Source of the DNA: Gammaproteobacteria bacterium RIFCSPHIGHO2_12_FULL_38_11
GTDB taxonomy: Bacteria > Pseudomonadota > Gammaproteobacteria > Coxiellales > Coxiellaceae
Direction of reading: 5' to 3'
Length of the DNA stretch: 38,408 nucleotides
Assembly: GCA_001801515.1 (NCBI GenBank)
Contig: MGXX01000005.1
Location: forward strand, 1 to 38,408
Shown here: positions 1 to 38,408 of the stretch, piece after piece
How the letters are laid out: every line of letters starts with the position of its first letter
How positions within the stretch are numbered: the first letter of the stretch is position 1
Made by a program: the position numbers and the translations under genes
Notes under the pieces: generated by a model
Seen by the model: the letters and a program-made list of their open reading frames with translations, nothing else
Databases searched by the model: none
What the model was told of the DNA's origin: nothing

Positions 1-83
1 CTGAACAGTTCGAACGAAAATTCTGAGATGATTTTAAGATAAATAATGGACAGAAAAGAAAAAATAGTTTAGTAATCAAGCCC

Positions 84-100
84 CTAGGTTAGTCGCCTAG
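84..100. repeat. Short inverted repeat upstream of the ISAs1 transposase
   Basis: CTAGG at 84-88 and CCTAG at 96-100 form a 5-bp stem with a 7-nt loop, 31 bp before the transposase start. It could be a subterminal structure of the insertion sequence or a weak terminator that shields the transposase from outside transcription. The short stem makes chance possible. Confidence 0.3.
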
Positions 101-131
101 ATTTAAAGAAATCTTAAAAAGGAGCTTGATT

Positions 132-1286
132 GTGGAAAAAGTTACGCGCATTTGTGTTTTAGATCAACCGTTATTTAAAGTGTTTTTGAGTTTGAAGGAT
201 CCGCGCGTTGGTGGCCGTTGTTTATACCCACTCATCAACATTATTTTTATTACATTGTGCGCATTAATTGCCGGTTGTGATGGATGGAAAGCAATTGAAG
301 CTTTTGGCCGTGAAAAAATTCGATGGTTGTCGCAATTTATCAATTGCGAAAATGGCATACCGAGCCATTTAACATTTGCACGTGTTATTGCTCGCATTGA
401 TCCGAAATTACTTGAGGGTTGTGCCAGAGAATGGTTTCAACAAATCTATCAATTAGAAATGTGGGATATTATTAATTTTGATGGTAAAACTGCCTGCGCT
501 TCAGGTCATGTAAATGGTGATAAAAAGAATATGCATTTGGTAAATGCATTTTCACCAAAGCACAATGTTGCATTGGGATCTGAGCGCGTATCAGAAAAAT
601 CAAATGAGATTAAAGCCATCCCAGTTTTATTAAAAGAATTAAATATTGCAGGCACAATTATTACCTCAGATGCAATGGGAACACAAAGAGGAATTGCTAA
701 TTTAATACGGAAAAAACAGGCTCATTATGTATTAGGCTTAAAAGAAAATCACAAAAGATTTTATCGTTATGTTGAAGCTACTTTTAAAAAAGCAGATGAG
801 CTGAATTATCAAAATATGGTGAGCGGTGATAAAAAAACAAATGATTATGGGCATCAACGCATTGAAGATCGCGAATATACAATTTTACCGATGATGTATT
901 TTTTTAAGCATGAAAAAAATTGGAGAGACTTGCAGGCAGTTGTTCGTGTTAAATCAAGCACGCACAGATTACAAAAAAATAAAGATGATGAATCAGCAGC
1001 GCGGTACTACATCACATCCATTCCATTTAAAATGTGCGATAAAATGTGTGAAGCCATTCGCGCGCACTGGTCTATTGAAAATAAACTGCACTACAAATTA
1101 GATGTTGGAATGCATGAGGATGACTGTCAAATTTATCGTGGTTTTGCAGATCAGAATTTTGCTGCGATGCGAAAAATTGTTTTGGCGTTGCTGGAAAAAG
1201 AAAAATCGTACAAGGCGGGCATCGAATTAAAACGGCATAAAGCGGCGCTCAGTACCCGATATTTAAGAAAAGTGGTCGGTTTTTAA
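132..1286 (+). mobile_element. ISAs1-family transposase (complete)
   Basis: DDE transposase of the ISAs1/H-repeat family, which moves its own insertion sequence. The reading frame is intact at 384 residues, the usual family size. The catalytic triad is visible: Asp117 in NFDGKTACAS, Asp180 in ITSDAMGTQ, and Glu316 in AHWSIENKLHY, a very characteristic ISAs1 signature. The start chosen is GTG at 132, because GGAG at 121-124 sits 7 bp before it; the TTG at 126 would be too close. I could not find terminal inverted repeats: the short dyad CTAGG/CCTAG at 84-100 lies upstream but has no partner downstream of the stop, so the element borders are undefined. It is immediately followed by two large accessory genes, which fits a role in bringing in or rearranging this region. 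Confidence 0.93.
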
Positions 1287-1405
1287 ACTTTGGTGAAATC
1301 GCCGTGGTGATAACAAATAAGACGCTCCAATCTAATATTTCCTTAATATACAGTAGGTACAATTATGGTAATTTCTTGTGAAATTTTAACCAAAAGGTGA
1401 TTTTT

Positions 1406-3865
1406 ATGTCGAGAACAACAATAACCGCAGAATTCTTGTTCGATGAAAATAATGATTTAAGCACGGATGGCAAAAAGTACTTAGCAGAAATCTGCTCGCC
1501 TCCTACAGATAAAAAAGATGCATTGGAATCACTTCTGGCGCATTACGAAGAATTTACAGAATTACAACAAAAAAGGCTGCTGCTCTTTTCAAACTACCGT
1601 AACCAAAATATCACCTTATTCATAACAGCTCTGCTCAACGATCCAGCGAGCTTTGAAAAATTATACACGAGATTTAAAAAATTAGATGCTGAATCTAAAA
1701 TACAAATTTTAGTTTCTGAAACACAAACCGGGATAAATGCCTTAATGGCTTCCATTTTTTTGCCTGATGATGGGAAAATTTTCTCTAGGTTATTGAAGCA
1801 TGTCCAAAAAATAATCGATGAAGAAATAAAAGAAGCGCTACTACTCAAAGCCCTCAACAAAGCAACAGATGAAAACAATTTTACTGCAGCAGCATTATTA
1901 ATTGATTATATAAAGCCAAATGAAGCGCTTTTAAAAAAAGCAATAGAGAAGAAACAATATTTTCTTCTTGAAAAAATGCTTGATAAATATTTTTCAGCTT
2001 TCATTAATATAGCATCAGGTACAACAAGCACTGATAATATATTATTTTTTGCGATGGAAAACTATTTCACAGATTCAGAAGCAAAAAAACTTCTAAGTAA
2101 TCTTATCCTGAAATTAGACGAAATGTCGCCTGAAGTTATTCATAAGGCCGTACTCTCTACACACTATAGACACAATGCCTTAGTATGTGCGCTATTAGCA
2201 GAAACAGAAAATCGATTAACCTGTTTTTCAGATAAAACGCAATTTCAAGATATAACACTGATTAGTACCATATTAAAATTAATGAAGCTATTATCACCTG
2301 AAGTCCAAAAAGAAATTTTTATGCGAGAATTTAATGAAATTTACTTTTCTAGCGATATTGCGCAAGTTTATGAAAAAGAGGATCATCCAAAATATGTGAT
2401 TAAAAATTACGGCCATAAATATAAATGGAATATGGGGAACATACTACTGACATTAACTAATTTCTATAACCAAACAACATATAACAGCGCGCGCGAAAAA
2501 GAAAATGCATTTATCAGCGTAAGTGCACTTAATCACAAGGAATTTAACAGCAAGGAATTAGCACTTAGCGCCATAAAAAAAGAAATGGATGAAATAAATA
2601 CCGCCACAAATCCTTCTCTGTTCGTTTCATATCTTGATGCTTTATTTTCATATTCTCAAATTGCTGATGATATCAATGAAGTGTTTAACCAGCTTCCTAT
2701 TCTTGTTGCTGCAATCGCATTAAACGCGATTTTAGGGCTTTATGCCTTAAAAAATTCTTTTCAAGCTGACGTGATTGATAAATATTCCCCTGCTTCGTTT
2801 TCTAATTACGACGAATTTATTGCGCTTGTATTATCATGCATTGGCAAGGGATGTGAATTCCAGCTTGATGCAAAAGTTTTTATTGAATTTCTGATGAACG
2901 CTGATCCAATAATCATTCTTAAGTCATATGAAAATAAAATAAATAAATTTATTCTTGAACAGCTAAAAGATAAGCAATCTGAATTTGATTTATTAAAATT
3001 TATTCGGCATTTAAATAGTTCGACTGATTCAAATTCATCATTAGAAAAAGAAGTCTACACGCTGTTATCAAACACAGAATCATTACCAGATGAATTAATA
3101 ACACTATTGGCAAAACACGAAAAATTAAAAGAAACTGTTTTAGCACACATTAAAACACTTAGCTTGGCAGAAAATTATGCCAATATCCTTGAAACAGCCT
3201 GCACGAACACCGACAGCAATTTAAATAAGTTTTTTAAGGTACAACGATCACTGGGTACAATTAATGAGAAAAGCGGTGTTTTTAAAGCGTTGAATGAAGA
3301 ATATCAAAGAGTGCGAGCAGAAAACTCTGAAAATAATAATTGGGTGGAACTTGCGCAAACACCTGAAACCATAAATTTATTTAAAATAAAATTGCGGGAA
3401 GAACTCAATATTTTTCGTACTATTTTATCCCAGCAAGGATCTGATGTAGCGATACCAGCACTTGAATCTCTTGAAAAAGCAATTGACGAGGAAAACAATA
3501 TTGAAGCACTGGAAAAGTTGCAATCATTATTGACACCTACTTTTGTTTTTTTATCAAACATCAATCTATTACCCGCAAGCGTGACCGCAGAAAATAGAGA
3601 GGCTACGCGCGATATTAGAGACACAGTAAAAACTGCTTACAATGATTTTAATAACATTATTATGACACTCGACTTTAAAACAAGCGAATCACTAAAAGAA
3701 TTTACGGATGCGATGGCGAAACGCTGCGAAGCATTAAAACATCGACTAAATTACGTGGAGCCTGCAAAAAACAACCGCTGGCTTTCAGGGTTTTTGTCTT
3801 CCAAAAAAAGGACGGTGGAGGATACGACAAAACCTGCGTCAGCGATTGAACTAACAAAAAAATAA
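1406..3865 (+). CDS. Large helical protein of unknown function, effector-like
   Basis: I do not recognise this 819-residue protein. The ATG at 1406 is chosen over the GTG at 1397 because AAAAGGTG at 1392-1399 gives a good ribosome binding site for it. There is no signal peptide and only one hydrophobic stretch near the middle (LPILVAAIALNAILGLYAL), so it is probably mostly soluble. Composition is Lys/Glu/Leu/Asn rich and strongly helical, with ankyrin- or HEAT-like helical pairs in the first third (for example FTAAALLIDYI, then KKQYFLLEKMLDKYF), none of which matches a consensus repeat cleanly. The C-terminus is polar and charged. It is followed after 27 bp by another large unknown gene on the same strand, probably one transcription unit, and preceded by a transposase. 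By analogy with Legionellales genomes it is a candidate type IVB-secreted effector; this is inference only. Confidence 0.6.
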   Translation: MSRTTITAEFLFDENNDLSTDGKKYLAEICSPPTDKKDALESLLAHYEEFTELQQKRLLLFSNYRNQNITLFITALLNDPASFEKLYTRFKKLDAESKIQILVSETQTGINALMASIFLPDDGKIFSRLLKHVQKIIDEEIKEALLLKALNKATDENNFTAAALLIDYIKPNEALLKKAIEKKQYFLLEKMLDKYFSAFINIASGTTSTDNILFFAMENYFTDSEAKKLLSNLILKLDEMSPEVIHKAVLSTHYRHNALVCALLAETENRLTCFSDKTQFQDITLISTILKLMKLLSPEVQKEIFMREFNEIYFSSDIAQVYEKEDHPKYVIKNYGHKYKWNMGNILLTLTNFYNQTTYNSAREKENAFISVSALNHKEFNSKELALSAIKKEMDEINTATNPSLFVSYLDALFSYSQIADDINEVFNQLPILVAAIALNAILGLYALKNSFQADVIDKYSPASFSNYDEFIALVLSCIGKGCEFQLDAKVFIEFLMNADPIIILKSYENKINKFILEQLKDKQSEFDLLKFIRHLNSSTDSNSSLEKEVYTLLSNTESLPDELITLLAKHEKLKETVLAHIKTLSLAENYANILETACTNTDSNLNKFFKVQRSLGTINEKSGVFKALNEEYQRVRAENSENNNWVELAQTPETINLFKIKLREELNIFRTILSQQGSDVAIPALESLEKAIDEENNIEALEKLQSLLTPTFVFLSNINLLPASVTAENREATRDIRDTVKTAYNDFNNIIMTLDFKTSESLKEFTDAMAKRCEALKHRLNYVEPAKNNRWLSGFLSSKKRTVEDTTKPASAIELTKK

Positions 3866-3892
3866 ATGCATCCCAATATAGCAAGGTGAAAG

Positions 3893-6055
3893 ATGAGAGG
3901 AAAATTAAAAAAAATATCTTGGGAAAAAGGAGAAAAAAACGACAGCAATTTAAATGATGTCGTTAAATTAAAAGACGAACAAGGAGATTTTTTTGTTAAA
4001 AAAGTTTTGAGGAAAAAAACTTTAGGCGATGCTCATCCCGAAACAATCTTAGGATCACCCAGAAATTCCGTTGCGGAATGGAATGCGCTAAACCCTGGTT
4101 TTTTAGCTGAAATTTATGAGGATGGTTGGATTGCACCCTTTATTGGCGGAAAAATTTCTACACAAAAAGAGGTGTTTCAAAAACAACTTGCTCTGTTTAA
4201 CGGTTTATCAGACTGTAAAAGAAAACATATGTTGGATGCATGTGTTACAGGGAATCTCAAAACGGTAGATGGTCAGGTAGTTTTTCTTGATCCAGGACAA
4301 GTGCTTTGTTTTGATTTGCAACCCCGCGAAAAAAAAGAAAACAATTTGAGCTTTCAATATTGGAAGCTTGCTAAAAAAGCGCAAGATGGAAATCTCAAGC
4401 TGGAAATACGAAAATGTAATCAGCCAGATCAAAGTGCAAGTGAAAGTTTTCAATACAACCCTTCAGAAACGGCACAACTTGCCAATACAACAGCCGCATT
4501 ATTGTATTTACAATTTGCGTATCCTGACATTAAAAATGCGGATTTTTTAAATACACAACCTGACCTTATTCCCATTCTTGCCAATGCGTATCTTGAAAAA
4601 AAGTTTTTTAAGCTTGAAATTCCTTTAGTACCCACTTCACTCATTGATTTTTTTACTTATTATCCTGAATTGGGGAAACTAGCATTATCTGCGGATGAAA
4701 AAAATAAAAATGAAGCGGCGTTACGTGAATTAATGTTGCGCGAGCAGTTTGTTGAATCACATATTGAAACGTTTTTAAAATTAAAAAAATTGAATTGCTC
4801 GACTGATAAAACTTTAAAATGCTTAAGCCTTGTTGATTGTGATCAACTGGATGTTTTAGTGAAAATGGGTTTCGACGCTTTAGATAAAGCTGAACACCTA
4901 GATTCTTTTTTGGCGCAATGGGAAAAAGATAGCAATTTTTACGATTTTTTTTCAATCATCTTACAAAACCCGGAAATAAAATTTTCCGATGATGTAAAAA
5001 ATAATTTTTGGTGTTTGTTAAATAAATTTCCTAATATTAATTTTCAAACTGTCTACTATGTTGCAACTTCATTCCTTGACGTTGCACCACTTACTATCAA
5101 CTGTTTGCCGGCAACAATTGGCGCGCAAGAACTGGTGGCCTTATCTATTATTCAATCTTTAAACCAACATCATGTAAAAGCAATTAATTTTTTACATATA
5201 AATCAAAAATTTTCATGGGAAAATGCTTGCATTATTGTTAATGAATTTTCAAAAACAAATAATTTAAAAGATATTTATGCCAACAATTTCCCAGAAATTG
5301 CATTGGAAAAAATTGATAATCCTGCTGTACGAAAAGAAATTCTTGAAAAATATAAATTTGATGATACAAAATTAATTGAAATTATTCAAAAAACAAGTAA
5401 ATCAAATGTTTTTGAAGCTATTCAAAACTATAAAAAAGAGAATTGTTTTTTATTAACCCCAGTTTTTCAAGGTCGCAAAAAATTCTTTACTGAAAAAGAA
5501 AAAATAATTAAGGGTCTTGATGAATACCTTAAATCACGTGTGATCAAAATGCATTTTTATAATAGCGATAAATTAACCGCTGAAAAATCTACGCAAGCCA
5601 GGGCATTAAAAAAAATCGTTGAAGAAAGCAATTCTCTTATTTCTATTATTGAAGCGCTCATGACCGCAAGTGTTGCAAATAAAAAAAGTGTTGATCAAGC
5701 CAATGTGACACGTCCTTCTTTATTTAAACATTCGCTCGGTGAGTATGAAACGAAATATATTTCTGAGTTTTTAGATAAAATATCTCTGCCATCGTTTGAG
5801 CAAATTAAAACTTATTTTATTGAAAAAAAAGTGACGTTGCCTGCCGACACAGATAATAGGGATACACTTTATAAAAAATTAGATGCTTTAAAAAAAGGTG
5901 TTCGAGATGAAGCAGCTAAGAAAACGATTCAAGCATTGATGGATGTCGCGATGATTAAAGATAATCCTTTAGCATTTCCAAAAACGTCGCGATACAGCAA
6001 ACTTGCTTTGCAGCATGAAAGTGAAACTCAAGCAACACCGAGACGCGGGCGGTAG
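3893..6055 (+). CDS. Large protein of unknown function, possible kinase-like N-terminus
   Basis: A 720-residue protein with no signal peptide or clear membrane segment, read from ATG 3893 behind AAGGTGA at 3883-3889. It follows the previous unknown gene by 27 bp. Residues about 22-45 (VVKLKDEQGDFFVKKVLRKK) look like the Gly-loop/Lys strand region of a kinase fold, and residues about 108-130 (MLDACVTGNLKTVDGQVVFL, then DPGQ) loosely resemble the catalytic loop to DFG stretch, with DPG replacing DFG. These similarities are weak and were judged by eye. The remaining 550 residues are Lys/Asn/Leu-rich helices ending in a short basic tail (TPRRGR). Possible host-directed effector; function unknown. 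The gene ends 40 bp before a pair of palindromic repeats. Confidence 0.6.
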   Translation: MRGKLKKISWEKGEKNDSNLNDVVKLKDEQGDFFVKKVLRKKTLGDAHPETILGSPRNSVAEWNALNPGFLAEIYEDGWIAPFIGGKISTQKEVFQKQLALFNGLSDCKRKHMLDACVTGNLKTVDGQVVFLDPGQVLCFDLQPREKKENNLSFQYWKLAKKAQDGNLKLEIRKCNQPDQSASESFQYNPSETAQLANTTAALLYLQFAYPDIKNADFLNTQPDLIPILANAYLEKKFFKLEIPLVPTSLIDFFTYYPELGKLALSADEKNKNEAALRELMLREQFVESHIETFLKLKKLNCSTDKTLKCLSLVDCDQLDVLVKMGFDALDKAEHLDSFLAQWEKDSNFYDFFSIILQNPEIKFSDDVKNNFWCLLNKFPNINFQTVYYVATSFLDVAPLTINCLPATIGAQELVALSIIQSLNQHHVKAINFLHINQKFSWENACIIVNEFSKTNNLKDIYANNFPEIALEKIDNPAVRKEILEKYKFDDTKLIEIIQKTSKSNVFEAIQNYKKENCFLLTPVFQGRKKFFTEKEKIIKGLDEYLKSRVIKMHFYNSDKLTAEKSTQARALKKIVEESNSLISIIEALMTASVANKKSVDQANVTRPSLFKHSLGEYETKYISEFLDKISLPSFEQIKTYFIEKKVTLPADTDNRDTLYKKLDALKKGVRDEAAKKTIQALMDVAMIKDNPLAFPKTSRYSKLALQHESETQATPRRGR

Positions 6056-6095
6056 CCTGCGTGTGGTCATCAAAAAAAAACCTATCGCGAGGTTC

Positions 6096-6168
6096 GCACG
6101 CACCCTTCCGGGCGCGTTTCGGTGATAATCATATTTTGCACGCATCCTTTTGGGCGCGTTTCGGTGAT
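6096..6168. repeat. Two direct copies of a 31-bp palindromic repeat (family B)
   Basis: Copies lie at 6096-6126 and 6138-6168, spaced 42 bp start to start, and differ at only a few positions. Each contains the dyad ACGCACCC...GGGCGCGT (7 of 8 positions complementary in the first copy) followed by TTTCGGTGAT. The second copy ends exactly at the first base of the yqeY stop codon. A third copy lies within aceE at 37156-37184. The placement between convergent genes is typical of REP-like elements and they may also act as a bidirectional transcription end. Confidence 0.85.
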
Positions 6169-6611
6169 TATTTTAATTTTTTTTTGATTTTTTCGCTAAC
6201 TTCGGCCATATCCACCCGGCCTTGTGCTTTGGAACGAATAATCGCCATCACAGCGCCCATTTCTTTAATCGTTTTGGCAGCAGTGGTTGTAATTGCTTCT
6301 TGAATGAGTTTATCAATATCACTGTCGCTTAATTGCGCTGGTAAATAATGCGTTAACCAAACAATTTCTTGTTCTTCCTTTTCAGCCAGTTCTACGCGTT
6401 CTGCAGCGCGAAATTGCGTGATAGATTCACGGCGTTGCTTAATCATTTTGTTGATGATGGCGATGATGTCGGCGTCCGTGAGTTCAATGCGTTCGTCAAC
6501 TTCACGCTGTTTGATCGCTGCCAATAACATACGAATGGTGCCCAAGTGCGCCACTTCTTTTGCACGCATGGCTGTTTTCATGTCTTCAGTGATGGTTGCT
6601 TTGAGGGGCAT
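6168..6611 (-). CDS. yqeY: GatB/YqeY domain protein
   Basis: A 147-residue YqeY-family protein; the family is related to the C-terminal domain of the amidotransferase subunit GatB and is thought to bind tRNA, but its cellular role is unsettled. Diagnostic stretches are MKTAMRAKE near the start, LGTIRMLLAAIKQREVDER, and IKEMGAVMAIIRSKAQGRVD near the end. The start at 6611 is chosen over 6656 because AAGGACG precedes it by about 8 bp and homologues begin at this point. It lies downstream of rpsU on the same strand, the common gammaproteobacterial order rpsU-yqeY-dnaG-rpoD, but here the next region holds unrelated genes, so dnaG and rpoD do not follow. The gap to rpsU is enlarged by a tandem repeat array. 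Confidence 0.9.
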   Translation of the reverse strand: MPLKATITEDMKTAMRAKEVAHLGTIRMLLAAIKQREVDERIELTDADIIAIINKMIKQRRESITQFRAAERVELAEKEEQEIVWLTHYLPAQLSDSDIDKLIQEAITTTAAKTIKEMGAVMAIIRSKAQGRVDMAEVSEKIKKKLK

Positions 6612-6673
6612 AGATTGCACGTCCTTTTTGTTTTTTGTTGCTTTGCTGAAATTCAATCGTTAGTTGTACGGCG

Positions 6674-6919
6674 TTCTTTGTAGCTTCTAGAAGCGCAATG
6701 CTCGGGGCTCTGAGTCAAGGTTCACGGGTTATTAAAGAGTGTGCCTTGTAGCTTCCGCTCGCTAACGCTCGGGGCTCTGAGTCAAGGTTCACGGGTTATT
6801 AAAGAGTGTGCCTTGTAGCCTCCGCTCGCTAACGCTCGGGGCTCTGAGTCAAGGTTCACGGGTTATTGAAGAATGTGCCTTGTAGCCTCCACTCGCTAAC
6901 GCTCGGGGCTCTGAGTCAG
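6674..6919. repeat. 67-bp tandem repeat array (family A), about 3.6 copies
   Basis: The core CTCGGGGCTCTGAGTC recurs at 6701, 6768, 6835 and 6902, exactly 67 bp apart. Each unit also holds AAGGTTCACGGGTTATT and GTGCCTTGTAGC. The first unit is diverged on its left side, while the middle two are almost identical. CAAGG and CCTTG inside each unit can pair, so a transcript would form a series of hairpins. The array fills the 324-bp gap between yqeY and rpsU; I see no gene in it. The same core is the arm of the inverted-repeat elements at 20105-20244 and 24200-24309. Confidence 0.92.
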
Positions 6920-6926
6920 AGCCCCG
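6904..6926. terminator. Perfect 11-bp hairpin just after rpsU
   Basis: CGGGGCTCTGA at 6904-6914 and TCAGAGCCCCG at 6916-6926 are perfect inverted copies separated by one base. The hairpin lies 9 bp beyond the rpsU stop and is the end of the tandem array. It lacks a U-tract in the rpsU direction, so it is more likely a processing, attenuation or 3'-end stability site between rpsU and yqeY than a classical terminator. Confidence 0.55.
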
Positions 6927-6935
6927 ATATCGCAA

Positions 6936-7160
6936 TCAATGACGAATACGTTTGCTTTCGAGCGTTTCTTGCTCTTTTTGCATTTTTTTTGCGAAACGTT
7001 TCACCGCTGCCGCGTGTTTACGTTTACGTTTTGTTGTTGGTTTTTCGTAATATTCTATTTGACGCAATTTTGTTGGGATACCCGCTTTTTCGCAAGCGCG
7101 TTTGAAACGACGTAATGCAACGTCAAATGAACCGGTTTCTTGAATGTCGATCATTGGCAT
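6936..7160 (-). CDS. rpsU: 30S ribosomal protein S21
   Basis: Ribosomal protein S21, a small basic protein of the 30S subunit that helps base pairing between 16S rRNA and the message leader. The 74 residues match the family closely: [16 protein letters not shown] near the N-terminus, then [21 protein letters not shown]. The start at 7160 has AAAGGGT about 10 bp upstream. It is the first gene of a minus-strand unit with yqeY downstream, a remnant of the macromolecular synthesis operon. It is divergent from the holin-like gene, with a 176-bp shared upstream region. Confidence 0.97.
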
Positions 7161-7254
7161 AGTATTTTTTACCCTTTATTTATCCAAATATTGAGATGCG
7201 ACATGGTAAAGCTTTTAATTTTATAATGCAACGCTTTGTTCATTTGTTTGTTCG

Positions 7255-7284
7255 TTGGCCAATCAGCAAAAATACCCGTATAAT
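7255..7284 (+). promoter_or_regulatory. Candidate sigma-70 promoter for the holin-like gene
   Basis: TTGGCC at 7255-7260 and TATAAT at 7279-7284 are 18 bp apart. The -10 is a perfect consensus. Transcription would start near 7291 and leave a leader of about 45 nt before the start codon, which has a clear AAAGGAG site at 7323-7329. Confidence 0.5.
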
Positions 7285-7336
7285 TAAATCGTACATTTAG
7301 TACATTAATTATGCAATCGATGCAAAGGAGAAAATC

Positions 7337-7636
7337 ATGAAAAAGTATGCGAAAATTTATCCTGTCAGCTTTGGTTTTGCGCTAGGATTAATTTCAGGCT
7401 TGGGTTCAATGTTATTTTGTTGGATGGGTGCGCGTTATGGCTTTGGATTACCCATTATCGGGTTGATGGGGGTTATATATCACCACGTAGCACCTACATT
7501 CGTCGGTGGATTGTGGGGATTGTTCTGGAGTTTTCTGCATATGTTTGTATTCGGCGTGTTAGCGGCATGGATTTACAACGGCACTTGCTGTTGTTTCGCT
7601 CCTAGCGGATCATGCGATACTGAATGCACTAAGTAA
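7337..7636 (+). CDS. Small holin-like inner membrane protein
   Basis: A 99-residue membrane protein resembling the 'bacteriophage holin' group of chromosomal small proteins: two hydrophobic helices (about 10-32 and 55-81), with the family-like phrases SFGFALGLISGLGSM and PTFVGGLWGLFWSFLHMFVFG ending in AAWIYN. It is not near phage genes, and chromosomal members are not known to cause lysis, so the name describes resemblance only. The tail NGTCCCFAPSGSCDTECTK is unusually rich in cysteine (five in 16 residues), which could bind metal or form disulfides. It has its own candidate promoter and a strong terminator, so it appears to be a single-gene unit. Confidence 0.65.
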   Translation: MKKYAKIYPVSFGFALGLISGLGSMLFCWMGARYGFGLPIIGLMGVIYHHVAPTFVGGLWGLFWSFLHMFVFGVLAAWIYNGTCCCFAPSGSCDTECTK

Positions 7637-7649
7637 TTTATTTTTTAAC

Positions 7650-7682
7650 AAAGCCCCGCTTTTAAAAATTGGGGCTTTTTTT
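7650..7682 (+). terminator. Rho-independent terminator after the holin-like gene
   Basis: AAAGCCCC at 7650-7657 pairs perfectly with GGGGCTTT at 7671-7678 around a 13-nt loop, followed by an unbroken run of T to 7682. It begins 13 bp past the stop codon. Confidence 0.92.
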
Positions 7683-7697
7683 ATCCGGTAAAAATCT

Positions 7698-8864
7698 ATG
7701 CCATTACGCTTTATTCGCGAATTTATCAAACTTGAATCAGGCTCCGGCATTTTCTTATTTTTAGCCGCACTACTGGCGATGATTATTGACAACACTGCTT
7801 TCGCACATTATTACGATGCCTTTTTTCACATGCCACTTTCAATTTCCGTCGCGCAGTTCAAATTAGAAAAACCGATGCTTTCGTGGATTAACGATGGATT
7901 TATGTCACTATTTTTTTTATTAGTTGGCTTAGAAATTAAACGTGAAATGTTAGGAGGCGAACTCAATTCCCTCTCAAAAGCAATCTTACCGTTAATTGCA
8001 GCAATCGGCGGAATGGTTGTTCCTGCTGCTATTTATCTTTTTATCAACTGGCATAATCCAGCTGATATGCGAGGGTGGGCAATTCCCGTTGCAACTGACA
8101 CTGCTTTTTCATTGGGTGTTTTAGCGTTATTAGGACGAAAAATTCCAGTCAGCGTAAAAATATTTTTAACAGCGCTTGCCATTTTTGATGATATTGGCGC
8201 AATACTTGTCATGGCATTTTTTTATTCTGATAACATTTCCTATACTTTATTGTTGTATGCCGCAGGATTGTTTTGCTTATTGCTACTAATGAATTATTTT
8301 AACTACCGCCGCGTAAGCTTATATTTATTTGTTGGATTAATTTTGTGGTTTTGTTTGGTTAAATCTGGGGTGCATGCAACATTAGCGGGTATTGTTGTTG
8401 CCTTTACCATCCCATTAAAAATTGAAAATCACCCAGGGAAATCGCCTCTACGCTCTCTTGAACACAAACTGCATCCCTGGGTTTCATTTGCAATTTTACC
8501 GCTATTTGCGTTTGCCAATGCCGGTGTTTCTTTTTCTGGACTGACTTGGCAACATTTCTTAACACCGATCCCCGTTGGCATTGCACTGGGATTATTTTTG
8601 GGAAAACAAATAGGTATTTGGAGTGCTACCATGTTGGCTGTAAAATGCGGCATTGGACGATTACCAAAAGACGTTACCGTTTTAGGGCTATATGGCTTGA
8701 GTTTAGCAGCAGGCATTGGTTTCACGATGAGTTTATTTATCGGAACATTGGCATTTCACCCAGGAGGACATTATGCTGCCTTTGTTCGCGTAGGGGTTAT
8801 TTTTGGTTCTCTACTATCAGGCGTACTTGGATATTTTATTTTACGTAAAGCGTATGCAACATAA
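7698..8864 (+). CDS. nhaA: Na+/H+ antiporter NhaA
   Basis: Electrogenic inner-membrane antiporter that expels one sodium ion in exchange for two protons. The 388 residues equal the E. coli length. The ion-binding aspartates are in place: Asp134 in PVATDTAFSLG and the pair Asp164-Asp165 in LAIFDDIGAILVMAFFY. The N-terminus (FIREFIKLESGSGIFLF) and late helices (GLSLAAGIGFTMSLFI) match the family. About twelve hydrophobic segments are visible. The gene starts 15 bp after the terminator of the previous gene, with only a weak GGTAA ribosome site. pepN follows after 27 bp on the same strand and is probably co-transcribed. Confidence 0.96.
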   Translation: MPLRFIREFIKLESGSGIFLFLAALLAMIIDNTAFAHYYDAFFHMPLSISVAQFKLEKPMLSWINDGFMSLFFLLVGLEIKREMLGGELNSLSKAILPLIAAIGGMVVPAAIYLFINWHNPADMRGWAIPVATDTAFSLGVLALLGRKIPVSVKIFLTALAIFDDIGAILVMAFFYSDNISYTLLLYAAGLFCLLLLMNYFNYRRVSLYLFVGLILWFCLVKSGVHATLAGIVVAFTIPLKIENHPGKSPLRSLEHKLHPWVSFAILPLFAFANAGVSFSGLTWQHFLTPIPVGIALGLFLGKQIGIWSATMLAVKCGIGRLPKDVTVLGLYGLSLAAGIGFTMSLFIGTLAFHPGGHYAAFVRVGVIFGSLLSGVLGYFILRKAYAT

Positions 8865-8891
8865 TCCATAATCAAGGATAACGAGGTAAAA

Positions 8892-11531
8892 ATGAATTCA
8901 CCAAAGCTAACAACAACCTATTTAGAAAATTACACTTCACCTGATTTTTTAATTAATAAAGTGCATTTACATTTTGATATTTATGATGAACATACGATCG
9001 TCAAATCTATATTAAAAATTCAGCGCAATAATGATGAAAAATCTGAATTTGCACCGCTTATATTAGATGGCGATGAATTAACACTACAGTCTATTTTTAT
9101 AGACGGAAAAGAATTATCAAAAGATGATTACGCAGCAACCCCCTCACAACTAACCATTCATTCCGCGCCCAATCAATTTACACTGGAAACACAAGTTATT
9201 ATTTACCCGAAAAAAAACACTGTATTAATGGGCTTATATCAATCACGTAATAATTTATGCACACAATGCGAAGCGGAAGGCTTTCGCCGTATCACTTATT
9301 TTCTTGATCGCCCGGATGTCATGTCTTATTTTACCACCACCCTTTCTGCCGATAAGCATAAATATCCCATGTTATTATCTAATGGCAATTTAATCGAAGA
9401 AAAAATGCTTGAAAATAATCGTCACTGGGTTCATTTTGAAGACCCTTCATTAAAACCCTGCTATTTATTTGCTTTGGTTGCAGGTGATTTTGATTTAATT
9501 ACCGATGAATTTATCACCTTGTCAAAAAGAAAAATTAACTTATATTTATACCTTGAAAAAGGATTTCGAGATCAAGGTGATTACGCTGTTATTGCACTAA
9601 AAAAATCAATGCGGTGGGATGAGCAACGCTGGGGTCGTGAATATGATCTAGACCGTTATTCTATTGTTGCCGTCAGTGATTTCAATATGGGTGCAATGGA
9701 AAATAAAGGGCTAAATATTTTTAACACAAAATATATTTTAGCAAAACCCGAAACAGCCACCGACACTGACTATATTAATATTGAGCGCGTCATTGGCCAT
9801 GAATATTTTCACAATTGGTCTGGCAATCGGATCACCTGTCGTAATTGGTTTCAGTTAACGTTAAAAGAAGGCTTAACTGTTTTTCGCGATCAATCTTTTA
9901 CAGAAGACATGACATCAAAAGGGGTTGCACGTATCGATGTGGTTAATACATTACGTAATCATCAATTCCCTGAAGATGCTGGCCCCATGGCCCACCCCAT
10001 TCGTCCTGATAATTATATGAAAATTGATAATTTTTACACGGCGACCGTTTATGAAAAAGGCGCTGAAGTCATTCGCATGGTGCAAACTTTATTAACACCT
10101 GCTGTTTTTCGCAAGGCCATGGATTTATATTTTTCACGCTATGATGGCCAAGCTGTCACCACTGAAGATTTTTTATCTGCCATGAGTGACGCATCTGGAA
10201 AAGATTTAACGCAATTCTCACGATGGTATCATCAAGCTGGCACGCCCATTTTACGCGTAAAAACAAAATATGATGCCGTGCAAAAAACACTTACCTTAAC
10301 TATCAATCAAACTTGTCCACCAACACCGAATCAATCCGACAAATTACCGCTACATTTACCATTTTCTGTTGGCTTAATTGGTGCTGATTGTGTTGATCTT
10401 GATTTACAAAACAATGATGGTGACGTTAAGTGTAAAACAAAAATATTAGAAGTAACCAAACCTGAAGAAACATTTACATTTATTAATATTAATGAAAATC
10501 CTGCGCCCTCATTATTACGCGAATTTTCTGCGCCCGTTGAGTTACAATACAATTACACGAATGAACAATTAGCGCTGTTATTGCAGTGTGACTCAGATCC
10601 TTTTTGTCGCTGGGAAGCAGGACAACGTTTGTTAATCAATTCAATTGAAGCAGTTGCAAAAGAAATCACGATGGGCAGAGAAATGATTATGCCCCCTATT
10701 CTGATTGCCAGTTTTAAAAAATTATTAACACACCCTATCGATGACAATAATCTATTAGCACGCTTACTGCAGTTTCCATCGTTAAAATATGTATTGACGC
10801 ATTTACCCAAAGTAGATTTAGACGTGGTTTTTAATGCAAAGCAATTTTTGGAAAATCAAATAGGCATTCAACTCGAAAAATTATTTTTAGAGACACTAAA
10901 AAAACACCAAGTCACTGGCGATTACACTTATAATATCAAAGATTGTGGACATCGACGTCTTAGAAATCAATGTTTATATTATTTATTAAAAGCAAATAAT
11001 AAACAGGCTTTGGATATTGCATTTTATGAAGCAACACAATCTAACAATATGACAGATCAACTGGGTGGATTAAATGCATTGAATGATCATGATGTACCAC
11101 AACGTGAACAGGCACTAGGGAAATTTTATGATCAATATAAACATGAGCCCCTGGTTGTGAATAAGTGGCTTGCGTTACGCGCTAGCGCTCTTTTACCAAA
11201 TGTAATGTTTGATGTGAAAAATTTAATTCATCATGAGGCATTCAATATTAAAAATCCAAACAATGTTTATGCACTGCTTGTCACTTTTGGTCAAAATACG
11301 GCGCGTTTTAATGACATTAATGGACAAGGTTATAAATTTCTAGCCGATCAAGTATTGATAATTGATGCGCAAAATCCACAGGTATCTGCACGGGTTGTAT
11401 TACCGTTAACCCAATGGCAACAAATACATGGACCACGTAGCATCATGATGAAAGCGGAATTAAAACGCATTGCGGAGTCTCAAAAGTTGTCTGATAATTT
11501 ACGGGAGATTGTGAGCAAGAGCCTAGTTTGA
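8892..11531 (+). CDS. pepN: Aminopeptidase N
   Basis: Zinc metallopeptidase of family M1 that removes N-terminal residues from peptides in the cytoplasm. The 879 residues are near the E. coli length (870). The exopeptidase motif GAMEN is at 267-271. The zinc site HEYFH (His303, Glu304, His307) is followed by Glu326 in LTLKEGLTVFRDQSF, so all metal ligands and the catalytic glutamate are present. The start has GAGG eight bases upstream. It follows nhaA by 27 bp. The C-terminal helical domain is complete and the stop lies 30 bp from the convergent neighbour. Confidence 0.97.
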   Translation: MNSPKLTTTYLENYTSPDFLINKVHLHFDIYDEHTIVKSILKIQRNNDEKSEFAPLILDGDELTLQSIFIDGKELSKDDYAATPSQLTIHSAPNQFTLETQVIIYPKKNTVLMGLYQSRNNLCTQCEAEGFRRITYFLDRPDVMSYFTTTLSADKHKYPMLLSNGNLIEEKMLENNRHWVHFEDPSLKPCYLFALVAGDFDLITDEFITLSKRKINLYLYLEKGFRDQGDYAVIALKKSMRWDEQRWGREYDLDRYSIVAVSDFNMGAMENKGLNIFNTKYILAKPETATDTDYINIERVIGHEYFHNWSGNRITCRNWFQLTLKEGLTVFRDQSFTEDMTSKGVARIDVVNTLRNHQFPEDAGPMAHPIRPDNYMKIDNFYTATVYEKGAEVIRMVQTLLTPAVFRKAMDLYFSRYDGQAVTTEDFLSAMSDASGKDLTQFSRWYHQAGTPILRVKTKYDAVQKTLTLTINQTCPPTPNQSDKLPLHLPFSVGLIGADCVDLDLQNNDGDVKCKTKILEVTKPEETFTFININENPAPSLLREFSAPVELQYNYTNEQLALLLQCDSDPFCRWEAGQRLLINSIEAVAKEITMGREMIMPPILIASFKKLLTHPIDDNNLLARLLQFPSLKYVLTHLPKVDLDVVFNAKQFLENQIGIQLEKLFLETLKKHQVTGDYTYNIKDCGHRRLRNQCLYYLLKANNKQALDIAFYEATQSNNMTDQLGGLNALNDHDVPQREQALGKFYDQYKHEPLVVNKWLALRASALLPNVMFDVKNLIHHEAFNIKNPNNVYALLVTFGQNTARFNDINGQGYKFLADQVLIIDAQNPQVSARVVLPLTQWQQIHGPRSIMMKAELKRIAESQKLSDNLREIVSKSLV

Positions 11532-11561
11532 GTATTCAATTCATAAGACGAAATAAAATGG

Positions 11562-12356
11562 CTATTTTATACTATCAATAAAAAACGTTGTTTTTTCAGC
11601 AGCAGCCTCCATGTGTGCTAGTAATGGATTTATTTTCGCAAGTTCATCTAATGATAATTTTACCGTAGCAACAATCATCGATAAAAATTTTAATTTTTCG
11701 GTATTATTACCATTTATACTTGCAGCAATTTCAGGGGTTGAAATAAGCTGATCAAACACCATATCTCTGGTTTCATTTCGACGCTCTAATAGTGAAATCA
11801 CTTTTACATATCCTCGGTTACAAGCTGATAACGATTGAAAATAGGTATTTAATTCATCTTGTGAAATTATTTTTGATTTTAATTTTAAATCTTTAATATC
11901 AAAAATATCATGCGGTATGTTGATAATATGATTACTCGATGGTTTCATGATAATAAATCGCGTTGCTCGAAAAAGCTCGTGATTTTTTCCACCTCGCCCT
12001 ATTTTTTCAACCAACTTTCCAACTTGCAAAGTATCAGCGTCTTTTAATAATTCGCCCAATTTTGAATTGGCAAAATCAAAATCTAAAACAGCCTGACAAA
12101 CTATTTGTAATTCTTTCAATTCCTGAATTTGGAATTGCAATACCATTTGCGTTGTTAATAAGGCTTTGATACAGACAGATTTTTTTGCAGCTTCATTTTT
12201 GCGTATTTCTTTTCGTTCAATATACCAACCATAAGCCAATGCACCACCGATAAAACCACCGACAGCAGAAATAATTAATTCTTGCGTAAAACCGAAAAAC
12301 CAATGCACTGTATTTTTATGCAAACTGGGATCAAATAGGTTGAAAAAATGGTACAT
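11562..12356 (-). CDS. Unrecognised protein with one N-terminal membrane anchor
   Basis: I do not recognise this 264-residue protein. It has a single membrane helix at about residues 25-45 (FTQELIISAVGGFIGGALAYGWY) followed by a positively charged stretch (IERKEIRKNEAAKK) and a long, probably cytoplasmic, helical region. A conserved-looking segment ELFRATRFIIMKPSSNHIIN lies near the middle. It sits 11 bp behind the membrane protein gene at 12368-12925 on the same strand, so the two probably form an operon, and is convergent with pepN. Confidence 0.65.
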   Translation of the reverse strand: MYHFFNLFDPSLHKNTVHWFFGFTQELIISAVGGFIGGALAYGWYIERKEIRKNEAAKKSVCIKALLTTQMVLQFQIQELKELQIVCQAVLDFDFANSKLGELLKDADTLQVGKLVEKIGRGGKNHELFRATRFIIMKPSSNHIINIPHDIFDIKDLKLKSKIISQDELNTYFQSLSACNRGYVKVISLLERRNETRDMVFDQLISTPEIAASINGNNTEKLKFLSMIVATVKLSLDELAKINPLLAHMEAAAEKTTFFIDSIK

Positions 12357-12367
12357 GGAAAATCTCG

Positions 12368-12925
12368 TTAAGTTTTAACTTTTAAATATCTCGCCTTCCA
12401 ATATTTTGGAAACCAATGATTAAGGTAGGCGCCGATAAACCACCCTACATTACTTAATAACATATACGACAAGCCATTTAATTTGGGATCTTGGACATAA
12501 AAATAATTAACCAGCGCTGTTAACAAAAAAATTATGCCCCACATAATCGTCAAAGTATAATTAATTTGCTTAAACAAAGGTCCATTCCAATATTGTTCTG
12601 CCACCTCAAGTTTGGCATATTGCATCGTAAAAGGTTTTTTAATTAACGCCGATCCCAATGCGATTGCAGCAAGCACGCAATTGGAAATCAGCCACGTATT
12701 TGTTTGTAGCCAGGGCCAATGAAATAAAGCTGCCAAAATAAGTAATAATGCAAAATAAGCAAAAGTGCAGCGTGTTAAAATAAAACCCGCTTTCAGTTCC
12801 TTCCAGTCTACCAATACAGAACTGATCAGCGCCACACCAATAGCAAGCATAAAGCGATCTGGGTTAGTGCCATAGAAAATGGAATACAAAATCCACGGTA
12901 AAAAGCCTCTGAGAATGCCAAGCAT
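12368..12925 (-). CDS. Multi-pass inner membrane protein (YciB-like layout)
   Basis: A 185-residue protein with about five or six hydrophobic segments. The ATG at 12925 is chosen because GGAG lies 5 bp upstream; the longer frame begins with TTG without a site. The layout of short helices, then a loop with KKPFTMQYAKLEVAEQYW, then NYTLTIMWGIIFLLTALVN, resembles the septation-protein YciB group and related uncharacterised membrane proteins, but the identity is too low by eye to assign. It is first in a two-gene unit with the single-anchor protein downstream. Confidence 0.6.
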   Translation of the reverse strand: MLGILRGFLPWILYSIFYGTNPDRFMLAIGVALISSVLVDWKELKAGFILTRCTFAYFALLLILAALFHWPWLQTNTWLISNCVLAAIALGSALIKKPFTMQYAKLEVAEQYWNGPLFKQINYTLTIMWGIIFLLTALVNYFYVQDPKLNGLSYMLLSNVGWFIGAYLNHWFPKYWKARYLKVKT

Positions 12926-13043
12926 TATTTCTCCAGCAATCAATTAGTTATCCATAGGGTATTATAACCACTCCTCACATAAAGTCCCACATTCAAGAAA
13001 GCTATGCTATATTTGCCAAAAATAGCCAATAGGAAACAACCCC

Positions 13044-13949
13044 GTGAAAATTGCCATTTTATCAAGAAATAAATCACTATATTCAACCCATCGCTTGGTT
13101 GAAGCGGCAACCGAACGTGGGCACGATGTCACCGTCATTGATTACCTGCGGTGCTACATGAATATCACAGCTGAGCAACCCTCCATTCAATACAAGGGTC
13201 ATCACCTCGCTAACTTCGACGCCATCATCCCCCGGATTGGCGCAAACCGCACTTTTTACGGAGCAGCTATTCTCAGACAATTTGAAACCATGGGCACCTA
13301 TAGCATCAATTCATCGCTGGCCATTACCCGCTCACGCGATAAGTTGCGCTCACAGCAATTACTTGTCATGAAGGGTGTTAACATGCCAATCACCGGATTT
13401 GCCCACGCCACCAGCGATATTAATGATTTAATTGATTTGGTTGGTGGCCCACCCTTGATTATTAAATTAATTGAAGGCACACAAGGCGTCGGTGTTGTTT
13501 TAGCTGAAACACGAAAAGCCGCTGAAAGTGTGACGCAAACACTCCGCGGATTGCGCGCAAATATTATTATTCAAGAATTTATTGCCGAGTCAAAGGGCGC
13601 TGATATTCGGTGTTTTGTAATCGGTGACAAGGTAATTGCATCCATGCAGCGAAAAGCAATTGCTGGTGAATTTCGTGCAAATATTCATCGCGGCGGAAAA
13701 GCGGAACCCGTGCGCATCAGTAAAGTAGAACGCGATGCTGTTATTAAAGCTGCTAAAATAATGGGATTAGGGATGGCGGGAGTTGATTTAATTCGCTCAA
13801 GGCGCGGTCCTTTAATTTTAGAAATCAATTCATCTCCCGGACTAGAAGGGATTGAAACAGCAACCGAAAAAGATATCGCCAGTGCGATCATAAAACACAT
13901 TGAAAAAAATGCAAAACCCATTGGACCCCGTAGTCGTTATCAAGGTTGA
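13044..13949 (+). CDS. rimK: RimK, ribosomal protein S6 glutamate ligase
   Basis: ATP-grasp ligase that adds glutamate residues to the C-terminus of ribosomal protein S6 and can make poly-glutamate. The 301 residues are the family length. Visible ATP-grasp elements are [18 protein letters not shown] (glycine-rich ATP loop), [20 protein letters not shown], and [15 protein letters not shown] (metal-binding Glu and Asn). The start is GTG at 13044 with AGGAAA 8 bp upstream. The peptidase gene 6 bp downstream is the common partner of rimK. Confidence 0.96.
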
Positions 13950-13955
13950 TAGCCT

Positions 13956-14450
13956 ATGCACAATAAAGACAATATTATCATTACGAATAGATTACTCATC
14001 GGGCGCAATGAATGGTGCCAATTGCCAGAGCTTCATATTCCCGCTATTAAAGCGAAAATTGATACAGGCGCCAAAACATCAGCATTGCACGCCTTTAATA
14101 TACGCTGTGTTCGAAAAAATCTTAAAAAATTCATACGGTTTGATATGCATCCCTTGCAAGGAAATGCGAGAACTATCGTTTCATGCATTTCCCCACTCGT
14201 TGACGAACGCCATATCATGAGCTCAAGCGGTCACATAGAGCACCGTTATGTCATCCTAACAACGGTGGTTATTGCCGATCAACAATGGTCTATCGAAGTA
14301 ACACTTTCAAATCGTGATCCATTGCGTTATCGACTTTTATTAGGACGTGAAGCACTTAACAACCGCGTGTTGATTGACCCGAGCCTCAGTTGTCATCAAA
14401 AGAAAATCAGGTATAAAAAGGCGTTTAGGTTATATCATCCAAAGCTATAG
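13956..14450 (+). CDS. RimB-type retropepsin-like aspartic peptidase (ATP-dependent zinc protease family)
   Basis: A 164-residue member of the family annotated 'ATP-dependent zinc protease' (PF05618), which is a retropepsin-like aspartic peptidase. The catalytic signature IDTGAKTSALHA is at residues 29-40 and the paired LLLGREAL motif is at about 130-137. RimB proteins work with RimK, cutting or controlling glutamylated S6. The gene is 6 bp after rimK, and its ribosome site is inside the end of rimK, so the pair is translationally linked. Confidence 0.85.
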   Translation: MHNKDNIIITNRLLIGRNEWCQLPELHIPAIKAKIDTGAKTSALHAFNIRCVRKNLKKFIRFDMHPLQGNARTIVSCISPLVDERHIMSSSGHIEHRYVILTTVVIADQQWSIEVTLSNRDPLRYRLLLGREALNNRVLIDPSLSCHQKKIRYKKAFRLYHPKL

Positions 14451-14602
14451 AGACTACTGTCAAGATCTTCAGATTCAACAGACAGACGCATTTCTAAACA
14501 GGTGACATTAATACCATCAAAATGCTAGATTGTACATTACTGCACCCCTCATTAAGATCTAGATTAAAGCATTTGAGTACAACCCAAAAGGAGATCTACG
14601 TT

Positions 14603-14986
14603 ATGAAAAAATTGCTCATGTTTATTTTTAGCGTCACGCTGTTAACTGCTTTTCAATTGGCTTATGCTAATTCAGGCCAGATTACTACACGCGATCTTGG
14701 TCCTTTTGCGTTATCCGTCAAAAAATTTAATGATAAGGCGGCGTTGAATAAACATCACGATCACCTCTTAAAAGAAGCAACTGACCCAAAAAATTCAGTG
14801 CTAGTACGTTATACGTATGCTTTGCTATTAGGGATTAATGAACCTACCCCATTAACACGTAATATGGCAATTGAAGCGCTGGCGAAGTTAGAAAAAGATC
14901 CCAGTCTCAAACAGGGTGATCGCCTAAATATTATGTATATTCGTAACCTGATGCTTTATCAAAAACAGAAACTGCAAGGGAAGTAA
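14603..14986 (+). CDS. Small exported protein of unknown function
   Basis: A 127-residue precursor. The ATG at 14603 is chosen over the frame-opening ATG at 14522 because AAAAGGAGAT lies 8 bp upstream and the protein then begins with a clean signal peptide (MKKLLMFIFSVTLLTAF, cleavage likely after AYA). The mature part is about 105 residues, helical and charged, with no recognised domain (for example ALNKHHDHLLKEATDPKNS and MAIEALAKLEKDPS). Probably periplasmic. It stands alone on its strand and converges on another small exported protein, with a long dyad between them. Confidence 0.7.
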   Translation: MKKLLMFIFSVTLLTAFQLAYANSGQITTRDLGPFALSVKKFNDKAALNKHHDHLLKEATDPKNSVLVRYTYALLLGINEPTPLTRNMAIEALAKLEKDPSLKQGDRLNIMYIRNLMLYQKQKLQGK

Positions 14987-15070
14987 TATCGGTGTATCAA
15001 GCCATGTAGGCCTGTCATGAATGTTTATTGTCAGGTTGATCGTAGCGGGCATCTCCACAGTGGCGTTATC

Positions 15071-15147
15071 TTAACGTGTTTCTCATTCAGAAATGTTTGA
15101 AATACTGACGAGTATTCCTGCACATTTCTTCAATCAAAACACATTAA
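15071..15147. other. 77-bp nested dyad between two small exported-protein genes
   Basis: Three concentric stems share nearly one centre (about 15109). Outer: TTAACGTGTTT (15071-15081) with AAACACATTAA (15137-15147), one mismatch. Middle: GAAATGT (15090-15096) with ACATTTC (15122-15128), perfect. Inner: AATACT (15101-15106) with AGTATT (15111-15116), perfect, 4-nt loop. The two internal loops beside the outer stem are both 8 nt. It may be a bidirectional 3' end, a structured RNA, or a small palindromic element. Confidence 0.7.
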
Positions 15148-15200
15148 TCTAACACCCCTCTGGAACGTCACTTGTAGGAGTCAATTCATGCACGATCCTC

Positions 15201-15223
15201 AGCAGATAAATAACTTATCTGCT
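15201..15223. terminator. Perfect 9-bp hairpin downstream of the His/Lys-rich gene
   Basis: AGCAGATAA (15201-15209) pairs with TTATCTGCT (15215-15223) around a 5-nt loop, 20 bp past the stop of the minus-strand gene at 15244. No T-run follows in either direction, so it would be a weak terminator or a 3'-end stabiliser. Confidence 0.45.
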
Positions 15224-15243
15224 TGGTGTGCATTCAAACAAAA

Positions 15244-15498
15244 TTAACCTTGTTGTGGCGCTTTGTTAGCAGCTGGAGCTGGTGTTGCAGCAGCAGTTTT
15301 TTGTTCTGCAGCAGGTTTAGCTTGCGCTGTTTTTTTTGCGTGATGTTTTTTCATCTTTTTTTTGTGATGATGTTTTTTCATCGATTTTTTGTGCATTGGT
15401 GCTTTAGCAGGTGCAGCAACTTCATCAGCAGCAAACACGCTTGTTACCAACATACTTGCCATAACAACAACTAATACTTTCTTGAAAACGTTTTTCAT
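15244..15498 (-). CDS. Small exported His/Lys-rich protein
   Basis: An 84-residue precursor. The start at 15498 is chosen because GGAG lies 8 bp upstream; the longer frame has no site. The signal peptide is MKNVFKKVLVVVMASMLV with likely cleavage after SVFA. The mature chain is low complexity: a dense His/Lys/Met block (MHKKSMKKHHHKKKMKKHH) followed by an Ala/Pro/Lys/Gln tail. The His cluster could bind metal ions; the composition also resembles acid-shock-type periplasmic proteins. No enzyme domain is visible. Confidence 0.75.
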   Translation of the reverse strand: MKNVFKKVLVVVMASMLVTSVFAADEVAAPAKAPMHKKSMKKHHHKKKMKKHHAKKTAQAKPAAEQKTAAATPAPAANKAPQQG

Positions 15499-15739
15499 CC
15501 GATATACTCCATAAAAATAAATAAAAACCATTGTTCACATATTGCACAATAGTCCGTTGATTTTAAGACTACAAAGTAACTAAAGCCGCCTCTAGCGACA
15601 ACGGCCACAGAAACAAAACCTTAGCGCTCAGTAATCATCCGAAAATATATCTTGGATCACAGTTTCTGACAACAGAAATCTTCAAAAATCACTAAAAAAT
15701 ATGTTGTTTTCGAAAAGCAAGCTGGCAACTGTATAAAAA

Positions 15740-16594
15740 TTACGCCATTTTGATCTTTGAGTCGTTTTTAATAGCCGATAAAAAGGCAAGTAGCACCCGC
15801 TCGCGAATTTTTTCCGCATCTTGAGAAAAGCAAAAATAACGCGTAACCAACTCTAAACTAGATAAATCATCTGTTTTAGGCTGTAACGATATATTAACCC
15901 CCAATTGAATACGGCTTAGCAACTGTTTGCTACTTTTAGAAAGATAATCCGCTGTAAATTCACTTTGACTTTTATAAAATTCAGCAAGCAAATCATCCAC
16001 TAGGGTTTTCAATGTTTGCTTCAGATAATCAAAATCATTGTCACGTGTAACGAGAATCGTAAAACGCTGCTCTAACACGTGAGACGTTTGCGAGTAATTC
16101 ACCAGCGCATTATTTGAAGTTAACCCGTTAGGCACACGAATCACACGACCAGTAATATTACCACTCGTATCCGAGACTTCATATAAAGTAAAATATAGAA
16201 TACCAATGCGTTTCACATAGCCTTTATATTGTTGAATCTGAATTAAATCTTCCTCAGAAAAAAGTCCACGCCAAGTAATCACCAACCAGCCCACAAAATT
16301 CATAATCGTTTCTTTATTAGTAACAACTAACCCCACAGACACCAAACCTAAAATCGTTATTAAATGCGTAAATCCATTTACCCAGACATGGGCCATCAAA
16401 AACACAAACACGACACAAGCCACATAAAACGCGCGAATACGCGACTTTTGTTTTTGTCTCGGATTAATTGTTTTTCGAATCACAAGGAAATAAAATATGA
16501 GATAAGTAATGGCAATGGCAATCAATGAAAAAAATGTATCCAGTAAATTACCGTAAATATTATGCATAAAATTATTAAATGATGCGTTAATCAT
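15740..16594 (-). CDS. MscS-family small mechanosensitive channel
   Basis: A 284-residue inner-membrane protein with three or four N-terminal helices, then the MscS pore and beta domain. The pore helix region (THLITILGLVSVGLVVTN) leads into the sequence SEEDLIQIQQYKGYVKRIGI and VIRVPNGLTSNNALVNYS, the usual MscS 'P-N' beta domain. The Gly/Ala packing typical of TM3 is poorer than in MscS itself, so gating could differ. Its start overlaps the end of the upstream large channel gene by 8 bp, so both are translated from one message. Confidence 0.85.
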   Translation of the reverse strand: MINASFNNFMHNIYGNLLDTFFSLIAIAITYLIFYFLVIRKTINPRQKQKSRIRAFYVACVVFVFLMAHVWVNGFTHLITILGLVSVGLVVTNKETIMNFVGWLVITWRGLFSEEDLIQIQQYKGYVKRIGILYFTLYEVSDTSGNITGRVIRVPNGLTSNNALVNYSQTSHVLEQRFTILVTRDNDFDYLKQTLKTLVDDLLAEFYKSQSEFTADYLSKSSKQLLSRIQLGVNISLQPKTDDLSSLELVTRYFCFSQDAEKIRERVLLAFLSAIKNDSKIKMA

Positions 16595-18887
16595 GCGAGC
16601 CCCTTATTGCAATATAATCTTTAATGTGAACATCGTGTTGTTGAAAAGCAATATTAATTTTATGCTGTCTAAATGCGGCGTCAATTGCAAAATTTAAATC
16701 GCTGATAACCAGATATTTTTTATTCACGTCATGAATAACACACCACAAATCAAAAATCAAACTACTGCTTGCAAAGCGGCTAAAATAAACAATTGGTTCA
16801 TTCGGAACTTCATGAATAACATCAGCATTGAGGCTTGCAATTTCTAGCAATATTTTTTTAACCAAAGCCACATCACTGCTATAAGCCACACCAACCTGAC
16901 AGTTTATGCGTGAATGACGATCACGGAACATGTAATTTGTTACGGGCTGCGTAATTAAATCCGCATTGGGTACAATAACATCTTCTTTCGCAAGCGTTGC
17001 AATTTGCGTTGAGCGAATTCGAATTTTTCGCACAAAACCTTCTGTTTTTCCTATTACAATTCGGTCGCCCGGTTTAATGGGTTTTTCAATCAGTAAAATT
17101 AAACCAGAAACAAAATTATTCACAATATTTTGCAAACCCAAACCCACGCCGACAGATAATGCACCCGCAATAATAGCCAAGCCAGTAAAATCAATACCAG
17201 TGACCATCAAAGCAAATAAAAAAGCGATTGAAAATGAAATATAAATTGTAATAGTTGAAACAGCGATTTGCGTATCTTCTTCACCTCTAAAATGATGTTT
17301 TTTTGCAATGGTTGCTGCTAGAAAACGACCCGCTAATAAAACAATGGAAAAAGAAAGCAAAGCCAGTACAACACGCAAAGGAATGATTTTCAGCCCTGCA
17401 AATTTAAATCCATCAGTCATCCCATCGATTATTGAATCAACAAATACCGATGAAATGCTCCAGCTTTTTAAAATAAATACAATATACAAACACAAGACAA
17501 CAAAATAAGCCGCAAGTTTAACAATATAAAATTCATGGATTTTTTTATTAAATTTAACACCGAAAATTTGATGTACTTTTCTTGAAACAAAATACTGTGT
17601 ATCATCAAGCCACTGATACAACAAATCGATCAAACGAAAAACCGACATTGCAATCACCGTAAATATGGCTGTCAAACATAAATCCACAATCACAAACATA
17701 GCGAGACGATGATAACCAAGCCACTCCGTCAAAAGGAGCGCTAATAATGCAACAATAAAAATTGCAGAAAAAAATACCACCGTGCTGCGCTTTAGTCGAT
17801 TAGCATGCGGCGAATGCCGCCACAGTGAAAAAATCCACATCGCCATCATACAGAGCACAGTCAAAAATAAGGTTCGCATTATATCAACAAGCGCTATCGA
17901 TAATATTTGTTCCCGCATCACTGCTGTCACAATATAACTTAGCAATAACATCACAAATAAAATGACAAGGCGTCGATAAAACAAACAACCAAACGGTTCC
18001 GCAATTAAAAATAAGCCAGGCAAGGATGCTGAGGGATAAAAAAGATATTTTACAAAGGCCATACACAAAAACATAATTAATGTCGCACGACTGATGAGTT
18101 CTAAAGTGGGTGTTGGGTAAATGCCTTGATACATGAGATTTAAAAATGCACTTAGCAGACCAAGCACAGCACACGGCACAATAAATTGTGCCAACACAGT
18201 CAATAAAGCACTCCACAATAAATGCGTATTGTCGACATTTTCGATTGCCCGCCTCAAAAACAAACGCATATAAAATGAAATGATCGTCAGCAAAATAATC
18301 AGTATAAGACAAGCGATCCATTGATCAGCCGAAATTAACATAACACCACTTTGAGAAACCACTTTATCGATATCGATTGTTTTAATAGATTCTGTCCATG
18401 ACGTATCCGGCATTTTCCAAAGCGGTGTGCTGCGTTTTAAAATTTGTGTCGTACTGGCTGCCTGCAACCGATCTTTATACCCTTTTAGGGTTTCATGTGA
18501 ACGGTAAACAAATAACTGACATTCTGATAATTGTTTTTCATAAATCAATTGTTTTTCTTGTAAATATTTAAAATCACCACGCTGCAATCTTGTGATATGA
18601 TCGACTTGCGTTGACTTGACTAACCCAGAAATTATTTTAAGATGTGATTCTGCATCTGATACACATTGTTTCGCATTGTCATTCAAAGCATCTAATGTCT
18701 GTACGTAACGATCAACTTCCGCATAGCTATTTTTCGTAGGGAATTTTTTTTGAATATTATTCAAGGTTTCATTTGCAGCATGAATGCTGAAATGATTTTT
18801 CTTACTTTCACTTTTTTCAGCGAACCCAATTGCACTGAGAAAAATAATGATCAAAATACCCATTGAAAATAAAATATTTGTTCTCAT
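16587..18887 (-). CDS. Large MscK/YjeP-like mechanosensitive channel
   Basis: A 766-residue MscS-superfamily channel. The start at 18887 is preferred: AAGGAAG precedes it and the protein then opens with a signal peptide (MRTNILFSMGILIIIFLSAI, cleavage near FAE). Residues about 30-140 are periplasmic coiled helices, followed by about ten membrane helices and a C-terminal MscS domain with the strong pore motif GALSVGVGLGLQNIVNNFVS, then GDRIVIGKTEGFVRKIRIRS and VPNADLI. It is shorter than E. coli MscK (1120) but has the same order of parts. Channels of this type relieve osmotic pressure. The gene overlaps the small MscS gene downstream by 8 bp. Confidence 0.88.
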   Translation of the reverse strand: MRTNILFSMGILIIIFLSAIGFAEKSESKKNHFSIHAANETLNNIQKKFPTKNSYAEVDRYVQTLDALNDNAKQCVSDAESHLKIISGLVKSTQVDHITRLQRGDFKYLQEKQLIYEKQLSECQLFVYRSHETLKGYKDRLQAASTTQILKRSTPLWKMPDTSWTESIKTIDIDKVVSQSGVMLISADQWIACLILIILLTIISFYMRLFLRRAIENVDNTHLLWSALLTVLAQFIVPCAVLGLLSAFLNLMYQGIYPTPTLELISRATLIMFLCMAFVKYLFYPSASLPGLFLIAEPFGCLFYRRLVILFVMLLLSYIVTAVMREQILSIALVDIMRTLFLTVLCMMAMWIFSLWRHSPHANRLKRSTVVFFSAIFIVALLALLLTEWLGYHRLAMFVIVDLCLTAIFTVIAMSVFRLIDLLYQWLDDTQYFVSRKVHQIFGVKFNKKIHEFYIVKLAAYFVVLCLYIVFILKSWSISSVFVDSIIDGMTDGFKFAGLKIIPLRVVLALLSFSIVLLAGRFLAATIAKKHHFRGEEDTQIAVSTITIYISFSIAFLFALMVTGIDFTGLAIIAGALSVGVGLGLQNIVNNFVSGLILLIEKPIKPGDRIVIGKTEGFVRKIRIRSTQIATLAKEDVIVPNADLITQPVTNYMFRDRHSRINCQVGVAYSSDVALVKKILLEIASLNADVIHEVPNEPIVYFSRFASSSLIFDLWCVIHDVNKKYLVISDLNFAIDAAFRQHKINIAFQQHDVHIKDYIAIRGSHD

Positions 18888-18987
18888 GCGCTTCCTTGTC
18901 TTTAACAACATCTTCTACTGCCATTGTACATTATTTAGTTTTCCATTAAACTCTTCATCTTCCTCGAATAAACCATAGAGCGAGCGC

Positions 18988-19224
18988 ATGGCTACCCGCA
19001 AAATAATCAACTTTGAAAAATCCATGGATCAGCTCAATCAACTGATTGAAAAAATGGAAACAGCGCAATTACCCCTCGAAACTGCACTACAACACTTCGA
19101 ACAAGGAATTACCCTCATTCGCCAATGCCAGCAAACACTCAATGAGGCCGAACAAAAAATACAAATTTTAACCGAAAAAGCAGGGGAAACAACGTTAGAA
19201 GACTTCAAATCCCATGATGACTAA
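18988..19224 (+). CDS. xseB: Exodeoxyribonuclease VII small subunit
   Basis: Small subunit of the nuclease that degrades single-stranded DNA into oligonucleotides together with XseA. The 78 residues match the family: NFEKSMDQLNQLIEKMETAQ, LPLETALQHFEQGITLIRQC, then QKIQILTE. The last codons overlap the start of ispA by 11 bp (8 bp if the second ATG is used), the common xseB-ispA gene pair. xseA is not in the window. Confidence 0.95.
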   Translation: MATRKIINFEKSMDQLNQLIEKMETAQLPLETALQHFEQGITLIRQCQQTLNEAEQKIQILTEKAGETTLEDFKSHDD

Positions 19225-20104
19225 CTTTGATGAAACGCTGCTTTACTATCGTAAACGTATAGAACGCACACTTGAAAATGCCCTTTTTTCCGCAAACATC
19301 GCTTCAAAACCTTTGTGTGAGGCAATGCGATATTCGACACAAAATGGTGGAAAACGTTTACGCCCTGTTTTAGTGTATGCCACGGGCCTTTGTTTTGGAC
19401 AAGCGCTGGATGTACTCGATCCTATCGCTGCCTCCGTTGAATGCATTCACTGCTACTCCCTGATTCACGATGATTTACCTGCAATGGACAATGATGATTT
19501 ACGCCGTGGAAAACCCACCTGTCATATTGCTTTCGGATATGCCACAGCAATTTTAGCCGGAGATGCACTGCAAACAATGGCATTTGAATTGTTGGCAAAA
19601 CCTTCGAGTATTACTCCCGAAAACCAATTAAAAATTATTCAATGCTTAAGCCATTATTCTGGTGCAGCGGGCATGTGTGCAGGTCAATCATTGGATTTAA
19701 TGGCTGAAGAAAAAGAAATAACGATTAACGATTTAAAGTTGATCCACTCTCTAAAAACAGGTGTTTTAATCAAAGCCAGTGTAATAATGGGTGCAATCGC
19801 CGCTGGATGCAATGACCCACAATTGCTAAATACATTGGAACAATTTGGTAATAAAATAGGCTTTGCATTTCAATTACAAGATGACCTACTCGACATAACA
19901 GGCAGCACAAAAAATCTCGGTAAAAATACAGGACAAGATATTAAAATGCAGAAAGCAACCTATGCCATTTTATGCGGGATTGAAGCAACGAAAAAACAAA
20001 TTGAAAAACTGATGGATGAAGCGATAGGTTTATTACAATCGCTGCCGCAAGATACACAGTTTCTCGAAGGGTTGTGCGGGTATTTGGTGGGGAGAGATAT
20101 GTGA
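19214..20104 (+). CDS. ispA: Farnesyl diphosphate synthase (short-chain prenyl transferase)
   Basis: Condenses dimethylallyl and isopentenyl diphosphates to geranyl then farnesyl diphosphate, the precursor of undecaprenyl and quinone side chains. Both Asp-rich motifs are present: Asp86, Asp87 and Asp92 in HDDLPAMDNDD, and Asp223, Asp224 and Asp227 in FQLQDDLLDI. The 296 residues match E. coli IspA. Start may be the first or second of two adjacent ATG codons (19214 or 19217). The C-terminus (LEGLCGYLVGRDM) is of normal length, and the stop is immediately followed by a 140-bp inverted-repeat element. dxs, which supplies the same pathway, lies 2.1 kb away on the same strand. Confidence 0.95.
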   Translation: MMTNFDETLLYYRKRIERTLENALFSANIASKPLCEAMRYSTQNGGKRLRPVLVYATGLCFGQALDVLDPIAASVECIHCYSLIHDDLPAMDNDDLRRGKPTCHIAFGYATAILAGDALQTMAFELLAKPSSITPENQLKIIQCLSHYSGAAGMCAGQSLDLMAEEKEITINDLKLIHSLKTGVLIKASVIMGAIAAGCNDPQLLNTLEQFGNKIGFAFQLQDDLLDITGSTKNLGKNTGQDIKMQKATYAILCGIEATKKQIEKLMDEAIGLLQSLPQDTQFLEGLCGYLVGRDM

Positions 20105-20244
20105 CTCAGAGCCCCGAGCGTTAGCGAGTGGAAGCAACGAAGCACAAAAATTAAATTCGATCAGAAATTTGCAAGCACTCAATTTATTGTGAAATTCACG
20201 TGCGTGCTCCGTCGCTTCCACTCGCTAACGCTCGGGGCTCTGAG
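20105..20244. repeat. 140-bp inverted-repeat element (family A)
   Basis: The left arm 20105-20145 and right arm 20204-20244 are inverted copies of 41 bp with only two mismatches, around a 58-bp centre. The arms carry CTCAGAGCCCCGAGCG TTAG and its complement. The left end touches the ispA stop codon and the right end supplies the last codons and stop of the minus-strand DUF945 gene. It may be a non-autonomous miniature element; it could also act as a terminator for both convergent genes. Same family as 6674-6926 and 24200-24309. Confidence 0.93.
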
Positions 20245-22099
20245 CTGAATACGGTGCCTTCCAAGCTATACCATTAACCGTAATCGCATCGCCTTTACCC
20301 GTTAAATCAACCGTATAAGCATCACCCACTTTTTTCAAATATCCTTGCAAAATGGCATATTGTAAAAAGTCAGCTGTTTGTGTTTCAAAAGACGGTTCTT
20401 TTGCATCCGCCGCAGGGTTTTTCGCCATCATCGTTTTCTTTTGATCTGCTAGAAATGCATTAACATATACAGCTGGAAACAATAAACGAAACTCATAAAC
20501 TGCTTGTCCCATTAACGCATTCACATCAGATGCCACTGCTGTGTTGACGTTTAAATTTGGCCATAACAAATCGCCTTGCAGTGATACATTGCCTTCTGGC
20601 GTTGTCATATCATGTGTCAAAACAATTTTTGTTTCAGGGGAAATTAATTTTGCATACGCATTTGCTAAATCCATCCAGCGCGTACGCATTGACTGCATTT
20701 TTTGTGGATTATATTGCACTATTTGTTGTGTCGCCAAAGCAATGGTACGAAAGGCATTAAAATTCATATTTAATAATTCTAACTTACCGTGAATCTGATT
20801 AAAACAGCCGTCAGAAAAGCATACATCCGCTAATTTCCAATGCATGGTTTGTGATAAATGAGTCGCATCACCATTGAGCTCACCCTGATAAAATAATGCA
20901 TTTACAGCTAAAATAGGTGTTTTTGATGTTGACTGCGTATCTTGAATATTAAACGAACCCAGCGTCATCGTTGAATTACGCGAAAATACAGTATTGTTGT
21001 TTTCACTATAATGCAGTTTTTTTAAGGAAAATAAGGTGTTATTTTTCAAATCGGTATACGTCCATTGCGGAACATCCACTTGCAAATTACCCACATTATG
21101 CGTTGCCACATCAAAATAATCATGCGCATCAGGCAATGTTGGAAAACTCACGTTGTATCGCGCAATCAATTGCCCAACAGGAGTCGACACGGATAACCCG
21201 GACACCATTGCAGTGGTATCTTTTTGAATTACCTGCGTTAACAACTGCTGAAATAACGCCATCCATGCTGTTGCTTTAATTGACTGACCTGAATCTGTCG
21301 CTTGTTTCAATTCCACCATTTCATTTGCCACAAGAGCCATTTTTTTCGTATCAAAATGTAAATTAGCTAACTTAATATTATCCGTGTTGAGCGTTAACAT
21401 CGTAGATTCGTTACCTGGCATCACAGTCGTTAATTGATTTTTTTTAAGGTCAATTCCCCAGGTTAGCGCCCAATGTTGATCACTCAGATATTGCGCCAAT
21501 AAAGTAGATTTTAATCGTCGAATAGTCACGGTGATCGCTTTCTTAGGATCTTGGAAATGTAATCCATGTGCATCAATAAAGAAATGAAATTTATTGGCAT
21601 CCAATTTACTGTTCATACTCAACTGAAACGAATCAACATGAAAAGGAGCAATCTCATTTTCCTTCGTTTTTTCAGAAGAAAAAATAAAAGCCGCGTGCTC
21701 ACCTGCAAATCCTATATTTTCATGAAAATAGGCTTGGAAAGGAGATTGTGGATCAATTGAAAACAACTGACTTTTGATCACAGCAAAACCCGTTTTTACG
21801 CGACCGTTAAAAATATAAATAGGCCCATGCGTAATAAGCACAGGAATTTTTTTAATGATTTCAAAACTGCCGTCTTCGGTTTTTCGCTCTAACTGCATAA
21901 TCGCCGTCGAATGAAACCATCTACGATCATATTGCACTAATTTCACATTAATATTTAAAACGTTACCGATGGTTTTATTTTCATGCTGCAAAAAAGTTTT
22001 TGTATAATGTTTCGCAATAATACCGAAGCAAAATGGCAAAATAGTATAAATGCCCATAATAACAAATAATGCTAATGCAAGTTTATTGCGTCGTTGCAT
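20225..22099 (-). CDS. DUF945 (YdgA-like) periplasmic protein
   Basis: A 624-residue protein of the DUF945/YdgA family, exported and anchored through an N-terminal hydrophobic segment (KLALALFVIMGIYTILPFCF). Family-like features are the early block about residues 55-95 (VKLVQYDRRWFHSTAIMQLE and PVLITHGPIYIFNG) and long beta-rich AsmA-like repeats. Function in the family is not established; roles at the envelope are suspected. GGAGG stands 4 bp before the start. The last residues (SAQSPER) and stop codon are encoded by the arm of the family A repeat, so the natural C-terminus has been replaced. Divergent from dxs. Confidence 0.8.
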   Translation of the reverse strand: MQRRNKLALALFVIMGIYTILPFCFGIIAKHYTKTFLQHENKTIGNVLNINVKLVQYDRRWFHSTAIMQLERKTEDGSFEIIKKIPVLITHGPIYIFNGRVKTGFAVIKSQLFSIDPQSPFQAYFHENIGFAGEHAAFIFSSEKTKENEIAPFHVDSFQLSMNSKLDANKFHFFIDAHGLHFQDPKKAITVTIRRLKSTLLAQYLSDQHWALTWGIDLKKNQLTTVMPGNESTMLTLNTDNIKLANLHFDTKKMALVANEMVELKQATDSGQSIKATAWMALFQQLLTQVIQKDTTAMVSGLSVSTPVGQLIARYNVSFPTLPDAHDYFDVATHNVGNLQVDVPQWTYTDLKNNTLFSLKKLHYSENNNTVFSRNSTMTLGSFNIQDTQSTSKTPILAVNALFYQGELNGDATHLSQTMHWKLADVCFSDGCFNQIHGKLELLNMNFNAFRTIALATQQIVQYNPQKMQSMRTRWMDLANAYAKLISPETKIVLTHDMTTPEGNVSLQGDLLWPNLNVNTAVASDVNALMGQAVYEFRLLFPAVYVNAFLADQKKTMMAKNPAADAKEPSFETQTADFLQYAILQGYLKKVGDAYTVDLTGKGDAITVNGIAWKAPYSAQSPER

Positions 22100-22171
22100 C
22101 GATCCTCCAAGAAGTTTGAATATAAATATACAGTCTATCTTGTCAAACTTTGCCTGTTAAAACAATCATAT

Positions 22172-22207
22172 CAGTGACTGTGACAGTGACTGTGACTGTG
22201 ATAGAAT
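22172..22207 (+). promoter_or_regulatory. Hexamer repeat inside candidate dxs promoter
   Basis: Five tandem 6-bp units (CAGTGA, CTGTGA, CAGTGA, CTGTGA, CTGTGA) fill 22172-22201. A possible -35 (GTGACA, 22180-22185) and -10 (TAGAAT, 22202-22207) are 16 bp apart with the repeat between them, so unit gain or loss would change the spacing. Repeat is certain; the promoter call is tentative. Confidence 0.4.
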
Positions 22208-22237
22208 GTCCAGCTTTAATGTGATAGGTACATCAAG

Positions 22238-24145
22238 ATGATGCCGATTGAAGTTAATCATTTTCCCTTGCTCAGCCAAATCAATGACCCCGCTGATCTA
22301 CGCCTATTATCGGAAGATCAATTACCCTTGCTCGCCAAGGAATTACGTGATTATTTGGTTGATCGACTCGATCAGTGCGGCGGACATTTTGGCGCAAACT
22401 TAGGCGTAATTGAATTAACCATTGCGCTGCACTACGTGTATCAAACGCCAAACGATCGATTAGTTTGGGATGTCGGTCATCAAGCCTACCCTCACAAAAT
22501 TCTCACTGGCCGTCGCGATCAAATTCATACCGTTAAACAACAAGATGGTTTAGCACCTTTTCCCAAACGCGGTGAAAGCGTGTACGACTGTTTTGGCACA
22601 GGTCATTCCAGTACATCAATAGGCGCAGCACTGGGCATGGCGGTGGGCGCACAATTGAATAATATTGATCGCAGGGTGATTGCCATTATTGGCGACGGCG
22701 GATTAACTGGTGGCCAAGCCTTTGAAGCCTTAAATCATGCTGGCGCAATCGATCCGAACATGCTGGTTATTTTAAATGACAATGACATGTCCATTTCTGA
22801 AAATGTTGGCGCACTGTGTCAATATTTAGGCCGTATTTTATCAGGGAAAACGTACGCGAGCTTACGTGAAAGCGGCAAAAAAATATTAGCAAAAATGCCA
22901 CCGATTTCTCGTCTCGCTAAAAAAACAGAAACACATTTAAAAAATTTAATTGTGCCCGGTGCTTTTTTTGAAGAACTCGGATTTAATTATATCGGCCCTA
23001 TTGATGGTCATGATTTGCCTACACTGCTCAACACGTTAAAAATCTTAAAATCGTTAAAAGGCGCCAAATTACTGCATATAATTACAATAAAAGGAAAAGG
23101 TTACGCGCCTGCAGAAGCATCTCAAGTGGATTATCATGCAGTAAAACCTGGGTTTCACTCAAAAATAAATAATGTAGCTTCTGTCAAAACAATTAAGAAA
23201 CCCACTTATTCTGACGTTTTTGGCGATTGGCTATGTTCGATGGCAGCAATTGATAATCAATTGGTGGCGATTACCCCTGCCATGCGTGAAGGCTCCGGCA
23301 TGGTTAATTACGCAAAACAATTTCCCGATCGTTATTTTGACGTAGGTATCGCCGAACAGCATGCACTCACCTTTGCAGCCGGATTAGCCTGCGAAAATAA
23401 AAAACCTGTCGTTGCAATTTATTCCACTTTTTTACAACGCGCATACGATCAATTAATCCACGATATTGCTTTGCAAAATCTTGATGTTACTTTCGGCATT
23501 GATCGCGGTGGCTTAGTGGGTTCCGATGGCCCAACGCATGCTGGCAGCTTTGATTTAAGCTATTTACGTTGTATTCCCAATATGGTTGTCATGGTGCCCA
23601 GTGATGAAAATGAATGTCGACAAATGTTAACAACGGCTTACCATTATCCTGGCCCCGCAGCGGTGCGATATCCTCGCGGAACAGGAACAGGGATTGTGAT
23701 AGCAGAAAAATTAGAATCCATTCCCATTGGAAAAGCAATGACAATTCGTCATGGGAAAAAAATAGCCTTATTGGTTTTTGGGACGCTGTTAACACCAGCA
23801 TTACAAGCAGCAGCAATCCTTGATGCAACAGTAATCAATATGCGATTCGTCAAACCGTTGGATGAACACTGTGTTCTTGCTGTTGCAACAACACACGATT
23901 TACTCGTGACAATCGAGGAAAATGCGATCATGGGTGGCGCTGGATCTGCCGTGAGTGAGTGTTTATCAACACATCATCAACAAACCCGTATTTTACATTT
24001 AGGTTTACCTGATGCGTTTTTAGATCACGGTAACCCAGATACCATGTTGGCAAATTGTGGTTTAGATGCAAAGGGAATGATTACCGCCATTCAAAAATAT
24101 ATTGAAAAAAACAATGCACCACATTTAGTTGCATGTAACACATGA
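22238..24145 (+). CDS. dxs: 1-deoxy-D-xylulose-5-phosphate synthase
   Basis: First enzyme of the MEP isoprenoid pathway; joins pyruvate and glyceraldehyde 3-phosphate using thiamine diphosphate. The 635 residues are near the family norm (620). The cofactor site is present as GDGGLTGGQ (Gly152-Asp153-Gly154) and NDND at 180-183, with the catalytic Glu373 in [15 protein letters not shown]. The N-terminal phrase [20 protein letters not shown] and [17 protein letters not shown] are typical. ATG 22238 or 22241 may be used. The 3' end overlaps the Smr gene by 4 bp (ATGA), and ispA lies on the other side of the DUF945 gene. Confidence 0.98.
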
Positions 24146-24687
24146 CGAAATATATTACGGATGATGAGCGGCAGTTGTTTCAAGATGCGATGTATTCAGC
24201 TCAGAACCCCGAGCGTCAGCGAGCGGAAGAAATTGTTACTATAAAAATCTATCGCAAAACGCAATCCCGTGCTCCGTCGCTTCCACTCGCTAACGCTCGG
24301 GGTTCTGAGTTGAATATAAACCCACTCGTCTCCGGCGCCGATATCCTCTCCTATTCCAAACCAGGCCTTCAACACAAAAAATTTTCGCGATTAAAACAGG
24401 GGAAATTACCTATTGAAGCAACGCTTGATTTACATGAGCATACAGTTGACCAAGCAATCGTTGCCACTGAATTATTTTTGCAACGATGCAAGCAACGGCG
24501 TTTCAAAAATGTATGCATTATTCACGGTAAAGGAAATTACGCTTCATCTTCAAATAATAAACCAATATTAAAAAATTTTATCAATAATTATTTACGACAT
24601 CATCCGCTGGTAATCGCCTTTCATTCTGCGAAAAATTATCAAGGGGGAACGGGTGCTGTAATAATAATAATTAAATCCGCTTCATAA
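24142..24687 (+). CDS. Smr-domain protein with in-frame repeat insertion
   Basis: A 181-residue protein with a C-terminal Smr domain, associated with DNA or RNA nicking/binding. Motifs are LDLH (95-98), HGKG (128-131) and GGTGAV (168-173), and the pre-domain phrase [20 protein letters not shown] is standard for the YdaL-like gammaproteobacterial group. Residues about 20-56 are not native: they are translated from a 110-bp inverted-repeat element ([11 protein letters not shown] at one end, [11 protein letters not shown] at the other). The insertion falls in the variable linker, leaving both flanks readable, so the protein is probably still functional. Start overlaps dxs by 4 bp; the 3' end overlaps the convergent BioC-like gene by 17 bp. 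Confidence 0.88.
24200..24309. repeat. 110-bp inverted-repeat element (family A) inside the Smr gene
   Basis: Left arm 24200-24229 and right arm 24280-24309 are 30-bp inverted copies with two mismatches. The pairing continues outward to 24193 and 24316 (TATTCAG against TTGAATA, one mismatch). The right half including GTGCTCCGTCGCTTCCACTC is identical to the 20105-20244 element. The reading frame runs through without a stop. Confidence 0.93.
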
Positions 24688-25486
24688 TTGAATCAACCGA
24701 AATGGCTATCTCCTTTTCTAATCCATCAGCGCCCTGATCCCATTTTACTTTCCAACCCTGACCATAAATAATTTCCAAAGTGACTGGAAAATAATCGTCT
24801 TTTTTATACTTTTCATAATGCGATAACATCGTTTTCCATTTATTTTTGGATAACAAACCCCGCTGACGAAACTCATGCACATTGGTTGCACCCATTTCTT
24901 TTAAATCCGTAAAAATTGAATTTATATTGTCATAAGCTAAAATAATTTCTTCACGATCAACAACCGGATCTGAAAAATGCAATTGTTTCATCCAATCACC
25001 GATATCATGCATGTCTACAAAAGGATGCACATGATGATGCCGATCTACTTGTAGAAAACTGCGCCGCAATTCAATAAAAGTATCGGGGCCTAATGTAGTA
25101 AATAATAATAATCCTTCTTCTTTTAAAACACGGGAAAATTCATGTAATAAATAAACAGGGTCGCGTTCGCGCAATAATGAAAAATTCGCAATAACCAAAT
25201 CAATTGAACAATCATGACAATCACTTATGACTTTTAAATCAGGTGTATTTTTTACAATTGCTTCAGGATAACGATTTTTTAATTGCAATTCCGCATAAGC
25301 AGAATGCCAACCATAATTGACTATTTTTTCAGGTTTAATGCGCATAAAATCCAATCGTTCTAATAAACGATTAGTAATTTCATGCGTAAAATGGTCCATT
25401 GGCAGCTGCACATGCGCAACACGTTGTTGTAATTTTGAAATGGCTTTTTGATCAAGATAAGGCATCATAGGACGCCACTTTATCAT
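24671..25486 (-). CDS. BioC-like methyltransferase with degraded SAM site
   Basis: A 271-residue protein of the BioC/NDUFAF5-like group. BioC methylates malonyl-ACP at the start of biotin synthesis. The C-terminal two thirds match well: IDLVIANFSLLRERDPVYLL, LLLFTTLGPDTFIELRRSF, HHVHPFVDMHDIGDWM. The SAM-binding motif I, normally an Asp-x-Gly-x-Gly-x-Gly loop, reads IVNYGWHSAYAEL, and the next stretch that should hold the acidic ribose-binding residue and motif II is shortened. It may have lost methyl transfer or taken another role. The start is uncertain: none of the first three Met codons has a clear ribosome site. Divergent from comF, a common neighbour of biotin genes; no other bio gene is in the window. 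Confidence 0.75.
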   Translation of the reverse strand: MIKWRPMMPYLDQKAISKLQQRVAHVQLPMDHFTHEITNRLLERLDFMRIKPEKIVNYGWHSAYAELQLKNRYPEAIVKNTPDLKVISDCHDCSIDLVIANFSLLRERDPVYLLHEFSRVLKEEGLLLFTTLGPDTFIELRRSFLQVDRHHHVHPFVDMHDIGDWMKQLHFSDPVVDREEIILAYDNINSIFTDLKEMGATNVHEFRQRGLLSKNKWKTMLSHYEKYKKDDYFPVTLEIIYGQGWKVKWDQGADGLEKEIAISVDSIMKRI

Positions 25487-25574
25487 AACAAATGCACAGT
25501 CACAATTTGTATTTTCAGTCCATCTTGGACAAACACGGTATTGCTGCTTTTTTCAATCCTGATATGCTTCACAC

Positions 25575-26207
25575 ATGCGAGCATTTATTAACACACTTTG
25601 GCCAATTCATTGCTTATTATGTGATTCAATCTGCATTAATAAAAAATTCATTTGCAATGATTGTTATATTACCTTACCTATTTATAGCACAAGCACAAAT
25701 AATATCTGCAATACTTTGTCATTTGATAATACTTACGCTTTATTTAATTATGCCCCGCCAATATCTTCTTTAATTGCGAAATTAAAATTTCAAGGTGATT
25801 TATCCGTTGCAAAACTATTTTCACAATATTGGATCGATTATTTTTTAAATAAAAAATCATTGCCTGAGTTAATTATACCAGTGCCATTACATCATAAACG
25901 ATTAAAAGAACGGGGGTTTAATCAAGCGCTTGAAATCGCCAAACCGATTGGAAATTATTTTAAAATACCTGTTGACACAAAAAGCTGCGTTCGAATTAAA
26001 AATACGCAAGCGCAATCAAGTTTGACTGCTAAAAAAAGAATAAATAATGTGAGCAACGCTTTTAAATTAGATTATTCTATTTCCGTAAAACACGTCGCAA
26101 TTTTAGATGATGTGATGACAACAGGAAATACGGTTTCTGAAATGGGTTACCTGCTGAAAGAAGCAGGTATTGGAAGAGTGGATGTATGGTGTTGCGCAAG
26201 GGCGTAG
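25575..26207 (+). CDS. comF: ComF-family phosphoribosyltransferase-like competence protein
   Basis: ComF proteins act in DNA uptake during natural transformation, linked to the passage of single-stranded DNA into the cell. The 210 residues contain a partial zinc-finger region (CLLC, then CNDC), the phrase SLIAKLKFQGD, PVPLHHKRLKERGFNQALEI, and the PRPP-binding loop VAILDDVMTTGNTVSEMG. The second Cys pair of the finger found in most ComF proteins is reduced to a single Cys in NICN, and the protein is shorter than usual (about 230-240). No good ribosome site precedes ATG 25575. It converges on the L,D-transpeptidase with a 29-bp gap. Confidence 0.9.
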   Translation: MRAFINTLWPIHCLLCDSICINKKFICNDCYITLPIYSTSTNNICNTLSFDNTYALFNYAPPISSLIAKLKFQGDLSVAKLFSQYWIDYFLNKKSLPELIIPVPLHHKRLKERGFNQALEIAKPIGNYFKIPVDTKSCVRIKNTQAQSSLTAKKRINNVSNAFKLDYSISVKHVAILDDVMTTGNTVSEMGYLLKEAGIGRVDVWCCARA

Positions 26208-26236
26208 TATTCGCGGTGCAAGTTATTTCGTACATA

Positions 26237-27418
26237 TTACTTAAGGTCCCCATGATATATATCCCGCGCAAAATGCGCATGCCCAGTTTGATCAACCCAT
26301 GCGGTAATATACGTCACATAGACCGGCATTGGATTCCGCAATTGAATATATTTTGTTTCATACGTCGATAAATATTGATCTACTGATTCCTGATTTAAAT
26401 CCGAATTATCTGGATAAAAATATTGTACTAATGCCATCGAGTTTTCTAAACGTATACACCCCGAACTTTGTGCTCGGTCATTCAATGCAAACAGCGCTTT
26501 TGCAGGCGTATCGTGCATATAAATATCTTGATCATTGGCAAAAATAAATTTTATACGACCTAAAGGATTTTTATCACTTGGCGGTGCTGTTACTCGATAA
26601 GTAAAATTGCCAAGTGTTGCTGTCTGCCAATCGATGGTTGCAGGGCTAATTTCTGGCGCGTCTTTATTCCAATTTGCATATACCTTCATATCATAATGTT
26701 CATTCATATAATTCGAATTGTGCTGCATACCAGGAATAACATCCTGTGACAAAATTGTTTTGGGAATATTCCAGCTGGGATTAAAAACAATCGTCGTAAT
26801 AGTAGATGCCAATTCAGGGGTGGGACGCGAAGGTCGACCAACAACAACTTTCATATGCAATACATCTTCACCACCCTGTTCCACATGCATTTCATACTGT
26901 GGAACATTCACTTGAATATAACGACTATTTGCATCCTCAGGTAATTTCGCCCACGCATCCATGCTACGTACCAATTCGTAGAAACGCGTTTCAGGTGTGA
27001 TATTTAAGGCATTTAACGTATCTTGATTAATAATACCAGTCGGCTTCAAACCATTTTGTGATTGAAATTGGGCAACGCCATGCGCCAATGATGCTGTATA
27101 AGTTGTATCTTTTGACACAGAAACAACAGCAGGCATATCCTGAAGCGCTATCAATCGCTGATGAATAACGGGTATATAAGCATTATCTGAACCCACTTTT
27201 ATCGGTGTTTTTGTTTGAATGGGTTGCCAAGGCAGCTTTGCTGCATTCGAATAAATCGGCAAGGTTTCATAAATCCGCATGGCGGTTTTATTCGTAGTAT
27301 CAGGAGGATTCACTGAGGGTAACGACACACTATGTGATATAGACGGTGTTTTAGCGCAGCTGGATAACAAAAAAGCCAATACTAGGGATAAAAGTAACTT
27401 GTTCTGTTTGCGTGTCAT
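26237..27418 (-). CDS. L,D-transpeptidase lipoprotein (YcbB/LdtD-like)
   Basis: Cross-links peptidoglycan stems (or attaches proteins to them) by a cysteine mechanism in the periplasm. Start at 27418 is chosen because AAGGA lies 5 bp upstream and gives a perfect lipoprotein signal (LSLVLAFLLSSC, lipidated Cys). The 393 residues then hold a peptidoglycan-binding domain (about 75-145, VIHQRLIALQ to GIINQDTLNALN) and a YkuD catalytic domain with His302 in MHDTPAKALF, Arg315, and Cys321 in SSGCIRLE. The protein is smaller than E. coli LdtD (615) but keeps the same order of domains. Longer in-frame starts exist without ribosome sites. Confidence 0.92.
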   Translation of the reverse strand: MTRKQNKLLLSLVLAFLLSSCAKTPSISHSVSLPSVNPPDTTNKTAMRIYETLPIYSNAAKLPWQPIQTKTPIKVGSDNAYIPVIHQRLIALQDMPAVVSVSKDTTYTASLAHGVAQFQSQNGLKPTGIINQDTLNALNITPETRFYELVRSMDAWAKLPEDANSRYIQVNVPQYEMHVEQGGEDVLHMKVVVGRPSRPTPELASTITTIVFNPSWNIPKTILSQDVIPGMQHNSNYMNEHYDMKVYANWNKDAPEISPATIDWQTATLGNFTYRVTAPPSDKNPLGRIKFIFANDQDIYMHDTPAKALFALNDRAQSSGCIRLENSMALVQYFYPDNSDLNQESVDQYLSTYETKYIQLRNPMPVYVTYITAWVDQTGHAHFARDIYHGDLK

Positions 27419-27563
27419 AGACATCCTTATTTCGTACATATTCCTTATGCATGAGCTGAACTGACACTTTAGCCGTTTTCTAGAAAAATGCGAAGCACTA
27501 ATAGAAATACATGCCATTCTCTGATAGCGTTTAGGTGTTGCCAATGATTCCATGGAGGGAAAC

Positions 27564-29348
27564 ATGCGCAGAGACCCCGCATTTGAAAAAATGGTATTAG
27601 GGAGGTTGCTATTTCAAACCCTATCAACCGAAGCGATACCCTGCATTAGCGATGATTTACAAAACGAATTTAAACTCATCAAAAACGAAACAAAAAGTAC
27701 TGACCCTAATCGTGTAAAATTAGCATTAAAAACATTAGAACACATGCAATTTTACCAAGAAGTAAATTCTGCATTTAATACTATTGCTGATGAACAAATA
27801 AAAAATTCTAATGAAATGCAATCATTACATATAACGCCAGAACAACTTTGCTGCATCATTCATCAAGCCACTTATTTTAAAAAACAACTCTACCAACTGT
27901 GCCTTCTTAACGATATTGCATTACAAAAAAAATTAATCTATAGAAAAAATTCTACTCGCAAAGCATCTAGAGCATTGACAGAGTATCATTTTTTAAAATA
28001 TTATTCACTGAAATTTATTATTGAATTCTTAATGACACAACAGACCAATGAAAAAGTGAATGATGCGCTTGTAAAAATAAAACCTTTTGAATATATGTGG
28101 TGCGAAAATAAAAATAGTGCTACTGATCACTCAAACCTTTCTGTAATATTATTACTTAAAAAGTATTTATTTATTCAAACCATTGAAGATGATGCACCCA
28201 GCAATCCAAAATCCACTGAATTTTCTCAAATATTATTTAATGAGATTATTTATCAATTTTCTATAAAAGAAATATTAAATGAAGCAACGGATGATTATTA
28301 TGTATTTGAAAAACTTAAAATTGCGTTACAAAATAGACTTGAAATAAATCACAAGCTTTGTTTTAATTGTATAAAATTAGCGGATTACTTGGGTATCAAC
28401 CTACCCATCATTAACAATGTATTGCCCAAAGCCCTTATTGAAGTCGACAATGCACTGTCAAATGCAACATTTGAAGAAGAGCCATTTATTGCGCTAAAAA
28501 AAATATTTTTACAGCTCTATCAGCAATGGGCCTATCAAAACAAAAAGGAATACACAATTGACTATCATTCTGAAAACATACTCAATTTTAAAACAATAGC
28601 CGAATTAAAAAATTATCATTTAATTCATTATGAACATACAGTAGGATATGGATTATTATGGCGAGATAATTTTCACGATCGCTGTAATGCTTATTTAATG
28701 AGATTGTTTGAGATAGCGATTGCCGTTTATATGCTTTGCAGTCCACGTTGCTTCAATAGTAGCGCATGCAAAAGTATGCTAAAAAAAAGCAAAGAAATGA
28801 TTTCGATCTCAGACGCGCCAACCTCCAAGGAACCCTCTGCTGAGGTGTATGAATTTTTTTCTTTACTGAATCATAACGCTTATTGCATTAATATCACTCA
28901 AGAGGATGTCAATACCCATGCCTTATCACTTTGCTGTGAATTATTATTAAAGAAAAAGTATGGTCATATTGGCAATACACATAGTGCATTCCTATCTCTT
29001 GGACGAAAAAAAAATGAGCCCTCATTATATATCAAACTTCGAACATGCATGAAATTTATGTATGCATTAAAACGAGACCCGGTTAATCCAGGCGAAATCA
29101 TTCAATCTAAAAAAATAAAGCACCTCTTTAATGATCATGCACTGCCTGATGTCATTTCTGAATTAGAAAAATGGAGCCAAAAAACCAATTGTTTTTGCTT
29201 CACTGAAAAATCAACAAAAAGCGCGCTTGCCGCTAAAAGCACACTGGATTTTTTTGGTTCTATTCTACAAGAAGCAGGGCTAATAACCCCAACACCTAAA
29301 TCAACAAGCGCGGCTTATTTGTCTTTTGATCAAATAGTGATGACGTAG
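27564..29348 (+). CDS. Large helical protein of unknown function, effector-like
   Basis: I do not recognise this 594-residue protein. ATG 27564 is chosen because GGAGG at 27554-27558 precedes it; the earlier ATG at 27552 would place the site inside the gene. It lacks a signal peptide, is helical and Lys/Asn/Leu rich with many Cys, and has no clear membrane helix. Segments such as LRTCMKFMYALKRDPVNPGE and ENILNFKTIAELKNYHLIHY are distinctive but match nothing I know. The C-terminal region has KSTLDFFGS, weakly similar to STSVLSFFGN in the gene remnant at 30749-30886. It stands alone, divergent from the L,D-transpeptidase. Candidate secreted effector by composition and context only. Confidence 0.6.
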   Translation: MRRDPAFEKMVLGRLLFQTLSTEAIPCISDDLQNEFKLIKNETKSTDPNRVKLALKTLEHMQFYQEVNSAFNTIADEQIKNSNEMQSLHITPEQLCCIIHQATYFKKQLYQLCLLNDIALQKKLIYRKNSTRKASRALTEYHFLKYYSLKFIIEFLMTQQTNEKVNDALVKIKPFEYMWCENKNSATDHSNLSVILLLKKYLFIQTIEDDAPSNPKSTEFSQILFNEIIYQFSIKEILNEATDDYYVFEKLKIALQNRLEINHKLCFNCIKLADYLGINLPIINNVLPKALIEVDNALSNATFEEEPFIALKKIFLQLYQQWAYQNKKEYTIDYHSENILNFKTIAELKNYHLIHYEHTVGYGLLWRDNFHDRCNAYLMRLFEIAIAVYMLCSPRCFNSSACKSMLKKSKEMISISDAPTSKEPSAEVYEFFSLLNHNAYCINITQEDVNTHALSLCCELLLKKKYGHIGNTHSAFLSLGRKKNEPSLYIKLRTCMKFMYALKRDPVNPGEIIQSKKIKHLFNDHALPDVISELEKWSQKTNCFCFTEKSTKSALAAKSTLDFFGSILQEAGLITPTPKSTSAAYLSFDQIVMT

Positions 29349-29401
29349 CTTGTGGTAGCAAAGACAGATTATGCTTGTCAAGCAAGCAATCACTATAATC
29401 A

Positions 29402-29440
29402 TTGACAGTGAGAATTTTTAATTATATACTCTCACTGTTA
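29402..29440 (+). promoter_or_regulatory. Strong sigma-70 promoter overlapped by an operator-like dyad
   Basis: TTGACA (29402-29407) and TATACT (29425-29430) are 17 bp apart, close to consensus. TGACAGTGAGA (29403-29413) and TCTCACTGTTA (29430-29440) are inverted copies with one mismatch, covering the -35 and the end of the -10. A repressor bound there would block RNA polymerase. The transcript would start near 29437, leaving a short leader with GAGAGG before the ATPase start at 29454. Confidence 0.65.
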
Positions 29441-29453
29441 CTGAGAGGCTTAA

Positions 29454-30725
29454 ATGGATAAATCACTGCTCCTAGAAATTATTCATGAACAGGCACAAGA
29501 CCTAACCTCTCCACGCGTTAGTCATACACGACACGCACTGACAGAGTTACAGGCTGCCATCAAAAGCACTCAAATTGTAGTGATCACTGGCATTCGCCGC
29601 GGTGGCAAATCTACTTTATTACAGCAAATTTTAAAAACAGAATTTAAGAATAAGGCGTTTTATTTTAGTTTTGAAGACGAACGTTTATTGCAATTTACCG
29701 TTGAAGATTTCAGTTTACTACATGAAGCACTCACTGAATTTTACGGTGAACAAACAGCTTTTTTTTTAGATGAAATTCAAAATATTGCCCATTGGGAATT
29801 ATTTGTCAGGCGATTACATGATCGGGGAATGAAAGTATTTATTACCGGATCCAATGCCACTCTACTCAGCCAGGAATTAAGCACGCGATTAACCGGGCGC
29901 ACCATTCCCTATGCACTTTATCCTTTTTCATTTGGCGAATTTGTTGAATTTTCAATGCCCGAGTTAAAAGGAAAATCACCCAAAACGCCTGTTTCCCGCG
30001 GTTTATTTTCAAATGCATTTACTCGTTATTTAAAATCAGGTGGAATGCCACTGCACGTTATCAACCAAGAACGATTTTTATTAACACAGGTTTATGAAGA
30101 TATTCTCTATCGCGATATTATTTCGCGTTATAAAATCAATGATGAAAAATCAATACGTGAACTTTCACTGTATTTAGTAAGCCACGTTTCATCTCTATAT
30201 TCATACAATAAATTAAAAACCATGCTACATCTCGGCAGCATGAACACAGTTAAAAATTATATTCAGTATCTTGAAAACAGCTATTTATTTTTTTCAATAC
30301 GACGATTTTGTTATTCATTAAAGCAGCAACAGTTGGCACCAAAAAAAATTTACTGTATTGATTCCGCTATTATTGATGCATTATCATTTAAGTTTTCAGA
30401 CAATTTTGGTCACCTACTGGAAAATATTGTTTTTCTCGAATTAAAGCGTCGACAACAAGAAGTATATTATTATCATTCTGAAAGTGGTCTGGAAGTCGAT
30501 TTTATTGTGCGAGACGGTGTAAAAATCACAGCGCTGATCCAAGTATGGGCATCTCTAGATAACGACAACACACAAGCAAGAGAAGTGAATGCATTAATCG
30601 AGGCCATGAATGAAATGAAATTAACAACTGGCCTCATTTTAACGGCTAATACCAGTAAGACAATTAAAAAAGATGGTAAAATAATACATGTCCTACCTGT
30701 TTATCAATGGTTACTTTCAATATAG
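29454..30725 (+). CDS. Orphan AAA ATPase of the AAA_14/DUF4143 family
   Basis: A 423-residue ATP-binding protein. The N-terminal half is an AAA_14 domain with Walker A GIRRGGKST (46-54) and Walker B FFLDEIQ (Asp106, Glu107), followed by FITGSNATLLSQELSTRLTGR, a typical sensor region. The C-terminal half is DUF4143, related to restriction-endonuclease-like folds, with HLLENIVFLELKRR and SGLEVDFIVRDG (Glu and Asp of a possible PD-(D/E)xK core). These genes are widespread, often horizontally spread, and their job is unknown; defence or toxin roles have been suggested. It has a near-consensus promoter with an overlapping dyad and no partner gene on its strand. Confidence 0.92.
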   Translation: MDKSLLLEIIHEQAQDLTSPRVSHTRHALTELQAAIKSTQIVVITGIRRGGKSTLLQQILKTEFKNKAFYFSFEDERLLQFTVEDFSLLHEALTEFYGEQTAFFLDEIQNIAHWELFVRRLHDRGMKVFITGSNATLLSQELSTRLTGRTIPYALYPFSFGEFVEFSMPELKGKSPKTPVSRGLFSNAFTRYLKSGGMPLHVINQERFLLTQVYEDILYRDIISRYKINDEKSIRELSLYLVSHVSSLYSYNKLKTMLHLGSMNTVKNYIQYLENSYLFFSIRRFCYSLKQQQLAPKKIYCIDSAIIDALSFKFSDNFGHLLENIVFLELKRRQQEVYYYHSESGLEVDFIVRDGVKITALIQVWASLDNDNTQAREVNALIEAMNEMKLTTGLILTANTSKTIKKDGKIIHVLPVYQWLLSI

Positions 30726-30748
30726 CATCCTCACCTACTCCGTTTTTG

Positions 30749-30886
30749 TTACATCACACAACAGGATTTTGGTGGTTTTTTAGATTTCTCTTCTGCTACT
30801 TCATCTTTCCTATTTCCAAAAAAAGATAAAACAGATGTTGATCGACGCGCTTGCGCTGGCACATTTGAAAATGAATTTTCTGGCAC
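30749..30886 (-). pseudogene. 3' remnant of a gene ending in a CaaX-like box
   Basis: A 45-codon minus-strand stretch reads PENSFSNVPAQARRSTSVLS, then FFGNRKDEVAEEKSKKPPKS, and ends in Cys-Cys-Val-Met at the stop codon. A stop lies just upstream in the same frame, but a neighbouring frame is open over about 30890-30945 (KPKSGITISHKDDVLS), as if a longer gene was frameshifted and lost its 5' part. The Lys-rich segment followed by C-C-V-M fits a eukaryotic prenylation signal of the kind some Legionella effectors carry. It lies between two convergent ATPase genes. The 226-bp gap holds no other recognisable feature. Confidence 0.45.
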
Positions 30887-30951
30887 GAAAGCACATCATC
30901 TTTGTGTGATATTGTAATTCCAGATTTTGGCTTGGCAGAATTGATGAAAGT

Positions 30952-32091
30952 TTATGACAACTCACTTTCCCATAAGATAACATCGAGGTAATATTTCATC
31001 GCAGGATCTAATACACAGTAATAACCATCCTGACGAAAATAAATTAAATCTTTTTTTAATAGTACGTCTACAGATAATTGTGCGCTAGATGGAGAAATTT
31101 TTAATGGTCCAGCAAAATCAATGGATTGAATTTCCTTAGCAGGGGTTTTTGCCAATGCCGTTAATATTTTTCGTTGATTTACACTCAACCCCATCACATC
31201 ATGACTGATAATTTGCCGCTGCGTTTTAACGTACGTATGCCATGCGCCATCAACCGCTTCTACTGATAAAATATTATTTTTATCCCACAATATTTGACAC
31301 AAGACATTCATATAAAACGGATGTAATTCAGTATGAAAAAATATTTTCTCAAGTACATCATCTAAAATACTTTTTTTCCATTTTATTTTGGATAAATGAC
31401 GCAAATGATCGACATAAACTTGCTTTTCCATACGTTCAATATGAATTAATTGACACAATCGATACAAGGAACGTCCGCTGTCACCAAACATTTGTTCCAA
31501 TAATCCACGATTACTGCCTGAAAATACATAAACAATATATTCACTGCGTTCTACAGCATGGCGTATAGACGCTTCAATGGAATGATAATTTTTTAGTTGA
31601 CTAATCTGCTGAAATTCATCTAAAAAAATCACCGCTTGTTTTTTAAAATGCTTTGCGGTTTCATCTAATTTCAATAATGCATCTGTCATATCCTGCAATG
31701 GACTATTTGTTAAATGCAGTTTTAATTTTTGACCGAAAGCACCCAATGTAATTTCAGGTTTCATTTGCTTAAAAATCAACATTAATTTTTCACGCGCTTT
31801 GGTCAAATTGGGCAGTAATTCAATTGCTAATCGCCCAACTTTTTCAACAATTTGATCTCTGACATATTCAATATCGTAGGCGGCCAGCAAATCAATAGCA
31901 CAAGAATGAATCTTCATCTCATAGGCAACTTGCATCACCAAACTGGTTTTACCATAGCGCCTGGGCGCCATTAAAACGGTATGTTTGTTGGATTTTATGC
32001 GCTTAATCAAGATGTTGCGTTCTGCAACACGATTGATAAAGGCATCGCCCATCGCGATACCTTCAGGGAACATTTCTAAATTGTCACTCAT
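30952..32091 (-). CDS. Orphan AAA ATPase with C-terminal winged-helix region
   Basis: A 379-residue P-loop ATPase resembling the archaeal-type/STAND-like ATPase group. Walker A is MAPRRYGKTSL (41-51), Walker B is VIFLDEFQQ (Asp158, Glu159), and YVFSGSNRGLLEQMF is the sensor region. The last 80 residues (VNQRKILTALAKTPAKEIQS to SAQLSVDVLLKKDLIYF) look like a winged helix that could bind DNA. Function of the group is unknown. The ATG at 32091 lies within one arm of a 52-bp dyad, so its expression is probably regulated there, possibly by the protein itself through the winged helix. It follows lpdA on the same strand but has its own promoter. Confidence 0.88.
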   Translation of the reverse strand: MSDNLEMFPEGIAMGDAFINRVAERNILIKRIKSNKHTVLMAPRRYGKTSLVMQVAYEMKIHSCAIDLLAAYDIEYVRDQIVEKVGRLAIELLPNLTKAREKLMLIFKQMKPEITLGAFGQKLKLHLTNSPLQDMTDALLKLDETAKHFKKQAVIFLDEFQQISQLKNYHSIEASIRHAVERSEYIVYVFSGSNRGLLEQMFGDSGRSLYRLCQLIHIERMEKQVYVDHLRHLSKIKWKKSILDDVLEKIFFHTELHPFYMNVLCQILWDKNNILSVEAVDGAWHTYVKTQRQIISHDVMGLSVNQRKILTALAKTPAKEIQSIDFAGPLKISPSSAQLSVDVLLKKDLIYFRQDGYYCVLDPAMKYYLDVILWESELS

Positions 32092-32140
32092 CGCATATCT
32101 CTATATCACATAAGGTTATGTGATAGCAGTATATGCGATG
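32089..32140. promoter_or_regulatory. 52-bp two-tier palindrome covering ATPase promoter and start codon
   Basis: Outer arms CATCGCATAT (32089-32098) and ATATGCGATG (32131-32140), and inner arms TATCACATAA (32104-32113) and TTATGTGATA (32116-32125), are both perfect and share the same centre at 32114.5. The 5-nt spacers between tiers are equal in length but not complementary. The outer arms contain the ATG start on one side and half of the -10 on the other. Confidence 0.9.
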
Positions 32141-32156
32141 CTACTGTCGATGTAAA
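32128..32156 (-). promoter_or_regulatory. Candidate sigma-70 promoter for the winged-helix ATPase
   Basis: On the minus strand TTTACA (32156-32151) and TATACT (32133-32128) are 17 bp apart. The start point would be near 32121, inside the inner palindrome, leaving about 30 nt of leader. The -35 begins 6 bp past the lpdA stop codon. Confidence 0.6.
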
Positions 32157-32161
32157 TAGCA

Positions 32162-33592
32162 CTACTTCTCAGTCGTTTTCTTTTTAGGAAGATACAAATC
32201 CGTCACGCTACCCTCAAACACCTCAGCCGTCATCATAATCGATTCTGATAGTGTTGGATGCGGGTGAATGGTTAATGCAATATCTTCCACATCACAACCC
32301 ATTTCAATGGCCAATGTGATTTCACCAATTAATTCCCCCGCATTGACGCCAACAATAGCGCCACCGATAACACGATGTTTATCGTCAAATAATAGTTTGG
32401 TAAAACCTTCGGTGCGGTCGACAGATAATGCACGGCCAGATGCTGCCCAGGGAAATATGGCTTTTTCAACTTTCATGCCTTTCTCTTTTGCTTGCGTTTC
32501 CGTCACCCCCACCCAAGCAATTTCAGGATCTGTATACGCAACAGACGGAATACATTTTGCATCGAAATAATATTTTTTACCGGCAATCACTTCAGCTGCT
32601 AATCTACCTTCTGCAGATGCCTTATGTGCCAACATCGGATTTCCTACAATATCTCCAATCGCATAAATTCCGGCAACTGTTGTTTTCATTTGATTATCCA
32701 CTGCTATAAATCCGCGATCATCTACCTTAACACCGGCTTTTTCAGCGTCAATCAGTTTGCCATTGGGTTTACGACCAACCGCTACCAAAATACGATCATA
32801 CCGTTTTGGATTTTCTTCAGGTGCATTATCCCCTTCAAACGTAACGTATAATCCCTCTTTTTTAGCTTCTACTTTAGTAACACGCGTTTTTAGCATGATA
32901 TTTTTATAGCGTTTTTCAAGGCGTTTATGTAATGGTGCAACGACATCGCGATCAGCGCCTGCAATTAATTGATCCATCATTTCAACGATACTGATTTTTG
33001 CACCGAGGGCATGATAAACCGTTGCCATTTCTAAACCAATAATCCCACCACCTAAGACTAATAATTCTGCGTCAGGTTGTGCTAATTCTAATGCTGATGT
33101 GGAATCTAAAACACGTGGATCTTCAGGCACAAACGGCAATTTAACAGGCAATGATCCTGCTGCAATAATGCAATTATCAAAGGTGATTTCTGTTTTTTCT
33201 TTTCCGTTGTCAACGATAATTTTTTTCGCATCAACAAATTTCCCGTAACCTGAGACAATTTGCACTTGACGTTGTTTTGCCATCATTGTCAAACCACCGG
33301 TTAATTTTTTAATAATGGAATTTTTATAATCGCGAATTTTATCGATATTTAATTTGGGCTTGCCAAATTCAACGCCATGTAAAGATGCATCCGCTGCTTC
33401 ATCAATGATTTTTGCAATATGTAACAATGCTTTTGAAGGAATACAACCGACATTTAAACACACGCCGCCGATCACGTCATATCGCTCAATTAAAATTACT
33501 TTTTTACCTAAATCAGCCGCTCGAAAAGCAGCAGAATAACCGCCAGGACCACTTCCTAAAACAACTACTTCGGCATGTAATACATTACTCAT
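32162..33592 (-). CDS. lpdA: Dihydrolipoyl dehydrogenase (E3)
   Basis: Flavoprotein that reoxidises the dihydrolipoyl groups of the pyruvate and 2-oxoglutarate dehydrogenase complexes, passing electrons to NAD+. The 476 residues show the FAD loop VLGSGPGGYSAAFRAADLG, the redox-active disulfide Cys45-Cys50 in GGVCLNVGCIPSK, the NAD loop LVLGGGIIGLEMATVYHALG, the second FAD motif YAIGDIVG, and the catalytic His in IHPHPTLSES. AGAGG precedes the start. It would normally follow aceF directly; here 1.8 kb of other genes intervene, and the stop of the hepT toxin is 11 bp upstream, so lpdA is likely read on the toxin-antitoxin message or from an unseen internal promoter. Confidence 0.97.
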   Translation of the reverse strand: MSNVLHAEVVVLGSGPGGYSAAFRAADLGKKVILIERYDVIGGVCLNVGCIPSKALLHIAKIIDEAADASLHGVEFGKPKLNIDKIRDYKNSIIKKLTGGLTMMAKQRQVQIVSGYGKFVDAKKIIVDNGKEKTEITFDNCIIAAGSLPVKLPFVPEDPRVLDSTSALELAQPDAELLVLGGGIIGLEMATVYHALGAKISIVEMMDQLIAGADRDVVAPLHKRLEKRYKNIMLKTRVTKVEAKKEGLYVTFEGDNAPEENPKRYDRILVAVGRKPNGKLIDAEKAGVKVDDRGFIAVDNQMKTTVAGIYAIGDIVGNPMLAHKASAEGRLAAEVIAGKKYYFDAKCIPSVAYTDPEIAWVGVTETQAKEKGMKVEKAIFPWAASGRALSVDRTEGFTKLLFDDKHRVIGGAIVGVNAGELIGEITLAIEMGCDVEDIALTIHPHPTLSESIMMTAEVFEGSVTDLYLPKKKTTEK

Positions 33593-33603
33593 AATAAAAC
33601 CTC

Positions 33604-34014
33604 TTAATTTGCTTTTAAAATTTCTTGTATGAATTTTTCAAAATCCGTTAAATGATTTTCAACAACGTTCATGACCACGTTTAAATCAAGTGTTCGATAC
33701 TCATGTACAGCTATATTACGAAACCCGACCATGCCAATCATTATTTTACACATTTCCTGTGTAATGATTTTATGTTTATACAAAGACTCAAATAAATCTT
33801 TGGATTCTCTTGGGAGATCCAATGCTTTTTTGCGCACAATATGCGCCGCAATATCAATTGTTATTTGTATGGCACGCTGTAAATCCAATACCACAGAATT
33901 TTGTAAAATATAACTGTCTAAAAAAATTTCCCGCGCTTTTGGATAGGCATTCCGGATATTGATAATGCAATTTCTAATGGATCTACATTTATTTATGATA
34001 ATATCATTTTCCAT
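33604..34014 (-). CDS. hepT: HepT-like toxin (HEPN/DUF86)
   Basis: HEPN-fold ribonuclease toxin of the MntA-HepT type VII toxin-antitoxin systems. The 136 residues carry the active-site motif R-x4-H-x-Y as Arg99, His104, Tyr106 in FRNIAVHEY; the tyrosine is the residue the antitoxin AMPylates to silence the toxin in characterised pairs. The key residues are intact, so the toxin is potentially active. Its ATG follows the stop codon of mntA with no gap, as expected for translational coupling. It lies between the antitoxin and lpdA. Confidence 0.92.
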   Translation of the reverse strand: MENDIIINKCRSIRNCIINIRNAYPKAREIFLDSYILQNSVVLDLQRAIQITIDIAAHIVRKKALDLPRESKDLFESLYKHKIITQEMCKIMIGMVGFRNIAVHEYRTLDLNVVMNVVENHLTDFEKFIQEILKAN

Positions 34015-34464
34015 TTATCTATCTCGCTTTTCCTGTTTCCTGTCATCATGTAAAAAACTAAACCAGCCAGTAACCACTTCTGAAAAATTATCTAAAATTT
34101 CCTTTCTATCATCATTTAATTGCAAATATCGCGTATACACCAAATCTAAATATTTCTCAAAATCACCATCTTGAAAAATAACCTGACCAGTTGAAACAAT
34201 AACAAACCGAAAAACAGTATCAATGGTTTTTAAATTAATAAAATCTACATGTTCAACATGCATCAAGCTCGCAAGTCCAGGCAGAACATCAAAAAACAGC
34301 TTATTAGAATCCACCTCATCATCCGCAAGAAAAGCCAAATCAATATCGCTTTTTTCAGTTGCATGCCCGGACGCATAACTACCATATAAAATCAGCAGAC
34401 GCAACTTCATCTTGCTTTGCAAAAAAGTGGTTATTTTCTGTATATCATCGTTATGTAACTTCAT
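34015..34464 (-). CDS. mntA: MntA-like nucleotidyltransferase antitoxin
   Basis: Minimal nucleotidyltransferase that acts as antitoxin by adding AMP to the HepT tyrosine. The 149 residues contain the family motif G-S-x10-D-x-D: Gly28, Ser29, Asp40 and Asp42 in LYGSYASGHATEKSDID. The third acidic residue is probably Asp in VEHVDFINL. The gene comes first in a unit mntA-hepT-lpdA on the minus strand, with mntA and hepT directly joined. The upstream 131 bp are shared with the divergent deacetylase gene; only a weak GAGAT site precedes the start. Confidence 0.92.
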   Translation of the reverse strand: MKLHNDDIQKITTFLQSKMKLRLLILYGSYASGHATEKSDIDLAFLADDEVDSNKLFFDVLPGLASLMHVEHVDFINLKTIDTVFRFVIVSTGQVIFQDGDFEKYLDLVYTRYLQLNDDRKEILDNFSEVVTGWFSFLHDDRKQEKRDR

Positions 34465-34595
34465 ATCTCATTGATTTTATCAGTTTATAATTACGATGTC
34501 GCGTTCCAACAGCTAAATTATGCCAGGCTGGCATGGCTTAGAAATATTGGGTATGTTAACCTCATAATTAACACCTATCATGGAGGATACAAAAA

Positions 34596-35381
34596 ATGCG
34601 CTGCATCCTGTTTTCGCTGGTCACCTTCGCTTTGATCATCTGTAGTTCCATTGCATCAGCTGCCACCCCCAGATACATTCCCATCTTCGTCTACCATAAT
34701 TTTGAACCCATAAAAAAAGGCTCAATGACGATCAGCACTAAAAAATTTGAAGAACAGTTACAATGGCTCAAAACAAATGGCTACACTGTTATCCCATTAA
34801 AAGAAGCGGTTGCTTACTTACAAGGAAAAATTGCATCCGTGCCTGCTAAATCTGTCGTCATTACAATAGATGATGGACGCATCACCGTCTTCACGCATGC
34901 CTTACCCATCGTGAAAAGATACAATATTCCCGTCACTTTATTTATCTATCCTTCGATTATTTCACGTGAACCTTATGCAATGACGTGGGGGCAACTCAAA
35001 GAATTACAACAAACACGATTATTCAATATTCAAAGTCACACCTTCTCGCATCCCAATTTCAAGCAAGAAAAAAGACATTTATCCGCTGAAAAGTATACTC
35101 AATTTGTTAATTTTGAATTAAATCATTCAAAAAAAATACTAGCAGAAAAAGCAGGTACGCCAGTGACTTTGTTGGCATGGCCATTTGGTATTTATAACGA
35201 TGATGTGGAACGCGCTGCTGCAAAATCAGGCTATGAAATGGCGTTTAGCATTGCTTATCGATGTGCTACAAAATCAGACAGAGCGATGGCAGTGCCACGA
35301 TATATGTTGCTTGAAACACAGAGCATGAAATTATTTACGATGATGGCCGCATGTCGCATGCAACCAACAAAATACAAATAA
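34596..35381 (+). CDS. Exported polysaccharide deacetylase (NodB domain)
   Basis: Removes acetyl groups from amino sugars such as those of peptidoglycan or exopolysaccharide. The 261-residue precursor has a signal peptide (LFSLVTFALIICSSIASA, cut near ASA). NodB motifs: catalytic and metal Asp92-Asp93 in VITIDDGR, His148 and His152 in SHTFSHPNF, and AWPFGIYND as motif 3. The metal triad is thus complete. GGAGG stands 10 bp before the start. It runs opposite to the surrounding pdh genes, and its stop codon is only 3 bp from the aceF stop, showing it was fitted tightly into the operon. Confidence 0.92.
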   Translation: MRCILFSLVTFALIICSSIASAATPRYIPIFVYHNFEPIKKGSMTISTKKFEEQLQWLKTNGYTVIPLKEAVAYLQGKIASVPAKSVVITIDDGRITVFTHALPIVKRYNIPVTLFIYPSIISREPYAMTWGQLKELQQTRLFNIQSHTFSHPNFKQEKRHLSAEKYTQFVNFELNHSKKILAEKAGTPVTLLAWPFGIYNDDVERAAAKSGYEMAFSIAYRCATKSDRAMAVPRYMLLETQSMKLFTMMAACRMQPTKYK

Positions 35382-35384
35382 GAA

Positions 35385-36674
35385 CTATAACAACAGCGTT
35401 CGAATATCCGACAAACACTGCGACAAATAAACAGCGAAGCGTGCACCATCGGCACCATCAATGACGCGATGATCGTAGGATAAACACAAAGGCATCATTA
35501 AACGAGGCACAAAATTATCTTCTACATACAACGGTTTCATCGTGGCTTTTGAAACCCCTAAAATTGCTACTTCAGGTGCGTTAATAATCGGTGTGAAAGC
35601 AGTGCCACCAATGCCCCCTAAACTAGAAATTGAAAAGCAGCCGCCTTGCATATCGATCATTGTTAATTTGCCATCCCGCGCTTTGCTACTCATCACCTCT
35701 AATTCTTTTGCCAATTCAAAAATACCTTTTTTATCAGCATCGCGAATCACAGGAACCACCAATCCATTTGGCGTATCAACCGCAACCCCCACATGAAAAT
35801 ATTTTTTAAGCATTAAATTTTCACCTGTTGAATCTAATGATGAATTAAATTGTGGAAATTTTTTAAGTCCCGACACGACGGCTTTGATAATAAAAACCAA
35901 GGGCGTTAATTTAAATCCTTTTTTAATCGCTTTGTCTTTATTTTCCTGACGAAATTGCTCAAGCTCTGTGATATCAGCTTCTATAAATTGCGTAACATGC
36001 GGAATAGAAACCCAATTCCGATGCAAATTTGCACCCGAACTTTTTTGAATTTTACTGAGGGGTTTTGATTCGGTTGTGCCAAATTTTGAAAAATCAATAA
36101 CGGGTTGCGCCAATACAGAGAATCCGGAATTATTATTTCCCTTTGATAAATAATTTTTAATATCGTCTTTGGTAATGCGGCCTTTTTCACCGCTGCCTTT
36201 TATTTTCGATAAGTCGATATCGAGTTCGTGGGCGATGCGGCGAATTCCAGGGCTTGCATGTGTGATAAATCCCCCCGATATCGCTGGCGCGATATCGACC
36301 CCCTTTTTCAAAGGGGGTAATTGAGGTGCATCATTTGATTCACCCTTTTTCAAAGAGGGTAATTGAGGTGCATCATTTGATTCACCCCCTTTGAAAAAGG
36401 GGGTCGGTTTTGCGTCAGCAAAACCGGGGGGATTTTCCGCAACACCAGCGACAGTGCAAATCACCGATCCTTCAGAAACCTTATCACCCACTTTAATCGC
36501 AACTGATTCAACAACGCCCGCTTCAGACGATGGGATATCCATACTCGCTTTATCACCTTCAAGGGTAGCCAGCGGCGTATCAATTGCAATCGTGTCGCCC
36601 ACTTTAACTAATACAGCAATAACGTCAACTTGATTTGCAGCGCCAATGTCAGGAACTTTAATTTCTATTGTCAT
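35385..36674 (-). CDS. aceF: Dihydrolipoyl acetyltransferase E2 with repeat-derived linker
   Basis: Core enzyme of pyruvate dehydrogenase; carries acetyl groups on lipoyl lysine to coenzyme A. The 429 residues hold one lipoyl domain (1-79, lipoylated Lys42 in LEGDKASMDIP), a peripheral-subunit-binding domain (about 138-176, HASPGIRRIAHELDIDLSKI), and the catalytic domain ending with SYDHRVIDGADGARF (catalytic His and Asp). The segment 80-136 that links the first two is encoded by a 169-bp palindromic element and contains two 14-residue repeats (ESNDAPQLPSLKKG and ESNDAPQLPPLKKG). The start overlaps the aceE stop by 4 bp. Confidence 0.96.
   Translation of the reverse strand: MTIEIKVPDIGAANQVDVIAVLVKVGDTIAIDTPLATLEGDKASMDIPSSEAGVVESVAIKVGDKVSEGSVICTVAGVAENPPGFADAKPTPFFKGGESNDAPQLPSLKKGESNDAPQLPPLKKGVDIAPAISGGFITHASPGIRRIAHELDIDLSKIKGSGEKGRITKDDIKNYLSKGNNNSGFSVLAQPVIDFSKFGTTESKPLSKIQKSSGANLHRNWVSIPHVTQFIEADITELEQFRQENKDKAIKKGFKLTPLVFIIKAVVSGLKKFPQFNSSLDSTGENLMLKKYFHVGVAVDTPNGLVVPVIRDADKKGIFELAKELEVMSSKARDGKLTMIDMQGGCFSISSLGGIGGTAFTPIINAPEVAILGVSKATMKPLYVEDNFVPRLMMPLCLSYDHRVIDGADGARFAVYLSQCLSDIRTLLL
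36267..36435. repeat. 169-bp multi-hairpin palindromic element inside aceF (family C)
   Basis: Ends are perfect 10-bp inverted repeats, AAATCCCCCC (36267-36276) and GGGGGGATTT (36426-36435). Inside lie a perfect hairpin GATATCGC/GCGATATC (36277-36296), three CCCTTT-type stems such as ACCCCCTTT/AAAGGGGGT (36298-36318), two 42-bp direct repeats starting at 36319 and 36361, and GGTTTTGC/GCAAAACC near the right end. The whole stretch stays open in the aceF frame. Confidence 0.9.
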
Positions 36675-38408
36675 GATTTAACAGGCTCCGGTTTATTTGC
36701 ATCAATTTCCAACTTTTCACGCGCGATTTTTAAATTTTCGAGAGAAAAATCGCCTTTTTCCATTAACGCATATAATGCTGTATAAACAATCATTTTTGCA
36801 TCGACCTCAAAGAAATCGCGTAGTGCTTCGCGCGTATCGCTTCGACCATATCCATCAGTTCCTAATACATAATATGGCGCATGAATTGCTTCGCGAATTT
36901 GATTCGCATTCATTTTTAAATAATCTGTTGCTGCTATAATCGGTGCAGTATTGTCTTTAAAACATTCTTCGACATAACATAATTTTTTCTTTTCTTCGGG
37001 ATTAAAAAGATTTTTACGTGCAATAGTTTCCATGTCTTTGCGTAATTCATTAAAACTTGTTGCGCTCCAGATAGCTGCAATAATATTAAATTTTTCTTTT
37101 AATATATCAGCAGCTTTAATTACTTCAGTCAATATGGCACCCGCGCCTACAAGATGCACGCACCCAACCGGGCGCGTTTCTGTGCTATTTGATGTAGATT
37201 TCACCTGCTCAACATTGATTTCCAGCTGGTAGAGTCCTTTCAATATCCCCACTTCTGAACCCGCAACCATCTTCGGATGATGGTAATTTTCATTCATCAA
37301 ATTAATATAATAAAAAACATCCTCTTGATTCTCAAACATTCGACGAAGACCATCTTGAATAATCACCGCCAACTCATAGGAAAAAGCGGGATCATAGGAA
37401 ACACAATTTGGTACCATACCAAACATAATATAATTATGGCCATCTTGATGTTGCAATCCTTCACCCGCCAATGTGGTGCGACCTGCCGTGCCACCTAAAA
37501 TAAATCCACGTGCACGCATATCTCCCGCTGCCCACACCAGGTCACCAAAGCGTTGGAAACCAAACATCGAATAATAAATATAAAAGGGGATCATCGGCTC
37601 ATGATTAGAAGAGTAAGACGTCGCAGCCGCAATCCATGCCGACATCGCCCCCGCTTCAGAAATACCTTCTTGCAATAATTGGCCTTTTTGATCTTCGCGA
37701 TAATACATTAACTGCTTTTTATCTTCAGGTTGATAATGCTGTCCCTGTGGTGCATAAATACCAATTTGTCGAAACAATCCTTCCATACCAAAGGTGCGTG
37801 ATTCATCAGCAACAATAGGTACTATTCGTTCTTTAATATTATTATCTTTCAATAAAGTCGACAAAATACGCACAAAAGCCATCGTACTTGAAATATCGCG
37901 CTCACCTGAACCTGCTAATAAAGTTTCAAATGCAAATAATTCTGGCACGATTAATTTTTCGCATTGGGGATCACGGGCAGGCAAAACCCCACCCAACTTT
38001 TTGCGATTATTTTTCAAAAAGTTAATTTCTGCGGACTTCTTTTTGGGCTTATAATAATTTAATTTTTCAAGATCCGTGTCTGATAAGTCCAACCCAAAAC
38101 GTTCCCGAAAATGTTTTAAGGTTTCAACTGACATTTTTTTTGTTTGATGCGCCACATTTAACGCCTCACCACTTTTACCCATGCCGAAACCCTTGACTGT
38201 TTTAGCTAAGATAACGGTTGGTTGATTTTTATGGGCAACCGCTGCAGCATAAGCAGCATACACTTTTTGCGGATCATGTCCGCCGTCTAATAGGATTCTT
38301 TTTAATTGTTCATCACTTAAATCAGAAACCAATGTTAATAATTCAGGATATTTTCCAAAAAAATTCGCACGCAAATAAGCACCGTCATTAGCAGAAAATT
38401 TTTGGTAT
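36671..38408 (-). CDS. aceE: Pyruvate dehydrogenase E1 (homodimeric type), 5' end beyond the window
   Basis: Thiamine-dependent E1 enzyme that decarboxylates pyruvate and acetylates the lipoyl domain of AceF. About 579 codons are present, with the first 300 or so residues lying outside the window; the frame is open to the last base, so no start is seen. Typical stretches are KTVKGFGMGKSGEALNVAHQ, QRFGDLVWAAGDMRARGFI, LGGTAGRTTLAGEGLQHQDG and APYYVLGTDGYGRSDTREAL. One insertion of about 12 residues (NSTETRPVGCV) before HLVGAGAIL is encoded by a copy of the family B palindrome. The stop overlaps the aceF start by 4 bp. Confidence 0.97.
   Translation of the reverse strand, partial: YQKFSANDGAYLRANFFGKYPELLTLVSDLSDEQLKRILLDGGHDPQKVYAAYAAAVAHKNQPTVILAKTVKGFGMGKSGEALNVAHQTKKMSVETLKHFRERFGLDLSDTDLEKLNYYKPKKKSAEINFLKNNRKKLGGVLPARDPQCEKLIVPELFAFETLLAGSGERDISSTMAFVRILSTLLKDNNIKERIVPIVADESRTFGMEGLFRQIGIYAPQGQHYQPEDKKQLMYYREDQKGQLLQEGISEAGAMSAWIAAATSYSSNHEPMIPFYIYYSMFGFQRFGDLVWAAGDMRARGFILGGTAGRTTLAGEGLQHQDGHNYIMFGMVPNCVSYDPAFSYELAVIIQDGLRRMFENQEDVFYYINLMNENYHHPKMVAGSEVGILKGLYQLEINVEQVKSTSNSTETRPVGCVHLVGAGAILTEVIKAADILKEKFNIIAAIWSATSFNELRKDMETIARKNLFNPEEKKKLCYVEECFKDNTAPIIAATDYLKMNANQIREAIHAPYYVLGTDGYGRSDTREALRDFFEVDAKMIVYTALYALMEKGDFSLENLKIAREKLEIDANKPEPVKS
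37156..37184. repeat. Family B palindrome embedded in aceE
   Basis: Matches the copies at 6096-6126 and 6138-6168 over 29 bp with only a few differences; the dyad arms are ACGCACCC (37158-37165) and GGGCGCGT (37170-37177). On the coding strand it reads as Thr-Arg-Pro-Val-Gly-Cys-Val and neighbours. Confidence 0.82.

Follow-up and report, generated by a model that had tools for sequence, protein, structure and literature searches.

A putative type VII toxin-antitoxin pair within the pyruvate dehydrogenase operon of Coxiella-related Gammaproteobacteria

The canonical pyruvate dehydrogenase (pdh) operon is aceE-aceF-lpdA. In the stretch of DNA analysed here (38,408 nucleotides, hereafter the window), these three genes keep their order but are split by a polysaccharide deacetylase gene and an mntA-hepT toxin-antitoxin pair. 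Comparison of gene orders shows at least three lineages whose pdh operon contains the pair, with the deacetylase gene as a later insertion in the window's lineage. The best overall explanation, which we believe slightly more than we doubt, is that a type VII MntA-HepT pair joined the operon at the aceF/lpdA junction in an ancestor of the Coxiella-related group and was then inherited, with losses in some lineages, that the deacetylase gene came later, and that lpdA would be expressed from a shared message. In the literature searched, leaving aside PMC7701990 and PMC5720513, which name HEPN, toxin-antitoxin and pyruvate dehydrogenase together, we met no HepT-MntA pair described from a pdh operon. 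The locus provides a natural example of what appears to be a long-lasting shared message between a growth-arresting toxin pair and a central metabolic enzyme, and it bears on how chromosomal toxin-antitoxin pairs persist and on their possible wiring to metabolism.

Gene content of the locus and identity of the pair

The window contains the 3′ part of aceE, encoding pyruvate dehydrogenase E1 (36671..38407, reverse strand; an ORF matching PF17831 and positions 331-884 of TIGR00759). Its 5′ end lies outside the window, and its stop overlaps the start of aceF by 4 bp. The E2 gene aceF (35385..36674, reverse strand, 429 aa), identified by its ORF and profile matches, encodes one lipoyl domain and a complete C-terminus with final residues DIRTLLL, although its score against TIGR01348 (541.9) is slightly below the cut-off of 552.1. 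The E3 gene lpdA (dihydrolipoyl dehydrogenase; 32162..33592, reverse strand, 476 aa) is on the same strand yet is not adjacent to aceF, with 1.8 kb and three genes between them. Convergent with aceF is the deacetylase gene (34596..35381, forward strand, 261 aa), whose stop is 3 bp (35382-35384) from the aceF stop. A divergent gap of 131 bp (34465..34595), where a promoter for mntA-hepT-lpdA might lie, separates it from mntA, encoding the predicted adenylyltransferase antitoxin (34015..34464, reverse strand, 149 aa). The gene for the predicted HEPN ribonuclease toxin, hepT (33604..34014, reverse strand, 136 aa), follows, and an 11-bp gap (33593..33603, reverse strand) leads to lpdA. Apart from the greater part of the AAGAGG ribosome-binding site of lpdA, whose beginning falls in the hepT stop codon, this gap is empty. 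The ORF coordinates reproduce to the base the gene order and the 11-bp and 3-bp spacings given in an earlier sequence-only reading of this DNA.

The names which that reading gave to mntA, hepT and lpdA also stand, as all three proteins score over NCBIfam cut-offs: LpdA 488.9 bits against TIGR01350 (cut-off 408.8), HepT 133.7 bits against NF047751 (cut-off 60; also 88.3 bits against PF01934), and MntA 78.3 bits against NF047752 (cut-off 60). For the third gene, termed a NodB deacetylase, the PF01522 domain supports the deacetylase part; the plain NodB name does not hold, since the closest NCBIfam models are PgaB (116.6, cut-off 321.9) and IcaB (92.5, cut-off 248.35). Because both matches lie far under their cut-offs, "NodB-fold, PgaB-like" is the safer label. 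The RX4HXY motif of HepT is intact (R99, H104, Y106) and invariant in 24/24 subfamily rows; the GSX10DXD motif of MntA is likewise intact (G28, S29, D40, D42) and, together with D74, invariant in 38/38 rows. The HepT subfamily profile matches the HepN family chains of PDB 5yep and 6m6u (E 1e-46 and 8.5e-47), and the MntA profile matches the Mnt family chains of the same entries (E 2.9e-20 and 9.7e-19). By models and motifs the pair belongs to the type VII HepT/MntA toxin-antitoxin systems; HepT is predicted to be toxic and to be neutralised by MntA.

The closest likeness is to the Shewanella oneidensis pair SO_3166/SO_3165, which, in the passages available of PMC7641770 and PMC4621449, shares both motifs, the antitoxin gene in first position, and the PF01934 and nucleotidyltransferase domains. 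As described in part of PMC7641770, the Shewanella toxin is an RNA-cleaving enzyme whose RX4HXY tyrosine receives three AMPs from MntA; HepT here would similarly cleave RNA and be silenced by AMP that MntA places on Tyr106. The HEPN-MNT genes lpg2920/lpg2921 of Legionella pneumophila, from a neighbouring order, are likewise type VII and overlap each other; unlike the window pair, they give no sign of a metabolic-operon location in the passages of PMC11586414 at hand.

MntA of the window is a member of a distinct and tight subfamily, as judged by protein searches. We found 57 proteins among 5.8 billion at E ≤1.5e-31, in a search that detects only relatives sharing short words. Within the order, 3 of 36 genomes match, and strong matches occur only at the pdh locus of two close relatives, G004 and G005 (199 and 190 bits; next 47). 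Across 369 genomes of the class, G004 scores 246 bits and the next genome 98; in a phylum sample, 1 of 398 genomes (again G004) matches at 1e-25, and in Legionellales none of 143 does at E 1e-15. The HepT query gave 37 matches in 29 of 187 relatives, 7 of them without a locus; among the 30 loci returned, aceF or lpdA lies within 1.5 kb of the match only in G004 and G005. Two metagenome contigs, linked by equal recorded size, seem to extend this set: one of 9,990 bases with MntA, HepT and a 91% identical LpdA, and one of 2,319 bases with MntA and an 85% identical LpdA. When contigs shorter than 4 kb and the window's own record are set aside, 11 MntA records of the subfamily remain, and 3 of them are paired by size with an LpdA among the 120 listed of 7992; the other 8 may sit at other genomic sites or belong to hosts whose LpdA is more distant, which speaks against a subfamily bound to pdh alone.

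The aceF-lpdA junction in close relatives

The sequence-only reading held that aceF and lpdA are normally contiguous, and our survey agrees. We fetched 80 loci with LpdA, 77 of which hold both genes, and estimated the gaps via tblastn. The gap is ≤150 bp in 55/77 loci, 150-700 bp in 19/77 and >700 bp in 3/77. The intermediate gaps are overstated in 16 of the 19 cases, where a lipoyl-domain match lies inside the gap. Two of the three large gaps hold mntA-hepT (loci L004 and L005, of G004 and G005) and the third, L072, holds other genes.

Synteny of the pdh locus in neighbouring genomes, which the sequence-only reading had pointed to, places the pair between aceF and lpdA in 2 of 8 close relatives. 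Both G004 and G005 have the order aceE-aceF-mntA-hepT-lpdA on a single strand, with the pair in the same slot and orientation as in the window and without the deacetylase gene; their LpdA proteins are 84% and 82% identical to that of the window. In G005, aceF/mntA overlap by 10 bp and mntA/hepT by 11 bp, and hepT and lpdA are 21 bp apart. In G004, the overlap of mntA with the aceF stop is 4 bp (mntA start codon assigned by homology), and hepT and lpdA are 202 bp apart, with a palindromic stretch in between, a point against our best explanation. In the six others (G001, G002, G003, G013, G014, G015), aceF is immediately 5′ of lpdA, whose product is 82-88% identical to that of the window, and we saw no trace of mntA or hepT in the gaps by eye. 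The presence of the pair alone in G004 and G005 means that the operon was split by two separate events. The earlier description of a split by deacetylase and pair is thus right as to the gene arrangement and wrong as to a single insertion, the pair being the more widespread of the two. We rejected joint insertion on the same grounds, together with the position of the near homologues of the deacetylase: five in 55 relatives, 52-75% identical, all off the pdh contig.

The arrangement is very improbable as an assembly artefact joining unrelated pieces. For HepT, LpdA and MntA of the window alike, the records list 4 contigs, the longest of them in each case 50,054 bases, and the order without the deacetylase recurs in two other genomes; together these make a chimeric assembly unlikely.

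One old insertion or several

We built a host tree from AceF and LpdA (18 rows, partly unresolved), on which presence of the pair changes at least three times, with random labels averaging 2.9. By this count three insertions are the shorter account, as one insertion needs about five losses. The sequence-only reading had proposed that the module would be fixed in the genome; with the pair missing at the site in 6 of 8 close relatives, and some five losses under a single insertion, that proposal is unsupported.

The age of the pair can be gauged from silent divergence (NG86) among the window, G004 and G005, which is 1.41-1.48 for mntA and 0.95-1.80 for hepT, as compared with 1.02-1.37 for lpdA and 1.20-1.81 for aceF, although silent sites are near saturation and YN00 gave no value in 9 of 12 comparisons. 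Since the pair has diverged like its flanks, recent transfer among these lineages is unlikely, and we set aside a recent exchange of the pair between them. By this measure the pair is at least as old as the split between these lineages. Both genes are kept by purifying selection, with dN/dS of 0.13-0.16 for mntA and 0.17-0.32 for hepT. The pair tree agrees with the host tree in setting the window and the 9,990-base contig apart from G004 and G005, but with four rows this agreement was given no weight.

The main rival to a single old insertion is that the aceF-lpdA junction received members of a single MntA-HepT subfamily independently in three or more lineages, from diverged donors, with the pair as a passenger that prefers this site; we regard it as a serious but minority possibility, at about one chance in three. 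The three changes on the host tree sit on supported branches, the relatives without the pair show no remnants by eye, many subfamily MntA proteins are on long contigs without a visible LpdA, and the exact aceF join is not the same in G004 (complete LLL end) and G005 (ending ...ADKTVWN). Repeated entry would, however, have to reproduce an identical order, orientation and near-seamless fit every time, and neither repeats nor an integrase or transposase gene came to light at the ends of the pair, nor any close phage, viral-contig or plasmid match for it. A phage or plasmid origin was pursued in 50,697 phage records (no close match), in viral contigs by a single scan with the MntA query (no match), and in plasmids, where matches in 27 records were all below 60% identity; no close source emerged from these sets. 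We lean towards one old insertion with losses, a single origin that is suggested by the uniform position of the pair and its old divergence. The GC content of hepT and mntA (28-34%, vs 40-44% for aceF and lpdA) is a point against this explanation.

The ends of AceF were also surveyed, in 95 rows that include some genomes twice; an automatic label (75/95) proved too strict and was set aside. The usual hydrophobic end is lost by eye in G002, G014 and G005, or 3 of 9 loci of the group, and also outside the group (L050, L078, L137). We considered the altered ends in these three genomes as scars of deletion or insertion but did not build on this; a short deletion without hepT suffices to explain the end in G014, which we therefore did not take to show a loss of the pair. 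A hepT-like piece in G002 (E 3.7e-5, one internal stop) was dismissed as a remnant, as it lies on contig C1 and pdh on C18. By eye, the N-terminal extension of the MntA protein P0265 resembles the out-of-frame aceF end of G004, a point for our best explanation.

Transcription of the pair and supply of E3

In G004 and G005 the pair has aceF on one side and lpdA on the other, all in one orientation, which makes co-transcription likely, and the overlap of mntA with aceF leaves no room for a promoter of the pair's own. The simplest reading of these two loci, and a likely one, is a common message aceF-mntA-hepT-lpdA, in which the pair would be read together with aceE-aceF and lpdA. The Shewanella pair, as set out in passages of PMC4621449, is in contrast a bicistronic operon driven from 30 nt upstream by a promoter of its own, to which the antitoxin binds as a repressor. 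Embedded in an operon, a pair would lack such repression, as would suit a toxin silenced by modification and not by dosage.

In the window's lineage, the deacetylase gene would have entered facing aceF and left an mntA-hepT-lpdA block, whose transcription would either start at a promoter within the newly formed 131-bp gap or continue from aceF. We found 17 promoter-like sites in 31900-36900, compared with 15.5 +/- 4.0 in shuffles. The best site of the 131-bp gap upstream of mntA was equalled by 60/500 random sequences, and the best in the 300 nt upstream of lpdA by 306/500. The earlier observation that no promoter precedes lpdA is in line with these scans, in which no site there rises above chance. 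Dependence of lpdA on the transcript of the pair is thus plausible in the window, though the 131-bp gap likewise offers no site above chance level.

Alternatively, lpdA may be supplied independently, from a promoter inside hepT or by aceEF read-through past the deacetylase gene, leaving the pair without influence on E3; we put this somewhat below even chances. In E. coli, lpdA can be transcribed from a separate promoter. Promoter-like sites matching at 9 of 12 positions occur inside hepT (33662-33633) and around the start of lpdA (33619/33618-33591), although the former is at the chance level given above and the latter overlap the start codon. Read-through of aceEF across the deacetylase antisense is possible, as no terminator-like site was found between aceF and lpdA on either strand; but the scan returned 2 sites in total against 4.3 in shuffles, so that a lack of hits carries little weight. 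An antisense RNA of the kind that read-through would produce, long and untranslated, would favour Rho-dependent termination.

If, as we prefer, lpdA shares the message of the pair, a coupling of growth control to central metabolism is plausible and testable; some close relatives have the pair and others lack it, which makes its effect on the operon directly comparable. In Staphylococcus aureus, a gene of wide effect downstream of a toxin-antitoxin pair likewise draws on the pair's promoter: full sigma-B activity requires read-through from that of mazEF (PMC3920265, in part). The portion of PMC3920265 used here concerns a type II toxin family with a sigma factor downstream and an experimental demonstration, whereas the window case is deduced. 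It is a long shot that the pair serves as a resident metabolic brake of pdh, with HepT, MntA and E3 made from one message. As silencing uses ATP, a drop in carbon flux or ATP would leave new HepT active and halt growth, and loss of the pair, whether deleted or hit by a polar mutation, would cost E3. Were this true, a toxin-antitoxin system would have been domesticated into a sensor of central metabolism that works at a fixed ratio.

The sequence-only reading had also raised a second lpd gene elsewhere. Exactly one TIGR01350 match over the cut-off was found in each of 10/10 genomes, a set that excludes the window's own and whose completeness is not stated. No second lipoamide dehydrogenase was found in G004 or G005, where nothing else exceeds 53 bits; a weaker second match is present in G013 (370 bits) and in G001 (259 bits).

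Palindromic sequences at the pdh loci

The linker of the window's aceF gene (36298-36404) is built from a palindromic repeat of the CCCTTTTTCAAAGGGGG type, present in three in-frame copies. Counting both strands, we found 6 matches to this palindrome pattern, where 0.04 were expected. A palindrome similar to that of the aceF linker is also seen in the relative G015 (L112/L166), within the gap between aceF and lpdA. In G004, a relative that carries mntA-hepT between aceF and lpdA, the hepT-lpdA gap spans 202 bp (L004 7799-8000) with inverted ends, and resembles a small palindromic mobile element.

Sequence conservation and source of the compared genes

The antitoxin MntA is 76% identical between the window and G004, versus 58% for the toxin HepT. 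Judging from the subfamily alignments (A1 and A2), the antitoxin appears to be more conserved than the toxin. The pdh genes of L004 group with Coxiella-related gammaproteobacteria although the record is titled Verrucomicrobia bacterium, and its source is probably a mislabelled genome bin. The aceF genes of two other relatives, G014 (L118) and G002 (L002), lack the usual hydrophobic C-terminal end.

Genes beyond lpdA

The next gene after lpdA encodes an AAA ATPase (30952-32091); its counterpart at the same place in G015 is 80% identical, and this place lacks the gene in G001-G005. Further along are an AAA_14/DUF4143 ATPase (29454-30725), which matches PDC-S01, a candidate defence family in PADLOC (E 2.5e-111), and an adjoining 598-aa protein (27552-29348) with no Pfam match. 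The window's left end carries a DDE transposase with its associated domain (126-1286).
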